Shown here: one piece after another, positions 1 to 64,000 of the stretch | Position numbering within the stretch: position 1 is the first letter of the stretch | Layout: every line of letters begins with the position of its first letter | NCBI RefSeq assembly: GCF_029589435.1 | Contig: NZ_JARRAG010000001.1 | Span: forward strand, 1,478,808-1,542,807 | Length of the DNA: 64,000 nt | DNA from: Paludisphaera mucosa | GTDB lineage: Bacteria; Planctomycetota; Planctomycetia; Isosphaerales; Isosphaeraceae | Direction of reading: 5' to 3' | The notes under the pieces: model-generated | What the model was told of the DNA's origin: nothing | Seen by the model: only the letters and a program-made list of their open reading frames with translations | The model's database searches: none | Translations under genes and position numbers: made by a program

Positions 1-24
1 CCTCGGACCTTCGTCATGCCCTGA
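1..24 (+). CDS. C-terminal tail of an upstream gene (partial)
   Basis: Frame 1 reads seven codons (PRTFVMP) and then TGA. The gap to the next start is about 95 bases and the next two genes are J-like and K-like minor pseudopilins, so the tail may belong to another pseudopilin of the same cluster. That identity is inference; only seven codons are visible. Confidence 0.4.
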   Translation, partial: PRTFVMP

Positions 25-118
25 CCGAAAAGCTCGACACCGCGTCCGACCCGGTCGGACGGCCTGACATGACCACATCCCGAGCGTCGTGCTCCCCGAC
101 CCCAAGGGTATAGCCGTG

Positions 119-2158
119 ATGCAGAACGCCGTTGACCATCGCAGCCGTTCTTCGAGCCGACGCGGCGTGACGCTCGTCGAGATGCTCGTGACGGTCGCGA
201 TGTTGGTCCTGATGATGACGGTCCTGGTCCAGGTCTTCCAGGCCGCGACCGGAGCCCTCAACTCGGCCCAGAGCTTCCAGGAGCTGGACAACTCCTTGCG
301 AAGGCTCGACGTCCAGGTCCGGTCCGACCTCGACGGCGTGACGGCGCGGCTCACCCCCCCCCTGGATCCGAAAAACAACCTCGGCTATTTCGAGTACGGC
401 GAGAACGCCTTCGCCGACCTGCAGGGCGAGGACTCCGACGACTACCTCCGGTTCACCGCGAAGGCCCCGCCCGGACGGCCCTTCCGGGGCCGGGTCTTCC
501 TGAAGCCGCCTTTCGACGTTGCGACGGGGAAGCTCCTCGATCCCGCAGATATGTCGGCCGCTCAATTGAGCCTCTACAAGAATTCGCAGCCGATCACGAT
601 CACGAGCGAGTGCGCCGAGATCATCTACTTCGTCCGCAACGGCAACCTCTATCGGCGCGTGTTGCTGATCGCCCCCGAGCGCCAGGACTCCATCGTCCCG
701 ATGTTCAGGAATACGTGGCCCGCGGCGGCGAGCCAGTTCACCAACGACTTCCAGTTCCAGCCCGGAGCGTTCGGCGGCTCGGCGATCGTCAGCTGGCAAG
801 GCGTCAACGACCTCTCCGCCCGCCCGGCCAAGCGTGGCTCCGGCATCACGCCCGGCGCCGCCGCTCGGCAGATCGTGCTCAACACGCTGGGCGACCTCAC
901 GAACCGGGAGAACCGCTTCGCGGCCCCGCGGTTCGCCGACGACTATAACAACGACGGCGTCTCCGACGACGGCAACGCCGACGGAGTCCCCGACTTCTAC
1001 CCGACGCTCTATGCCGACGCGACGGGGAGTTTCACGACGGCCGTCGGAAACCTGATCTCGGCCAAGAACGGATATGTGGCCAGTTTGCCGACAGGGGTCA
1101 ATTATTTCTCGGCCATGGCCTTCCCCTATATTTTCCCAGGCGCCTATTCCCAGCCCGAGACCGACGTGGCCAACCTGGGATGGATCCATTCGCCGGTCCC
1201 CGACCAGACGACGAATATCGTCTCGGCCGGGGCGGCGAGCGCGTTGCTCTATCTCCAGCGGCTCAACCACAACCCGCTGGACGTCGGCGACAACCTGTAT
1301 CGGCCCGAGTCCGGGAACAACACCTTCCAGACGTGGTGGGGGTTCCCGACGTCGCGAGAGACCCTCTCGCTGGGGTGGCAGGATCCGACCGTCCCGCCCA
1401 ATTTCAACGCCGGCGACCAGGCCAATGGCCTGAGCCCCCGCAACCCCTCGAACGCATCAGGCGGGGTCCTCAGGGTTGCGGACGACGCCAACCTGCTCCC
1501 CCCGATGACGAGCGACATTCGCACCAATCCGCAACTGTTCACGGATGGTATGGGCACGAGCAGCGCCGTCTATTCCAACATGAGCGCCTTCTGGGCCAAC
1601 GTCTGGGAAGACGACCTGATCATGACCGGGGTGCGCAGCTTCGACGTCAAGGTGCTCGACGACGTCTACGGCGGCTACGTCGATCTGGGGTGGGCCGACG
1701 ACGTGCGGCTCACGGGGTCCGAGACGTTCCTGGCGGCCACCCCGCCGCTGTTGACCTGGGGCGTTAGTACCGTCAACTCCTTCACCACGTTCGGGCACGA
1801 GGGACGGATGCCGCCGCTGGTGGCGGACAACCGATACGACGCTCAGTTCGGCCAGAACACCTATCGCAGCTCTGGGGTATACACGGGCAACATCGGCGAC
1901 GACAGCGGACAGGTGAATCGGCTCCGCCGCGTCTTCGACACCTGGTCCACCGACTACACGAACGCCCCCGCCCACGCGATCGACCCCTCGACCGGTCTGC
2001 GCGTCGGGCCGCCCAACGATCCGCCGGTCTATCCGTCGTATCCGCCGCCCTATCCGGCCCCCCTCAAGGGGATCCAGATCCAGGTGCGGGCCGTCGACCC
2101 GTCGAACCAGCATGTGAAACAGATCACCATCCGGCACGATTTCACGGACAAGCTCTGA
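119..2158 (+). CDS. GspJ/PulJ-like minor pseudopilin with large planctomycete extension
   Basis: The protein has 679 residues from the chosen ATG; an in-frame GTG at 89 would add ten. It starts with a type-III (prepilin) signal: a basic leader, then RRG|VTLVE with the cleavage Gly at residue 16 and Glu at +5, followed by a hydrophobic helix at about 17-40. The helix is followed by a GspJ-like segment (SFQELDNSLRRLDVQVRSDL). GspJ is normally about 200 residues, so most of this protein is extra. An Asp/Asn-rich stretch near residues 274-292 (NNDG, DDGNADG) resembles calcium-binding loops. It is probably processed by prepilin peptidase and placed in a type II secretion-like or type IV pilus-like pseudopilus. 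The cluster context with the next gene supports the J assignment. The exact machine is not visible here. Confidence 0.75.
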   Translation: MQNAVDHRSRSSSRRGVTLVEMLVTVAMLVLMMTVLVQVFQAATGALNSAQSFQELDNSLRRLDVQVRSDLDGVTARLTPPLDPKNNLGYFEYGENAFADLQGEDSDDYLRFTAKAPPGRPFRGRVFLKPPFDVATGKLLDPADMSAAQLSLYKNSQPITITSECAEIIYFVRNGNLYRRVLLIAPERQDSIVPMFRNTWPAAASQFTNDFQFQPGAFGGSAIVSWQGVNDLSARPAKRGSGITPGAAARQIVLNTLGDLTNRENRFAAPRFADDYNNDGVSDDGNADGVPDFYPTLYADATGSFTTAVGNLISAKNGYVASLPTGVNYFSAMAFPYIFPGAYSQPETDVANLGWIHSPVPDQTTNIVSAGAASALLYLQRLNHNPLDVGDNLYRPESGNNTFQTWWGFPTSRETLSLGWQDPTVPPNFNAGDQANGLSPRNPSNASGGVLRVADDANLLPPMTSDIRTNPQLFTDGMGTSSAVYSNMSAFWANVWEDDLIMTGVRSFDVKVLDDVYGGYVDLGWADDVRLTGSETFLAATPPLLTWGVSTVNSFTTFGHEGRMPPLVADNRYDAQFGQNTYRSSGVYTGNIGDDSGQVNRLRRVFDTWSTDYTNAPAHAIDPSTGLRVGPPNDPPVYPSYPPPYPAPLKGIQIQVRAVDPSNQHVKQITIRHDFTDKL

Positions 2159-2287
2159 CGCCGATACCGCAACGGCCTCCTTCCGGCCTCGTGCGACCCA
2201 TCCGGTCGCCGGCCCAGGCGAGGACGCAGAACGATTCCACGGGCTCGTCGAGCCCGCCCAGCGGCGAATCGACCTGGGAGAACCCTC

Positions 2288-5200
2288 ATGTTGACGACGA
2301 ATCGAGCCAGACTCAAGAAGCGCCGGGGCGTCGCGCTCATCCTGGTGCTGGGCATGCTGGGATTACTCGCGCTGATCGGCGTAACCTTCGCGACCTTCTC
2401 GGGGCAGGCCCGGATCGGCGCCCGCAACTACGCCCAGTCGGTGTTGCGTCCGCAGCCGAACGAGCTGATGGATTACGCCCTGTCCCAGCTGATCGGCGAC
2501 ACCGACGACGTCGGCTCCGCCATCCGCGGCCACAGCATGGCCCGCGACATGTTCGGCAACGACGCCGCCCGCAACGGATACGTCGATCGGAATCCGACCG
2601 ACACCGTCGCCGGGCTTCTCAAATTTACCGGCGCCACGATCGCCACCACACCGGCCAAACGTATCGGCACGATCGAGTGCATCACCAACATCCCGCTCCC
2701 GTCCGCTAATCCCACTTTCTACGGCTACGATTTCACCCGGTGGGTGGTCAAGTTCGGCCCGCAGAGCGTGGTGACCGGTACCTCTGAGACGCGCCTCATC
2801 GGCCAAACCTTCGAGGTGCTGGAGGACGACGTCTCCGGAACGGTTAATGCAACCAACCACGTTTTCTATCTCTCACCGTCGCCGACGTCGGCCATGGGCC
2901 TCCGAAGCGGTTACCTCAGCCCCGACACCGATCGGTCGAAGACGGCCGATCAGGTCGTGGCCAGCGCGCTGGTCGGAGAATACGCGGGTGCCCCGGGGGT
3001 GCCGATCAACGTCGGCTTCGTCCTCGATGGCCGGGCGCTCCACGCGTTCAACGGCCCTGGCATGGGCACATCGGCCGTGTACGCTAATATGCGGTATAAC
3101 GGCGGTCCTCTGGTCGGCAACAACTTGATCCTCCAGCCGGGAGAGCCGGATTCGGTCGGGATGGACGAGGATTACGACGCCTGCGACCTGGAGAACTGGT
3201 TCCTCGCAATCCAGAGCGCCGACGGCAAGGTCATCATGCCTTCCTTTCATCGGCCGGGCGTCCTGCGACAGTCGGATTGGTCGCTTACCACCGCCGATGT
3301 GCGATCGAAGATCCTTCGTCCCAGGGCGGCCGACGGTCACGATCCGCTGACGTTTCCGAACCTGAGACCCGAGGAGGCTACTGGGAAAATCCGTTACGAT
3401 GTTGACAACGACGGCGACGGCCTCACGGACTCCGTTTGGGTCGACCTCGGCTACCCCGCGACGCGTGACGCGCGGGGGGTGTTGTTCAAACCGCTCTTCG
3501 CGTTCATGGTCATCGGCCTCAACGGCCGGATTCCGCTCAACACGGCGGGGAACCTCCAGCAACGGGACGACGCCGGCAACCCCGTCTTCATGCACACTTC
3601 GCACCTCGGCAACTCGCCGAGCGAGGTGGATCCGACCTTCGGGCTTCAGAATGATGCGACGAAGCCACAGGTCGACGATGCCTCAATCTCGGTCAATGTG
3701 ACCCAGCTTAGGAGCCTGTTGACCGGCACGCGCCCCGACCCTACGGGAAGTTATGAGGATCGAAACCGGGTAGGGGGGTATGTCTTACCCAACAACGTCC
3801 CTGACGTCGCCGACAACCCCGCCACGGCGGGAATCCATCGGCTCGCTCCGCGCGCGGTGCCCGGCCGCTGGGGAGAGCCCGGGGCGATCCCCGAAATCTT
3901 CGACACGAGCGTGACCCCCTTCCTGTCCTTCTCCAGCATGGTGCGTGCGGGAGTCTCGGCTCTGGTCGGATCTGGAGTGGACGGCCGGGACGACGACTCG
4001 ACGGCGTTCGACCACTGGCCATCGACGCTGGGGGCCGAAAGTCCAACGGTGGGAGGATGGCCGGCCGATTATTACGACGCGGCGGGAGACTTCGCCCTGC
4101 CGGCCGAGCGTATGCGTCGCTTCGTCACTCCCATGGATCTGGCCGGAGATGGTAAGGTTATCAGCGCCGTGAACGTGGGAAATACGGAGTTCATCTCGCC
4201 CGATATTTTCGGCCGGGTCGCCTATCACAAGTATTTTCGACCCCCCGGCGTCCCGGTGGCAACCGTGGGGGACGTCGTGGCTCGACAATCGCCACTGGCC
4301 AAGACGAAGGCTGGTGAGCCTTCCTGGGTGGATGGTTCCAACGCGACGATTCCTGGCACGGCGTTCGATGTGACCAATAATCCCCTGCACGGTTTCGAAG
4401 CCTTTCGCAATCCATCGCTCAAGGGAGTTGTCCTGCCACTTTCGCCGTTACACTTTGGGGCGGCTCCTACGGATCTGGATGCGAGCGGCAACCAAACACT
4501 TGACCTTTCCAACAACTGGACCACGACGAGCGGTGGTTCGACGGTGCCGACCTACAATAATCTCGTCAATTCGCTCATGTCGAGCGCCGGCCTTAACGAG
4601 GCCGCCGAGATGTCGCTCTATCAGCCGAACTCGGCCGACCGGCCTTTCGGCCATACTGACCTGGAATGGCTCTATCGGGCGCACGATCAGGACGGCGCCT
4701 CGCTGTCCAGTCGACTGTCGGAATTGGCCCCCCTCAGCTTCCGCGACTCCGCGGACGCCTTGCGCCGTCGCCGCCTCTATTCGATCGACACGTGGGATAC
4801 CAACTCCATCACTTGGGCGAACGACAACCCCGGCAATCGATTCTCGGACAACCGACGGTTCGGATCGAAGGCCAATACCGGTCTGCGGACATTGTCGGAT
4901 CTGGACACCGCCGATCCCGATTACGTTCCTTATGTCGCGGCGTCCACCGTCAAGAAGGTCCAGTCGCATACCCCTTCGTTGGTGCAACGTGATCGCAAGA
5001 TCAACCTAAACTATCCCTTGCCCGTCTCGAACAGTTCGACGGAGCCGACCCGGCTCAAGTGGATTTCGGAGACCTACCAGTACCTGAAGACAATCTTGCC
5101 GCCGCTCAGCATCGACACCCCGGAGGAACTCGCGTTCCTCAGCCAGTACCTCGTCAACATCGTCGATTTCCGCGATCCGGACGCCACGATGACCCGATTC

Positions 5201-7984
5201 GTGAATCCGGACTGCACGATCCGTCCCGGCTCCGCGATGCCTGCGACGGCGCCGAGCCTCGTCCTCGCCACCGAACTTCCCGACGGTTCCGACCTGCCGT
5301 TGATTCAATACGGCATGGAATACAGCCCGGTGGCGATCAACGAGGTCCTGGCGTATTCGTTCTTGACGAAGATGGATACGCCCGCAGCGCCGTCGCCTCA
5401 TCCCGTCTCGCGATTCTTTATCGAGCTGGTCAATACGCTCACCGAGTCCTCCACGAGCGGCGCAAGCAATGCAAGCACGCTGAATTTGGGCGGCTTCGGT
5501 TACACGATCAACAAACCTTACGAAGGCGGATGCTGGGACCTGATCTTCGCCGACGAGACCCCGTATACGCGCCCCGATCCATTTACAGGGCAACTCCTGC
5601 CGAATGGAGGGACCGGCTATTATGCCCCCCTGCCGCTCAATCGCGATGCCTTCCAAAACGGCGTATCCCTCGCTCAGGACGTGCAACTCGTCCCTTTGAC
5701 AAAGGAAAGCACCACTCCTCCTCCCGCTGCAGGAACGGCAACGGCGCCACCGAAAAATTTCTACTACACGATCGGCAACGATCTGACGGTGCCGAATGGC
5801 GAGACCTCTGCTCCCAGCCAGACCTTCGCACCGGGCCCAAATGGTCCCAGTCCATCGTTGGTGCAAAGCCTGAAGCCTTCCTACGATCCGACGACTCAAA
5901 CGGCCGTCCAGACGAATCCGGGCTTCGACATCCCTGCCGGCGTCCTCCCTGGTGTCGTACCTCCGCCGGGACAACCCACCGCCCCCTATCCAGGGCGAAT
6001 TCCGGCGATCAACAATCGCGGAGATAATGCATACAAGTGGGTCTGCCTGCGCCGTCCCGCCAACCCGTTCGCGCCCGTCTCCGCGGACAATCCGATGATC
6101 GTCGTGGATTCGATGCGATTCCACATGATCGAGGGATCTGGGGAGCCGAAGATCAACGCCGCAGGCGAGGAGATCCCTGACCTGTCCGCGGCCAACAAAA
6201 TCTACTCGACTCAACGCTTCCAGCCGAATCGCGGCGGACATCTCGTGCCCAGAGCCACCGGCAGCTTTGCGGGCCGAGATCTCGACGTCACCCGATACGG
6301 CTTCACGGAACAGCTGCTCGCCTCCCCGTCCACGACGACGGCGACGAATGCGGGTAATTTCGGAAAATCGAAGGATGGCACCCAGACATATCCGTCGACC
6401 AACGTCATCAATAACACGCTGGGGGATAAGACCCAGGGCTCGGCCGTGCTGCCGCGATGGGACTTTCTCGTGTTCCATGATCGCGACTTCACGAGCGTCG
6501 CGGAGCTTTCCCTCGTCCCCGGCTGCCCACCGGGTCTCTTCACCAAGCAGTTCGTGGAGTACGCACCCTCCGATGTCAACGTGAATCTGTCGAAATCCCC
6601 CAAGTTCACCGGCGATCGCACAAAGCCGAAGCCCACGAATTCTGTCACAGTCCCGAACCTAGCTACTCCTAACGTCGATAATTTCTCGGAGGATCCTCGC
6701 ACCTATCCCTATCTGGTGGACCAGCTCTTTTACACTTCGGCGTCGCCTGGAGATCAGAGCCCGCCCGCTACGACATGGAACACCGTGTACGGGCCGAGCA
6801 GCGGGGGTTGGTTCAAGATGTTCGAGGTTTTCGAGGTCCCCAGCCCGGTCATGGGGGCGGTGGCTTCGGCGGCGAACGGCTTCAACTACGACTGGTTCCG
6901 TCAGGACATCAGACCCGGCCAACTCAATCTCAATCTGATCATCGATGAAGAGGTGTTCCTGGGGTTGGTAGGAAACGCCGGCTCTCGAACTCCGAAGACG
7001 ACGTTACAGCAAGTTGTAAACGTACCGCCGGCTTTGAACGCGATCACGATCGACAAAGTGGACCCAAAGGGCTTCGACGCGACTTCCGACCACGTCCCGC
7101 TCGTCGTGACCGAATGGGATTACACCCAGTCTCCTCCGAGGCCGTCCGATCTAAACCCCTCGAACCCTCGAAGAGCCGCCTACCCGCTCAGCAATGTAGG
7201 ATTCTATGACTCGGACCCGCTTATAGGTGGGAGCCTCAAGGGAGCTTTCAGCGATTTCTTGAAACTCCGCCACGGCAGTTCGGGCTACCTGTTCAGCCCC
7301 CTGCCAGAAGCTCCTTTTCGCTCGCTAACTTTCCCGGACATCAATGCCACCATCATGAGGCCGGCGACCCCGACCCTGAATCTGACCCAGGCGGATCACG
7401 GCATCGTGGCGAGAGATGCAGGGGTCAGGAATCCCGCGCTCCGGTCTCACTTGCCTCCGGGGCCCAACGATCCGATTTATCCTCCTGCAGTCCCGCCGAG
7501 GCGTCTGTTCCAGGTTCCAGATACAGATGCCGCGTCTAATAGTAATGCTTCCCGAGGAGGCGAGTCCTTTCAGCGGACCTATGCGCCGCCGTCGGTGGCC
7601 ACGCTGAAGCAGCCTCAGGTCAATCTCACGAACTTCACGTCTGGTCAACCAGGCATGTTGGAAACGCAGGCGATGCATCCCTTCTGGCGCTCGGAGTGGA
7701 TGCAGAAGATGATGAACCTCAGCACGGTGCGTACTCATCAATACGCCGTCTGGGTCACTGTGGGATTCTTCGAGGTCAAGTCGCAGGGGGATCCCTCCAT
7801 GGCGTGGACCGATGTAAATGCGGCCTTCGACACCCTGGGTCGCGAGGTCGGACTGGTCGGGGGCAAGAACGTCCGACAGCGGGGTTTCTTCATCGTCGAT
7901 CGTCTCAAGCTCGACGGCTTCGACGCCTCCAACCCCGGGAAATTCCGCGAGGCGGTGCTCTACCGCCAGGTTTTGAAGCAATGA
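2288..7984 (+). CDS. Giant GspK/PilX-like pseudopilin-family protein (1898 aa)
   Basis: The N-terminus is KKRRG|VALILVLGMLGLLALIGV, a prepilin-type leader and helix with Leu rather than Glu at +5. Lack of Glu5 is the hallmark of GspK, the pseudopilus tip subunit. GspK is usually about 300-350 residues, whereas this one has 1898. A segment near residues 369-381 has an Asp-rich DNDGDG loop, and near 411-422 there is NGRIPLNTAG, resembling the GspK signature where a polar loop precedes an N-L-N-x-A-like motif. The rest is low in recognisable motifs and rich in Pro, Ser, Thr and Asn, as in surface proteins. The ATG has GGGAGA about 6 bases upstream. It lies 129 bases after the J-like gene on the same strand, so the two are probably co-transcribed. 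From about 4.2 to 7.9 kb, third codon positions look less strictly GC than in neighbouring genes; this is a visual impression only. Confidence 0.7.
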   Translation: MLTTNRARLKKRRGVALILVLGMLGLLALIGVTFATFSGQARIGARNYAQSVLRPQPNELMDYALSQLIGDTDDVGSAIRGHSMARDMFGNDAARNGYVDRNPTDTVAGLLKFTGATIATTPAKRIGTIECITNIPLPSANPTFYGYDFTRWVVKFGPQSVVTGTSETRLIGQTFEVLEDDVSGTVNATNHVFYLSPSPTSAMGLRSGYLSPDTDRSKTADQVVASALVGEYAGAPGVPINVGFVLDGRALHAFNGPGMGTSAVYANMRYNGGPLVGNNLILQPGEPDSVGMDEDYDACDLENWFLAIQSADGKVIMPSFHRPGVLRQSDWSLTTADVRSKILRPRAADGHDPLTFPNLRPEEATGKIRYDVDNDGDGLTDSVWVDLGYPATRDARGVLFKPLFAFMVIGLNGRIPLNTAGNLQQRDDAGNPVFMHTSHLGNSPSEVDPTFGLQNDATKPQVDDASISVNVTQLRSLLTGTRPDPTGSYEDRNRVGGYVLPNNVPDVADNPATAGIHRLAPRAVPGRWGEPGAIPEIFDTSVTPFLSFSSMVRAGVSALVGSGVDGRDDDSTAFDHWPSTLGAESPTVGGWPADYYDAAGDFALPAERMRRFVTPMDLAGDGKVISAVNVGNTEFISPDIFGRVAYHKYFRPPGVPVATVGDVVARQSPLAKTKAGEPSWVDGSNATIPGTAFDVTNNPLHGFEAFRNPSLKGVVLPLSPLHFGAAPTDLDASGNQTLDLSNNWTTTSGGSTVPTYNNLVNSLMSSAGLNEAAEMSLYQPNSADRPFGHTDLEWLYRAHDQDGASLSSRLSELAPLSFRDSADALRRRRLYSIDTWDTNSITWANDNPGNRFSDNRRFGSKANTGLRTLSDLDTADPDYVPYVAASTVKKVQSHTPSLVQRDRKINLNYPLPVSNSSTEPTRLKWISETYQYLKTILPPLSIDTPEELAFLSQYLVNIVDFRDPDATMTRFVNPDCTIRPGSAMPATAPSLVLATELPDGSDLPLIQYGMEYSPVAINEVLAYSFLTKMDTPAAPSPHPVSRFFIELVNTLTESSTSGASNASTLNLGGFGYTINKPYEGGCWDLIFADETPYTRPDPFTGQLLPNGGTGYYAPLPLNRDAFQNGVSLAQDVQLVPLTKESTTPPPAAGTATAPPKNFYYTIGNDLTVPNGETSAPSQTFAPGPNGPSPSLVQSLKPSYDPTTQTAVQTNPGFDIPAGVLPGVVPPPGQPTAPYPGRIPAINNRGDNAYKWVCLRRPANPFAPVSADNPMIVVDSMRFHMIEGSGEPKINAAGEEIPDLSAANKIYSTQRFQPNRGGHLVPRATGSFAGRDLDVTRYGFTEQLLASPSTTTATNAGNFGKSKDGTQTYPSTNVINNTLGDKTQGSAVLPRWDFLVFHDRDFTSVAELSLVPGCPPGLFTKQFVEYAPSDVNVNLSKSPKFTGDRTKPKPTNSVTVPNLATPNVDNFSEDPRTYPYLVDQLFYTSASPGDQSPPATTWNTVYGPSSGGWFKMFEVFEVPSPVMGAVASAANGFNYDWFRQDIRPGQLNLNLIIDEEVFLGLVGNAGSRTPKTTLQQVVNVPPALNAITIDKVDPKGFDATSDHVPLVVTEWDYTQSPPRPSDLNPSNPRRAAYPLSNVGFYDSDPLIGGSLKGAFSDFLKLRHGSSGYLFSPLPEAPFRSLTFPDINATIMRPATPTLNLTQADHGIVARDAGVRNPALRSHLPPGPNDPIYPPAVPPRRLFQVPDTDAASNSNASRGGESFQRTYAPPSVATLKQPQVNLTNFTSGQPGMLETQAMHPFWRSEWMQKMMNLSTVRTHQYAVWVTVGFFEVKSQGDPSMAWTDVNAAFDTLGREVGLVGGKNVRQRGFFIVDRLKLDGFDASNPGKFREAVLYRQVLKQ

Positions 7985-8160
7985 TGTTATGAATCCGTCG
8001 CTTCACCGGTCTTCTCGACCGGCGAATTGGGGTCTTGAGGCCCGCGACGATGGAATTCGGCGTCCGTCACAGGCCCCGCCGGCGAACGTATTGTCTTAGG
8101 GGACGTCGTCTCGATAGGATCCAGTGGTCTCGTTCTTCCCGTCTACGAAAGGACCGCCTC

Positions 8161-9438
8161 ATGAAGCCCCGTCGCCGCCGCCAAGGTTTCACGCTGATCG
8201 AGCTGCTGGTCGTCATCAGCATCATCGGCGTCCTGGTCGGCCTCCTCCTCCCGGCCATCCAGTCGGCTCGCGAGGCCGCCCGCCGCGCCCAGTGCCAGAA
8301 CAATCTCAAGAACATCGGCCTGGCGTTGAACAACTTCGCCATCCGCAAGGGTTCGTATCCCCCCGCCGGCCTCTTCTTCGAAGACCCGGCCTCGCTGCCG
8401 GTGCCCAAGACGGCCCCCCAGGGCGACATCACCAAGTCGGTCCTCTATCGCGTCGGCGACGCGCCGGCTTCCACCGACGCGGCTCGCGCGGGCAAGAGCT
8501 GGGTCGTGGAAATCCTCCAGGACCTCGACCAGGCCGACCTGGCCAATAACTGGACCCAGGAGCTGAGCTACCTGGCGACGGCCGCTCCCGGCACCTCGAC
8601 CCCCAATGCGAATATCGCTCACGCTTCGTTGAGCATCCTGCGATGCCCCGACGACTCCAACTTCACGGCCAACGAAGGCAACCTGAGCTACGCGGCCAAC
8701 GGCGGGTTCGCCCGCTTCGGCGCCTATCCGTTCGGCTGGACCGGCTACTCCCTCGACGGCGGCACGGGCGGCAGCACCGGCACGATGCTCAAGTGGGATT
8801 CCACGGGAACCCAGACCCTCGCCCAGGCCGTCCAGCAGAAGCTGGGCGTCATGTTCATCAACTCGATCTACAACAACAACTCGACGATCACGGGCGACGA
8901 CACCGACATCCCCGGCGCCCAGAACGGTCGCAACCCTTACTGGGGCGGGATGAAGACCACCACGGCGAGCATCGTGGACGGTTCCGGCTCGACGGTCCTG
9001 CTCGGCGAGAACACGCTGGTCGGCTACTCGACCGGCACGACGTTCTCCGGCTCCTCCGAGACCAACTGGGCGGCTCCCTGGCCGACCTTCTCGATGTTCA
9101 TCGCCTCCGACAATGTCTGCGGCACGTCCGGCGACTGCACCGCGGGCCTGGCCGGCGGAACCTCGGCGGCCGACGCCCAGGGCTGGGGCGCCGCGAACCG
9201 CGTGGGCGGTTTCGAGAACATCGGCTACGGCCAGACGCTGACGATCAAGGGGTCGTTCCCGTTCGTCACCAGCGGCCACCCGAACGGCTGCAACTACGGC
9301 TTCTGCGACGGCTCGGTCCGGTTCATCAGCAACACGATCGACGGCACGGTCTACGCCAAGATCATCACCCCGGCCGGGAGCAAGCTGCCCCTGCCGTACA
9401 AGCAACTGCCGGTCAGCCAGGACGCCTTTATCCAGTAA
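8161..9438 (+). CDS. DUF1559 domain protein with prepilin-type leader
   Basis: Of 425 residues, the N-terminus is a basic leader and then [11 protein letters not shown] with Glu14 at +5 and a hydrophobic helix. The sequence [23 protein letters not shown] follows, the typical start of the DUF1559 domain. Near the C-terminus is [13 protein letters not shown], the family's conserved H/N-x-FxDGSV(R/K)F-type ending. This family is greatly expanded in Planctomycetes; proteins look like pseudopilins but have no established function. The ATG at 8161 was chosen over a longer reading frame because AAAGGA lies 8 bases upstream and the leader begins there. A strong terminator follows. Confidence 0.85.
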
Positions 9439-9493
9439 GGCGGTCGAGGCGTCTTTCGGATTGACGGCCTGAACGAGACGACGGGCCCCCATC

Positions 9494-9545
9494 GACCCGC
9501 CCCGCGAGCCCCACCGGCCCGCGGGGCGGGTCGTTTCCTTTTCGG
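9494..9545 (+). terminator. Rho-independent terminator after the DUF1559 gene
   Basis: Thirteen-base perfect arms, GACCCGCCCCGCG and CGCGGGGCGGGTC, enclose a 13-base loop. They are followed by GTTTCCTTTTC. It lies about 55 bases after the stop codon and separates the pseudopilin cluster from the tRNA gene. Confidence 0.75.
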
Positions 9546-9575
9546 GGATCCGAGGCCGGCCGAGGGGGTGGGTGG

Positions 9576-9603
9576 TTGACTCACCGGCGCCTTCGGCTAA
9601 ACT
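9576..9603 (+). promoter_or_regulatory. Sigma-70-type promoter of tRNA-Ile
   Basis: TTGACT and TAAACT are spaced by 16 bases. The -10 box ends 19 bases before the mature tRNA 5' end, an expected distance for a tRNA promoter. Confidence 0.6.
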
Positions 9604-9622
9604 ATCTCCTGTCCCGCACGCC

Positions 9623-9696
9623 GGGCGCATAGCTCAGTTGGCTAGAGCGTACCCCTGATAAGGGTAAGGTCCCAGGTTCGAATCCTGGTGCGCCCA
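9623..9696 (+). tRNA. tRNA-Ile (anticodon GAT)
   Basis: A 74-base cloverleaf with acceptor GGGCGCA pairing TGCGCCC and discriminator A. The anticodon stem TACCC/GGGTA encloses loop CTGATAA with anticodon GAT, and the T-loop stem CCAGG/CCTGG encloses TTCGAAT. The 3' CCA is not encoded, so it would be added by CCA-adding enzyme. It stands alone, not in an rRNA operon. Confidence 0.95.
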
Positions 9697-9864
9697 TTCG
9701 AGTCCCTCCCCTTCCTCGCCCGCTTTCGTCCTCGGGTCCGACGCGGCCCGGCCCTTTTGCCCGACCTTCGCTCGGGATAGGATCAGCCACCGATGCGGTC
9801 ACGCCTTAGGGGGCGTCCCGCTCTCGGCGCGCCCGAGGCCCCCACTTTCTCATGAGAGCGAACG

Positions 9865-11490
9865 ATGATGCGACGATCGGCTCGGCTGGGGTTCGTCCTG
9901 AGGGTCTTCGGGCTCGGCGTCGTCGCGTGCGGGGTTTCGTCCGCAGAGGAAACGCCGAAGGGCGAGGTCCAGAAGCACGTCTTCGAGGCGAGCACCATCT
10001 TCCCGGGGACGACGCGCGATTACTGGATTTACCTCCCCAAACAGTACGACGCCTCGAAGCCCGCCGCCCTGTTCGTCTGCCAGGACGGAGTCCAGTACGA
10101 CGCGCCCGCGGTTTTCGACGAGCTGATCGCCAGGCGGGAGGTCCCGGTCCTCATCGGCGTCTTCGTGATGCACGGCCGGGTCAAGGCGACGTCCGACGGG
10201 GCCCTGGATCGATTCAACCGCAGCTATGAGTACGACGGCCTGGGCGACGCCTACGCCCGCTTCCTGATCGAGGAGCTGCTGCCCGAGGTCGAGAAGCAGA
10301 AGACGGCGGACGGTCGCCCGATCCGGATCACCCGGAGTCCCGACGAACGCGCGATCGCCGGGTCGAGCAGCGGGGCCGTCTGCGCCTTCACCGCCGCCTG
10401 GGAACGCCCCGACTCTTTCCGCCGGGTCTTCAGCGGCATCGGCACCTACGTCGGCCTGCGGGGCGGCAACGTCTATCCCACGCTCATCCGGAAGTACGAG
10501 CCCAGGCCGCTGCGGGTGTTCATGGAGGACGGGGCCGACGACCTGAACATCTACGGCGGCGACTGGTGGATGGCCAACCAGGAGATGGAGCGAGCGCTGA
10601 CGTTCGCCGGTTACGAGGTCGCCCACGCCTGGGGCGAGGGCGGCCACAGCTCCAAGCACGCGACCGAGATCTTCGCCGACGCGATGCGGTGGCTCTGGAA
10701 GGACTGGACGGTCCCCATCAAGCCGGGCCCAGGGGCCGAGAAGCTCCGGGAGATCGTCGTTCCCGGCGAGGGCTGGTCCGTCGCCGCGGCGGGCGTCAAC
10801 GCCTCGTCGATGACCGTCGACCCGGCCGGCGACGTCTACGTCAGCGACGCGGCGGCCTCACGCATCCAGAAGATCTCCGCGGACGGCCGCGTCGAGAGCG
10901 TCTCGGATCGGCCCGACAAGGTCGTCGACGCCCTCCTGGGACGGCTCACGCGTCACGACGGCGCCCGTTTCGTCCCGTTCCCCGGGCCCGGCGAGACCTC
11001 GACCAGCGGCCGGCAGATCGAGGCCCGTTCGCCGACCGGGGCCGCGGTCGTTTCGAACACGGCGCTGCCGGAGGCGGGCAGCCTCGTCCTGTCGCCCGAT
11101 CAGTCCTTGATGTACATCGCCGACGCCGCGAGCCGCTGGGTGTACAGCTACCAGGTCCAGCCCGATTTGAGCCTCCAGTTCGGCCAGAAGTATCACCACC
11201 TCCACGTCGGCGACGACGCCCGCGACGCGGGGACCAGCGGGCTCGCCGTCGATCGCGACGGTCGGCTCTACGCGGCCACGGCGCTCGGCGTCCAGGTCTG
11301 CGACCAGGCGGGCCGGGTCAACGTCATCCTGCCGACGCCTCGTGGCGCCGCGACGTCCCTGTCGTTCGGAGGTCCGAATTTCGACGTCCTCTACGTGGGG
11401 ACGGGGACCGGCGTCTACAAGCGTAAGGTCAAGACGCGAGGCGCAAACGCCTTCGACCCGCCGCGGAAGCCCGAGGCCCCCCGCCTTTGA
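9865..11490 (+). CDS. Secreted esterase fused to an SMP-30/NHL-like beta-propeller
   Basis: Of 541 residues, 1-27 form a signal peptide. Residues about 35-285 are an alpha/beta hydrolase of the esterase D/enterochelin-esterase type: nucleophile in GSSSG (Ser168), an Asp-containing EDGADD segment, and the probable catalytic His261 in GGHSSKH. The C-terminal half from about 290 has repeated sugar-lactonase/NHL-like blades (TVDPAGDVYVSDAAASRIQK; AVDRDGRLYAATALGVQVCD), a six-bladed propeller as in SMP-30/gluconolactonases. The expected role is extracytoplasmic hydrolysis of an ester on a carbohydrate or siderophore-like substrate, the propeller adding a lactonase or binding function. The substrate is unknown. 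No operon partner is evident; the tRNA lies upstream. Confidence 0.75.
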   Translation: MMRRSARLGFVLRVFGLGVVACGVSSAEETPKGEVQKHVFEASTIFPGTTRDYWIYLPKQYDASKPAALFVCQDGVQYDAPAVFDELIARREVPVLIGVFVMHGRVKATSDGALDRFNRSYEYDGLGDAYARFLIEELLPEVEKQKTADGRPIRITRSPDERAIAGSSSGAVCAFTAAWERPDSFRRVFSGIGTYVGLRGGNVYPTLIRKYEPRPLRVFMEDGADDLNIYGGDWWMANQEMERALTFAGYEVAHAWGEGGHSSKHATEIFADAMRWLWKDWTVPIKPGPGAEKLREIVVPGEGWSVAAAGVNASSMTVDPAGDVYVSDAAASRIQKISADGRVESVSDRPDKVVDALLGRLTRHDGARFVPFPGPGETSTSGRQIEARSPTGAAVVSNTALPEAGSLVLSPDQSLMYIADAASRWVYSYQVQPDLSLQFGQKYHHLHVGDDARDAGTSGLAVDRDGRLYAATALGVQVCDQAGRVNVILPTPRGAATSLSFGGPNFDVLYVGTGTGVYKRKVKTRGANAFDPPRKPEAPRL

Positions 11491-11813
11491 TGGGCTGACG
11501 ACTTAAGTGCGCACCATCTCAACCGCAGCAATTTCATGCCGGCGTCCAGCCTGGCATGAGATCGCACGCGCCTACGACGCTCAGAAAGGGTGCCCCGTGC
11601 TTCACGGCAACTTCGCGCCGAATTTGAGAAACAGGGCGACACAGGAGGCACGTCGGCCCCTATCCTACGTAGTTGCGAGGTCGGTCTCGGCAGGAACTGC
11701 GGGTTGAGCCCTGGCGACCGACGCCGCACATCCACGATCGCACCCCACCGCGACGGTCGCCCGTCGCATCGATCCCCGACGATCCCTCCTGGATTTCGGT
11801 GAGGAACGTGAAC
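11491..11813. other. Intergenic, no convincing gene
   Basis: No reading frame here looks like a protein. The only structure seen is an imperfect hairpin, CATGCCGG ... CTGGCATG at 11535-11558 (one G-T wobble), about 45 bases after the esterase stop. It lacks a T-tract, so I do not call it a terminator. The last 15 bases hold the Shine-Dalgarno (GAGGAA) of the next small gene. Confidence 0.5.
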
Positions 11814-12023
11814 ATGACGAACGAAACGCGATCCCAGAGTCCCACGGTCGTACTGCGGATCAGCGACGGCTCGCGGCTGGTGCGTCAGGCGTTCGCCGAT
11901 TTCGGTCAGGCTTCCCGCAGCGCCGAGGCCTACGCGCGGGAGGGGTTCGTCGTCGACATGATGTCGGCGACGGGGCTGTTCATCATGGATTTCGAGACTG
12001 TCCGTCGCGGCCTGGCGGTGTAG
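11814..12023 (+). CDS. Small hypothetical protein (69 aa)
   Basis: The ATG is preceded by GAGGAA eight bases upstream, and third positions are strongly GC, as in the flanking genes. The product contains VVLRISDGSRLVRQAFADFG and ends DFETVRRGLAV; it is soluble, with no signal peptide, membrane segment or cysteines. I do not recognise the family. It lies alone between an esterase gene and the HU gene. Confidence 0.55.
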   Translation: MTNETRSQSPTVVLRISDGSRLVRQAFADFGQASRSAEAYAREGFVVDMMSATGLFIMDFETVRRGLAV

Positions 12024-12125
12024 GCGCACGTGGCCTCGAAGGTCGTGATAGGCCGAAATCAGGGGGTCGGAAGGGGCCGGGAGCGAGAATATCGCCGAAA
12101 CCCCTGGGTTTTTGGGGGTCGACCC

Positions 12126-12154
12126 TGATTTTCTCTGGATGTTTCGGGCATAAT
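12126..12154 (+). promoter_or_regulatory. Possible promoter of the HU gene
   Basis: A good -10 box CATAAT is preceded at 17 bases by a poor -35 (TGATTT), about 110 bases before the HU start codon. The region is more AT-rich than its surroundings. Weak -35 match, so tentative. Confidence 0.3.
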
Positions 12155-12266
12155 CGTCGAAAACGATCGGCAGGAGCCACGACGACCACTCTTCAACGGG
12201 GAGGGAGGATCCGACCGGCTCGCGAGACGTTCGTCGTCGATTTTCTCGAAGAAGGATGATTGTCCC

Positions 12267-12638
12267 ATGGCCAAAAAAGCCGCTCCCAAGGCCGCGGAAC
12301 CCAAGGCGGCCCCGGCCCCGGCCGCGAAGACGGCCGCGAAGCACGCGACCAAGACCGAGATCTACACCGCCATCGCCACGAAGACGAACCTCAGCAAGAA
12401 GGACGTCGCCGGGGTGTTCGAGGCGATGTCCGAGCTGATCGAGAAGGAGATCGGCAAGAAGGGCCCCGGCCTCTTCGTGATCCCCGGCCTGCTCAAGATC
12501 AAGGTCGTGCACAAGCCGGCCACCAAGGCCCGCCCGGGCTTCAACCCGGCCACCAAGGAGCAGATCACGATCAAGGCCAAGCCCGCCCGCAAGGTGGTCA
12601 AGGTCCTGCCGCTCAAGGCCCTCAAGGACCTCATCTGA
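12267..12638 (+). CDS. HU-family DNA-binding protein with histone-H1-like N-terminal tail
   Basis: Of 123 residues, about 1-27 form a Lys/Ala/Pro-rich tail (KKAAPKAAEPKAAPAP). It is followed by an HU/IHF fold: KTEIYTAIATKTNLSKKDVAGVFEAM, then a beta-arm region with PGLLKIKV and a basic arm containing KPATKARPGFNPATKE. HU proteins are nucleoid-compacting dimers that bend DNA; the lysine-rich tail probably adds non-specific DNA contact or compaction. Classical HU is about 90 residues. The start ATG has GAAGGA about 12 bases upstream. A possible terminator follows. Confidence 0.85.
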   Translation: MAKKAAPKAAEPKAAPAPAAKTAAKHATKTEIYTAIATKTNLSKKDVAGVFEAMSELIEKEIGKKGPGLFVIPGLLKIKVVHKPATKARPGFNPATKEQITIKAKPARKVVKVLPLKALKDLI

Positions 12639-12680
12639 GTCTTGCCGATCCATCGACCGACGACGTCGGCCGACGAACAC

Positions 12681-12733
12681 GACCGCGTCCGGGCCCTCCG
12701 TGTGGAGAGCCCCTCGACGCGGTCCGTCGTTTC
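12681..12733 (+). terminator. Possible terminator after the HU gene
   Basis: Nine-base perfect arms GACCGCGTC (12681-12689) and GACGCGGTC (12716-12724) enclose a 26-base loop and are followed by CGTCGTTTCC. The T-tract is short. It lies between convergent genes, so it could serve either strand. Confidence 0.4.
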
Positions 12734-12785
12734 CAGCCCCGGCGGGCTCGGACGTCGGGCAGAATAGGCCTGCGAGCCGGCCCCG

Positions 12786-15710
12786 TCACTCGGCGACGAG
12801 CTCCCAGTGGATCGCCGGCGACTGACCGTCGACGATCAGGGCCACGCCCTCGCCGTTGGGGAGCGTCTCCACCCGCGCCGGCTGGACGCGCGCTCCCGAC
12901 GAGTCGAGCGCGAAGGCCCTGACCGTCCCCTTGCGACGCCACTCGACCCGGGCGCGGACCGGCTCCTGGAGCAGGGGAGGGCGGCCGGGATCGGCCGTCT
13001 CGCGCTTCCAGGGGTCGACCCAGCGGAACCCGGTCGGCTCGACGCGAGCCAGGGTCGTCACGAGCAGACGCTTCGCCTCGGCGATCGGCTCGGGTCCTGC
13101 GGAGGTTGCGACGACGACCGCGAAGGGCGACTCGGCGGCGACGCTCAGGCTGTCGAACTTCGCCCCATCCTCGCCGTTCCAGCCGGCGACGCCCTGGGTG
13201 AAGGGCGTGTCGATCACCAGCTTGCCCTGCGACGAGTCCCACCCGGGCAGGACGGTCCGCTTCCGGATCACGGGCCGATCCCCCTCGCCGGCCGGTTTCG
13301 CGGTCGTCGCCTCGCGTCCGCGGAGCAGGATGGACGCGGCGTGCGGCCAGAGGGCGTAGACCTGCGGGGTTCCGTTGGCGACCTCGGGGATCTGGAAGAT
13401 GTCCTCGACGCCCGCCGTGCCCACGGGGCCGTCGCCCCAGACCTTGGGGTAGATGAACACGCCCCGGCGCACCAACGCGTCCCAGTCCTCGTGGCGGGCG
13501 GTCGCGGCGGCCAGGATCTGGTCGGCCGCCTCGTGGGGCAGGGCCCAGGCCCCCTGGGTCTGCGGGCACCACTGGCCCGCCGCGTAAGGCCGGCCTTCGA
13601 CGAGCTTGCGCGACGCGCCCGCGACCAGGCCGCCGTCGCCGCTCCAGAGCTGGGACCTCAGATCGGGCGCGGTCCAGGCCGTCGACGCCCAGAAGAGCCG
13701 GTCGTCGATCATGTCGAGCCCGGGCGCGGAGAGGATCGCCGTGAACTCGGACTCCCGCCTCCAGTGCGAGACGCCGGCGAGGGGGGCCTTCAGGCCGGCC
13801 TTGCGGAGCTGCGCGGCCCAGGCCGAATAGTGGGCCGACTCGACCGATTGCCAGAGGCGGCGCCCGGGCAGTCCTCGCGCCTTCTCGCCCCTGGCTCGCA
13901 ATTCCGCCGCGTAGGGGGCGGGCAGACCGTCCGGCCGGTCGATCAGGTCGAACAGCGAGACCTCGCCGGCGAGCGTGACCCAGGCCAGCGCCGGATCGTC
14001 GCGGAGCGGTTTGCCCGTCTCGGTGTTGGTGCGGTTCAGCAGGGCGAGCGAGGCGTCCAGGTTCAGCTTGGCGATCGCCGGGTCCAGAACGGCCGCGGGG
14101 CCGCCGCCGGCCGAGAGGAGGCCGGCCGCCTGGACGCCGTCCTCGGCGCGGAAGCGACGACCGCCCAGCAACTCCAGGGCGACGTAGATCCCCCGGGCTT
14201 CGAGCGCGGCGACCAGGTGGTCGAGTCGCGACAGGGAGACCGGATCGAATTCCTTGGTGTCGTCGCGGGCGTCGTCGAACAGGCTGCGGTCGGGACCCAG
14301 GGGCGTGTCGAGTTCGCCGATGCGGACCAGGTTGACGCCGGAACGCGCCAGGCGATCGGCCAGGGCGTCGGACTTCGCGGCGTCCTGGAACGCCGCAGGC
14401 GGCAAAAGCTGGACCCCGAAGAAGCGGGCGCGGCCGCCGGAGGTGAACGCCAGGTGGCCGTCCTTGACGAGGACCGGCCCCTTCGACCCGGCCGGGGCGG
14501 GGTTGAGGAACGAGAAATCCAGGGCCGAGCCGGCGGCGATCGCGGCGGCGGGCTTGTACTCGTGCCAGCCGATGACGTCGTCGGCCGTTTGGTAAGGGGT
14601 CCAGGCGGCGATGTCGGCGTTCGGAGAGGCGGTCACGCGGACGTCGTCGACCCGGATCGATCCGACGCCGTCGGTCTTCTCGATCTGCACGACGGCCCGC
14701 ACCGCCCCCCGGGGGACGGGGACGACGGTGCGTTGCGGCGTCCAGTCGAACGTCCCGGACCACTGGAAGGCCTGGACGCCCCCCCGCCTCCCGGCGAGCG
14801 GCTCCCCGGACTCGTCAAGGAAGTAGAAGCTCGCCCCGGCCCCGCCCGAGCCTCGCAGGCTCTGCGCCTTGGCGTAGAGCGTGACCTCCAGCCCGTCGAA
14901 CGCCTCGATCGGCAGGGCCAGGCCGGCAAGGACCTTCGACCCGGACCGCGACAGCTCGACGGCCGAGTCTGACAGGTGCCCGGGGGCGACGCGGGCGGCG
15001 TCGTTGTTGACGATCCACGAGGCCGGCGCGGGGTCGCCCAGCTCGAAGGTTCCGTTGACGACCAGGTTCGTCGTCTCGACCGTCTCGCGGGGGACGAGGT
15101 CGAAGGTCAGGCCGTCGACGTCGAGCCGGCCGGCCGCGCCCATCAGGCCCACGGACATGATGGCGTCGCGTGCGCCGGGGGGGACCGGAATCCGCTTGGC
15201 GATCCGGGTCCAGCGGTCGCCCACGGTGCGAGTCCAGGGCCCCATGGTCCCGCGGGACAGGTGGCGGAGCTCGTCGCCGAGGAAGTCGATCAGCAGGCTC
15301 GGCTCTTCGCCGCTCCGCTCGCCGTACTCGACGTCCTTCAGGCGGACCCAGAGCCCCATCACCACGGCCTCGTACTTGCGGCCGTCGATGCCGAAGGCCC
15401 GGCTGATCCGGGCGGGACGGCCCCGGCGGGCGCAGGCGATCCGGACGAAACGGGGGCCGGCCGCGCCGCCGTCGGGCTCGATGGCGGCGTCGCGGGCGTT
15501 GTACCAGCCGTCCGGGACGCCGTCGGCGTTGGCGTCCGTTTCAAGGTCGTCGCGGGGGGGAGGGGGCGGCCGGAGGATCTCGCCGTTCGGAGCCTGGGCG
15601 GACGCTGAAGGGCCGACCCAACAGGCGGCGACGCCCAGGGCGAGCGTCAGGGAAAGGGTCGCGAGCTTGGTCACGAGGGATCTCCGTCGCGTGGCCTGAC
15701 GTTCCATCAT
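12786..15710 (-). CDS. Secreted glycosidase-like protein (beta-sandwich plus TIM-barrel)
   Basis: Of 974 residues, the start (MMERQATRRRSL) gives a signal peptide ending near SASAQA, then a Pro-rich linker. The N-terminal third has two carbohydrate-binding-module-like beta-sandwich segments, including LVVNGTFELGDPAPASW. Further on come typical glycosidase-barrel phrases: a strand-helix ending NLVRIGELDTPLG and a segment HLVAALEARGIYVALELLGG, as in GH5/GH39/GH42-like barrels. The first ATG overlaps the stop of the upstream Pcm gene, so translation is probably coupled. I cannot identify the catalytic acid pair or the substrate; a catalytically inactive, glycan-binding version remains possible. 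Confidence 0.6.
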   Translation of the reverse strand: MMERQATRRRSLVTKLATLSLTLALGVAACWVGPSASAQAPNGEILRPPPPPRDDLETDANADGVPDGWYNARDAAIEPDGGAAGPRFVRIACARRGRPARISRAFGIDGRKYEAVVMGLWVRLKDVEYGERSGEEPSLLIDFLGDELRHLSRGTMGPWTRTVGDRWTRIAKRIPVPPGARDAIMSVGLMGAAGRLDVDGLTFDLVPRETVETTNLVVNGTFELGDPAPASWIVNNDAARVAPGHLSDSAVELSRSGSKVLAGLALPIEAFDGLEVTLYAKAQSLRGSGGAGASFYFLDESGEPLAGRRGGVQAFQWSGTFDWTPQRTVVPVPRGAVRAVVQIEKTDGVGSIRVDDVRVTASPNADIAAWTPYQTADDVIGWHEYKPAAAIAAGSALDFSFLNPAPAGSKGPVLVKDGHLAFTSGGRARFFGVQLLPPAAFQDAAKSDALADRLARSGVNLVRIGELDTPLGPDRSLFDDARDDTKEFDPVSLSRLDHLVAALEARGIYVALELLGGRRFRAEDGVQAAGLLSAGGGPAAVLDPAIAKLNLDASLALLNRTNTETGKPLRDDPALAWVTLAGEVSLFDLIDRPDGLPAPYAAELRARGEKARGLPGRRLWQSVESAHYSAWAAQLRKAGLKAPLAGVSHWRRESEFTAILSAPGLDMIDDRLFWASTAWTAPDLRSQLWSGDGGLVAGASRKLVEGRPYAAGQWCPQTQGAWALPHEAADQILAAATARHEDWDALVRRGVFIYPKVWGDGPVGTAGVEDIFQIPEVANGTPQVYALWPHAASILLRGREATTAKPAGEGDRPVIRKRTVLPGWDSSQGKLVIDTPFTQGVAGWNGEDGAKFDSLSVAAESPFAVVVATSAGPEPIAEAKRLLVTTLARVEPTGFRWVDPWKRETADPGRPPLLQEPVRARVEWRRKGTVRAFALDSSGARVQPARVETLPNGEGVALIVDGQSPAIHWELVAE

Positions 15711-16543
15711 CGATTCGCCTTGGGGGCCGGGGCGGCGGCGGGGGCGGATGCGTCGGCCTTCGCCCTCGGCGCGGCAGTCTCCTTGAGGGCCTTGCCGGTC
15801 ATCGGGACGAAGAGGGTGGGCTTCAGCTCCTTGTCGATCAGCTTGCCGTTCCGCTTGACGACCAGGTGGACGCTCTGGGTGAAGCGGTCGCCCAGGGGGA
15901 TGACCATGCGGCCGCCTTCCTTGAGCTGGTCGACCAGCGGCTGGGGGATGAGCTGGGGGGCGCACGTCACGATGATCGCGTCGAACGGGGCGGCGTCGGG
16001 CCAGCCTTCGTAGCCGTCGCCGACCTTGGTGTGGATGTTCGTGTATCCGAGTTCCTTGTGGACCCTGGCGGCGCGTTCGCCGAGCGGGGCGTGGATCTCG
16101 ACCGAATAGACCTCCTTGGCCAGCCGCGAGAGGATCGCCGACTGGTAGCCCGAGCCGGTCCCGACCTCGTAGATCTTGTCGGTGGGCTTGGGGTCGAGGA
16201 CCTCGGTCATGAAGGCGACGTCGTAGGGTGGGGTGATCGTCTGGCCCTCGCCGATGGGGATCGACTCGTCGTCGTACGCCTGGCGGTTGCTGCCGGGGGG
16301 CAGGAACTTGTGGCGGGGGACGGTGCGGAAGGCGTCGAGGACGCGGGGATCCTTGATGCCGTTCTCGGCGAGGTGGCGCTGGACCATGCGGGCCCTGGGC
16401 CTGGCGGTCGGATCCTCGGTCGCCGCCGGTTTGGCCTTGGCCGCGTCCTGCGCTCGAATAGCGATCCCGGCGTAGACCAAGAGGAGGGCCGTCAGGATCC
16501 GGATCAGGCTCGGCGGCGCGACCGCGCGGGGGCGTCGTTTCAT
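15707..16543 (-). CDS. pcm: Exported protein-L-isoaspartate O-methyltransferase homologue
   Basis: Pcm methylates isoaspartyl residues in damaged proteins using S-adenosylmethionine, starting their repair. The PCMT fold is clear: QRHLAENGIKDPRVLDAFRTVPRHKFLP, then the AdoMet-binding EVGTGSGYQSAILSRL and the later VGDGYEGWPDAAPFDAIIV. Of 278 residues, the first 30 or so (MKRRPRAV...LLLVYAGIAIRA) form a signal peptide or anchor, and the C-terminus is Ala/Pro/Lys-rich. The start at 16543 is fixed by GGAAAGGAG seven bases upstream. Export is unusual, since AdoMet is cytosolic; several planctomycetes carry such leaders, so misannotation is unlikely, but function outside the cytoplasm is unclear. 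Confidence 0.85.
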   Translation of the reverse strand: MKRRPRAVAPPSLIRILTALLLVYAGIAIRAQDAAKAKPAATEDPTARPRARMVQRHLAENGIKDPRVLDAFRTVPRHKFLPPGSNRQAYDDESIPIGEGQTITPPYDVAFMTEVLDPKPTDKIYEVGTGSGYQSAILSRLAKEVYSVEIHAPLGERAARVHKELGYTNIHTKVGDGYEGWPDAAPFDAIIVTCAPQLIPQPLVDQLKEGGRMVIPLGDRFTQSVHLVVKRNGKLIDKELKPTLFVPMTGKALKETAAPRAKADASAPAAAPAPKANR

Positions 16544-16886
16544 CGAAGTCTCCTTTCCTCGAACGGCCCGCCTCGGGGCCAAAGCCCAAGTCTACCACGA
16601 GGGGAATCCGGGCTTCACTCCGGCCGGGCGGAGTCGATGCGGCTTTTTGAGGATAGGCGACGGCGATCGCTTCGGCGTCCCGGCGCCTCAGCACAACCCG
16701 GATTGGAGGAAATGGCCCGCGCGGTTATGATGGGAGTGAAAGCTGTGCCGGTTCGACCCGCGGGCGACTCGTCGACGCCGACGCCCGCCGACGACCTCGT
16801 CGGTGCGTAGGACGAACGGGCCGACCCCGATCCCATCTGGATTTGCGGACGACGGCCGGACCCGTCGTCGCACTCGGGGAGACAGG
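16544..16886. other. Divergent intergenic region between pcm and a glycosyltransferase
   Basis: The 343 bases separate genes read outward in both directions, so they should hold two promoters. I see no clear -35/-10 pair. The end holds GGGGAGACAGG, the ribosome-binding region of the glycosyltransferase. No gene seen. Confidence 0.5.
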
Positions 16887-18134
16887 ATGACGTCCTCCCA
16901 GACCGCCGACCTGTTGCTCGGGCTCGTTGCCGTCGCCGCCGTGACGACGACGCTGGCGTCCACTTGCTGCCTGTTCTGGGTGCTTCGGCGACGGAGCCTG
17001 CCGGACCACACGCCCCCGGTCACCATCTTCAAGCCGCTCAAGGGCCTCGACGAGGAGCTTGAAGAGAACCTGGCGAGCTTCTTCGAGATCGACTACCCGA
17101 CCTACCAGTTGATCTTCTGCGTCGCGGATGCGGCCGACCCCGCCGCGGTCGTGGTCCGCAAGCTCATGGAAGGGCATCCCGAGCGTGACGCCCGGCTGGT
17201 CGTCGGCTGTCCGCCGTTCGGCCTCAATCCGAAGGTCGAGAGCCTGGCGGCGATGGAGCCGTATCGCCGTCACGACGTCCTCCTGATCAGCGATTCCAAC
17301 GTCCGCGCCCGTCCCTCGTACCTCCGGGAGACCGCCGGCTACCTGGCGGAGCCGAGCGTGGGCATGGTGACGAACCTGTTCGTCGGTCGGGGCGAGGTCT
17401 ATCCCGGCGCCGTCCTGGAGAACCTCCAGATCAACGGCTATATCGCCGGCGGCATGGCGCTGGCCTCGATGCTCGGCGTCACCTGCGTGGTCGGCAAGTC
17501 GATGATGCTCCGGGGCTCGGTGCTGGAGGCGATCGGCGGCTTCGCGTCGGTCCGCAACCTGCTGGCCGAGGACCAGGTGATGGGGATGCGGGTGAGGAAG
17601 GCCGGGTACTCGATCCGGCTCAGCCACCACGTCATCGAGAACGTCAATCGCCGCCGCGGCTTCATCTGGTTCCTCAACCGCCATTCCCGGTGGTTCAAGA
17701 TCCGTCGCCGCCTGGCCCTGCCCGCGTTCGCGGCCGAGCCGCTGGCGAACCTGTCGACGATCGGCCTGGTCTGGGCCTTTTCGGGAGAGTCCGGGATCGC
17801 CTGGGGCGGCTTGCTCTGCCTGGTCGGCCTGGGGATGGCCCGCGACGCCGTCCAGACGCGTCGACTCCGCGGCACGTTCCCGAAGCTCCGCCACCTGATC
17901 TACAGCCCGATCAAGGATCTGATGATCCTGCCGCTCTGGTTCGACGCCCTCCTCAACAGCCACGTCCAGTGGCGCGGGCATCGCTTCTACGTGGGCCGAT
18001 TGACCCGCCTGCTCCCGGACGCGACGCCCCGCGGCGCTCGCCCCCCGCGGGCTCGCGGCGAGTCCGCGACTCCGCCACCCGACGCGACGATCCCTCCTCG
18101 GCTCCCGTCCGAGGATTCGCACGCGCCGGAATGA
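16887..18134 (+). CDS. GT21-family glycosyltransferase (ceramide glucosyltransferase / HpnI-like)
   Basis: The protein has 415 residues with an N-terminal membrane helix at about 8-32 and C-terminal hydrophobic segments. The GT21 set of catalytic motifs is present: FCVAD (Asp81), ISDSN (Asp136), LLAEDQ and the (Q/R)xxRW motif as RHSRW near residue 270. GT21 enzymes transfer a sugar from a UDP-sugar to a membrane lipid: glucose to ceramide, or N-acetylglucosamine to bacteriohopanetetrol (HpnI). The acceptor cannot be told from sequence; no other hopanoid or sphingolipid genes are in the window. ATG 16887 was preferred to an upstream in-frame ATG because GGGGAGACAGG sits in front of it. Confidence 0.8.
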   Translation: MTSSQTADLLLGLVAVAAVTTTLASTCCLFWVLRRRSLPDHTPPVTIFKPLKGLDEELEENLASFFEIDYPTYQLIFCVADAADPAAVVVRKLMEGHPERDARLVVGCPPFGLNPKVESLAAMEPYRRHDVLLISDSNVRARPSYLRETAGYLAEPSVGMVTNLFVGRGEVYPGAVLENLQINGYIAGGMALASMLGVTCVVGKSMMLRGSVLEAIGGFASVRNLLAEDQVMGMRVRKAGYSIRLSHHVIENVNRRRGFIWFLNRHSRWFKIRRRLALPAFAAEPLANLSTIGLVWAFSGESGIAWGGLLCLVGLGMARDAVQTRRLRGTFPKLRHLIYSPIKDLMILPLWFDALLNSHVQWRGHRFYVGRLTRLLPDATPRGARPPRARGESATPPPDATIPPRLPSEDSHAPE

Positions 18135-18162
18135 GCCGTCCCGCGGGTTCCCACCCTGGGAT

Positions 18163-18188
18163 CATTCTGTAAGAATGCGTTCTGGAAC
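18163..18188 (+). promoter_or_regulatory. Two adjacent palindromes upstream of the ABC-transporter operon
   Basis: CATTCT-GTA-AGAATG (18163-18177) is one base from GTTC-TG-GAAC (18179-18188). Each contains TTCTGnAA, 15 bases apart, which puts them about a turn and a half apart on the helix. They lie 66 bases before the start codon in an otherwise AT-richer stretch, a plausible operator. The binding protein is unknown. Confidence 0.35.
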
Positions 18189-18253
18189 ATCGTCTTAACA
18201 AGGTTGCACGCCCCGCGTACTTTGCGGCCCTCGGGTCGGAGAGGATCTCCTTG

Positions 18254-19849
18254 ATGGAGGAAGAGCCCGACGCATCGGAATCCGATGCCGTCATGGTCCG
18301 CCCGTCGTCCCGCCGCCTCGCCAGGCCGCCTCTCGCCACCCCCAGACCCTTCCTGGCGGCCGTCCTGGCGATCCTGCTCCCGCCGCTCCTCGCGACGCCC
18401 GCTCGGGGCGATGCGCTGGACGAGGTACGCGCCCGCAAAGTGCTCCGCTATGGCAGCGACATGGAGGGTGGCGGGCCCTACGCCTATCCCGATCCGGCCG
18501 CGCCGCGGTCGGTCACGGGCTTCGAAGTCGAGCTCATGCAGCTCCTCGCCCGCGACCTGGGCGCGACGGCGGAATTCTCTCAGGGGCAGTGGGACAAGCT
18601 GCTCTCGGTCCTCGACGCCGGCCGCTTCGACGTCGTCGTGAACGGTTACGAATGGACCGACGCCCGCGCCGAGGAGTACCTGGCGACCCGGCCTTATTAC
18701 ATCTATCAGCTTCAGCTTATGGGACCGAAGGGGGGCTCGATCCGCTCCTGGGCCGAGCTGGAGCGACCCAGGCCCGACGGCCGGCGATGGCGCGTCGGCG
18801 TCCTGACCGCGTCGGCGGCCGACGACTACGCGCAAGAGCACGCCGGCGCATCGATCGAGGTCGTCCGATTCGACGGCGCGACCGACGCCATGCTCGCGGT
18901 CCAGAACGGCCAGTACGATTTCACCCTGCAGGACGGGCCCGCGGCCTCGTTCTACATCGACGGCTTCCCCGGCCTCGCGACCGTCGGCCCTCCCGTCGCC
19001 CGCGGCTACTACGTCATCTATGCGCGGAAGACCGACGTCGCCCTCCGCGACGCCCTCGACGCGGGCATCGGCCGGCTGGCCGCGTCGGGCGGGCTCCGAC
19101 GCGTCTACGAGAAGTACCGGATCTGGAACGACCTGCAAGGCGAGCTGACGAGCTTCCAGGGTCCGATCGCCGCCGCGGCGGGCCCGCGCGACGCTCGGGG
19201 CTGGGCCGCCGTGGCCCGGTTCCGAGGAAGGCTTTTCGATGCGGCCCGGGTGACGATCGGTCTGTCGTTCGGCTCGATGCCGCTGGCGATGGCCGTCGGC
19301 CTCATGGTGGCGCTCGGCCGGATGTACGGCCCCGGCTGGCTCCGCGGCGTGCTGGCGGGCTATGTGGAGCTGATCCGCGGCACGCCGCTGATGCTGCAGC
19401 TCTACGTCCTCTTCTTCCTGTTCAAGCTCCCCCCCTGGGTGGCGGGGATCGCCGGCCTGGCCCTGAATTACTCGGCTTACGAGGCCGAGATCTACCGCGC
19501 CGGGCTCCAGGCGGTGCCGCGAGGACAGATGGAGGCCGCACTGGCGCTGGGGATGTCGAAGTGGATGGCGCTGCGGCGGGTGGTGATCCCGCAGGCGGTC
19601 CGGATCGTCATTCCGCCGGTCTCCAACGACTTCATCGCGCTGTTCAAGGACACGTCGGTCTGCTCGGTCATCACGCTCGTCGAGCTGACCAAGGAGTATT
19701 CGATCCTGGCCAACAGCACGCGCGCGGTCCTCGAATTCGCCGCGGCGACGGCCGCGATCTACCTGGCGATGAGCCTGCCTCTGTCGTGGTTCTCGCGATG
19801 GTCGGAGCGACGTCTGGGCGCCGAAGGCGTGAAAGGGGCGTTGGCATGA
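18254..19849 (+). CDS. Amino-acid ABC importer: substrate-binding protein fused to permease
   Basis: The 531 residues join what are normally two proteins. After a signal-anchor helix at about 32-52 comes a family 3 solute-binding domain (KVLRYGSDMEGGGPYAYPD, then GFEVELMQLLARDLG) to about residue 295. A HisM/GlnP-type permease follows with several membrane helices and the EAA loop (EIYRAGLQAVPRGQMEAALALG) that docks the ATPase. It should bind and import a polar amino acid, probably glutamine- or arginine-like. TTG at 18251 directly precedes the ATG. The stop overlaps the next start as ATGA, so the ATPase is translationally coupled. Confidence 0.85.
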   Translation: MEEEPDASESDAVMVRPSSRRLARPPLATPRPFLAAVLAILLPPLLATPARGDALDEVRARKVLRYGSDMEGGGPYAYPDPAAPRSVTGFEVELMQLLARDLGATAEFSQGQWDKLLSVLDAGRFDVVVNGYEWTDARAEEYLATRPYYIYQLQLMGPKGGSIRSWAELERPRPDGRRWRVGVLTASAADDYAQEHAGASIEVVRFDGATDAMLAVQNGQYDFTLQDGPAASFYIDGFPGLATVGPPVARGYYVIYARKTDVALRDALDAGIGRLAASGGLRRVYEKYRIWNDLQGELTSFQGPIAAAAGPRDARGWAAVARFRGRLFDAARVTIGLSFGSMPLAMAVGLMVALGRMYGPGWLRGVLAGYVELIRGTPLMLQLYVLFFLFKLPPWVAGIAGLALNYSAYEAEIYRAGLQAVPRGQMEAALALGMSKWMALRRVVIPQAVRIVIPPVSNDFIALFKDTSVCSVITLVELTKEYSILANSTRAVLEFAAATAAIYLAMSLPLSWFSRWSERRLGAEGVKGALA

Positions 19850-20592
19850 TCGCAGTCGACGGGCTGGTCAAGCGGTTCGGCGAAGTCGCCGTCCTGCGCG
19901 GGGTCGACCTGATGATCGCGAAGGGCGAGGTCGCGTGCCTCATCGGGCCTTCCGGCAGCGGCAAGAGCACCTTCCTGCGCTGCCTCAACGGGCTTGAGCG
20001 TTTTCAGGGCGGTCGGGTCGCGATCGGCGACCTGGTGCTCAATGCGGTCCAGTCGCCGGCCCAGCACGCGACGGCGGTCCGAGGGGTTTGCCGCCGCATG
20101 GGGATGGTCTTCCAGGGCTTCAACCTGTTCCCCCACCAGACGGTCCTTCAAAATGTGATCGAGGCGCCGATCCACGTCTTGGGCCTGCGACGGGACGAGG
20201 CGGTCGAGCGGGCGCGACGGCTGCTGGACCGCGTCGGGATGGCGGATCGACTGGACGCCCGGCCTCGCGAGCTGTCCGGGGGCCAGCAGCAGCGGGTGGC
20301 CATCGCCCGGGCGCTGGCGATGGAGCCCGAGATCATGCTCTTCGACGAGCCCACGAGCGCGCTCGACCCGAGGATGACCGGCGAGGTGCTCGCCGTGATG
20401 ACCGACCTGGCCCGCGAAGGTCAGACGATGATCGTCGTGACGCACGCGATGGCCTTCGCCCGCAAGGTCGCGACCGTCGTCCACGTCTTCGGCGACGGCC
20501 GGGTGGTCGAGTCCGGTCCGCCGCTTCAGGTGTTCGAAGCCCCGGCGCATGAAGCGACCCGGAGCCTCCTCGCGGAGGCCCAGGCCGCCTGA
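19846..20592 (+). CDS. glnQ: Amino-acid ABC transporter ATP-binding protein
   Basis: The 248-residue ATPase pairs with the preceding fused binding protein/permease. Walker A GPSGSGKST is at 34-42, with a Q-loop (VFQGFNLFPH), signature LSGGQQQ, Walker B IMLFDEPTSALD and switch His (VVTHAM), all as in GlnQ/HisP. GAAAGGGG lies about nine bases before the ATG. With only two genes, the importer is complete because the fusion supplies both other parts; the permease would act as a homodimer. Confidence 0.9.
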   Translation: MIAVDGLVKRFGEVAVLRGVDLMIAKGEVACLIGPSGSGKSTFLRCLNGLERFQGGRVAIGDLVLNAVQSPAQHATAVRGVCRRMGMVFQGFNLFPHQTVLQNVIEAPIHVLGLRRDEAVERARRLLDRVGMADRLDARPRELSGGQQQRVAIARALAMEPEIMLFDEPTSALDPRMTGEVLAVMTDLAREGQTMIVVTHAMAFARKVATVVHVFGDGRVVESGPPLQVFEAPAHEATRSLLAEAQAA

Positions 20593-20610
20593 TCGTCGAG
20601 CGGGTGTCGG

Positions 20611-21390
20611 TCAGCGGGGCAGGGGGGCGGGGACGAAATCCGCGCGGGTAACCGGCTGCGACTGGATGACCACGCCGGACGTCCGGCCCGGGATCATGTA
20701 CTGGATGTCGCCGCGAACTCGGGGCCGGGCCGCCGGCTCGAGGCCGTCCTGGGGCCGGACGACGGCCTTCTCCTGGCTGCGGTCGAGCGCCTCGGACAGG
20801 GCCTCCCAGCGGCGGATGCCGGCCTCGACGCGGGCCAGCCGGGAGCGAAGCTGGGCCGACTCCTCGCGGAGGGCCTTGAGCTGGCCCTCGGCCTCCTTGC
20901 GGTTCCGCTCCACGAAGGACCGCGCCCGGGCGTCGGGATCGTCGATCGGGGCCGGAGCCGCGGCGGCCGGCTCGCTCGGCGCCGCGGGCGCGACGATCGG
21001 CTTGGGCTCCAGCTGGCGAGCCGGGGGGAGCGGGTTGGCCGGCTCCTCCGCCGGCGCGACGATCAGGGCCGGCGCCGCCGTCGGCTTCGGCGTCGAAGGG
21101 GCGACCTCCGACGAGGCCTGCGGGACCACCGGCTCGAGGGCCGGCTCGTCGGGAGCCGGGGGAAGCTCCTTGATCGGCTCGGGCTCGAGGGGCACGGGCG
21201 CGGCGTCGGCCGGCGAGGGGGACGTCGGAGCCGGAATCTTCGCCGGCTCGTCGTGGGCGGGCGCGGGAGTCGCGCCGGGCTCCTGGCGGAGGCCGGGGGT
21301 GGCGATCGACGACGACGTCGTCGCGAGGGCCATGAAGCCGATGACCCCGAGGACTCCCAGACCACGAGCGATGCCCGTCGGCGTAATCAT
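20611..21390 (-). CDS. Exported Pro/Ala-rich protein with coiled coil
   Basis: Of 259 residues, the first 30 look like a signal peptide or anchor (GLGVLGVIGFMALATTSSSIA). Residues about 40-165 are a Pro/Ala/Glu-rich spacer with repeated EP and PAP units. Residues about 170-220 are strongly helical and charged (RNRKEAEGQLKALREESAQLRS), probably a coiled coil. The tail YMIPGRTSGVVIQSQPV is not recognised. The start at 21390 has AAGGAAGGA upstream; a longer frame exists but lacks this. Function unknown; a wall-spanning or periplasmic structural role is a guess. Its end is 18 bases from the convergent glnQ stop. Confidence 0.65.
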   Translation of the reverse strand: MITPTGIARGLGVLGVIGFMALATTSSSIATPGLRQEPGATPAPAHDEPAKIPAPTSPSPADAAPVPLEPEPIKELPPAPDEPALEPVVPQASSEVAPSTPKPTAAPALIVAPAEEPANPLPPARQLEPKPIVAPAAPSEPAAAAPAPIDDPDARARSFVERNRKEAEGQLKALREESAQLRSRLARVEAGIRRWEALSEALDRSQEKAVVRPQDGLEPAARPRVRGDIQYMIPGRTSGVVIQSQPVTRADFVPAPLPR

Positions 21391-21537
21391 GTTAGGATCC
21401 TTCCTTGGTGCGTGCATGCCGTCCCTGCCGGACCGCCTCACCGGCCCGATTTTCATCGTCCGGGAGTCTAGCTCCGGAGGTCCGGCCTGCCAAGAGGGAA
21501 GCGGCGGGAAACTCGGCCCCGCCGCCCCTCGCCGGAA

Positions 21538-22914
21538 TCAGTTCCGGAGGCTGGACAGCGGGGCGGGGATGCGTCCGCCGTGGCGCACGAACTCGGTCGA
21601 GCCCCCCGGGGCGTGGATGGCCAGGATGTCCATCTCGCCGAAGAGTCCGCCGAACACGGCGCGTTCGCCGGCCTTTTTACCCGGGACGGGGATGACCCGG
21701 ACGGCCGTCGTCTTGTGGTTGATGACGCCGATGGCCACCTCGTCGGCGATCAGGGCCGAGAGCGTCTCGGCGTCGGTGTCGCCGGGGACGGCGATCATGT
21801 CGAGGCCCACCGAGCAGACGGCCGTCATGGCCTCGAGCTTGGCGAGCGTCAGGTCGCCGACCTCGACAGCGCGGGCGAGGGCCGAATCCTCGCTGACGGC
21901 GACGAACGCGCCCGAGAGCCCGCCGACGCTGGAGCTGGCGAAGCTCCCGCCCTTCTTGACCGCGTCGTTGAGCAGCGCGAGCGCGGCGGTCGAGCCCGGC
22001 CCGCCGAGACGCGAGACCCCCATCGCCTGGAGGATCTCGCCGACGCTGTCGCCGACCTGGGGAGTCGGCGCGAGCGAGAGGTCGACGATGCCGAAGGCGA
22101 CGCCCAGCCGGGCGGCCACCTCGCGACCGATCAGCTCGCCGACGCGGGTGACGCGGAAGGCGGTGCTCTTGATCTCCTCCGCGATGTCGCCCAGGGTCGG
22201 CTTGGTGGGAGAATGCGCGACGAGGTCCTCGACGGCCGCCTTGACGACCCCCGGCCCGCTCACGCCGATGTTGATGACGCAGTCGGTCTCGCCCGCGCCG
22301 TGGAAGGCTCCGGCCATGAACGGGTTGTCGTTGGGGGCGTTGCCGAAGATCACGAGCTTGGCGCAGCCGAAGCCGTCGTGGTCGCGGGTCCGCTCGGCGG
22401 TGTCGAGCAGGACGTGGCCCAGGGCCGCCACGGCGTCCATGTTGATCCCGGCCGCGGTCGTCCCGACGTTGACCGAGGAGCAGACCCGCTTGGTCGTCGA
22501 GAGCACCTCCGGGAGCGCGGCGATGAGCCGCCGCTCGCTGTCGGTCCAGCCCTTCTGGACCAGGGCGGTGAAGCCCCCCACCAGGTCGACCTCGACCTCG
22601 GCGGCGACCTCGTCGAGCGTCCGTGCGACGGCGATCAGCCCCTCGGACTTCTGGCCGGCGGCGACGCGGCCGATGGGGCTGACGGCGATCCGGCGGTTGA
22701 CGATCGGGATGCCGTAGCGGCTCTCCACGTCGCGGCAGACGGCCCGCAGGCGGCCGGCGTAGTGGATCAGTCGCGTCCGGATGCGGTCGCAGAGGACCGT
22801 CACGTCGGGCGAGGCGCAGGGGGCCAGGTCGATGCCCATCGTGACCGTCCGGACGTCCAGCTTGTGCTGGCGGATCATGCTGAGCGTGGCCAGGACGTCT
22901 TCAGTGCGATGCAA
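21538..22914 (-). CDS. PFL/UPF0210 (DUF711) family protein
   Basis: The 458 residues are alignable by eye with the UPF0210 family over their whole length: VRTVTMGIDLAPCASPD, KRVCSSVNVGTTAAGINMDAV, NPFMAGAFHGAGETDCVINIGVSGPGVV, and GLDMIAVPGDT. The family resembles pyruvate-formate-lyase-like barrels and has no assigned reaction. The start is TTG at 22914, supported by AAGGAGA six bases upstream, and it overlaps the end of the ACT gene by 14 bases. The ACT-UPF0210 pairing is conserved across many bacteria and archaea, so the two probably act together. Confidence 0.85.
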   Translation of the reverse strand: MHRTEDVLATLSMIRQHKLDVRTVTMGIDLAPCASPDVTVLCDRIRTRLIHYAGRLRAVCRDVESRYGIPIVNRRIAVSPIGRVAAGQKSEGLIAVARTLDEVAAEVEVDLVGGFTALVQKGWTDSERRLIAALPEVLSTTKRVCSSVNVGTTAAGINMDAVAALGHVLLDTAERTRDHDGFGCAKLVIFGNAPNDNPFMAGAFHGAGETDCVINIGVSGPGVVKAAVEDLVAHSPTKPTLGDIAEEIKSTAFRVTRVGELIGREVAARLGVAFGIVDLSLAPTPQVGDSVGEILQAMGVSRLGGPGSTAALALLNDAVKKGGSFASSSVGGLSGAFVAVSEDSALARAVEVGDLTLAKLEAMTAVCSVGLDMIAVPGDTDAETLSALIADEVAIGVINHKTTAVRVIPVPGKKAGERAVFGGLFGEMDILAIHAPGGSTEFVRHGGRIPAPLSSLRN

Positions 22915-23524
22915 GGCTGTCTCCTTGGCTGCGAAGCGCCGCGCCGAGGCGGACGGGGCTGGGCTCGGTCGTGGCGGCGAAGATGTTCTCGTGCTGGACG
23001 AACGCCTCCAGCTTGTGAGCCCGGCCGTAGCGCTCCAGCTCCGAGCGGATCGCGGCCGGGGTCAGGTCGTGGGGGATGAGGGCCTCCATCACCAGGGAGA
23101 ATCGCGATCCCTCGACGCGGGCGTGGAGGTCGACGATGTTCGCCCCGTGGGCCGCGAGCGACCCGGCGATGTTGTGGACGATCCCCGGGCTGTCGTCTCC
23201 CAGGACGGTCAGGATGAACCGCTCGCCCGCGGGGACGAGGGGCTCCGTCAGAGGTTCCTTGATCTCGGTGACCTGCACCTGGAGGTCGAACCGCCGGCCC
23301 CGCTCGTGGATCGCCTCGACGATCTGGTCGCGCGTCCGCGGGGTGGGGAAGTCGGCCTCGAGGATGATCGTGAAGTAACCCCGCATGACCGTCTGGCTCA
23401 GCTCCAGGACGTTGCCGCCCAGGTCGAGCAAGGCCCCCGTCACCGAGTAGACGATGCCGACGCGGTCGGCGGCGGTGACGGAAATCATGTAACTGCTCAT
23501 GGCCGGATTTCGATCGCCTTTCAT
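22901..23524 (-). CDS. ACT-domain regulatory protein (UPF0237/GcvR-like)
   Basis: Two ACT domains: one starting ISVTAADRVGIVYSVTGAL, a second starting ILTVLGDDSPGIVHNIAGSLA. ACT domains bind amino acids and control enzymes or transcription. The product is about 199 or 207 residues; ATG 23524 overlaps the DUF423 stop (TGATG), while ATG 23500 gives the more usual N-terminus (MSSYMISV). It sits in a tight four-gene run with folC, DUF423 and UPF0210. A role in sensing glycine, serine or a one-carbon state would fit folC but is inference. Confidence 0.8.
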   Translation of the reverse strand: MKGDRNPAMSSYMISVTAADRVGIVYSVTGALLDLGGNVLELSQTVMRGYFTIILEADFPTPRTRDQIVEAIHERGRRFDLQVQVTEIKEPLTEPLVPAGERFILTVLGDDSPGIVHNIAGSLAAHGANIVDLHARVEGSRFSLVMEALIPHDLTPAAIRSELERYGRAHKLEAFVQHENIFAATTEPSPVRLGAALRSQGDSLASH

Positions 23525-23961
23525 CAAAATTCTTCGAGGGAGGCGGCCGCGACGGGCTCGCCGGGGGTCCTGGCGGACCGGGAACCTCCCGATCCGGCCG
23601 CGACGGCCAGGGCCGCCCAGCCGACCAGGATCAGGACGCCGCCGATGGGCGTGATCGCCCCCAACCACCTCAGCCCCGTCAGGCTCAGGACGTAAAGTGT
23701 ACCCGAGAAGACCGCGGAGCCGAGCAGGAACGTCCAGCCCGCGACCTGGAGCGACGCCGACGAGCGGCCCAGAAGCTGGATCAGGCCCACCGCGACGAGC
23801 GCCAGGGCGAGGTACATGTGGTACTGGGCCGCCGTGTGGAAGTTGGCGGACTGCCCCAGCGTATCGAGCCGGTCCTTGAGCCCGTGCGCCCCGAAGGCCC
23901 CCATCGCCACGGCCAGGAAGCCCCAGACGGCGCCGATCCTCAGCCAGAATCCCTCGTTCAT
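23524..23961 (-). CDS. DUF423 membrane protein
   Basis: The 145 residues contain four hydrophobic helices and the family signatures GAFGAHGLKD and FHTAAQYHMYLALAL, plus TPIGGVLILVGW. DUF423 proteins are small inner-membrane proteins of unknown role. GGAAAGGGAAT precedes the ATG. The stop overlaps the ACT gene's first ATG by one base. It lies 47 bases downstream of folC. Confidence 0.85.
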   Translation of the reverse strand: MNEGFWLRIGAVWGFLAVAMGAFGAHGLKDRLDTLGQSANFHTAAQYHMYLALALVAVGLIQLLGRSSASLQVAGWTFLLGSAVFSGTLYVLSLTGLRWLGAITPIGGVLILVGWAALAVAAGSGGSRSARTPGEPVAAASLEEF

Positions 23962-24008
23962 CGCGATTCCCTTTCCGGTCGGTCGTTGCTGGATCATGGA
24001 TGCGCCGT

Positions 24009-25403
24009 TCAGGCCGAGGCGGGGCCGACGGCCGACGTCGGCCGGCGGCCCAGGACGATCGCGCGGACCTCGGCGGCCAGGAACAGCGAGCCGGTCACGC
24101 AGATCAGCCCTTCGGCCCCGGTCAGCTTCCGGGCGGTCGCCAGGGCCTCCTCGGGATCCGGCGCGATAATCATCGGCCGGCCGTCGATCGCCTCGGCCGT
24201 CTCGGCGACCTCCTCGGGCATGACGGCCCGGGGGTTGTGGACGTACCTCGTGGCGATCCGGGTCTCGAACAGCGGCAGCAGGGCCCGGAGCTGGCCCTCG
24301 ACGTCCTTCTCGCGGGTCGTCCCGAAGACCAGGGTGCGCGGGACCTTCGGGAAGTTGATGCGGAGGGCGTCGGCCAGCGCGATCGCCGAGGCGACGTTGT
24401 GGGCGCCGTCGACCACGAGCCAGGGCCTCGCCCCCATGACCTCCACGCGCGCCGGCCATTCCAGGCCCGCGAAACCTCGCACCACCGCCGAACGTTCGAC
24501 CGCGAGCGACGCATCGGCTTCCGCCAGGCAGTCGAGCCCCGCGAGGGCCACGGTCATGTTGTGCGCCTGATGGGGGCCGAGCAGCGGCACGTCGAGCATC
24601 CCCCAGTCGGTCCGCCACGTCCTCACGACGGCCCGGCCAGGCGTCGGTCGTTCGAGGGGAGGGACGGGCTGGAAATCCTCGTACCGGAAGTCGACGTCGA
24701 TCTCCCGGAGCAGACATCGCCGCTGGCGGGCGACCCGGCGGATGGCCTCGCGCGGCTCACGCTCCTGGACCCCGCTCACGGCCGGAGTCCCCCGCTTGAA
24801 GACGCCGGCCTTCTCGCCGGCGATCGCCCCGAGGGTGTCGCCGAGCTGCCGCGTGTGATCGAGGGCGATGCTGGTGACGATCGAGACCAGGGGCCGCACC
24901 ACGTTGGTCGAGTCCAGCCGCCCCCCCATCCCGACCTCCAGCACGACCGCGCCGACCTGGCGACGGGCGAAGTGCAGGAGCGCGGCCGCGGTCGTGATCT
25001 CGAAGAAGGTGGCGCCGAATCGCCGCGAGCAACGCTCGTCGGCCTCCATCTCGTCGACCACGCCGCGGACCTCGTCGACGAGGGCGACCAGCGCGTCGGG
25101 CGGGACCGGACGGCCGTCGATCAGGTAGCGTTCTTCGAGCCGATTCAGGTGGGGCGACGTGTAAAGGCCCGTGGAGACGCCCGACGCCGTGAGCGCGGCG
25201 GCCATCATCACGGCCGTCGAGCCCTTGCCCTTGGTCCCCGCGACGTGCACGATCCGCAGCCCTTGCTGGGGGTCGCCCAGCCTGGCCATGAGCCGACGCA
25301 TGCGGCCCAGGCGGAGGTCGGCGAGCCCCTTGGGCATCCCCTCGCGCTCGTAGTTCAGCCGACTATACAGGTAGTCGAGACAGTCCTGGTAAGCGTCGGG
25401 CAT
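24009..25403 (-). CDS. folC: Bifunctional folylpolyglutamate/dihydrofolate synthase
   Basis: FolC adds glutamate to dihydropteroate and to folates, using ATP, in the cytoplasm. The 464 residues include the ATP-binding loop GTKGKGS (56-62), the SPHLNRLEER stretch that follows the folate-binding loop, GMGGRLDSTNVV, SIALDHTRQLGDTLGAIAGEKAG and VDGAHN, all family signatures. It heads the minus-strand run folC-DUF423-ACT-PFL. The receiver-protein gene lies 60 bases upstream on the same strand, so transcription may begin before folC. Confidence 0.92.
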   Translation of the reverse strand: MPDAYQDCLDYLYSRLNYEREGMPKGLADLRLGRMRRLMARLGDPQQGLRIVHVAGTKGKGSTAVMMAAALTASGVSTGLYTSPHLNRLEERYLIDGRPVPPDALVALVDEVRGVVDEMEADERCSRRFGATFFEITTAAALLHFARRQVGAVVLEVGMGGRLDSTNVVRPLVSIVTSIALDHTRQLGDTLGAIAGEKAGVFKRGTPAVSGVQEREPREAIRRVARQRRCLLREIDVDFRYEDFQPVPPLERPTPGRAVVRTWRTDWGMLDVPLLGPHQAHNMTVALAGLDCLAEADASLAVERSAVVRGFAGLEWPARVEVMGARPWLVVDGAHNVASAIALADALRINFPKVPRTLVFGTTREKDVEGQLRALLPLFETRIATRYVHNPRAVMPEEVAETAEAIDGRPMIIAPDPEEALATARKLTGAEGLICVTGSLFLAAEVRAIVLGRRPTSAVGPASA

Positions 25404-25463
25404 GGCGGGTCCGATGGGGTCGAGTTCGCCTCGGCCGGCGTCGGGGGCCGGGTCGAGGTCGGT

Positions 25464-25841
25464 TCAATTCGCAGGATGATCCAGGAGGGTCTGGATCTTC
25501 GAGCCCAGGTCGGCCAGCGAGAGGTCCTTCGTCCAGTAGGCGGCGACCCCCAGGGCGAAGCCCTCCAGCCGGGTCTCGGCGTCGCGCTGATGGGTCAGCA
25601 TCACGACCTTCAGGCCGATCGCCTCGCGGGCGTCGCGGAGTTGTTCGAGGACTTCCAGGCCGTTGAGGACCGGCATCCAGTGGTCCAGCAGGAGCAGGTC
25701 GGGCCGATGCGAGCGGACCAGGGTCGCCGCCTCGGCGCCGTCGGCCGCCTCCCACACGACGTATCCGCACCGGCGGAGGCATTCGGCGTAGATGGCCCGC
25801 AGGTCGGGCTCGTCCTCGGCCAGCACGATGCTCGCGCCCAC
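25464..25841 (-). CDS. Stand-alone response regulator receiver protein
   Basis: The 125 residues form one receiver domain and nothing else. The phosphoacceptor is Asp53 (LLLLDHWMP), with the acidic pair Glu9-Asp10, Thr83 and Lys105 in their usual places, so phosphorylation should work. Output must come through a partner protein, as in CheY-like regulators. Start is GTG with AGGTGA upstream. No histidine kinase is adjacent; the soluble kinase gene at 32 kb is one candidate partner, without evidence. About 410 bases of non-coding DNA lie upstream. Confidence 0.85.
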   Translation of the reverse strand: MGASIVLAEDEPDLRAIYAECLRRCGYVVWEAADGAEAATLVRSHRPDLLLLDHWMPVLNGLEVLEQLRDAREAIGLKVVMLTHQRDAETRLEGFALGVAAYWTKDLSLADLGSKIQTLLDHPAN

Positions 25842-26254
25842 GGCGTCACCTATGGCTCTCCAGGATCGGGGATCGGCCGGTCGCCCGTCCTCCCGGCCGA
25901 CGACCTCAGCATAACCTCTCGCCGCCTCCCTCCGCCATGGCTCAGACGCTGCCGCACACCCCTCGGCTCAGGACGAGACGGCCTCCGGAAATCGGCTTCT
26001 TTCGCTCCCGGCGCCATGGAAGCCAATGGTCTGGAAATTATTGTAGAATCAAGACTTAAGTCGAAAAGAGGGCTCGAAAAATTGGCTTCGGTCGTCGAAT
26101 TTTTTTTGTTTTCGGAGCCTGACCGGGAGTCTCGACAGGTTTTTAACGTCTTCCGAAATCCTTAGGTGGGCTTCCGCGCGCGGCGAGACCTCCCACCCTC
26201 TAATATGGGATGCTTTACGCGATTGGCGACGCGGCCCTGAAGCGGACGGCCGGC
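25842..26254. other. Intergenic region with AT-rich island
   Basis: About 26030-26120 is much richer in A and T than the surroundings, with runs such as GAATTTTTTTTG. AAAAATT and AATTTTT could pair weakly across 14 bases. I see no gene. It lies upstream of the receiver gene and downstream of the DUF2780 gene (both minus strand), so a promoter for the former or a terminator for the latter is likely. Confidence 0.45.
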
Positions 26255-26734
26255 TCAGGCCTCGAGATCGGCGTCCGTATCGGTCGGGGGCTTCACGTCG
26301 GGCACGCCGAGCAACGCGCTCACATCCACCCCGGGGATCGCCGGCAAGGCCTTGGCGACCTGGCTGAGGATGTCGGCCGGGAGATGGGTCGAGAGGAACT
26401 TGAGGATCTGCGGCAGGACCGCCGTCAGCGTGCTGACCGGGATCCCGAGCTTGAGGAACCGGCCCAGCAGGTCGGCCGATTCCCCGCCGCCCGAACCCGA
26501 GCCCAGGACCTTGCCCGCCATCTCGGCGAACTGGCCCAGGATGCCGCCGGAGGCCGAGGGGCCGGAGGCCTCGCTCGCGAGCCGCTGGGCGTCGGGGATC
26601 TTCGACTCGACGGCCGCATAGGCCTCGGGGTCGACCTTGTCCTTGAGGAGGGCGAGCACGCCCCCCAAGATCTTCTCGACGGAGCCCGAGTCGACCCCGG
26701 CCGCCCTGGCCAGGCTCTGCAAGATCTCGCTCAT
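26255..26734 (-). CDS. DUF2780 (VcgC/VcgE-like) protein
   Basis: The 159-residue protein starts SEILQSLARAAGVDSGSVEKILGGVLALLKDKVDPEAYA and continues with Gly/Ser-rich GSGSGGGE and amphipathic LKLGIPVSTLTAVLPQILKFL, the pattern of the DUF2780 family. No signal peptide is visible. Function unknown. GAGGGGGTG precedes the ATG. The rest of its neighbourhood is not informative. Confidence 0.65.
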   Translation of the reverse strand: MSEILQSLARAAGVDSGSVEKILGGVLALLKDKVDPEAYAAVESKIPDAQRLASEASGPSASGGILGQFAEMAGKVLGSGSGGGESADLLGRFLKLGIPVSTLTAVLPQILKFLSTHLPADILSQVAKALPAIPGVDVSALLGVPDVKPPTDTDADLEA

Positions 26735-26887
26735 CGTGACACCCCCTCGACGTCGCGAGTCGGCCGGCCGGCGCGGACGTCGCGCGAGCGTCGGATCGCT
26801 CTGCGATGATCCCCGACCGGCCGCGCGGGAATCAAGGGGATGGGCCCGGAAGTCCCGTTCCGGCCTTCGCCTCAGGCCGAAGGGGCC

Positions 26888-27115
26888 TCAATCGTCGATG
26901 ACGGTCGCCGACGCCGACGCCGACGCCTTGAACGGCTGGCGCGGGTTCCTGGTCGTCTTCGTGCGTCTCCCGAGCTTGGACTTGGCGGGTCCGGAGGTCG
27001 CCAGGATCCTCGTCGCGCCGGAGGTCGGCTCGGAGGGCGTGCTTTCGAGGCAGCCTGAAGACAGCGATGCGCCGAGGAGCGTCGCGGCGAACATGGCGAG
27101 CGAACGCGGTCTCAT
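26888..27115 (-). CDS. Small lipoprotein (75 aa)
   Basis: A signal peptide of about 21 residues ends in the lipobox LSSGC, with lipidated Cys22. The mature part is only about 53 residues, Ser/Thr/Lys/Arg-rich and apparently disordered (GRRTKTTRNPRQPF). GGAAAGGAA precedes the ATG. It follows the DUF1559 gene by 53 bases on the same strand. In planctomycetes, DUF1559 genes are often next to small lipoprotein genes, which supports this pairing. Exact function unknown. Confidence 0.7.
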   Translation of the reverse strand: MRPRSLAMFAATLLGASLSSGCLESTPSEPTSGATRILATSGPAKSKLGRRTKTTRNPRQPFKASASASATVIDD

Positions 27116-27168
27116 CGATCGAATTCCTTTCCGTGAATCGGGCGGTCGGGCGGACGGGGCGGCCGCAA

Positions 27169-28230
27169 TCAGTAAGAGTCGGCGCCCACCACTTCGCCCC
27201 CCGCCCGCGTGGCCAGGGCGCGATACGCGGCCTTGTCGATCTGGTCGCGGATATAGCGGACGGACCCGTCGACCATAGCGAACTGGGCCCCGCCGGGGTG
27301 CATGCTTCGGAAGCCCATGTTGCCGTAGTCGACGCAGGCCGGGACGTTGATCCAGTCGTTGGGGTAGAAGGCCGTCCCCAGGCAGTCGATCAGGCCGTCG
27401 ATCCCCCGGTCGTGCTTGCCGTTCAGCCGCGGCACCGCCGTCGCCCCGCCGGTGATGCGCAAGTCGTAGAGCGAACCGGCGACCTGGCCTGGGCCGTCCC
27501 ACCAGCCGCCCACGAAATTGGTGTAGAACGACGACCCCCCCGGCTCGTCGCGGAACCGCGAGGACTCGCCGAAGAGGAACGTGTTGCTCGTCCCGTCGGC
27601 GAAGGCCGAGATCGGGAAGGTCCAGTTCGTGCCGAAGGCGCCGTCGCCCGGGACCTGGTTGCAGATCTGCGGGAACTGGCCGGTCGGGTCGGGCAGCGTC
27701 GAGGTGTTGGCCCAGCTCGTCAGGTACTGATCCTCCAGCCCGTTGCTGGTGGCGTACGAGGCCTGGGGATAGGGGAACAAGGTTTCGCCCGGCCGCGTGT
27801 ACGTCGAGTCGGACGGGCAGAGATAGCTCGCGACGACGATCGAGCCGGCCGTGATGTTCACCCGGTTGTTGTAGACCCGGGTCAGGTTGAAGGCGTTGTA
27901 GCCGTTCGCCCCTTCCAGGAACGGCAGGATGTAGCAGAAGGTCGTGTGGGCCAGCTGCGCCTGGAAGTCGCAGGGCTCCGGGATCGCCGGCGAGTAGGGG
28001 GTCCTCGATATCGACCGGCGGCCGAACGGCAGGCTGCCGGCGGCGGATTCGTAGTTGATCGCCCCGAGTGCGAGCTGCTTCAGGTTGTTGGCGCACTGCG
28101 AACGTCGGGCGGCCTCGCGGGCCGCCTGGACGGCCGGGAGCAACAGGGCGATCAGGACCGCGATGATCGCGATCACCACGAGCAGTTCGATCAGGGTGAA
28201 TCCCGGCCGAGGCATTCGATGGCGTTGCAT
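27169..28230 (-). CDS. DUF1559 domain protein with prepilin-type leader
   Basis: The 353 residues begin [35 protein letters not shown], a prepilin leader with Glu at +5, then the DUF1559 opening ([25 protein letters not shown]). The end has [17 protein letters not shown], the conserved family motif. In-frame ATGs at 28245 and 28215 are alternatives; no strong Shine-Dalgarno decides. A lipoprotein gene follows. Likely an envelope protein of the planctomycete pseudopilin-like class; function unknown. Confidence 0.85.
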
Positions 28231-28892
28231 GATCGGAGTTCCCATGGAGAGTCCACCCGCACTGTCTGCGATCGCACGCGGCGTCGCGCCAACCTCGGCC
28301 GCTTCCGCCACCGGGCGGCGACGCCTCATCGACCCGAGATCGTGATCGAAGGTTCGAGCCGGCACGACCGGACGACAACTAACAACGCCGCGACTCCCGG
28401 AACCTTACGGGCCGGGAGCGGGCGAGCCCGAATCCCTCGGGTAAGAGGTCACCATGACTGATCGAAAAGGGCCGCACGCACGCGAAATTTCATGAGATCA
28501 AGGCCGCAAGCTGCTCTGGACGCCAAATGCGAAGTTTAATTTTACCATTCACCCGTGATTTCAAGCCAAAGTAAAGGATGTCACTTCGACGAATTCTTGA
28601 TGAAAATATCGAGCAATCTTCGATCCGACCGAGATTTTCACGTCTGGATTCGGCCGCCGTGCCGGCATTATGACGCGGCTGCGGGGCCGCGCCCTCCCCG
28701 GCGGATGCGCTTGACCCTCCCGCGCCCCCGGGGATACGATGGATCGGTCGCCCCCCGAGACCGAAGTCGACATGGGCGGGGGGCCGGTCTTCCTTCGACA
28801 ATCAGGGGCGGGCCGCCGGCGCGGGGGGCTTGAGAGCGGAGATTCTCAGGGTTTCGTCGACGGGCGGCGGGTCGCAAGGCGGTGGATCGATC
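28231..28892. other. Long divergent intergenic region
   Basis: About 660 bases between the DUF1559 gene (minus) and thiSG (plus). About 28495-28640 is AT-rich against a GC-rich background. The plus side carries a good sigma-70-like pair at 28711-28740. No TPP riboswitch hallmarks (CTGAGA, ACCCTT, CTGGATAATG) are seen before the thiamine gene. No convincing gene. Confidence 0.5.
28711..28740 (+). promoter_or_regulatory. Possible promoter of the thiSG-helicase pair
   Basis: TTGACC and TACGAT are separated by 18 bases. The implied 5' leader is about 145 bases. Confidence 0.4.
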
Positions 28893-29924
28893 GTGGAGAT
28901 CTCGCTCAACGGCCAGAAGCGCGACGTGCCGGACGCCTTGACGGTCGCCCGACTCCTCGGACTCCTGGAACTCAAGCCCGAACACGTCGCGGTCGAGCTG
29001 AACCGCGACCTCGTGACGCGTTCGCGACACGCCGGCACGCCGATCTCGGCCGGCGACGCGGTGGAGATCGTCACGCTCGTCGGCGGCGGCTCGGCCGAGG
29101 CCGACGAACCCGGTTCGTCCCCGCTGACGATCGGCTCCCACACGGTCCGCAGCCGCCTGTTCGTGGGGACCGGCAAATACGCCACGCTGGAACTCATGCG
29201 CGAGTGCCTCGAGGCCAGCGGCGCCGACGTCGTGACGGTCGCCGTCCGCCGCGAGCGGCTCGTCGACCGCGAGGGCCGCAGCCTGCTCGATTTCCTGGAT
29301 CCGAAGCGGTTCACGATCCTGCCCAACACCGCCGGCTGCTTCAACGCCGAGGACTCCCTCCGCACCGCCCGCCTCGGCCGCGAGTTGCTTCAGGGGCTCG
29401 GCAATCCCGGGGCCGACTGGGTGAAGCTGGAAGTGCTCGCCGATCCGCGGACCCTGCTCCCGGATCCCGTGGCGACGCTCGAAGCCACCAAGGTCCTCGT
29501 CGCGGAGGGCTTCCAGGTCCTCTGCTACACCAGCGACGACCCGATCATGGCCCGTCGCCTGAAGGAGGCGGGGGCCGCGTCGGTCATGCCCGCCGGGAGC
29601 CCGATCGGCAGCGGCCAGGGCGTGCTCAACCCCAACAACATCCGGATCATCCTGGAAGACCTCAAGGGCGACGACCCCAGCTACCCGGTGATCATCGACG
29701 CCGGCGTCGGGACGGCCAGCGACGTCGCCTTCGCCATGGAGCTCGGCTGCGACGGCGTCCTGCTCAATACCGGGATCGCCGGCGCGGCCGACCCGCTGCG
29801 GATGGCCCGCGCCATGAGGCTGGCCGTCGAGGCCGGTCGGCTGGCGGCGGGCGCCGGCCGGATCCCCAAGAAGTTGTATGCGACCGCGTCGAGCCCGACC
29901 CAGGGATTGATCGGGCGGAACTGA
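28893..29924 (+). CDS. thiSG: ThiS-ThiG fusion: sulfur carrier joined to thiazole synthase
   Basis: Of 343 residues, 1-66 are a ThiS ubiquitin-like domain ([21 protein letters not shown] ... [10 protein letters not shown]), and 75-343 are ThiG. ThiG makes the thiazole ring of thiamine from deoxyxylulose 5-phosphate, dehydroglycine and sulfur from ThiS thiocarboxylate. Its Schiff-base lysine is Lys178 (DWVKLEV), and GIAGAADP and SSPTQG are typical phosphate-site segments. ThiS needs its C-terminal Gly-Gly free; here Gly64-66 is followed by an acidic linker ([10 protein letters not shown]) and then ThiG. Start: GTG at 28893, because it opens the ThiS fold and has AAGGCGGTGGA upstream; a TTG at 28830 would add 21 residues. 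Confidence 0.85.
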
Positions 29925-29980
29925 GTTCGTTTCGAGCCTCGCCCTCCTGGGCCGCTCCCCTAGCACGGACGACGCGCCGC

Positions 29981-31972
29981 ATGGCACTGGACCCCGCCTC
30001 GATCCTCGGACCCGACGGCGCCGTGGCCCGGCGGCTCCCGCATTACGAAGTCCGAGACGAACAGCTCCAGATGGCCGACGCGGTGGCGCGCGCGATCGAA
30101 GGCGGCGGCCACCTGATGGTCGAGGCCGGGACGGGCGTCGGCAAGAGCTTCGCCTACCTCGTGCCGTCGATCCTGGCGGCCGTCGAGATGAAGAAGAAGG
30201 TGGTCGTCTCGACCCACACGATCGCGCTCCAGGAACAACTCCTGAGCAAGGACGTGCCGTTCCTGCGCTCGGTGATGCCTCAGGAATTCTCGGCCGTCCT
30301 GGTCAAGGGCCGGGGGAACTACGTCAGCCTGCGGCGGATGGACGTCGCGGCCTCTCGCGCCGGGTCGACCTTCCACAAGCCGGAGGAGTTCGACCAGCTC
30401 GCCGAGATGCGGCTCTGGGCTGCGAGGACCCAGGACGGCACCCGGTCCGATCTCGACTTCAAGCCGCTCCCCTCGGTCTGGGACGCCGTCCAGAGCGAGA
30501 ACGGCAACTGCCTGGGCCGCGAATGCCCGCGCCACAAGGAGTGCTTCTACTTCCAGGCCCGCCGTCGCGTCTGGACGGCCAACATCCTGATCGTCAACCA
30601 CGCCCTGTTCGTCAGCGACCTGGCGATGCGCTCGGCCGGCTACGGCCTGCTGCCCGACTACGACGTGGCGATCTTCGACGAGGCGCACACGCTGGAAGCG
30701 GTCGCCGGCGAGCACCTCGGCATCCAGCTTTCGAACGTCGGCGTCGACTACACGCTGGCGCGGCTCTACAACGAGCGGACCAAGAAGGGGACGCTGGCGT
30801 TCTACGGCATGACGGACGCCGTCGCCCAGGTCCGGCGGGCGCGGACGGCGGCCGAGGACTTCTTCGAGGCCGTCTCGCAGTGGCATGCGCGGCAGGGGAC
30901 CGCGACGGCCCGCGTCCGTCGGCCGATCGAGGTCTCGGACGCGCTCCCGGAAGAGCTGCGCAAGCTCTCGACGGCCATCGACCGCGGGGCCGAGGGGATC
31001 GAGTCGGCCGAGCATCACGTCGAGCTGTCCGCGGCCGGCGAGCGCTGCGAGGCCCTGGCCGACCAGGTCCAGGGGTGGGTCCGCCAGGGCATCGAAGATC
31101 AGGTCTACTGGGTCGAATCCGAGGCCGGCCCCCGACGCCGGGTGCGGCTGGCGTCGGCCCCCCTGGACGTCGGGCCGACCCTCCGGAAGATGCTCTTCGA
31201 GAAGACGTCGACGTGCATTTTGACCTCGGCGACGCTCTGCGTGGGCTCGCCGCCGCGATTCGACTTCCTCAAGTCGCGACTGGGCCTCACTCGCGCCGAG
31301 ACGCTGGCCCTCGGCAGCCCGTTCGACTATCGGAATCAGGTCAAGATCCACCTGGCCCGGAACCTGCCGGATCCCTCGGTGCAGCCCCAGGACTTCGAGC
31401 GCGACGTCATCGGGGCGATCGCCCATTACCTGGAGCAGACGCAGGGAAAGGCGTTCGTCCTGTTCACCTCGTACAAGATGCTCGAGGCCGCCGCGCGGGC
31501 GCTCACGCCCTGGCTCGCCGAGCGCGACATCGCCCTGTTCGCCCAGGGCGACGGCATGCCGCGGTCGAAGATGGTCGAGGCGTTCAAGAGCGACCTCAAC
31601 AGCGTCATCTTCGGCGCGGACAGCTTCTGGCAGGGCGTCGACGTGCCGGGAGAGAGCCTGTCGAACGTCATCATCGTCCGACTGCCGTTCTCGGTGCCAA
31701 GCCACCCCTTGCTGGAGGCGCGGCTGGAAGACATCCGACGACGCGGGGGCAACCCGTTCGTCGAGTATCAGATTCCCGAGGCGGTCATCAAGCTCAAGCA
31801 GGGCTTCGGCCGGCTCATCCGCAGCAAGTCCGACCGGGGGATCGTCGCGATCCTCGACCCCCGCGTCCTGACGAAGCCCTACGGCAAGACGTTCCTGAAC
31901 TCGCTCCCCCCGTGCCCGAGGATCGTCGACCAGAACGACTTCGTCAAAAGGCCGGGCGGCCGGGCGGGATGA
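29981..31972 (+). CDS. DinG/XPD-family ATP-dependent helicase
   Basis: A superfamily 2 helicase of 663 residues: Walker A EAGTGVGKS (48-56), DEAH box at 233-236, motif III-like LTSATL, and motif VI QGFGRLIRS. DinG/XPD helicases unwind 5' to 3' and hold a 4Fe-4S cluster between motifs Ia and II. Three of the four ligands are present with DinG spacing (Cys177, Cys182, Cys188), but the first position, normally Cys in KGRxNYxC, is Ser116 (GRGNYVS). ATG 29981 follows thiSG by 56 bases. Its likely role is DNA repair or R-loop clearance. It may be co-transcribed with thiSG; the two share no obvious pathway. Confidence 0.88.
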   Translation: MALDPASILGPDGAVARRLPHYEVRDEQLQMADAVARAIEGGGHLMVEAGTGVGKSFAYLVPSILAAVEMKKKVVVSTHTIALQEQLLSKDVPFLRSVMPQEFSAVLVKGRGNYVSLRRMDVAASRAGSTFHKPEEFDQLAEMRLWAARTQDGTRSDLDFKPLPSVWDAVQSENGNCLGRECPRHKECFYFQARRRVWTANILIVNHALFVSDLAMRSAGYGLLPDYDVAIFDEAHTLEAVAGEHLGIQLSNVGVDYTLARLYNERTKKGTLAFYGMTDAVAQVRRARTAAEDFFEAVSQWHARQGTATARVRRPIEVSDALPEELRKLSTAIDRGAEGIESAEHHVELSAAGERCEALADQVQGWVRQGIEDQVYWVESEAGPRRRVRLASAPLDVGPTLRKMLFEKTSTCILTSATLCVGSPPRFDFLKSRLGLTRAETLALGSPFDYRNQVKIHLARNLPDPSVQPQDFERDVIGAIAHYLEQTQGKAFVLFTSYKMLEAAARALTPWLAERDIALFAQGDGMPRSKMVEAFKSDLNSVIFGADSFWQGVDVPGESLSNVIIVRLPFSVPSHPLLEARLEDIRRRGGNPFVEYQIPEAVIKLKQGFGRLIRSKSDRGIVAILDPRVLTKPYGKTFLNSLPPCPRIVDQNDFVKRPGGRAG

Positions 31973-31981
31973 GGGAGGCGA

Positions 31982-32824
31982 TCAAGCGGCCCCGACGTGC
32001 GTCGCGGCCTCGGCGCCGGGGGCGCACGCGGGGAGCAGGAGGGTGAACGTCGAGCCGCGGCCCTGCCGGCTCTCGGCGCGGATGCGGCCGTGATGCGCCT
32101 CGACGATGTCGCGGCAGACCGAAAGCCCGAGCCCGGTCCCGCCCAGGCCGGCGGCGTCGGGACCGCTCTTGGTCGAGAAGAACGGCTCGAAAATCCGCCT
32201 CAGATGCTCGGGCGCGATGCCGACCCCCTGGTCGGTGACGCTCAGCTCGGCCATCCGGCCCGAAGGGTCGAGTTCGAGCTTGAGCCGCACCACGCCGCCG
32301 TCGGGCATCGCCTGGCGGGCGTTGATGAGCAGGTTGATCAGGACCTGCTGGATCTGAGTCGCGTTGACCTTGGCGAAGGGCCGGTCCGCCGCCCGCAAGT
32401 CCAGGCGCACGTTGTGGCGGTTGAGGTCCTTGCCGATCAGCATCACGACGTCGTCCAACAGCCGGCCCAGGTCGACGGGCTCGCGATGGTTCGGGTCGCG
32501 ACCCGGCCGAGACAGCCCGAGCATGCTCCCCGTGATCGTCGTCGCCCGCTGGGCGGCCTCCAGGATCCGCTTGAGCGCCCGTTCGCGATACTCGGGGTCG
32601 GGGTTGCGGAGCCCGAGCTTGGCGTAGTTGAGGATCGGGGTCAGGGCGTTGTTCAGCTCGTGGAACACGCCGCCGGCGAGGATCCCCAGGCTGCTGATCC
32701 GCTGGAGCGCGGTCACCTGGCGGCGGAGCGCCTCGATCTGGTCGAGCGTCGAGATCGGGGCGTCGGCCTCGGGGGTCGCCGTCTCGACGCCGGTTTCCGA
32801 TGGGTTCTTCGTCTTGCGCGGCAT
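31982..32824 (-). CDS. Soluble histidine kinase
   Basis: Of 280 residues, there is no membrane segment, PAS or GAF domain. A coiled coil at about 25-45 leads into a HisKA domain with His55 (GGVFHELNN) and an ATPase domain with N box (INARQAM), G1 (VTDQGVGIA), F box (FEPFFSTK) and G2 (GGTGLGLSV). It should autophosphorylate in the cytoplasm and hand phosphate to a receiver. ATG 32824 was chosen over GTG 32860 because AGGAGGTC precedes it by 9 bases. No receiver gene is adjacent. Its stop is 9 bases from the convergent helicase stop. Confidence 0.85.
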   Translation of the reverse strand: MPRKTKNPSETGVETATPEADAPISTLDQIEALRRQVTALQRISSLGILAGGVFHELNNALTPILNYAKLGLRNPDPEYRERALKRILEAAQRATTITGSMLGLSRPGRDPNHREPVDLGRLLDDVVMLIGKDLNRHNVRLDLRAADRPFAKVNATQIQQVLINLLINARQAMPDGGVVRLKLELDPSGRMAELSVTDQGVGIAPEHLRRIFEPFFSTKSGPDAAGLGGTGLGLSVCRDIVEAHHGRIRAESRQGRGSTFTLLLPACAPGAEAATHVGAA

Positions 32825-32880
32825 GGGCCCGGCGACCTCCTGTCCTGGGTTGACGATCACCTTTCGTATCGGCTCGTTTT

Positions 32881-32906
32881 CGCGTCGAAATCACTTTGTC
32901 GACGCG
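32881..32906 (-). repeat. Perfect 8-bp inverted repeat upstream of the histidine kinase
   Basis: CGCGTCGA and TCGACGCG are separated by ten bases (AATCACTTTG). It lies about 57-82 bases before the kinase start, where an operator would be. It could also be a hairpin in the leader. Confidence 0.4.
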
Positions 32907-33006
32907 TCCGGAGCGATCGTCGAGGACCGCGAAAGGACAGGGAAAGCTGGGCACGTCGCGACGGCTCGGCGCCGTGGCGCGGACGCGACAAACCGGGCGG
33001 CATGGA

Positions 33007-34128
33007 TTATTTAAGCCGAGCGGTTTCGGCGTCCGAGTCGTGCGCCACGGTCTTGACGTTCCAGTCCCAGGGGATGAGGCGGATGCCGTTGGTCAGGAGG
33101 ACGCGGGGGACGGCGTCGAGGTCGGCGCTCATGACGGGCGGGTTGACCTTGCGGCCGTCGCTCCAGTAGCCGAGGTGGGTGAACGCCTCGGCGTCGGCCG
33201 CGGCCTCGTCGAGCGTCTCGCCGGCGAACGCGGCGGCGAGGGTGGCGTCGGCGACCCGCCAGAAGCCTGCGCGGTCGAGCGCGTTGACCTCCCCTTTGCT
33301 CATCTGGAAGGACCGCAGGATGCCCTCGCCGTTGTCCATCTTGGGGTTCGCCCCCGAAGGCGCGGTGTGCTCGGCGATCAGCGGCGGGAACCCGTGTCGG
33401 TCCGAGCGGAAGAGGAGGAACCGTTTCCGCGAACGCGGCACGGCCGTGGCCTGCGAGAAGATCTGGCGGCCGCGGAAATCGCCGACGAGGACGTCTTCCT
33501 CGCCGACGGCGACGATCAAAAGCGTCGACGCCGGGATCCGACTGAACGAGGGCTCCCGGGTGGGCAGCACCTCGCCCGGGAAGAAGACCATGGTCGCCTT
33601 GATCGGCGGCAGGAGGTTTCTCGGATTCGCCGAGAGCGCCGTCAACTGCGCGGCGAGGTTGCCGCCGGCGGAATGGCCGATCAACGCGAAGCGATCGAGG
33701 TCGGGGCGGACGTGGCCCTTGCCGGATTCCAGGACGGCGAGCGCGTCCTGGATGGCGTACAACGCGTTGGGCAGGAAGTCGCGGGGCAGGGTTCCCACGT
33801 CGTTCTGATAGCGCGGGAAGATGACGATCGAGCCGTTGCGGACCAGGTGATCGATCCAGGCCCCGTAGATCGCCGGGTTCACCGAGAACCAGCCGTGCAG
33901 GAAGACGACCACAGGCGCGCGCGCAGGCTTCGGCTCGGCCGGCTCGTACATCCAGTAGGATCGAGGGCCGGTGCCGATCTCGAAACGTGCGACCCGCGCG
34001 TGCGAGGCCGGGGCCTCGGAAGCCCCTCGCGTCATGCCCGAAAGTTCGTCCCCGGCGAGGGCCGGGGCGTGAGACATCAGGGCGAGCGCGAACGCGCCCG
34101 CGAAAACGCTTCGCAACGCTTGATTCAT
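33007..34128 (-). CDS. Secreted alpha/beta hydrolase (chlorophyllase/acetylhydrolase-like)
   Basis: Of 373 residues, the first 25 form a signal peptide (FAGAFALALMSHAPALA). The fold has the oxyanion HGW (79-81) and nucleophile elbow GHSAGG with Ser153, as in platelet-activating-factor acetylhydrolase/chlorophyllase-type enzymes. A long tail beyond residue 250 contains DRHGFPP, a possible catalytic-His segment. Its substrate is unknown. ATG 34128 was preferred to a start 17 codons upstream because the signal peptide begins there and AGGGACGG precedes it. Confidence 0.75.
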   Translation of the reverse strand: MNQALRSVFAGAFALALMSHAPALAGDELSGMTRGASEAPASHARVARFEIGTGPRSYWMYEPAEPKPARAPVVVFLHGWFSVNPAIYGAWIDHLVRNGSIVIFPRYQNDVGTLPRDFLPNALYAIQDALAVLESGKGHVRPDLDRFALIGHSAGGNLAAQLTALSANPRNLLPPIKATMVFFPGEVLPTREPSFSRIPASTLLIVAVGEEDVLVGDFRGRQIFSQATAVPRSRKRFLLFRSDRHGFPPLIAEHTAPSGANPKMDNGEGILRSFQMSKGEVNALDRAGFWRVADATLAAAFAGETLDEAAADAEAFTHLGYWSDGRKVNPPVMSADLDAVPRVLLTNGIRLIPWDWNVKTVAHDSDAETARLK

Positions 34129-34259
34129 GGCCGTCCCTGGCTTTCTCCGCCGGACGTCCCGTCCGGCTGGCCGATCCATCCCTGGTCGAATGACGGGACA
34201 GTCTGCCTAACTTGCGCCGGCTGTCAATCTCAGTGGGCGGTCCAATCGCTCGGCCGGGA

Positions 34260-35333
34260 TCAGGAGAGGAAGCAACCCCGGAGCGGCCCGTCCTCGTCAA
34301 GGAGTGTGATCGCCCTCTCGACGGCCCGCTCTTGAGACAAAACGGTGTAAAACTCGTCCTTGATGGAGGGTGCCATGCGGATGGCCTGGATCCACTCGTC
34401 GCGCGAGAAAGGGTCGGAGCGGATCAGGGTCCAGAAGCCGGTTCGCTCGAACAGCTCGTCGATCTTCGAGCTTTCGTTGACCTGGACCAAACTCATCAGG
34501 TACGTGGCCACGCCCACCTGGAGGCCATGAAGGCGGGGTCGTTTGGAGAGGGAATCGAGGGCGTGCGAGATGAGGTGTTCGCTGCCGCTGGCCGGCCGCG
34601 ACGACCCGCAGATCTCCATCGCGATCCCGTTGAACATCAGCGACGTGCTCAGCAGCCGCGCGCCCTGGATGTCGAACGAGGGCTGGCCGAGGTACTGGTA
34701 GACGGTGGCGTCGGAGAGCAGGGCGGCGAAGTCGTCCACCGGCTCGCCGACGGCGTGGAAGGCCAGCTTCCAGTCGTGGATCGCGGTGATCTTCGACGCC
34801 AGGTCGCCGACGCCCGACAGCCAGAGCGGCCTGGGCGCGTCCTTGCAGACGTCCAGGTCGACGATCACCCCGAAGGGGAGGGCGGCCGCCAGGGACTTCC
34901 GGCGACCCTGGACCGTCAGGCTCGACTGCGGGCTGCAGAAGCCATCGTTCGAAAGCGAGGTCGGCGTGGCGTAGTAGGGGAGCCGAGCCAGGAAGGCGAC
35001 GTACTTGGCCACGTCGAGCGCCTTGCCGCCGCCCAGGCCGATGACGGCCTTGGTCTCCTTGCGGACGGCCTGGAACAACTCGGCCGCCCGCTCGAACGAG
35101 GCGTCGTCGACCTCGATCCAGTCGTCGCAAGCCACGCCGTTCTCGACGAGGCTCGCCCGCACGCGCTCCACGTACGCCGGGACCATTCCCTGGCTCACGA
35201 GCACGATCGTGCGGAGGTGGTCGTTCCGTTTGAGGTAGAGTCCCAGCCGATCCAGGGCCCCCGACTTGACGCGCACCAGCGACGGGATGGCGATCTGCGT
35301 CCTCACGGTCGCGGGCTCCCCGCCGGCCGGCAT
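34260..35333 (-). CDS. Glycerol-1-phosphate dehydrogenase family protein (EgsA-like)
   Basis: The 357 residues show the iron-containing-alcohol-dehydrogenase-like fold of G1P dehydrogenases: GLGGGKALDVAKYVAF (NAD-binding), PTSLSNDGFCSP (which resembles the archaeal EgsA substrate loop), and metal ligands Asp178, His253 and His269. Archaeal EgsA makes sn-glycerol-1-phosphate, the backbone of archaeal lipids, from dihydroxyacetone phosphate; bacterial AraM does the same reaction in teichoic or ether-lipid precursor routes. The start overlaps the end of the upstream HAD gene by 31 bases, so the two are coupled. No prenylglyceryl-phosphate synthase is in view, so the fate of any G1P is unknown; a different polyol-phosphate substrate is possible. 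Confidence 0.75.
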   Translation of the reverse strand: MPAGGEPATVRTQIAIPSLVRVKSGALDRLGLYLKRNDHLRTIVLVSQGMVPAYVERVRASLVENGVACDDWIEVDDASFERAAELFQAVRKETKAVIGLGGGKALDVAKYVAFLARLPYYATPTSLSNDGFCSPQSSLTVQGRRKSLAAALPFGVIVDLDVCKDAPRPLWLSGVGDLASKITAIHDWKLAFHAVGEPVDDFAALLSDATVYQYLGQPSFDIQGARLLSTSLMFNGIAMEICGSSRPASGSEHLISHALDSLSKRPRLHGLQVGVATYLMSLVQVNESSKIDELFERTGFWTLIRSDPFSRDEWIQAIRMAPSIKDEFYTVLSQERAVERAITLLDEDGPLRGCFLS

Positions 35334-35995
35334 AGGGCTCGTGCCACGTCCGACCAGCGCTCGTACCGCACGAACCCGAGCCCCTCCTCCTTCAACACCC
35401 TCGCCAGGTCGCCGCGGGCGAAGCGGAGGTCCTCGGGGACGAGCCGGGCCGCCTCCTGATCCGGGAAGCCGTCGCCGGCGAACGCGACTCGACGGCCTTC
35501 GGAGAGGCCCTGGCGGACGACGCCCGCCTTGTCGACGCCCAGCTCGCGCGAGAAGAACGGCCCGGGTGGGGGCAGCTCCATCAGCAGGCCTCGACCGGCC
35601 ACGAAGCGGCCCGGGTTGGAGTAGACGGGGATGTCGACGCCCGCCTCGCCGAGCAGAATCTGGATGTACCACGCGCAGCCCGCCGACGTCACGACGACGT
35701 CCCAGCCGGCCCGATCCAGCTCCCCGAGGCATTCGGCGAGCCGGGGCTCCAGGCCCATCCGATGGACGACGTCGAGCACGGTCTCCTCGTCCTCGCGGAT
35801 GTGGGCGAAGTACGCCCGGAGCGCCTCGAAATGGGTCAATCGACCCGCGCGATAGTCTCCCCAGTAATCCGGCAGGCCGGCCGGCAGCAGCTCCTTGATG
35901 GCGAGCTGATAGAAATCCTCGCGCGTCAGGGTGCCGTCGAAGTCGCTGACCAGCAGCGACCGGTCGGGCGGAGCGGGCGTCGGGGCATCGGGCAT
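35303..35995 (-). CDS. HAD-family phosphatase (MtnX/PSP-like)
   Basis: The 230 residues contain all four HAD motifs: DFDGT with nucleophile Asp18 and acid Asp20, Ser104 in VVTSAG, Lys156 (GVDKAG) and GDGFPD (174-179). The overall pattern, with a helical C1 cap at about residues 25-90, fits the MtnX/phosphoserine-phosphatase (HAD-IB) group. Its 3' end overlaps the G1P dehydrogenase gene, which suggests it works on the same small phosphorylated compound, such as glycerol phosphate or another polyol phosphate. That is inference. Opposite-strand efflux genes begin about 130 bases away. Confidence 0.75.
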   Translation of the reverse strand: MPDAPTPAPPDRSLLVSDFDGTLTREDFYQLAIKELLPAGLPDYWGDYRAGRLTHFEALRAYFAHIREDEETVLDVVHRMGLEPRLAECLGELDRAGWDVVVTSAGCAWYIQILLGEAGVDIPVYSNPGRFVAGRGLLMELPPPGPFFSRELGVDKAGVVRQGLSEGRRVAFAGDGFPDQEAARLVPEDLRFARGDLARVLKEEGLGFVRYERWSDVARALCRPAGSPRP

Positions 35996-36128
35996 GTTGC
36001 GAACTCGGCGCTGGGACCACTCGCCGCCGAGCTTCGGCTCGTCGACTTGACCGGAATTCCTGGGCCTTCCATAATACCTTCTAAGTTGAAAGTCTCGGGA
36101 GTTTTCCCGAATTGGGAGGGGCCTGGTC

Positions 36129-36656
36129 GTGACGCGGGGACATCGGCCGAGAATCCTGGTAGCCCGAGTGCTGGGGATCATCCTACTGATCCCGGGCCTG
36201 CTCCAGGTTCCGCTCCCCCAGGCCGATTTCCACATCGTCCGACACCGCCACGGCATGGGCGAGGTCTGCGCCCAGCACGACCACCTCCTGCGGTGGCATC
36301 CCCAGGCCGGCGACGGCGAGGCCGTCGCGGTCTTGCACTGGCACTGGCTCTTGCCGAAGTATCTCGACCCTTCCGCGCTCGACGCCGATGGCCGCGCCCT
36401 GCCGGCGCTCCACGCCCACGACGGCGAGACCGCTTCCCCCGATCGAGCCGCCGCGCCCATGATCGTCGGCGAGGATCGCGGTCGAGACGTCGGCCGCTGC
36501 GACCTCGATTCGGGGATCGCCTCCTTATCGGCCGACCTCGCCTGGATCGGCCACGACCCGCCTCATCCATCGGCCTCGTCATCTCGACGCGGCGGGCCCG
36601 CGGACGGAAGACCGTGCGTGACGGCCCTCTCGCGGCTCGTCCGCTGGAATTGCTGA
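36129..36656 (+). CDS. His-rich exported protein, first gene of a metal-efflux operon
   Basis: Of 175 residues, a hydrophobic helix at about 9-30 (RVLGIILLIPGLLQVPL) acts as signal or anchor. Ten histidines follow between residues 35 and 97, including HIVRHRH, HDH, LHWHW and HAHD: a likely soft or borderline metal-binding segment. It is followed on the same strand by an RND adaptor and pump, so it may bind the metal in the periplasm before efflux. I do not recognise a named family. Start GTG, with GGGAGGGG upstream. A TCGGGA-GTTT-TCCCGA inverted repeat (36095-36110) lies just before it. Confidence 0.6.
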   Translation: MTRGHRPRILVARVLGIILLIPGLLQVPLPQADFHIVRHRHGMGEVCAQHDHLLRWHPQAGDGEAVAVLHWHWLLPKYLDPSALDADGRALPALHAHDGETASPDRAAAPMIVGEDRGRDVGRCDLDSGIASLSADLAWIGHDPPHPSASSSRRGGPADGRPCVTALSRLVRWNC

Positions 36657-36835
36657 CCCCTCTCGGCCCCGCGACGGCGCGTGCGCGCATCGTTCGCTGA
36701 ACGCGATCGACGGCGCGACGAGGCTCTCGCGAGCGGCCGGCCCATCCGGCGCGCGGGATCGGTCCCGATCCGTGCGCCCGTCGACGACTGGATGTGGTTG
36801 AGGTCACCTCGGCGATCCCTGCGGAGTCCCTTTCA

Positions 36836-38395
36836 ATGTCCCTTGCGCTCTCGCAACGTCTCGCGACCGGTAGGCGTCCCCGGCCGTACCTGGTCCCCTG
36901 GTGCGTCGCCGTGGTGTTGCTGATCGTCCTGGTGCTCCATCTCACCATCGACTTGCCCGGACATCTCACCAGGATCGGCGCCGCACCGAACGCGGTCGCG
37001 GCCGGCGCAGCCGCGAGTCCACCGGAGGCCTCGCCATCGCCCGGGACGGTGAGCTTGTCGGACGTGAAGTTGAAGGCGGCCGGCGTGACGACGGACAAGG
37101 TTCGCGCCGATCACTTGCCCACGGAGCTGGGCGTCGCCGGCAAGATCGAGGTCAACGCCGACCGCCGCGTCGAGGTCCGCTCCCGCGCCCCGGGGATCGT
37201 CCGCGAGGTCCACGCGCTCCTGGGGCAGAAAGTCAAGAAGGGCCAGCTCCTGGCGACCCTCGACAGCCCCGACATCGGCACCGCCCGGCTGAACCTGCGC
37301 GCCCGCCAGCGCGAGCTGCTCACCGCGCGCATCGAGGCCGGCTGGAAGGATCAGATCGCCGGCACCGTCGCGCAGCTCATCCCCGAGATCAGCAAAGGGG
37401 TCGATCCCGAAGTCCTGGAGAGGGAGTACGCCGACAAGCCCCTGGGGAGTTTCCGCGGCCTCCTGCTCCAGACCTATTCCGAGTTCGACATCGCCAGCCA
37501 CGAGGAGGAGAAGACGCTCAAGCTCCGCAGCGAGCAGGTCATCGGCGAGCATCCCGCGGTCGTGGCGAAGCACACCCGGCAGGGCCTGCAGGCCAAGCTC
37601 TTCTCGACGATCGAGCAGGCCAAGTTCGACGCCGCGCAGCAGCGGCGGCTGGCCGAGCAGGCCCGACAGCTCGCCGAGTCGGCGGTCGTCGACGCCGGCC
37701 AGCGGCTGCGAATCCTCGGCGTCGACGAGGACATCCAGGCGCTCCTGGACCACGCCGAGGACGCCCAGAAGGCGGCCAAGGACGAGGACGTCACCGCCTA
37801 TCGCATCAACGCCCCCTTCGACGGCACGATCATCACCAAGTCGGCGGTGCCCAGCCAGCGCGCCGACACCATCGACCTGCTCTTCACGGTGGCCGACCTC
37901 GGCGACGTCTGGGTCACGGCCAACATCCCCGAGTCGGACCTCGCCAAGATCCCCACCATCGAGGGCGGGCCCGTCCGGCTCACCGCCACCGCCTACCCCG
38001 ACCGCGTGTTCGAGGCCAGGCTCCTCTCCGTCGGCGCGATCCTCGACCCCACGACGCGGACGGTCCCCCTGCTGGCGCGGACGGAGAATCTCGAAGGCCT
38101 GCTCCGGCCCGGCATGTTCGCGCGCATCCTCTTCGACGGCCCGGTCAACGAGGCGGCCCTGACGATCCCGGCCGGCGCGCTCGTCGAGATCGAAGGCCGT
38201 CCGGCCGTCTTCCGGCCGACGGGATCGGCATCCGAAGCGCCGTCGTTCGCCTTGCATCACATCGAGATCGGACGTCAGCTCGGCGACCGCATCGTCGTCA
38301 AGTCCGGCCTGAAGGAGGGCGACGCCGTGGTCGCCAAAGGGGCCTTCGTCCTCAAGAGCGAGCTGATCCTCCAGAACGAGGGCGACGAGGACTGA
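36836..38395 (+). CDS. RND efflux periplasmic adaptor (CzcB/CusB-like)
   Basis: Of 519 residues, an N-terminal anchor helix lies at about 21-40. The adaptor plan is clear: a barrel-hybrid entry (EVRSRAPGIVREVHALLGQKVKKGQLLATL), a long helical hairpin broken by an insert (about 125-300), the second lipoyl half (INAPFDGTIITKSAVPSQRA), then beta-barrel and membrane-proximal domains. It links the inner-membrane RND pump to an outer-membrane channel. ATG 36836 was chosen; a GTG at 36794 would add 14 residues. Next in line is the pump gene, 58 bases away. No outer-membrane factor is in the window. Confidence 0.85.
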   Translation: MSLALSQRLATGRRPRPYLVPWCVAVVLLIVLVLHLTIDLPGHLTRIGAAPNAVAAGAAASPPEASPSPGTVSLSDVKLKAAGVTTDKVRADHLPTELGVAGKIEVNADRRVEVRSRAPGIVREVHALLGQKVKKGQLLATLDSPDIGTARLNLRARQRELLTARIEAGWKDQIAGTVAQLIPEISKGVDPEVLEREYADKPLGSFRGLLLQTYSEFDIASHEEEKTLKLRSEQVIGEHPAVVAKHTRQGLQAKLFSTIEQAKFDAAQQRRLAEQARQLAESAVVDAGQRLRILGVDEDIQALLDHAEDAQKAAKDEDVTAYRINAPFDGTIITKSAVPSQRADTIDLLFTVADLGDVWVTANIPESDLAKIPTIEGGPVRLTATAYPDRVFEARLLSVGAILDPTTRTVPLLARTENLEGLLRPGMFARILFDGPVNEAALTIPAGALVEIEGRPAVFRPTGSASEAPSFALHHIEIGRQLGDRIVVKSGLKEGDAVVAKGAFVLKSELILQNEGDED

Positions 38396-38453
38396 CGGAC
38401 CGCCGTCGTCGTCGCATCCGCCCTCACCCCCGCCTGGAGGCTCCTGCAAGGTC

Positions 38454-41400
38454 ATGCTCAACGCCGTCATCGAGTGGTCGCTCAAGAACAAATTCTTCGT
38501 CCTGGTCGGGACCGCGCTCGTCGCCGCGATGGGCGTCTACGCCGCGCTCAACCTGCCGATCGACGCCATCCCCGACCTGACCAACGTCCAGGTGCAGGTC
38601 ATCACCGAGGCCCCCGCGCTCTCGCCGCTGGAGGTCGAGTCGCTGCTCTCCTTCCCCGTCGAATCGGCCATGAGCGGCCTGCCCGACGTCGAGCAGATCC
38701 GCTCGGTCTCCAAGTTCGGCATCTCGGTCGTGACGATCGTGTTCCACGAAGGGACGGACATCCTCCGGGCGCGACAGCTCGTCAGCGAGCGCATCCCCCG
38801 GGCCGCCCAGTCGATCCCGACGAACTACGGCACGCCCAGCCTGGGGCCGATCGCCACGGCGCTCGGCGAGGTCTTCCAGTTCCAGGTCAAGGCCGAGGCC
38901 GGCTCGTCGATCTCGGCCATGGAGCTGCGGTCCATCCTCGACTGGTTCGTCTCCTACCAGCTCCGCAAGGTGCCGGGCGTCACCGAGATCAACGCCCACG
39001 GCGGCGAGCTGAAGACGTACCAGGTGGAGGTCGACCCCGACAAGCTGGGCGAGTACCGGCTCTCGATCACCGACCTGTTCGCAGCCCTTCGCGACAACAA
39101 CGCCAACGCGGGCGGCGGCTACCTCGTCCACGAAGGCGAGGCGCGATACATCCGCGGCGTGAGCCAGGCTCGATCGGCCGAGGACATCGCGGCGATCGTC
39201 GTCGACGAGCGCGACGGCGTGCCGGTGACGGTCGGCAGCGTCGCCTCGGTGCATCCGGCGCCCATGATCCGCTCCGGCCTGGCGACCCGCGACGGCCAGG
39301 GCGAGATCGTGGTCGGCCTCGTGATGATGCTCATCGGCCAGAACGGCCGCAGGGTCGTCCAGGACGTGAAGGCCGAGGTCGCCGAGATCCAGAAAGCCCT
39401 CCCCAAGGGCGTGACGATCGAGCCCCTCTACGATCGCACCCACCTGATCCGCGACACGCTCGACACCGTCTTGCACAACCTGGCCGCGGGAGGCGTCCTG
39501 GTCATCGTCGTGCTCCTGGCGATGCTGGGGAACCTGCGAGGGGGGCTGATCGTGGCGATGGCGATCCCGCTCTCGATGCTCTTCGCCGCCGACGTGATGT
39601 ACCTGACGGGCGTGTCGGCCAGCCTGATGAGCCTGGGCGCGATCGACTTCGGCCTGATCGTCGATTCCAGCGTCATCATGGTCGAGAACTGCGTGCGGCG
39701 GCTCGCCCACGAAGGGGGGACGCGTCCCAAGGAGGACATCGTCCGCGACGCCGCCGTCGAGGTGCGCAAGCCGACGATGTACGGCGAGCTGATCATCACC
39801 ACCGTCTACCTGCCGATCCTGGCCCTGCAGGGCCAGGAGGGCAAGCTGTTCCGCCCCATGGCGCTGACGGTCGTCTTCGCGCTGGCGGGCTCGCTGGTCC
39901 TCTCGCTGACGTTCATGCCCGTGATGGCCGCCCTCGGGCTCGGCTCGAAGCCGCAGGAGAAGGAGATCTGGCTGGTCCGTTGGCTCAAGCGAGCCTACGC
40001 CCCCGTCCTGGATCGCTTCCTCGCGCACCCCTGGTTCGCGCTCGGGACGGCGCTGGCGCTCGTGATCGCGAGCCTGCCGGTCGCCAGCAACCTGGGCGCC
40101 GAATTCATGCCCAAGCTCAACGAGGGCGACCTGCTGATCGAGGCCGTCCAGATCCCGTCGGCCCCCCTCGAACGGTCGGTGACGATCTCGACGCAGATCG
40201 AGAACCTCTTGAGGACGTTCCCCGAAGTGAGGACCGTCTACTGCAAGACCGGCCGGCCCGAGATCGCCAACGACGTGATGGGCGTGCATCAGACCGACGT
40301 CTGGACGATGCTCAAGCCGCGCGAGGAGTGGCGCGCGGGCCTGACTCGGGACGAGCTGATCGAGGAGATGGACGCCCTGCTGGGCGAGAACGTCCCGGGC
40401 GTGAAGTTCGGCTTCAGCCAGCCGATCGAGATGCGCGTCAACGAGCTGGTCGCGGGCGTCAAGAGCGACGTCGCCGCGCTCATCTACGGCCCCGACCTCG
40501 ACGTCCTCCGCCGCAAGGCGGCCGAGGTCGAGCGCGTGCTGGCGAAGATCCCCGGCGCGCACGACGTCAAGGTGCCCTCGGCGGGCCGCCTGCCCCTGCT
40601 CAAGATCGCCGTCCGCCGCGACCAGCTCGCGCGCTACGGGATCAAGGGTTCGGACGTGCTCGACGTCGTCTCGGCCCTCGGCGGCACGACGGTCGGGACC
40701 GTATTCGAGGGCCAGATCCGCCGCCCCTTGCAGATCCGCCTGCCGCTCGCCTGGCGCGACGACGCCGAGCGGATCGGCTCGATCCGGATCGTCGACGCGA
40801 TGGGCCGGCCGATCCCGCTGAAGGACCTGGCCGACATCGCCATGGAAGAGGGGCCGAGCGAGGTGGAGCGCGACAACATCGAGCGCCGGGCCTACGTCGG
40901 CGTCAACGTCCGCGGCCGCGACCTCGCCGGCTTCGTGCACGAGGCCCAGCGCGCGGTCGCCACGCAGGTGACGTTCCCCCCCGGCTACCTCGTCCGCTGG
41001 GGCGGGCAGTTCGAGCACCTGGAGTCGGCCGAGAAGCGCCTCCTGATCGTCGCGTCGGTCGCCCTGGTCCTGCTGTTCCTGCTGCTCTACAGCTCGTTCC
41101 ACTCGGTCCGGCTGTCGCTCCTGATCTTCACGGCGGTGCCCACGGCCGCCACGGGGGGGATCTTCGCACTGGCGATGCGCGGGCTGCCGTTCTCGATCTC
41201 GGCGGCGGTCGGCTTCATCGCCCTCTTCGGCGTGGCCGTCCTCAACGGACTCGTCTGGGTGAGCGCGGTGGAACACCTGAGGGCCGACGGGCTGGAGGCG
41301 CACGAGGCGGCCCGAGAGGCCTCGATCGTGCGGCTGCGGCCGATCCTGATGACGGCCCTCGTCGCCGGCCTGGGGTTCATCCCGATGGCGCTCGCGACCA

Positions 41401-41540
41401 CGCCCGGCGCCGAGATTCAGAGGCCCCTGGCCACCGTCGTGATCGGCGGCCTCTTCACGTCGACACTGCTGACTTCGCTGGTGCTCCCCTCCATCTACCC
41501 CTGGTTCGCCCCCACGGAGTACACGCACGCCGGCGAGTGA
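38454..41540 (+). CDS. Heavy-metal efflux RND pump (CzcA/CusA family)
   Basis: The 1028 residues fit an HME-RND pump: an N-terminal helix (WSLKNKFFVLVGTALVAAMGVYAAL), PIDAIPDLTNVQVQV, two large periplasmic loops and twelve membrane helices. In the fourth helix, the proton-relay and selectivity motif is IDFGLIVDSSVIMVEN with Asp398, Asp404 and Glu411. The DFGxxxD...E pattern is that of divalent-cation pumps (cobalt/zinc/cadmium CzcA) rather than the copper/silver type CusA, but metal choice cannot be settled from this. It shares an operon with the His-rich protein and adaptor. Confidence 0.9.
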   Translation: MLNAVIEWSLKNKFFVLVGTALVAAMGVYAALNLPIDAIPDLTNVQVQVITEAPALSPLEVESLLSFPVESAMSGLPDVEQIRSVSKFGISVVTIVFHEGTDILRARQLVSERIPRAAQSIPTNYGTPSLGPIATALGEVFQFQVKAEAGSSISAMELRSILDWFVSYQLRKVPGVTEINAHGGELKTYQVEVDPDKLGEYRLSITDLFAALRDNNANAGGGYLVHEGEARYIRGVSQARSAEDIAAIVVDERDGVPVTVGSVASVHPAPMIRSGLATRDGQGEIVVGLVMMLIGQNGRRVVQDVKAEVAEIQKALPKGVTIEPLYDRTHLIRDTLDTVLHNLAAGGVLVIVVLLAMLGNLRGGLIVAMAIPLSMLFAADVMYLTGVSASLMSLGAIDFGLIVDSSVIMVENCVRRLAHEGGTRPKEDIVRDAAVEVRKPTMYGELIITTVYLPILALQGQEGKLFRPMALTVVFALAGSLVLSLTFMPVMAALGLGSKPQEKEIWLVRWLKRAYAPVLDRFLAHPWFALGTALALVIASLPVASNLGAEFMPKLNEGDLLIEAVQIPSAPLERSVTISTQIENLLRTFPEVRTVYCKTGRPEIANDVMGVHQTDVWTMLKPREEWRAGLTRDELIEEMDALLGENVPGVKFGFSQPIEMRVNELVAGVKSDVAALIYGPDLDVLRRKAAEVERVLAKIPGAHDVKVPSAGRLPLLKIAVRRDQLARYGIKGSDVLDVVSALGGTTVGTVFEGQIRRPLQIRLPLAWRDDAERIGSIRIVDAMGRPIPLKDLADIAMEEGPSEVERDNIERRAYVGVNVRGRDLAGFVHEAQRAVATQVTFPPGYLVRWGGQFEHLESAEKRLLIVASVALVLLFLLLYSSFHSVRLSLLIFTAVPTAATGGIFALAMRGLPFSISAAVGFIALFGVAVLNGLVWVSAVEHLRADGLEAHEAAREASIVRLRPILMTALVAGLGFIPMALATTPGAEIQRPLATVVIGGLFTSTLLTSLVLPSIYPWFAPTEYTHAGE

Positions 41541-41608
41541 AGGCGGGGCCGGAGCCGACGACGCCCCGCGGCCCGGCGATCGCCTAAGACCCTCACTACG
41601 CTTTCAAT

Positions 41609-42970
41609 TTAAGGTGCGTCACCGAATGGACCTGTCGGAGCCCAGATGGATTCGAGGGCGTCTTCGAGGATCCCGAACCTACGGAAGACGTCCAGGATCG
41701 TGAACCGGCGGCGGATGAAGTACGCCTGCTCGAATGAATCGCGAAGCCGACGAGACGAGATCCCGATCGCCTCCGGCCGATCGGGGCAGCCGGCCGCGCG
41801 AAGGAGGTCGCGAGCCTCGGCGAAGGGGATCAGGTGCCGGGCCAGACGCTCTCGCAGGGCGGGCCACTCGCGCTGAAGGCGGAGGAGCTGATCGGCGAGT
41901 TCGTCGGGCGAGGGATGCTTGGCCCTCGTCTCCTTGGCCGCCTTGCCGGCGAGCGCGTCCGAGACGAAGAGTCTCGCGATGCGCCGATCGTCCTGCTCGA
42001 AGGTGGGCCAGGCGGCCACGGCGCGGCCGACGTCGATTGTTTCCAACTCGCGAGCGAGCAGGTCCTGATACAACGCCAGGGACGCCAGCGTGCCGATGCC
42101 GACCTTGAAGCCGTGCGACGGCGCGACGCCGCGGAAGATGTGATCCTGCATGTCCCAAAGGTGGCTGAACTGGTGCTCGGCCCCCGAGGCCGGGCGGCTG
42201 GTCTGATGGGCCTGCATCGCGAAGCCGCATATCAGCAACCCGGAGACCAGCCCGCGCAGGGCGTCCGGATCGTGGGACGCCACTCCCGCCGGCGAGCCGA
42301 TCCAGGACCTGAGCCGGCCCTGGACCGTCTGCCAGACGTCGGGATCGATCGGCTCGACTCCGGCGGCCTCGGCGAGGGTCCAGTCGGCACCGGCGACGTT
42401 CTTCGCCAGCAGGTCGGCGTAGCCCGAGGCGTTCATGCCGTCGGGGGCCCCGGCGATGACTTCGAGATCGGCGACGACGGCGCGGGGGCCGGGGCAGTCG
42501 AAGGTCTGTTTCGAGCCGTGATGCGTGATCGACGCCCCGAAGGCCGTGTATCCGTCCATCGAGGCCGCGGTGGCGACGGTCATGTAGGGTCGCCTCAGAC
42601 GATGCGCGACCAGCTTGGTCAGGTCGTTGATCGTCCCCGAGCCGACGGCGACGGGGACGGCCTCCAGTTCCCTCAGCGCGGCCTCCAGCCGCTCGACGTC
42701 CTCGAAGTCTGCGCGCACGTCCGTCCCGAAGAGGAAGGGCGTTTCATAGGAGACGCCCTCGCGCTGGAAGGCGGCCAGCACGTCGCGGCCCGCGGCCTCG
42801 AACGTGTTGGCGTCGGCCACGATCACGGCGGCGGCCGACCCGAACGCCGAGGCGAAGCTCTCGGCCGCGATGTGGCGGAGGCCCTCGCCGACCGCGAGAT
42901 GTCGCGTGTCGCGGGCCGCGCGAAGGGCCTTCTCCAGCAGCGGGGCGTCGGGCGAGGCGACCGTGATCAT
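41609..42970 (-). CDS. sn-Glycerol-1-phosphate dehydrogenase (AraM-like)
   Basis: The 453 residues are AraM-like: AVGSGTINDLTKLVAHRL (NAD-binding), ATAASMDGYTAFGASITHHGSK, then probable metal ligands Asp186 (YADLLAK), His266 (AEHQFSH) and His286 (SHGFKVGIG). The family reduces dihydroxyacetone phosphate to sn-glycerol-1-phosphate. A long C-terminal extension (about 340-453) is charged. The start has GGAGG six bases upstream. It is a different subfamily from the gene at 34.3 kb, not a recent duplicate. It is divergent from ispE, an isoprenoid gene, across 467 bases. Confidence 0.8.
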   Translation of the reverse strand: MITVASPDAPLLEKALRAARDTRHLAVGEGLRHIAAESFASAFGSAAAVIVADANTFEAAGRDVLAAFQREGVSYETPFLFGTDVRADFEDVERLEAALRELEAVPVAVGSGTINDLTKLVAHRLRRPYMTVATAASMDGYTAFGASITHHGSKQTFDCPGPRAVVADLEVIAGAPDGMNASGYADLLAKNVAGADWTLAEAAGVEPIDPDVWQTVQGRLRSWIGSPAGVASHDPDALRGLVSGLLICGFAMQAHQTSRPASGAEHQFSHLWDMQDHIFRGVAPSHGFKVGIGTLASLALYQDLLARELETIDVGRAVAAWPTFEQDDRRIARLFVSDALAGKAAKETRAKHPSPDELADQLLRLQREWPALRERLARHLIPFAEARDLLRAAGCPDRPEAIGISSRRLRDSFEQAYFIRRRFTILDVFRRFGILEDALESIWAPTGPFGDAP

Positions 42971-43437
42971 GCCTGCCTCCGGGTTCAGCGAACGTCGGCG
43001 AGGCGCAGGGACGTGGCGGCGTCGGGCGAGCCGCCATTCTGCCACGGCGCGGCCGACGACGACAACGGGTGGCGCGAGTCCAGACCGTCGCGAGATCGCC
43101 TCCGGCGCGGGATTTCAAGGCTCGACCGGGGTCGATCGGATGGCTTTGAAAAAAAGTAAAAGTCTCGCGTCGCGAATGCCGACGCGATTTCGACTTAAGC
43201 GGTTTTTCGATCTTGCCGGGATCCGGACGAGGGGATAGAAACTCCGCAGAACGGGGCCCGAAAGGGCTACGATAAGCCGAGGAAGACCGCCTTGAACGCC
43301 GACGCCCGCCGACCATACTGGAACGTAAGCGAGGCGGCCTCGACGCGGGTCTTCCCGGCATCCGTCGTTCGCGGCGAGGCTCGCGAATCCGGCTCGTCCG
43401 CCCTGGGGCGGGCGATGGATGAAGGAGTGCTCGGCCG
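42971..43437. other. Divergent intergenic region between the AraM-like gene and ispE
   Basis: A-rich stretch GAAAAAAAGTAAAAG at about 43146-43160. On the plus strand TTGAAC (43292-43297) and CATACT (43314-43319), 16 bases apart, could be the ispE-spoVG promoter. No gene seen. Confidence 0.4.
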
Positions 43438-44316
43438 ATGATCGTCCGTTCGATCGCCGGGGGCGTGGAGGTCCTCGCGCCGGCGAAGTTGAACCTGTTC
43501 CTGGAGGTGCCGGGGCGTCGGCCCGACGGCTACCACGAGGTCGAATCGCTGATGGTGGCCGTCGACATGTTCGACGAGCTGACCTTCCGCGAGGAGGAGG
43601 GGGACGGCGTCGCGCTGGAGTGCGACGACCCGAGCCTGCCGGTCGACGGCCGGAACCTGGTGGTGCGTGCGGCCGAGCTTCTGAAGTCGGAGTCGGGTCA
43701 TCGGTCGGGGGTGCGGATCGCCTTGAAGAAGGCGATCCCGGCCCAGGCGGGCCTGGCCGGCGGGTCGAGCGACGCGGCGGCGACGCTGGCGGCGCTGGAT
43801 CGCCTCTGGGATTTGAAGACGCCCCCGGGACGGCTCGCCGAGATGGCGGGACGGATCGGCAGCGACGTGGCCTTCTTCCTGCACGGTCCGGCGGCGGTCT
43901 GCCGCGGTCGGGGCGAGCTGGTGGAAGACGTGTCCCTCCCGATCCCCCTGCATTTCGTCCTGGTCGCCCCCACCGTCGGCCTCAGCACGGCCGACGTCTA
44001 CCGTCGCCTGAAACCGCCCCAAGAGCCCAGGTCGATCGGACCGATTTTGGACGCGCTGGCCCTCGGGTCCCCGTCCGAGCTGGGTCGCGGCCTGTTCAAC
44101 CGGCTCCAGGGAGTCGCCGAGTCGATCCGTCCGGAGCTCGCCCGCGTGCGGGACGCCCTGGCGGGTCTGGATCCGCACCTGTGCGGGTCGTTGATGAGCG
44201 GCAGCGGTTCCGCCTATTTCGGCCTCGGCCGAGATCGCGAAGCGGCGGAACGCGCCGCGGAAGTCCTCAAGCCGCTCGGACTAGGATGGGTCCGGGCCGT
44301 GACCTGCGGCCCCTGA
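43438..44316 (+). CDS. ispE: 4-diphosphocytidyl-2-C-methyl-D-erythritol kinase
   Basis: IspE phosphorylates CDP-methylerythritol in the MEP isoprenoid pathway. The 292 residues carry [10 protein letters not shown] with catalytic Lys17, the GHMP ATP loop [15 protein letters not shown] (101-115), IGSDVAFFL with Asp143 and the C-terminal [18 protein letters not shown] lies 14 bases before the ATG, a little far. Its gene is followed by spoVG after 31 bases; in Bacillus ispE also lies just before the purR-yabJ-spoVG genes. Confidence 0.93.
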
Positions 44317-44347
44317 GCAGAGAACGCCTCGTAAAGGAGTACCGGCT

Positions 44348-44983
44348 GTGGAGATCACCGAAGTTCGCATCAAGCTCATGGAAGACAACTCGGGGAGCAA
44401 CGAGCGGCTGCAGGCCTTCTGCAGCATCACGTTCGACGACATGTTCGTCATCCGGGACCTCAAGATCATCGAGGGCGCCAAGGGCTTCTTCGTCGCCATG
44501 CCCTCGCGGAAGCTCACCGACCGCTGCCACAACTGCAGCACCAAGAACCACCTCCGGAGCCGCTTCTGCAACCAGTGCGGATGCCGACTCGACGAGAACC
44601 GCGCCCTGCGCGACGCGGACGGGCGCGCCAAGCTCCACGCCGACATCGCCCACCCGATCAACTCCATGTGCCGCGAGAAGATCCAGGCCGCCGTGCTCGC
44701 CTCCTACGCCGAGGAGCTCGAACGAGCCAAGATGCCGGGCTACGTCTCGCGCTACGACGACTACGAGACCGACGACTTCGAGATGCCGTTCGACGGCCAC
44801 GCCCCGGCCGCCCACGCCGGCGAGCCCCCGCTCCGTCGCGGCCCGCTCCGCGGCCACACCCAGCACTCGCGGGCCGGCCAGTCGATCCTCCGCGGCCCCC
44901 ACGTCGCCCATCGCAAGGAAGGGACGCCCGAAGGCATCGCTTCCGAGCAGCACCGCGACGGCACGTTCGGCAACGGCCTCTGA
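44348..44983 (+). CDS. spoVG: SpoVG-family RNA/DNA-binding protein with zinc-ribbon insertion
   Basis: The N-terminus is clearly SpoVG ([20 protein letters not shown], then [18 protein letters not shown] and FFVAMPSRK), and the [19 protein letters not shown] segment at about 99-117 is its C-terminal half. Between them, residues about 56-98 are an insertion with Cys60-x2-Cys63 and Cys74-x2-Cys77, a zinc ribbon. The last 80 residues are Asp/His/Gly-rich and disordered, as is usual for planctomycete versions. SpoVG binds nucleic acid and affects sporulation, virulence or division in other bacteria. GTG start with AAGGAG ten bases upstream. It is co-transcribed with ispE and followed by a strong terminator. 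Confidence 0.85.
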
Positions 44984-45014
44984 GTCGACCCACCGACCGC
45001 GATCGAAGCCCCCA

Positions 45015-45067
45015 AGCCGGGTCCGACCTCAGCCTCGTCGAGGCTGGCGTCGGCCCCGGCTTTTTTC
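45015..45067 (+). terminator. Rho-independent terminator after spoVG
   Basis: AGCCGGG and CCCGGCT arms enclose a nested perfect hairpin, CAGCCTC-GTC-GAGGCTG (45030-45046). They are followed by TTTTTT and CGTTTTCG. It lies 32 bases after the stop codon. Confidence 0.75.
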
Positions 45068-45177
45068 GTTTTCGATGGCGTCGCCTGGTCCCGGAAGCCC
45101 ATAATTCGATGGCTGGCGACGACGAACGTCGCACGCGTCATCGAGCCCGGCTCGTCCGCTGGCGCGGAGGCACCCAC

Positions 45178-46113
45178 ATGGCGACGGATTCGACGCTCAC
45201 CGTCCAAGAGAACCTCGGCGATCCGTCCGCCTCGCCGCCCGCGCCGACCACCGTCGTGCGGCTCTTTCGCCTGGCGAAACGGTTCCTACTCCTGACGGGG
45301 CTGATCCTCTTGGGTTTCTTCGCCGCCCTGTACGCCTTCCAGGCGAGCCTGATCTTCCCCGGCTCATCATCCCAGGGAAAGCCCGAGTCCGTCGTCCGCG
45401 CCGGGGTCGGCGAGGAACTGGTCAAGCTGCCCACGCCCGGCGGCCAGGTCGTCGCCCTGTTCAGCCCGGCCCAGGATCCCGACGGCATGCCGCTGGCGGA
45501 CGCCGCGTCGCGGCCCGCGCTCGTCTTCTTCTACGGCAATGCGATGTGCCTGGCCTACTCGTCGCTCGAGCTCGACCGTTTCCGGCGGCTGGGATTGAAC
45601 GTGATCATCCCGGATTACCTTGGCTACGGGATGAGCGGCGGCAAGCCGTCGGAGGTCGGCTGTCGCCAGACCGCCGAGGCTTGCTACGAATTCCTCCGGT
45701 CACGCGGGTTCCCGGCCGAACGGATCGTCGTCGGCGGCTGGTCGCTCGGGGGCGCGGTGGCGATCGACCTGGCCTCGCGGCGGACCGTCGGCGGGCTCTT
45801 CGCGTTCAGCACGTTCACCAGCGTCCGGGGCATGTCCCGGACCTTCTTCCCGCTGCCGCCGCCCGCCTTCCTGTTCATCGACAAGTTCGACAGCCTGTCA
45901 AAAATCCCCAAGCTGACCTGCCCAATCCTCCTGGGGCACGGACGCCGCGATCCCCTCGTCCCGTTCCGCATGTTCGAGCGCCTCGCCGCCGCGGCGAAGT
46001 CACCGCCGGCGAGGCTCGTGATCGACCAGGCCGAGCACAACGATTTCCTCGACCTGGCCGGCCGGCGCATGGATCAGGCGATCCTCGATCTGGCGGCGAA
46101 GACGGATCGCTGA
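45178..46113 (+). CDS. Membrane-anchored alpha/beta hydrolase (ABHD17/YqkD-like)
   Basis: Of 311 residues, one membrane helix at about 36-58 precedes the hydrolase. Catalytic triad: Ser189 in GWSLGG, Asp258 (GRRDPLVP) and His287 (AEHNDF), arranged as in the bacterial ABHD12/17-type serine hydrolases. Such enzymes cut esters or thioesters near a membrane; the substrate is unknown. GGAGG lies ten bases before the ATG. It begins after the spoVG terminator, so it probably has its own promoter. Confidence 0.75.
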   Translation: MATDSTLTVQENLGDPSASPPAPTTVVRLFRLAKRFLLLTGLILLGFFAALYAFQASLIFPGSSSQGKPESVVRAGVGEELVKLPTPGGQVVALFSPAQDPDGMPLADAASRPALVFFYGNAMCLAYSSLELDRFRRLGLNVIIPDYLGYGMSGGKPSEVGCRQTAEACYEFLRSRGFPAERIVVGGWSLGGAVAIDLASRRTVGGLFAFSTFTSVRGMSRTFFPLPPPAFLFIDKFDSLSKIPKLTCPILLGHGRRDPLVPFRMFERLAAAAKSPPARLVIDQAEHNDFLDLAGRRMDQAILDLAAKTDR

Positions 46114-46155
46114 GGCCTCCTCGGCGATTCGAACCCTGGCCGACGCGTCTCGTCC

Positions 46156-46932
46156 TCAACTCAAGGCGGCGACGGCCCCGCGGAAGATCTTCAGGCCATG
46201 TCCTTCCGGGCCCAGGGCGTCGCCCAGGCGTGTCCAGCGGGGGTGGTGCAGCGGGGAGACGAAGCGCTCGGGATGGGGCATGAGGCCGAAGATGCGGCCG
46301 GTCTCGTCGCAGACTCCCGCGGCCGCAAAAGGAGAGCCATTCGGGTTCGCCGGATAATCCTGGGTCGGCTCGCGTCGGGCGTCGGCGTATTTCAGGACGA
46401 TCCGGCCGGCGTCGTCGAGCTTTCCCATAACCGCCGGATCGGCGAGCAGGAAGCGTCCCTCGCCGTGCGCGACCGGGAGGTCGAGCGGCTCGGTGAACGA
46501 CACGAACGGCGAAAGGCCCGGCCGGGGCAAGAGAGTGATCCAGCGCGCCTCGAAGCGGCCCGACTCGTTGTGGGCGAGAGTCGCGGGGCAGGGGGCCTCG
46601 CCGCCGGGGAGCAGTCCGCATCGGACCAGCACCTGGAAGCCGTTGCAGATCCCCAGGATCAGGCCGCCGCGGTCGTGGAACCGGCGCAAGGCGTCGCCCA
46701 GCCCGCGAGCCAAATGCGTGGCCAGGATGCGGCCGGCGCCCAGGTCGTCGCCGTAGGAGAAGCCTCCCGGGATGGTCAGGATCTGGAACAGGTCGAGCGC
46801 ATGCGGCTCTTCCAGCAGGCGGCCGACGTGCCAGGTCTCGGGCCGGGCCCCGGCGCGGCTCCAGGCCTCGGCCGTCTCCTCGTCGCAGTTCGTCCCGGGC
46901 GCCCTCAGCACGATCACGCGAGGCGTGGCCAT
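46156..46932 (-). CDS. purQ: Phosphoribosylformylglycinamidine synthase, glutaminase subunit
   Basis: PurQ supplies ammonia to PurL in the fourth step of purine synthesis. The 258 residues include VLRAPGTNCDEET, the class I amidotransferase nucleophile Cys96 (LGICNGFQ) and His-Glu in MPHPERF. It is about 30 residues longer than Bacillus PurQ. It is separated from purL by the NYN gene on the same strand. Confidence 0.92.
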   Translation of the reverse strand: MATPRVIVLRAPGTNCDEETAEAWSRAGARPETWHVGRLLEEPHALDLFQILTIPGGFSYGDDLGAGRILATHLARGLGDALRRFHDRGGLILGICNGFQVLVRCGLLPGGEAPCPATLAHNESGRFEARWITLLPRPGLSPFVSFTEPLDLPVAHGEGRFLLADPAVMGKLDDAGRIVLKYADARREPTQDYPANPNGSPFAAAGVCDETGRIFGLMPHPERFVSPLHHPRWTRLGDALGPEGHGLKIFRGAVAALS

Positions 46933-46984
46933 AACGGTCTGGATCCCTTTCGATGTCGCCGTCGAACGGTCGGAGGATGTCGGG

Positions 46985-47827
46985 TCAGTAGGAAGGATCG
47001 GCCGACCCGTAGGAGGACGACGATTGGTAGTCGGGCTCGGCGGCGCGATAGGCGAGGTTGCGTCGGAGCAGTTCGGATTCGTAGACCTGGACGACGAAGT
47101 CGGCCGCGATCTTCAGCCGCGACGAGGTCCCCTTGGCGGGGAAATCGGCCGGCGACCCCTTGCGGAACTCGGCGACGCCGACGTGCTTGGCGCGGCTCTT
47201 GACGTAGTTGATCCCCGGGATGCCGTCGGCGTCGCCCGAGATCAGGAGGGCGATGTCGTACGTGTCCTGGAGCGCCACCATGTCGACGGCGAGGCTGGTG
47301 TCGAGCCCCTTCTCGTTGACCGTGTGATGCAGCAGGTCGACCTTCCAGTGGCCTTCCTGGCGGATCTCGACGAAGTCGGTGGCCGACTGGACGCCGTGGT
47401 AGAACCGCTTCTTGCGTTCGAGAGCCCGCCGCTTGCCGTCGTACCACTCGCGGGTCTCGGCGAAGCAGAGGCCCCAGGCCTCCTCCATCCGCCGTTCCGG
47501 CGACAGGTCCGGATGGCGCCGGACCACGTCCTCGACGTACGCGTCGCGAAGCCGGGGGTTGACCTCGAAGCGGGCCCGGAGCCGGGCCTCGGCCTTGGGA
47601 TCGTTGAGGTCCCACTCGTCCATCTTGCCGACCACGTACCAGTAGATCCGCGAGTGCTGGGCGGTGGGCCAGTTCGAGCCCTCGGCGAACGTCCGGCCCC
47701 AGTAGTGGACGCTCTGTTCGAACACGTGCCGATAGAATGCGCCGTAGTCGTCGACCCTCAGATTCAGATGCTTCAACACGCCGTCCAGATTCGAACCGTC
47801 CACGAAGGTGACGAACCTCAACATCAT
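46985..47827 (-). CDS. NYN-domain (PIN-like) putative nuclease
   Basis: The 280 residues show a NYN/PIN-like fold: VTFVDGSNLDG with an acidic residue at Asp10, KVDLLHHTV, LAVDMVALQDTYDIALLISGDADGI, then VGVAEFRKGS. Acidic positions Asp10, Asp in KVD and Asp in SGDAD are the usual PIN/NYN metal ligands, so an RNase function is likely. GAGGGG lies before the two ATGs. It is flanked by purL and purQ. The C-terminus (EPDYQSSSSYGSADPSY) is disordered. Confidence 0.8.
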   Translation of the reverse strand: MMLRFVTFVDGSNLDGVLKHLNLRVDDYGAFYRHVFEQSVHYWGRTFAEGSNWPTAQHSRIYWYVVGKMDEWDLNDPKAEARLRARFEVNPRLRDAYVEDVVRRHPDLSPERRMEEAWGLCFAETREWYDGKRRALERKKRFYHGVQSATDFVEIRQEGHWKVDLLHHTVNEKGLDTSLAVDMVALQDTYDIALLISGDADGIPGINYVKSRAKHVGVAEFRKGSPADFPAKGTSSRLKIAADFVVQVYESELLRRNLAYRAAEPDYQSSSSYGSADPSY

Positions 47828-47874
47828 CCCAATCCCCTCAACATATCGACTATATCATTTAAAGATTCATCCAT
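47824..47874 (-). CDS. Possible 16-codon leader ORF before the NYN gene
   Basis: ATG to TGA encodes MDESLNDIVDMLRGLG. Its TGA overlaps the first ATG of the NYN gene as ATGA. Codons (TCT, TTA, AAT, ATA) are AT-rich, unlike the genome, and no good Shine-Dalgarno is seen. The same stretch holds a TATAGT -10-like box. It may be only promoter DNA. Confidence 0.25.
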   Translation of the reverse strand: MDESLNDIVDMLRGLG

Positions 47875-47910
47875 AACGATGCGCCCCCGGGGCGGGCGCT
47901 CCATGTTCGG

Positions 47911-50766
47911 CTACCAGTCCAGGGGGCGGCGCCAGGCCGCTTCCATGTCGTCGAGCGAGGCGTCGAGGACGCGGCCCCCCTCGAGGCCGTCGACCACGAG
48001 GCGGGGCGCCGCGACGGTCGAGCCGAGCTTCGCGAACGGCAGCCCGGCGAGCGCCTCGGCGAGCGCTTCGAAGCGGGCGGGTTCGACTTCCAGCAGGAAT
48101 CGCGAGGGCGACTCCGAGAAGAGCAGGGCGGCGTCGGAGGACGCCCCGGCGTCCCGGGGCGCGTCCCGCAGGGAGACCTCGGCGCCGATCCGGCCGGCGA
48201 AGGCCGATTCGGCGAGCGCGACGGCCAGGCCGCCCTCGCTGAGGTCGTGGCAGCTTCGAACCAGTCCCTGCGAGATCGCCCGATGGAGGGCCTTGAAGAT
48301 GGCCAGCCCGAGCTTGGCGTCGACCGCCGGCACGACGCCGCCTTCGAGACGACGGGCTTCCGCGAACAACGAACCGCCGAATTCGAGCCGGGTCGTCCCC
48401 AGCAGGACGATCAGGTTGCCGGCGGCCTTGAAGTCCATCGTCGTGCAACGGCGGACGTCGGGCACCTGGCCGATGGCGCTGATGAGGAGCGTGGGGGGGA
48501 TCGCGAGGCTCTTGCCCTCGTGGGCGTACTCGTTGTACAGGCTGTCCTTGCCCGAGATGAACGGCGTCCGATAGGCGAGCGCCAGGTCGCGACAGGCCTG
48601 CGCGGCCCTGACGAGTGTCCCCAGGGTTTCGGGACGTTCCGGATTCCCCCAGCAGAAGTTGTCGAGGAGCGCGATGCGATCCGGGTCGGCCCCCACCGCG
48701 ACGCAGTTGCGGACGGCCTCGTCGATGACGCAGGCGGCCATCGCGTAGGGGTCGAGCCGCCCGTACCGGGGATTGATCCCGCACGAGACCGCGAGCCCGC
48801 GATTCGAGCCGACGACGGGCAGGATCACCGACGCGTCGCCGGGCCCGTTCTCGCGCTCGCCGACCAGGGGTTTGACCACGGTGCGCGACTGGACCTCGTG
48901 ATCGTACTGGCGGACGATCCATTCCTTGCTGCAGACGTCCCAGTGGCCCAGGATCGCCAGCAGATCGGCCGTGAAGTCGGCGGAGGCCGGGGCGTCGATC
49001 GCCCGGGGCTCCGGAGCCTTGTACGTCGCGGAGCGGACGACGTCGGGCCGACCCTCGTGGAGGAAGTCCATCGCCAGGTCGCCGACCACCTGGCCGTGGT
49101 AGCGGAGGGTGAGGCGGCCGGTGTCCACGAATTCGCCGAGGTCGGTGGCCTCGACGCCTTCCAGCTCGCAGAGGTCGCGGAACTCGGGCCACGATTCCGG
49201 GGGGACGGCGAGGACCATCCGCTCCTGGGCCTCGGAGATCCAGATCTCGGTGTAGGATAGGCCCTGATACTTGAGCGGGGCCTTCTCCAGGTCGACGACC
49301 GCGCCGGTGTCGGCGCCCATCTCGCCCACCGCCGAGCTGAAGCCGCCGGCGCCGCAGTCGGTGAGGGCGCGGAAGAGGCCCAGGTCGCGGGCCCGGACGA
49401 TGACGTCGAGCACCATCTTCTCGGTGATCGCGTTGCCGATCTGCACGGCGCCGCCCGAGATCGACTCGCTCTCGCTCGTCAGCTCGACCGAGCTGAACGT
49501 CGCCCCGTGGATCCCGTCGCGACCGGTCCGGCCGCCGAGCGCGACGATGCGGTCGCCGGGCTCGACGCTCTTGAACGCCTTCCCGCGCGGCAGGACGCCG
49601 ACGGTCCCGCAGAAGACCAGCGGGTTGCCCAGGTAGGCCGGGTCGACCGCGAGGGCGCCGTTGACCGTGGGGATCCCCATCCGGTTGCCGTAGTCGCGGA
49701 CCCCGGCGACGACGCCCTTCAGGACGCGCTTGGGGTGCAGGACGCCCGCCGGCAGCCGGTCGGGCGACATGTCGGGCGGGGCGACGCAGAAGACGTCGGT
49801 GTTGCAGATCGGCTTGGCACCCAGGCCGGTGCCCAGGGCGTCGCGGATCACGCCGCCGATGCCGGTGTTCGATCCCCCGTAGGGATCGATGGCCGAGGGA
49901 TGGTTGTGCGTCTCGACCTTGAAGCAGACGTCGTACTCGTCGTCGAACCGGACCACGCCGGCGTTGTCCGAGAAGACGCTCACGAGCCAGTCGAGGTCCA
50001 GCTCCTGGGTCGCCGAGAAGATCGTCCGCTTGAGCAGGTTCGCGATCGGCGCGCCGTCGAAGTCGATCCGGCCGCGCAGCGTCTTGTGGGAGCAGTGCTC
50101 GCTCCAGGTCTGCGCAAGCGTCTCCAACTCGCAGTCGGTGGGGTCGCGTCCCAGTTCACGGAAGTGGGCCTGGATCGTGTGCATCTCAGCCAGGCTCAGC
50201 GAGAGCTGGCCGTCCTTGCTGGTCTTCACGAGCGTCGCGTCGTCCATCGCCCGGATCGGGACGACGATCAGGGCGAAGTCGTAGGGGCGACCCTCCCCCA
50301 GATGATCGAGGTGAAGGGGGCCGACGACCGCCTGCTCGACGGCGTCGTTGGCCAGCACGCGCTGGATCAGCCGCGGCACCAGGTCCGCCGGACCTTCCAC
50401 GCGGTAGCTGCGGATGCTCCGCGCCCCGTCGACCGCATACCCGAGGTCTCGCAACAGGGCCAGGGCGCTCTCGCCCTCGGGATCGGTCACGCCCGCCTTG
50501 GGGAAGACGTGGACGATGGTCGCGGCCAGCCCATCGGCGGCCGGGCAGGGCTCGACGCGGAAGGATTCCACCACGGGGTCGACGAGGACCTGCCGCGCCG
50601 CGTCGCCGAGTTCGGCGGCCGTGAGCGGCCCCTCGACGAGGAACCCTCGGCTGGCGGCGATGCGCCACGGGCCGGCCAGGCCCGATTCCAGGGCGTCCTG
50701 CGCGATGCGGAGGCCGGTCGAGTCGGGCCGATCGGACGCGGGGGCGATGTCGAGATGCCAGAGCAT
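47911..50766 (-). CDS. purL: Phosphoribosylformylglycinamidine synthase with fused PurS-like domain
   Basis: The 951 residues are an FGAM synthetase. Segments seen: [36 protein letters not shown]-type (written here KVETHNHP), [43 protein letters not shown]. The first 160 residues hold PurS-like elements: [22 protein letters not shown] and NDAVEQAVV. PurS is normally a separate 80-residue subunit bridging PurL and PurQ in small-type enzymes, so the fusion replaces it, while PurQ stays separate. ATG 50766 has no clear Shine-Dalgarno, and an inverted repeat sits at that place. Confidence 0.9.
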   Translation of the reverse strand: [951 protein letters not shown]

Positions 50767-50772
50767 GCTTAA

Positions 50773-50787
50773 TTTCAACAATTGAAA
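50773..50787 (-). repeat. 15-bp palindrome immediately before purL
   Basis: TTTCAACAATTGAAA: perfect 6-bp arms around CAA, six bases before the purL ATG. It occupies the normal Shine-Dalgarno position. The surrounding DNA is AT-rich. It could be a repressor site or a small RNA hairpin. Confidence 0.45.
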
Positions 50788-50871
50788 AGGTTTTTCAGAG
50801 GGTCGGCTGCGAAGGCTTCGTCGGGCTCGCCGCCGAGGCGGTCGTCCGACCTCCTGTCGAATTCGGCGCGA

Positions 50872-51738
50872 CTAGGCTTCGGGCGGCTGCTGGGCTTCGA
50901 ACAGGAGGCGACGGGCCCGGGCGTCGCTCCACCAGCGCCGGATCGACTCTTCGTCGTCGTTCATGAGGGCGTATTTGAGCGACGACAGCCGGTCCTGGAG
51001 CTTGGCCACGGCGTTCATCAGGGGGCCGCGGTTGTCCCGGAAGATCGCGGTCCAGAGTTCGGTGTCGGCCCCGGCCACGCGGGTCCCGTCGCGGAACGCG
51101 CCCGCGGCCAGCGGATGCCAGTCGGCCGGCACGGCGGCGGCCAGCGACGCCGCCAGCGCGTGGGGCAGGTGGCTGGTGTAGGCCACCACCTCGTCGTGCT
51201 CGGCGGGGCCCATCTCGACGATCCGGCAGCCCAGGCCCGCCCAGAACTCGCGCGCCCGCCGCAAGCGATCGGACGCGGTCCGGGCGGTCGGGGTGAGGAC
51301 GCAGACGCGGTCCTGGTACAGGTCGGCCCGGGCGAAGGCCGATCCCGAACGCTCGGAGCCCGCGAGGGGATGCGCGGCGACGTACATCTCGGCCGCACGG
51401 GGGGAGGAGCGCTCGACGGCCTCGACGATGCCGCGTTTCGTGCTGCCGGCGTCGGTGATGAGCGCCGATCTCGGTGCAAGTTCGGCGGCGTGTCGGACGT
51501 CCTCGGCGATGCGGCCCACGGGGGTGCAGACGACGACGACGTCGGCCTCGGCCACGCCGCGGGAGAGATCGGTCGTCGCCCGGTCGATCACTCCTCGTTC
51601 TCTGGCCTGCTGAAGACTCGCCAGGTCGCGGCCCACGCCGACCACCTCGGCCGCCAGTCCGCGGGCGCGCAGGGCCAGGCCGATCGAACCGCCGATCAGA
51701 CCGACCCCCACGACGGCCACAGTTCCCAGACGATCCAA
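50872..51738 (-). CDS. tyrA: Prephenate/arogenate dehydrogenase
   Basis: TyrA makes 4-hydroxyphenylpyruvate or tyrosine from prephenate or arogenate. The 288 residues have an N-terminal NAD-binding motif VGVGLIGGSIG, then VVVCTPVG, TDAGSTK, and AAHPLAGSERSG, the family's catalytic-His segment. The C-terminal domain is all-helical and has no ACT regulatory domain, so feedback inhibition by tyrosine is not expected through ACT. Start is TTG at 51738; no ATG fits better. Confidence 0.88.
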   Translation of the reverse strand: MDRLGTVAVVGVGLIGGSIGLALRARGLAAEVVGVGRDLASLQQARERGVIDRATTDLSRGVAEADVVVVCTPVGRIAEDVRHAAELAPRSALITDAGSTKRGIVEAVERSSPRAAEMYVAAHPLAGSERSGSAFARADLYQDRVCVLTPTARTASDRLRRAREFWAGLGCRIVEMGPAEHDEVVAYTSHLPHALAASLAAAVPADWHPLAAGAFRDGTRVAGADTELWTAIFRDNRGPLMNAVAKLQDRLSSLKYALMNDDEESIRRWWSDARARRLLFEAQQPPEA

Positions 51739-51888
51739 GACTCGACCCCCGCCCCAGGATTCCTACGCCGCACGACCGGCTCGATCGTTCGGAAAGCCAT
51801 GCGGCCCCGCGATTCGGTCCGTCCATCTTAGCGACATCGCCGGCGCGAAACGAGAGAGATTCGCAGGGGCCGGCCTGCGCGCGCAGCC

Positions 51889-53229
51889 TCAGGACTGGCC
51901 GATCAGCACCAGCTCCTGCAAGGCGTCGCTCATCGCCTGGGCCGACTTCCAGCGGGCCCTGGGCTGCTTCTGGAGGGCTTTCTGGAGGATGTTCTCCAGC
52001 TCCTCGGGGGCGTCGGGGCGGAACGCCCGCAGCGGGATCGGCGGCGATTCGAGGATCAGCTCGTACGAATTGGCCTGTCGGGGGTTGAAGCCGTAATAGG
52101 GGTATTCGTTCGTGAGCAAGTAGTAGAGCGTCGCCCCCGCGCTGTAGACGTCGGCCGGCTCCTTGACGTCGCGGAACTCGCGGATGTGGTCGGGCGAGAG
52201 AAACCCGGTCGAGCCGCCCACGTCCCCCTGCCGCGTCATCGTCGAGAAGAGGTTGCCTTCGGCGAAGCTCTTGGCGAGCCCGAAGTCCGACAACTTGACG
52301 CGCGGCCGGTGGACCGGGCCCATCACCAGCAGATTCGACGGCTTGACGTCGCGATGGACGAAACCCTTGCCGTGGGAATAGGCCAGGGCCGACAGGAGCT
52401 GACGGCCGATCAGCGCCACCGTCGCGACGGGGAGCGGCTGGAACAGACGGGCCCACTCCAGGGCGTTCCGGCCGTCCACGAACTCCATGATCAGCTGGTA
52501 GTGTCCGTCCACCTCGAACAAGTCGTAGAATTCGACGATCCCCGGATGCCCCTTGCCGCCGGGGGTCAGCAGATTCTTGAGGACGTGGATCTCGCGCCGG
52601 AAGTAGTTGAAGGCCTTGTCGTCGGCCGTCGCGTTGGCCAGCATCATCTTGATCGCCACGCGGCGGCCGGTGGAGAGCTGGGTGGCGCGATAGACCTCGC
52701 CCATGCCCCCTTCGCCGATCAGCTCGTCGATCAGGAAGTCGGGGTCCGTCTCGGGGAACCTCCGCCGCATGGCCCGGCAGGCCGAGCAGAGGTTGGCGTC
52801 GAGGGCGTCGATGTCCCCGGGGGGAATGACGCCAGTCGATTCGCCCGAGCCGGATTCGGCCGGGAGGAGCGGCGGGGAGATCCGGGCCCCGCAGCCGACG
52901 CAGGACGCCGCAACGGTCCCGCCGGGGTTGGACCCGAAGACCAGGACTTCGAGCGCGCTCTGGCCGGCGGTGATCACGTCCCCCTCGCGGAGCATGACGC
53001 GCTCGACTCGGAGGCCGTTGACCTTGGTGCCATTGGTGCTGCCCAGGTCGATCAGGTGGTAGACCTGTTCCTTTTTCTCGATGCGGAAGTGGTCGCGGGA
53101 GAGGAGCAGGTCGCGAACCATGGGGAAGGCGGCACGCGAGGAGCGGCCGACGATGAAGGGGTCGGACCGATCGATCCGCTGCTCCTCACCCGAATGCGGC
53201 CCGGACGTCACGCGCAGCAGCAGGTCCAT
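51889..53229 (-). CDS. FHA-zinc ribbon-serine/threonine kinase
   Basis: Of 446 residues, 1-95 are an FHA domain (GRSSRAAFP, SRDHF, DLGSTNGTKVNG) that binds phosphothreonine. Residues about 112-150 have CVGCGAR and CSAC, a zinc-ribbon-like pair. Residues about 165-440 are a protein kinase: IGEGGMGEVY (Gly loop), VAIKMM (Lys), HRDVKPSN (catalytic loop), DFGLAK, and an altered APE segment (FLSPDHI). No membrane helix is visible, so it is cytoplasmic. It could autophosphorylate and bind its own or another phosphothreonine. GAGAG precedes the ATG. The gene lies between tyrA and an acyl-CoA synthetase gene. Confidence 0.88.
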   Translation of the reverse strand: MDLLLRVTSGPHSGEEQRIDRSDPFIVGRSSRAAFPMVRDLLLSRDHFRIEKKEQVYHLIDLGSTNGTKVNGLRVERVMLREGDVITAGQSALEVLVFGSNPGGTVAASCVGCGARISPPLLPAESGSGESTGVIPPGDIDALDANLCSACRAMRRRFPETDPDFLIDELIGEGGMGEVYRATQLSTGRRVAIKMMLANATADDKAFNYFRREIHVLKNLLTPGGKGHPGIVEFYDLFEVDGHYQLIMEFVDGRNALEWARLFQPLPVATVALIGRQLLSALAYSHGKGFVHRDVKPSNLLVMGPVHRPRVKLSDFGLAKSFAEGNLFSTMTRQGDVGGSTGFLSPDHIREFRDVKEPADVYSAGATLYYLLTNEYPYYGFNPRQANSYELILESPPIPLRAFRPDAPEELENILQKALQKQPRARWKSAQAMSDALQELVLIGQS

Positions 53230-53341
53230 GCGGCTCTCCGACGCGGCACCTCAACCTCACCGCCGTCATCCTTTCTACCAGATTCGGGCCCCGAGATGTA
53301 TCCTTCGACGCGGAGGGCCGCCCCTTTCCGGCACCTTCGGA

Positions 53342-55015
53342 TCAGGCGACGGGCTGCCTGACGGCCAGTTCGCGGAGGGCGCGAAGGTCGATCTTGCCGG
53401 TCCCGGTGATGGGGACCTCCTCGATCGACACGAAGTCGCGGACGGAGGGGATCCAGAGCCGGGGGACGCCCGCGGCCACGAGCCGGCGATGGATCTCGTC
53501 GGGGGTGGCGTTCAGGTTGGTGTAGAGGACGCACAGCCGCTCGCCGTGCTTGGGGTCCGGGATCGCCGTCACGGCCACCGCGTGCTCGTCGACGCCCGCG
53601 GCGGCCATGATCGCGGTCTCGACGCCCACGTGAGGGACCATCTCGCCGGCGATCTTCGAGAACCGGCTGATTCGGTCCGTGATCGTCAAAAAGCCGTCCT
53701 GATCCACGAAGCCCAGGTCGCCCGTGGAATACCAGCCGTCGATGAGCACCTTGGCGGTGGCCTCGGGCTTGTTCAGGTATCCCGGCATGACCTGGGGGCC
53801 CTTCACGCAGATCAAGCCGGTCGCGCCCGGCGGCAGGTCGGCTCCGGACTCGGGATCGACGGTCTTCACGGCCGTCCCGGGGACGGGAAGCCCGACCGTG
53901 CCCGGCCGATTCGCATAGATCGTCCGGCCGTCGGGGAGCTTCGCCGGGGCCGGCACGTTGACCGCGACCACGGGAGAGAGTTCGGTCGTGCCGTAGCCCT
54001 GCATGGGCTCGATCTTGAGGATCTCCTTGATCTCGCGATAGGTCTCGTCCTTGAGCTTTTCGGCGCCCAAGAGCAGGTGCTTCAAGGCGTGGAACTGCTG
54101 CGGGCTGCAGCTCTTGAGGTACATCCTGGTGAACGAGGGCGTCCCCGCGACCAGCGTGACGTCGTGCTCGTCGCAGAGCTTGCCGATCGTCCGGGCGTCG
54201 AGCGGGTTGAAGTGGTAGACCACCGTCTTGCCCAGGACGAGGCCCGTCCACAGGCCGATGGTGTACCCGAACGAATGGAAGAACGGCAGGATCCCCAGGA
54301 TCACCTCCTGGTCGTCGAGGTGGATCTGCTCCTCGACCTGGTGGACGTTGCTCAGGATGTTGCGATGGGTGAGCATCACCCCCTTGGGGTCGCCGGTCGA
54401 GCCCGAGGTGAAGATCACCGTCGCCAGGTCGTCCAGCTTCCGCGTCCCCAGGCCCGGCATGAGGCGCTCGAGCAGGGCCATCGGCGCGAGCTTGCCCGTG
54501 AAGGCCGCGAACATCTTGTCGGTCGTCCGCACCTTGGCCGGCACGTCCTCCAGCATCACCAGGTCGACCTTCGGTCGGATGTGGCATTTCTCCAGGACCC
54601 GCGCCGACGTGATGACCTTGCGGATGCCGCACTGCTCGACGGCCGAGTCGACCATCGCCTGGTTCGTCGTGTAGTTCAGGTTGACCGCGACCTTGCCGAG
54701 GAGCCCGAGCGCCAGGTTCGCCACCGCGGACGGGACCATCGGCGGCAGCATCAGGCCGACGTATTCCTCTTCACCAAGCTCGCGGGCGAAGACCCGGCTG
54801 AGGGCCGCCGCACGCATCAGCGTCTCGCTATAGGTCAGCTTGGCCCCCGTGCTGTCGCGCATGGCGATTCGGCCGGGGATCCGACGAGCCTGGATGACGA
54901 ACGCGTGCAAAAGCGAGCGCCACGCGGTCGGAAGCGGCGAAAGCGGCCGGAATATTCCGTGGCCATGCTCGCCCGGGCCCGAAACGTGACCTGCGACGGG
55001 ATCGCTAACGCTCAT
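53342..55015 (-). CDS. AMP-forming acyl-CoA/acyl-ACP synthetase
   Basis: The 557 residues carry the adenylate-forming core: TSGSTGDPKGVMLTHRN (P-loop), YGTTELSP, GWYSTGDLGFVD and the C-terminal DRISRFSKIAGEMV (hinge/A8). A closing GTGKIDLRAL contains the catalytic A10 Lys. It should activate a carboxylic acid (fatty acid) with ATP and load it on CoA or acyl carrier protein; the sequence resembles the Aas synthetase domain used for phospholipid repair. ATG 55015 was chosen; an in-frame start ten codons upstream lacks a better ribosome site. No acyl carrier or acyltransferase lies beside it. Confidence 0.85.
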   Translation of the reverse strand: MSVSDPVAGHVSGPGEHGHGIFRPLSPLPTAWRSLLHAFVIQARRIPGRIAMRDSTGAKLTYSETLMRAAALSRVFARELGEEEYVGLMLPPMVPSAVANLALGLLGKVAVNLNYTTNQAMVDSAVEQCGIRKVITSARVLEKCHIRPKVDLVMLEDVPAKVRTTDKMFAAFTGKLAPMALLERLMPGLGTRKLDDLATVIFTSGSTGDPKGVMLTHRNILSNVHQVEEQIHLDDQEVILGILPFFHSFGYTIGLWTGLVLGKTVVYHFNPLDARTIGKLCDEHDVTLVAGTPSFTRMYLKSCSPQQFHALKHLLLGAEKLKDETYREIKEILKIEPMQGYGTTELSPVVAVNVPAPAKLPDGRTIYANRPGTVGLPVPGTAVKTVDPESGADLPPGATGLICVKGPQVMPGYLNKPEATAKVLIDGWYSTGDLGFVDQDGFLTITDRISRFSKIAGEMVPHVGVETAIMAAAGVDEHAVAVTAIPDPKHGERLCVLYTNLNATPDEIHRRLVAAGVPRLWIPSVRDFVSIEEVPITGTGKIDLRALRELAVRQPVA

Positions 55016-55375
55016 GGACGGGGCTCCCGGAACGATCTCTAACACGACCCATGACCCTTACTTCCGGCGATGTGACGGGACCGCCCACTTTACGCGAACG
55101 ACGGCGTCCCGACAACCTCGCCCTGGCGCGAAACATGCTTGTACCTTCCGGCCCAATCCGAGCGAATACGGAGTCGCGGGCCGGCAGCGCCTCGGTCCCG
55201 AGAGACGGAGCCCGATCCTTATCCATGGGACGCGCCGAGGCTCGCGGTCCAGGGCGATAATCAACACGTTCGCAACCCCCGGGCGAAGCGGGTACAATCA
55301 CCCGCGTCGGGAGGTCCGGTCGTCATCCCGCCGATGCGTGGGCTTTCCCGTTCGTGACCGTGGCGAGGACGGACG
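55016..55375. other. Divergent intergenic region
   Basis: About 360 bases between the acyl-CoA synthetase (minus) and the DUF1549 protein (plus). Overlapping open frames exist on both strands but have no family features. No strong promoter pair was identified. The region just upstream of the plus gene reads GAGGACGG, its ribosome-binding site. Confidence 0.45.
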
Positions 55376-58300
55376 ATGATGAAGGTATTCGGGCGGATCG
55401 TGGGACTCGGGCGTCGCCGGTTCGGGCCGTCACTCGGGATCGCCGTCGCGGTCCTCGTCGCCGCGCATCCGAGGCCGATCGAGGCCGGCGAGCCGGGCGG
55501 GACCTCGCCCGCGACCAAGACCGTCGGCTTCAACCGCGACGTGCGGGCGATCCTCTCGGACAAGTGTTTCCAGTGCCACGGCCCGGACGAATCCCAGCGC
55601 AAGGGGAAGCTCCGGCTGGACACGTTCCAATTCGCCACGGCCCCCGCGTCGAGCGGAGATCCCGCCATCATCCCCGGCGACGCCGACAAGAGCGAGCTGA
55701 TCCGCCGCGCGACCACCGACGATCCCGAGGAGCGGATGCCTCCGGCCAAGACCGGCAAGCCGCTCACGGCCGATGAGACGCAGACGCTCCAGAAATGGAT
55801 CTCCGAGGGGGCCGAGTACGAGGGCCACTGGGCGTTCATCCCCCCCGCCCGGCCCGAGTCGCCCCAGGTCTCGCGGCCCGGGTGGGTCCGAAATCCGATC
55901 GACGCGTGGATCCTCAAGCGGTTGGACGGGGAAGGCCTGGCCCCGTCCCCCGAGGCCGACAAGGTGACGCTCCTGAGGCGGCTGAGCCTGGACCTGATCG
56001 GCCTGCCGCCGACGATCGCCGAGGTCGACGCATTCCTCGCCGACGACCGGGCCGACGCCTACGACCGCCTCGTCGACCGGCTGCTGGATTCCCCCCATTA
56101 CGGCGAGCGCTGGGGACGCGTCTGGCTCGACGCCGCGCGTTACGCCGACTCCGACGGCTACGAGAAGGACAAGCCCCGCATCGTCCACTTCTACCGCGAT
56201 TGGGTCGTCCAGGCGCTCAATCGCGACCTGCCGTACGATCGTTTCATCGTGGAGCAGCTCGCCGGCGACCTCCTGCCCAACCCCGACCAGGATCAGCTCG
56301 TCGCCACCGGCTTCCTCCGCAACTCGATGATCAACGAGGAGGGGGGCGTCGATCCCGAGCAATTCCGGGTCGAGGCGATGTTCGACCGCATGGACGCCGT
56401 CGGCAAGGCCGTCCTGGGCCTGACGATCCAGTGCGCCCAGTGCCACACCCACAAGTACGACCCCATCAAGCAGACCGATTATTATCGCATGCTCGCCTTC
56501 CTCAACAACGTGGACGAGTCCGCCGTCGCGGTCTACACGCCCGAGGAACGGAAGAAGCGCGATGAAATCGTCGCGACGGTCGCGCAGGTCGAAGACGACC
56601 TCCGCAAGTCCCACCCGGACTGGGCCGAGCGGATGCGTTCGTGGGAAGACTCGGTCCGCGACCCGGGGCCGAAGTGGAGCGTCGTCCGGACCGACGTCGA
56701 CGCCAACAACGGCACGGGCCAGAAACATACGCTCCTGGAAGACGGCTCGATCCTGGCCTCGGGCTACGCCCCGACGATCCACACCGACGGCTTCACGGCG
56801 CTCAAGCCGGTCCCGGCCGTTGCGGCCGTCCAGCTCGAATTGCTGAACGACCCGAGCCTGCCGCTCTCCGGGCCGGGCCGCTCGACCAAGGGCCTGCTCG
56901 CCCTCACCGAGTTCCATGTCGAAGCTGCGCCGGCCGACAGGCCGAACGAGCGGAAAGAGATCGCCATCGTCCGGGCCACAGCCGACGTCGCGCCCCCCGA
57001 GGCCGTCCTGGATCCGATCTTCGACGACAAGAGCGGCAAGAAACGCGTCACCGGTCCCATCGCCTTCGCCTTCGATCGGAAGGTGGAGACGGCCTGGGGG
57101 ATCGACGTGGGGCAGGGCCGTCGCAACGTCCCGCGCAAGGCGGTCTTCGTCCTCGACAAGCCGGTCGCATTCCCCGCCGGCGTGATCCTGACGTTCCGGC
57201 TGGCCCAGCAGCACGGCGGGTGGAACAGCGACGACAACCAGAACAACAACCTCGGCCGCTTCCGCTTCTCCGTGACCGAGGCGGCCGACGCCCAGGCCGA
57301 CCCGACCCCCGCCCCGGTCCGCGAAATCCTGGCGATCGTTCCCGAAAAGCGGACTCCCGAACAAACCGCCGCCGTCTTCCGCCACTTCCGCACGACCGTG
57401 CCGGAATGGAAGGAGGCGAACGACCGCATCGAGGCCCTCTGGAAGCAGCACCCCGAGGGATCGTCGCAGCTCGTGCTTCGCGATCGCCCGCGCGAGACCC
57501 ATCGCCTCGAGCGCGGGGACTTCCTCAAGCCGGCCGAGGTCGTCCAGCCGGGCATGCCGACCTTCCTGAACCCGCCGCCGTCCGATGCCTCGCCGTCGCG
57601 ACTGACGTTCGCGGAGTGGCTCGTCGATCGCAAGGCTCCGACCACCGCTCGCTCGATCGTCAACCGGATCTGGCAGGCGTACTTCGGCACCGGCCTGACG
57701 TCGACGAGCGAGGACCTGGGATCTCAATGCGATCCGCCGTCTCATCCCGAGTTGCTCGACTGGCTTGCCGTCGAGTTCATGGATCGGGGCTGGAGCCTGA
57801 AGCAGCTGCACCGCCTGATCGTCGAGTCGAACGCCTACCGGCAGACCTCGCGTTCGACGCCCGAGCTGACGGCGAAGGACCCGTATAACCGACTGCTCGC
57901 CCGCGGCGCCCGCGTCCGGGCCGACGCCGAGGTCGTGCGCGACGTGGTCCTGGCGGCGGGCGGCCTGCTCGACCCGACGATCGGCGGCCCCAGCGTGAAT
58001 CCGCCGGCCCCCGCATTCCTGTTCCTGCCGCCCGCGAGCTACGGCCCCAAGCCGTGGCCCGAGGCGACCGGCCAGGCGAAGTATCGTCGGGCGCTTTACA
58101 CGTTCCGGTACAGGTCGATCCCCTATCCGATCCTCCAGGCGTTCGACGCCCCCAACGGCGACTTCGCCTGCGTCCGCCGCACCCGTTCGAACACGCCGCT
58201 GCAGGCCCTCGCCATGCTCAACGAGCCCGTCTCGCTCGACGCGGCCCGCTCGCTGGCGGCCCTCACCCTCAAGGAGGGCGGGGCGAACGACGCGGAGCGT

Positions 58301-58522
58301 CTGGCCTACGCCTTCCGCCGGTGTCTTTCCCGGAAGCCCACCGAGCAGGAGGTTCAGGTCCTCACCGACCTCTTGCACAGGCAGGCCGCACGGTTCGCCT
58401 CCGGCGCGATCGACCCCGCCAAGCTCTCGGGCGCGGGGGGGGGCTCGCCCGCCGAGCACGCGAGCTGGACGGTCGTCGCGCGGGTCCTCCTCAATCTCGA
58501 CGAGACGATCACCAAGGAATGA
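55376..58522 (+). CDS. PSCyt1/DUF1549/DUF1553 exported protein
   Basis: The 1048 residues follow the planctomycete layout. A signal peptide (1-37) precedes a cytochrome-c-like domain with CFQCH (Cys64-Cys67-His68, heme c motif), KLRLDTF and an IIPGD...SELIRR segment. DUF1549 (about 175-385) follows, with DAWILKRLDGEGLAPSPEADK and LLDSPHYGERWGRVWLDAARYADSDG; it ends in CAQCHTHKYDP (353-363), a second CxxCH. DUF1553 (from about 740) includes LDWLAVEFMDRGWSLKQLHRLIVESNAYRQTSR. Families of this type are expanded in Planctomycetes and linked to polysaccharide or sulfated-glycan use; function unproven. Confidence 0.85.
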   Translation: MMKVFGRIVGLGRRRFGPSLGIAVAVLVAAHPRPIEAGEPGGTSPATKTVGFNRDVRAILSDKCFQCHGPDESQRKGKLRLDTFQFATAPASSGDPAIIPGDADKSELIRRATTDDPEERMPPAKTGKPLTADETQTLQKWISEGAEYEGHWAFIPPARPESPQVSRPGWVRNPIDAWILKRLDGEGLAPSPEADKVTLLRRLSLDLIGLPPTIAEVDAFLADDRADAYDRLVDRLLDSPHYGERWGRVWLDAARYADSDGYEKDKPRIVHFYRDWVVQALNRDLPYDRFIVEQLAGDLLPNPDQDQLVATGFLRNSMINEEGGVDPEQFRVEAMFDRMDAVGKAVLGLTIQCAQCHTHKYDPIKQTDYYRMLAFLNNVDESAVAVYTPEERKKRDEIVATVAQVEDDLRKSHPDWAERMRSWEDSVRDPGPKWSVVRTDVDANNGTGQKHTLLEDGSILASGYAPTIHTDGFTALKPVPAVAAVQLELLNDPSLPLSGPGRSTKGLLALTEFHVEAAPADRPNERKEIAIVRATADVAPPEAVLDPIFDDKSGKKRVTGPIAFAFDRKVETAWGIDVGQGRRNVPRKAVFVLDKPVAFPAGVILTFRLAQQHGGWNSDDNQNNNLGRFRFSVTEAADAQADPTPAPVREILAIVPEKRTPEQTAAVFRHFRTTVPEWKEANDRIEALWKQHPEGSSQLVLRDRPRETHRLERGDFLKPAEVVQPGMPTFLNPPPSDASPSRLTFAEWLVDRKAPTTARSIVNRIWQAYFGTGLTSTSEDLGSQCDPPSHPELLDWLAVEFMDRGWSLKQLHRLIVESNAYRQTSRSTPELTAKDPYNRLLARGARVRADAEVVRDVVLAAGGLLDPTIGGPSVNPPAPAFLFLPPASYGPKPWPEATGQAKYRRALYTFRYRSIPYPILQAFDAPNGDFACVRRTRSNTPLQALAMLNEPVSLDAARSLAALTLKEGGANDAERLAYAFRRCLSRKPTEQEVQVLTDLLHRQAARFASGAIDPAKLSGAGGGSPAEHASWTVVARVLLNLDETITKE

Positions 58523-58538
58523 GCCCGGGAGCCCTCCC

Positions 58539-59955
<1,417 letters not shown>

Positions 59956-59975
<20 letters not shown>

Positions 59976-60735
59976 CGACCCGCGCGGCCAGGGGCGTCGT
60001 CAGGTGATCGGCCAACCTGGGCTCGCCTGCGCATTCGTCCCGGATCGTCTCGGCCTCGGCCTGCGCGGCCCGGGCGTCGGCGACCCGACCTAGCCGTTCA
60101 AGGACGTCGGCCCGGCCGCCGATCGCCTCGGCGAGGTCCAGGTTCGTCGCGGCGTGTCGCTTGTGGATGTGGATCGCGCGGCGGTAGTGGGCCTCGGCTT
60201 CCTGATAGTCGCCGATCTTCGCTTCCAGGTCGGCGAGTTCCTTGATGGTCAGGGCCAGCCGGGCGTCGGAAGGGCCGACGTGCTTCTCCTCGATCGCCAT
60301 CGCCTTGCGGAGCACCGGGACCGCGTCGGCCTCGTGATGCTGCTCGCGATGGATGACGGCCAGCAGGTAGAGGCTGTCGAACATGACGTCGTCGCGGGTC
60401 CATGCATCGTGCTCACGCGCCTCGATCACCCACTTCGCCATCGGCTCGGCGTCGGCGTAACGCTTCTTCGCGCACAGCACGCGAGTCAGGTCGTGGCAAC
60501 TGCGCGACATGAGCCTCGGGAATTTCTTCTCGTAGGGCCGGACCGTCTCGATCGCCTTGGCGAAGCGGTCGCGCGCCAGGTCCATGTCCCCGTCGTAGAA
60601 GGCGTGCCACCCCATGTTGTTGTAATACTGCCAGGCGCCGGCGGCGTCCGATTCGGCCAGGAAGTCGCCCGCCCACGAGGCCAGCGGCGTCGCCGCCAGG
60701 AAGAGCCCGAGTCCGGTCCGCAGGAGCATCTTCAT
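59956..60735 (-). CDS. Exported TPR protein
   Basis: Of 259 residues, 1-22 form a signal peptide (RTGLGLFLAATPLASWAG). The rest holds several TPR-like repeats (YYNNMGWHAFYDGDMDLARDRFAKAIE; ELADLEAKIGDYQEAEAHYRRAIHIHKRHA), which bind proteins. Conserved residues are enough for the fold but not a partner. The start ATG has GCGGAG upstream. The 3' end overlaps the DUF1501 gene. Confidence 0.7.
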
Positions 60736-60812
60736 CGTAGAACTCCGCAACGACACGACAGAGACGGCGACGACGGCACTCGATGGCCGCCCGCGTTCTT
60801 GATTGTACGTTT

Positions 60813-61442
60813 TCAATATCGCACCTGCGCGCCGTTTTTTCCGAAATGGGCCAGGCTTTCCAGGTCGATCTCGGCCGAAGGCTTCACGTCGGCCTTGAGG
60901 ACGCGTCGCATCAGCTTCAGCGCGACGCGGGCGTCCTCCTCGTCGACGGCCGCGACGCAGTCCTCGGCGATGATCAGGTGGTAGTCGCGCATGTAGGCGT
61001 CGTTGGCCGTGAAGAGCACGCAGATGTCGGCCGTCACGCCGGCGAGGATCAGGGTCCTCGTCCCCAGGTATTCGAGCAGGGTCCCGAGTGTCGTCGAGAA
61101 GAACCCAGAGTGCTTGGGCTTCAGCACCTGGTAATCCGACTCCTCCGGCTTGAGCCGAGACACGAATTCCCGGCCCGGTGCGTCGGCCTCCAGGCAGTGT
61201 TCGACGAGGCTCGCGAAGTCCGACCGCCAGCGGCCGAAGTTGTCGTTGACGTAGATCACGGGCACGCCCGCGGCGCGGGCGCGATCGGCGAGCGTCGCCA
61301 GCGAATCCGCCATCGGTAGGGCCTGGGACAGCAGTTCCTCGGCGTCCGGGAAGTCGAACCGGTTGACGACGTCGATGAGCAGCAGCGCCCCGTCGGCCTT
61401 GTCGGGGACGAAGCCGTGGAGGTCGGAAATCTTGCCTGACAT
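60813..61442 (-). CDS. Isochorismatase-family cysteine hydrolase
   Basis: The 209 residues have the family triad: Asp24 (LLLIDVVNRF), Lys110 (LKPKHSGF) and Cys141 (GVTADICVLFTANDAY). It probably hydrolyses an amide, such as nicotinamide, ureidoacrylate or an N-carbamoyl compound; the sequence cannot choose. ATG 61442 was preferred to a longer frame because the fold starts just after it. It is divergent from an amino-acid permease gene. Confidence 0.82.
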   Translation of the reverse strand: MSGKISDLHGFVPDKADGALLLIDVVNRFDFPDAEELLSQALPMADSLATLADRARAAGVPVIYVNDNFGRWRSDFASLVEHCLEADAPGREFVSRLKPEESDYQVLKPKHSGFFSTTLGTLLEYLGTRTLILAGVTADICVLFTANDAYMRDYHLIIAEDCVAAVDEEDARVALKLMRRVLKADVKPSAEIDLESLAHFGKNGAQVRY

Positions 61443-61573
61443 GGGTGTGATCCTGGTGTCGAAATCGTCGCCTCGGCGAACGTCCGTCGACCGGGGATTG
61501 CGGCAAAGGCCATGCCGCCCCAAGATGGGAAGCTCGAAGACGCCAGGGGAACCAGGACGACCGGGACGTATCG

Positions 61574-62980
61574 ATGCTGCAACGTCGCTTGCGCCTGCTC
61601 CAGGCGGTCAGCTTGAACATGTCGATGATGGTGGGCGTGGGCCCGTTCATCACCATCCCGGCCATCATCGCGACCATGGGCGGACCCCAGGCGATGCTGG
61701 GCTGGATCCTGGGCGCCGTGGTGGCGCTCGCCGACGGGTTCGTCTGGTGCGAGCTGGCGTCGGCGTTCCCGGGGTCGGGGGGGACGTACCACTTCTTCGA
61801 CGCCGCGTACGGCGAGTCGCTCCTGGGGCGGTCCCTCAAGTTCCTGTTCGTGTGGCAGTTCCTGTTCAGCGGGCCGCTCGAAGTCGCCACCGGAGCGATC
61901 GGCCTGGCGCAGTACGTCAGCTTTTTCTTCCCCCAGCTCCAGCAGCCCGCCTGGAACTGGGGCGTGATCATCCCCGGCCTCGATTCGCCGGTGCCCTGGT
62001 TCAACGTCCTGGGCGTCGCCGTGATGGGGCTGGTGACGTTCCTGGCCTACCGCCGGATCGAGGTCGCGGGCCGGCTCCTGGTCGTCCTCTGGGTCGGCAT
62101 GCTCTTCACCGTGGGCTGGGTGATCGCCACGGGCCTCTCCCACTTCGACGCCCGGCTGGCTTTCTCGTTCCCCGAACACGCGTGGGACGCGACGAGCGCC
62201 AACGCGACCGGACTGGGCATGGCGCTCGCGATCGCGATGTACGACTTCCTGGGCTACTACCAGATCTGCTACCTGGGGGACGAGGTCGAGGACCCTTCGC
62301 GGACGATCCCGCGGGCGATCCTGATCTCGGTCCTGGCCATCGCCGCCATCTACCTGACGATGAACGTGTGCATCCTCGGCGTGCTCCCCTGGCAGGACGC
62401 CATGAGGTCGACGCACGTCGCCAGCGACATGATGGAACGCGTCCTGGGCTCCCGCGCCGCGGGCTTCCTGACGGTCATGATCATCTGGACGGCGCTCGCC
62501 TCGACTTTCGCCGCGCTGCTCGGGTACAGCCGGGTCCCTTACGCGTCGGCCAAGGCCGGGCACTTTCCACGCTTCTTCGCGGCCACGCACGCCGAGGGCG
62601 ACTTCCCCCACCGCTCGCTGATGCTGATCGGCGGCCTGGGGATGCTGGCCTGCCTGGCCGACCTGGGGACGGTGATCGCGGCGCTCCTGACCTCGCGGAT
62701 CCTCGTGCAGTTCGTCGGCCAGATCGCCACCGTCTTCTGGCTTCGGCGCAACCCCGAGGTCATGGCCCGGCTCCGGTTCCGGATGCCCTTCTTCCCGATC
62801 CCGGCGATCGTGGCGCTCGTGGGCTGGCTGTTCGTCTTCGGGACTTCCAAATGGATGATCATCGCTTACGGCCTGGGGTCGCTCGTCCTGGGCGTCGTCG
62901 TCTTCATGATCTGGGACGCCTTTCGCCGCGACGACGGCGATCATCGGTCTCGCGACGAGCCGGCCGCGGCCCGAGGCTGA
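61574..62980 (+). CDS. APC-superfamily amino-acid permease
   Basis: The 468 residues contain about twelve membrane helices. The start MVGVGPFITIPAIIA and LADGFVWCELASAFPGSGGTYHFF are the TM1 and TM2 regions of APC transporters, followed by FLGYYQICYLGDEVEDPSRTIPRAIL (TM6 to TM7). Substrate is likely an amino acid or amine. The next gene starts 12 bases after the stop, so they may be co-transcribed. Substrate not known. Confidence 0.85.
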   Translation: MLQRRLRLLQAVSLNMSMMVGVGPFITIPAIIATMGGPQAMLGWILGAVVALADGFVWCELASAFPGSGGTYHFFDAAYGESLLGRSLKFLFVWQFLFSGPLEVATGAIGLAQYVSFFFPQLQQPAWNWGVIIPGLDSPVPWFNVLGVAVMGLVTFLAYRRIEVAGRLLVVLWVGMLFTVGWVIATGLSHFDARLAFSFPEHAWDATSANATGLGMALAIAMYDFLGYYQICYLGDEVEDPSRTIPRAILISVLAIAAIYLTMNVCILGVLPWQDAMRSTHVASDMMERVLGSRAAGFLTVMIIWTALASTFAALLGYSRVPYASAKAGHFPRFFAATHAEGDFPHRSLMLIGGLGMLACLADLGTVIAALLTSRILVQFVGQIATVFWLRRNPEVMARLRFRMPFFPIPAIVALVGWLFVFGTSKWMIIAYGLGSLVLGVVVFMIWDAFRRDDGDHRSRDEPAAARG

Positions 62981-62992
62981 CGAGAATCCGCG

Positions 62993-64000
62993 ATGCGTGA
63001 CGCCGAGCCGGTCTCTCCACTTCCATCCGCCCCGCAGGGTCGCCCTTCCAGGGTCACTGCGGCCCTGCGGCGGCTCGCGACGTTCTGGGCGACGCCCGGC
63101 GTCGGCCGGGCCGGCCTTTGCAGCCCTGCCGTGGGCTTCGTCGCGGGGCTGGGTGCGGTGGGGTTTTTGCTCGCCCTGCAGTTCATGTACACGCACGTGC
63201 TCGGCGGCATGATGCATCTCGCGATGCCGCCGACGCCGGAAGGGGAGGCGCACGCCGTCGCTTATCCCTGGCCCTGGTGGATGGTGATCCTGATCCCGAC
63301 GATCGGCGGCCTGATTTCCGGATGGCTGGTCTTCACGTTCGCGCCCGAGGCCGAGGGCCACGGGACCGACGCGATGATTCGGGCGTTCCACGAGGGCGGC
63401 GGGCTCATCCGAACGCGGGTGCCGTTCATCAAGGCCATCGCGTCGATCGTGACGATCGGCACCGGAGGGTCGGCGGGGCAGGAAGGGCCCATCGCCCAGA
63501 TCGGCTCGGGATTCGGGTCGTTCCTGGCTCGGGTGCTCCGCCTGCCCACGGACGAGCGACGCATCCTGATGCTCGCCGGAGCGGCGGGCGGCGTCGGGGC
63601 CATCGTCCGCGCGCCGCTGGGCGGAGCCCTGTTCGCGGGCGAGGTCCTGTATTCCTCGACGGCCTTCGAATCCGCCGCGCTTCTGCCCTGCCTGGCGAGC
63701 GCCATCGTGGCCTATTCGACGTTCGCCCTGTTCGTGACGCCGCGGCCCGTCTTCGCCATGCCTCCTTTGGATTTCCAGGGCCTGGCCGACCTGCCGATGT
63801 ACGTGGGATTGACGATCCTCTGTGCGGCGGTCGGCTGGCTCTACACGAGGTCGTTCTACGGCCTACGCGATCGAGCCTTCAAGCCCTTGCCGATCCCCCG
63901 TCAGCTCAAGCCGGCCGTCGGCGGCGCGATGCTCGGCCTGCTGGCCCTGGCCTTCCCTCAGGTCATGGCGGGCGGCTACGGCTGGGTCCAGTGGGGGGCG
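62993..64000 (+). CDS. ClC-family chloride channel/transporter (partial, 3' end outside)
   Basis: The first 336 codons are visible and open to the window edge. ClC features: EGHGTDAM (in place of GSGIP), GGSAGQEGP with gating Glu164 (the ClC GKEGP segment), GAAGGVGAIVRAPLGGALFAGEV, and helices typical of the first half. The gating glutamate is kept, which is needed for proton-coupled exchange. GxFxP, the third signature, lies beyond the edge. It follows the permease gene by 12 bases. A C-terminal CBS pair cannot be judged. Confidence 0.85.
   Translation, partial: MRDAEPVSPLPSAPQGRPSRVTAALRRLATFWATPGVGRAGLCSPAVGFVAGLGAVGFLLALQFMYTHVLGGMMHLAMPPTPEGEAHAVAYPWPWWMVILIPTIGGLISGWLVFTFAPEAEGHGTDAMIRAFHEGGGLIRTRVPFIKAIASIVTIGTGGSAGQEGPIAQIGSGFGSFLARVLRLPTDERRILMLAGAAGGVGAIVRAPLGGALFAGEVLYSSTAFESAALLPCLASAIVAYSTFALFVTPRPVFAMPPLDFQGLADLPMYVGLTILCAAVGWLYTRSFYGLRDRAFKPLPIPRQLKPAVGGAMLGLLALAFPQVMAGGYGWVQWGA

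Follow-up and report, generated by a model that had tools for sequence, protein, structure and literature searches.

Paludisphaera mucosa encodes a ThiS-ThiG fusion that carries the Gly-Gly of ThiS inside the polypeptide chain, and comparison across relatives suggests that a protease probably cleaves the fusion after this Gly-Gly, between Gly66 and Ser67. The gene lies in a 64,000-nucleotide stretch of the genome (the window), and its features are collected in Table 1. The original prediction of a ThiS-ThiG fusion with an internal Gly-Gly is borne out by the open frame and by the profiles for both domains. The NCBIfam thiS model TIGR01683 matches residues 3–66 with 67.5 bits against a cut-off of 37.45, and the match spans model positions 1–64 of 64, stopping on the last Gly of the GGG. 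The Pfam ThiG model PF05690 matches residues 80–335 with 334 bits. The predicted order of Gly64-66, linker, and ThiG also holds, with the GGG at 64–66 and the linker at 67–76. The Gly-Gly of the encoded protein is not at a free C terminus; the linker and ThiG come after it. The start codon is either GTG at 28893 or TTG at 28830, both in frame. The closest named match is a protein of Paludisphaera soli (93% across the full protein). The genome carrying the fusion is 8.2 Mb in 9 contigs with a completeness of 100. The neighboring genes were read by eye: a pilin-like gene lies upstream (27169–28365, minus strand), a DinG-like helicase lies downstream, and no further thi gene was noticed.

Table 1. 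Features of the ThiS-ThiG fusion gene, in window positions
Feature	Position	Strand	Basis and remarks
ThiS-ThiG fusion gene	28893..29924	+	Open frame, 343 aa plus stop; TIGR01683 and PF05690
ThiS domain, residues 1–66, GGG end	28893..29090	+	TIGR01683; pLDDT block means 93–96 (residues 1–60)
Gly64-Gly65-Gly66, proposed P3–P1	29082..29090	+	Bond 66–67 falls between bases 29090 and 29091
10-residue linker, residues 67–76	29091..29120	+	Low conservation; pLDDT <50 at 66–73
ThiG (thiazole synthase) domain, residues 77–343	29121..29921	+	PF05690; structure match

An AlphaFold model of the fusion, based on an alignment of 57 fusions with the window's own among them, has a mean pLDDT of 85.5. The best structural matches of its ThiG part are the ThiG entries 5z9y, 1tyg, and 1xm3 (Z 31.6). 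The superposition on 1tyg_A (Z 31.6) has an rmsd of 2.3 with 237 residues aligned and 51% identity. Residues V177, K178, L179, and E180 are invariant across the 57 aligned fusions, and Lys178 in this VKLE stretch is presumably the ThiG active-site Lys. The model places the proposed cut, Gly66-Ser67, within a stretch predicted to be flexible (pLDDT <50; Table 1).

The adenylation and thiocarboxylation of ThiS need a free C-terminal Gly. Cleavage after Gly66 is therefore proposed. The product of the fusion gene would be a pro-protein, and a protease would cut it after Gly66, with Ser67 as the P1' residue, to release ThiS with a GGG end and ThiG, both in their usual form. The MoeB/ThiF-type E1 (C1:2218884) would adenylate the released ThiS, which would then be thiocarboxylated. 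ThiO would provide dehydroglycine, and ThiG would make the thiazole ring as usual. The cutting protease would most likely be the Mec+/desampylase-like JAMM metalloprotease encoded beside cysK (C2:1967621). The same requirement of a free C-terminal Gly for adenylation and thiocarboxylation is described for MoaD in passages of PMC4326299.

The genome was checked for a separate ThiS, and none was found. A PF02597 search (E 10) returned three carriers, the fusion included, and no second TIGR01683 ThiS was present among the remaining PF02597 matches at E 0.001. The two other PF02597 proteins both lack a TIGR01683 match; one belongs to the SAMP1/MoaD family, and the other is a MoaD-like domain. The former is an 89-residue carrier that ends in AVAGG, lies between thrC and an E1 gene, and scores 59 bits against the NF041918 SAMP1 cut-off of 60. 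The MoaD-like domain (C1:925664; L002 877–1740) stands behind a MocA-like nucleotidyltransferase and ends in PPVSGGGR, with residues past the GG. It scores 58.2 bits with the MoaD model TIGR01682, below the cut-off of 66.15, and was named MoaD-type because no other carrier profile fits it better and because a frame that resembles MoaE by eye follows it. Two proteins pass the E1 (ThiF) cut-off, the neighbor of the 89-residue carrier and a member of a second cluster. This cluster (L015 3528–7271; C2:3605500–3609300) is a bacterial ubiquitin-like conjugation cassette. It holds a 97-aa Ubl ending in VVAG, an E2-like protein, an E1, and a JAB; the Ubl and the E2 were named by eye, and the E1 and the JAB by profile matches. 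The MoeB/ThiF-type protein is the single E1 outside this cassette. The other E1 belongs to the cassette, and thus ThiS is probably served by the E1 that adjoins the 89-residue carrier. ThiO is present (L281, C2:518554) with 297 bits, above the cut-off. The ThiO match falls in an open frame of 1073 aa, which may be a further fusion or may simply have stayed open over this length because the DNA is G+C-rich. A ThiH profile search of the genome gave nothing above the cut-off.

The fusion is fixed in the family. All 45 genomes of the Isosphaeraceae-like family have a match, and the gene is fused in 43 of the 43 genomes with a readable junction; in the remaining two the locus is interrupted by contig ends. 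The identical fused frame in all 43 rules out sequencing error or chance read-through. Outside the family, fusions occur in Gemmataceae-like genomes, in Pan216 (L248), in a genome of another family (G003), and in the alphaproteobacterium Tistrella mobilis. Among the unfused relatives, a free thiS is visible in 89 loci and terminates exactly at GG(G)-stop in 86, as counted by a script that chose the shortest tail whenever more than one pattern fitted; the three exceptions include L047, probably a false pattern match, and a further 17 unfused loci have no visible thiS. Twenty-six additional unfused loci were read, four of them without a visible thiS, and in the other 22 thiS likewise stops exactly at GG(G). 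The unfused thiS is often in frame with thiG and few codons upstream. A thiS that ends at GG(G)-stop, often in frame before thiG, suggests that the fusion arose when a single stop codon was lost, which would have happened more than once.

On a ThiG tree with 173 rows, 69 of them fused, the fused state must have changed at least nine times, and well-supported branches force three of these changes; it is a quick tree in which 74 of 170 inner branches are weak. All 43 Isosphaeraceae rows fall together, and the loci L171–L184 and L189, copies of family genomes, were omitted. The class sample held 118 genomes, and 115 were classed as fused or unfused from the locus sequence, by reading or by script; G406 (a fragment) and G474 and G482 (without a ThiG match) were dropped. 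Reading of the remaining class genomes confirmed the predicted state in 26/26 unfused and 14/14 fused cases. Two apparent irregularities did not hold up. A supposed internal stop in the G427 fusion is the normal stop at the end of ThiG, and G468, considered as a split gene, is fused with a long linker.

The junction was compared across 67 distinct fused proteins that could be parsed. The last two Gly are invariant (67/67), and the residue just before them is Gly in all but one protein (66/67), which has Ser. The mean frequency of the commonest residue is 0.97 for VTLVGGG, 0.33 for the linker, 0.615 for the rest of the ThiS domain, and 0.84 for ThiG. Fourteen further fused loci all have GGG. 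Three loci at contig ends (L059, L061, and L174) stand outside the 67, and GGG was seen by eye in each; L023 and L105 were not among the parsed loci, the G087 locus was re-read later, and L078 was added by hand. The original prediction had proposed the conservation of the GG and the linker in relatives as a check. The GG was lost in no fused relative that was read, and the linker is variable. A Gly-Gly that had fallen into disuse would not be expected to stay so strict beside a free-running linker.

This pattern bears on the idea that the fusion stays uncleaved, with ThiG supplied by some other sulfur source (free sulfide, or a different carrier such as the SAMP1-like protein) and the ThiS domain persisting as a docking relic. 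The E1 gene does have a neighboring SAMP1/CysO-like carrier whose GG is free, and the solved complex 4n6e joins BexX, a relative of ThiG, to CysO. A relic tail, however, should not be stricter than the rest of its ThiS domain (0.97 versus 0.615), and the GG is kept in 67/67 fusions while the adjacent linker changes freely. We consider an uncleaved fusion improbable. Free ThiS might also arise through recoding, by a frameshift or a stop at the GGG codons, and a GGC-rich run does precede the linker. The Gly codons at the GG vary among the fusions, however, with all four used. Stops in the other two frames occur within ~13 codons in 17/67 and 13/67 fusions and within 3 codons in 1 and 6 of 67, and the residues after the GG would still need to be absent. 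The variable codons and the rarity of nearby stops make recoding very improbable. The residue after the GG is S in 34 fusions, A in 25, G in 4, E in 2, and Q in 2 (n = 67). Ser as the commonest P1' residue (34/67) would suit self-cleavage by an N-to-O shift at Gly-Ser, with no protease involved, but the A, G, E, or Q of the other 33/67 has neither a hydroxyl nor a thiol, and we give this chemistry the least credence of all.

Cleavage after the GG by a protease, the reading we prefer, was also considered in the light of the other sulfur carriers of the family. The sample of MoaD-type carriers was one per genome, hand-picked from the PF02597 rows, in 39 of the 45 family genomes; only the carrier of the present genome has a score with the MoaD profile. 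All 39 domains end in GG, and the chain extends beyond the GG in 30/39. Twenty-seven of these extensions are 2–21 unconserved residues, and three run into a longer chain. The first residue past the GG is S in 14, G in 6, A in 5, E in 2, T in 2, and V in 1, which resembles the ThiS fusions. A fortieth carrier, L164, has the tail GR and is outside the count. Two of the extended carriers deserve mention as MoaX-like fusions: in L302 and L310 (G423 and G424) the MoaD-type GG runs into a chain that looks MoaE-like by eye. In L309 (G396) a different chain of >80 residues follows the GG; again by eye, it may resemble the N-terminal domain of type II secretion ATPases. A plasmid search intended as a MoaD control gave no match, and the counts of MoaD-type tails cover the family.

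The SAMP1-like carrier is masked rarely. Thirty carrier loci were read, and the four without a SAMP1-like end were omitted; 23 of the other 26 end at GG and 3/26 end in GGSV. The GGSV carriers (L153, L158, and L163) all belong to genus g283 and have AVAGGSV in place of AVAGG. Two free ThiS proteins also have covered ends. The ThiS of G441 ends in GGGS, and this genome is one of only two in the class that are unfused and yet have a strong JAMM; the ThiS of L237 ends in GGGA, and the placement of its ThiG among those of Gemmataceae-like genomes is weakly supported. Masked tails would be expected in a lineage whose carriers are trimmed after GG by a protease, and they would be hard to explain if the carriers needed their final C terminus from the start.

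Two JAMM genes in the genome pass the Prok-JAB cut-off, one beside cysK and one in the cassette. E. coli, included as a control for this profile, gave a match as well. The JAMM beside cysK (C2:1967621) scores 78.6 bits and has an intact HxHx7Sx2D motif, HSHPRWEAIPSRTD. Its score with the desampylase model NF041370 is 73.5 bits, below the cut-off of 130, and it is related to desampylase but is not an equivalog. A JAMM above 65 bits is present in 43/45 family genomes; the two without a high-scoring JAMM are G404 (81% complete) and G407 (83% complete). The HxHx7Sx2D motif is present in 30/30 family JAMM loci read, and cysK lies in the fetched flank of 28/30. In the class, a JAMM at E 1e-13 or better is found in 55/56 fused and 2/59 unfused genomes, a line chosen after the scores were seen; at the curated 25-bit cut-off the counts are 56/56 and 19/59. 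Fisher's exact test on the E 1e-13 table gives 3e-29, a value that treats kin as independent and is not credible at face value. On the ThiG tree, 54 rows are fused with a JAMM, 3 fused without, 13 unfused with, and 40 unfused without. Supported branches yield only three independent pairs. On average, JAMM and fusion occur together in 1.7 of these pairs, and in none are they opposed; a sign test of the association on the three pairs is not significant. The JAMM-fusion association follows clades and is confounded by ancestry.

The exceptions run in both directions. G484 (94% complete) is fused and lacks a high-scoring JAMM, and its near-identical sister G461 has one. The survey of the phylum found a JAMM at E 1e-10 in 158/392 genomes, many of them unfused, and the genomes that were fused among the matches listed (G000, G377, and G003) all have a JAMM at this level. 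G463, an unfused genome of the same class, has a JAMM and an unmasked ThiS, as do at least 10 unfused phylum genomes outside the class. Read most simply, the JAMM would make the fusion possible without demanding it. The JAMM sits beside cysK, so a role in the cysteine pathway could account for its presence without ThiS, and we count this against its assignment to the fusion. On balance we lean toward the cysK-linked JAMM as the protease that would cut the fusion, an assignment made with less confidence than that of cleavage itself.

The cut after the GG might instead be made by the second JAMM, that of the Ubl-E2-E1-JAB cassette, or by an unrelated protease; this is another form of the cleavage reading and shares in its probability. 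An HTHx7Sx2D stretch can be read in the translation of the second JAMM (C2:3608029), no high-scoring JAMM of the first type is present in three of the fused genomes, and the protease that cuts MoaX had yet to be identified in the 2015 paper (PMC4326299). However, the cassette JAMM scores 32 bits only, its own Ubl, E2, and E1 adjoin it and suggest a dedicated role, and within the class it is the high-scoring JAMM that tracks the fusion. Another protease is thus a less likely candidate, though one with a real share. Whichever protease acts, the conserved GG beside a variable linker, the masked MoaD-type carriers, and the JAMM in fused genomes together favor cleavage over a new mechanism. The original prediction had left the choice between a protease that cuts after the GG and a ring formed by a different mechanism; the comparative evidence favors the first and disfavors the second.

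The family relies on the fused ThiS for thiazole, with no second ThiS detected as a fallback. It is conceivable, if rather speculative, that ThiS (fused to ThiG or with one added residue), MoaD (with variable tails or fused to MoaE), and, in one genus, the SAMP1-like carrier share a masked and perhaps regulated state of their GG, with one JAMM as the common switch. If so, one JAMM would switch on sulfur transfer to thiamin, molybdopterin, and cysteine together. The unconserved tails of the MoaD-type carriers suggest that a common GG-exposing protease would let carriers gain tails and fusions freely. Such a protease would be an economical account of how carrier fusions arise and persist.

The fusion was compared with known systems. 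The planctomycete protein shares the ThiG fold with 1tyg, a thiazole synthase/ThiS complex that we take to be from B. subtilis and in which ThiS and ThiG are presumably separate chains. ThiS-ThiG fusions were already listed by Iyer, Burroughs and Aravind in 2006 (PMC1779556), and the same source proposed that JAB proteins cleave fused ThiS and MoaD; it also describes thiamine operons as lacking a JAB. The two fused domains are identical to those described there, and the JAMM of the planctomycetes likewise lies away from the fusion. Unlike the present account, its passages on fusions do not include planctomycetes or masked MoaD tails. We found no report of the planctomycete ThiS-ThiG fusion or of masked MoaD tails in open-licence PubMed Central papers. 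The 2006 JAB suggestion for fused ThiS and MoaD becomes directly testable in this family.

The MoaX protein of M. tuberculosis, a MoaD-MoaE fusion, is cut between Gly82 and Ser83, and the cut is needed for activity; the G81A mutation abolishes both cleavage and function (passages of PMC4326299). Both MoaX and ThiSG join a carrier through Gly-Gly-Ser to the enzyme it serves, and ThiSG keeps the GG within the chain ahead of a non-conserved linker, as processed fusions of the MoaX type would; the cut demonstrated for MoaX would have its counterpart in ThiSG. MoaX differs in belonging to the molybdopterin pathway, in being an extra gene beside moaD1 and moaD2, and in its confinement, among mycobacteria, to one species complex, as that source describes it. 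ThiSG, in contrast, acts in thiamin synthesis, contains the sole ThiS detected, and is fixed in its family. In Deinococcus radiodurans, DRJAMM cleaves the MoaD-MoaE fusion DR2607 (passages of PMC8832034). There, as proposed here, the JAMM gene lies apart from the carrier-enzyme fusion that its product cuts, and the cut leaves a C-terminal Gly; the carrier is MoaD rather than ThiS, and the cleavage, demonstrated for DR2607, is what we infer for ThiSG. The fusion type and the proposal of its cleavage are thus already in print, and the masking of several carriers in one lineage is the interesting part.
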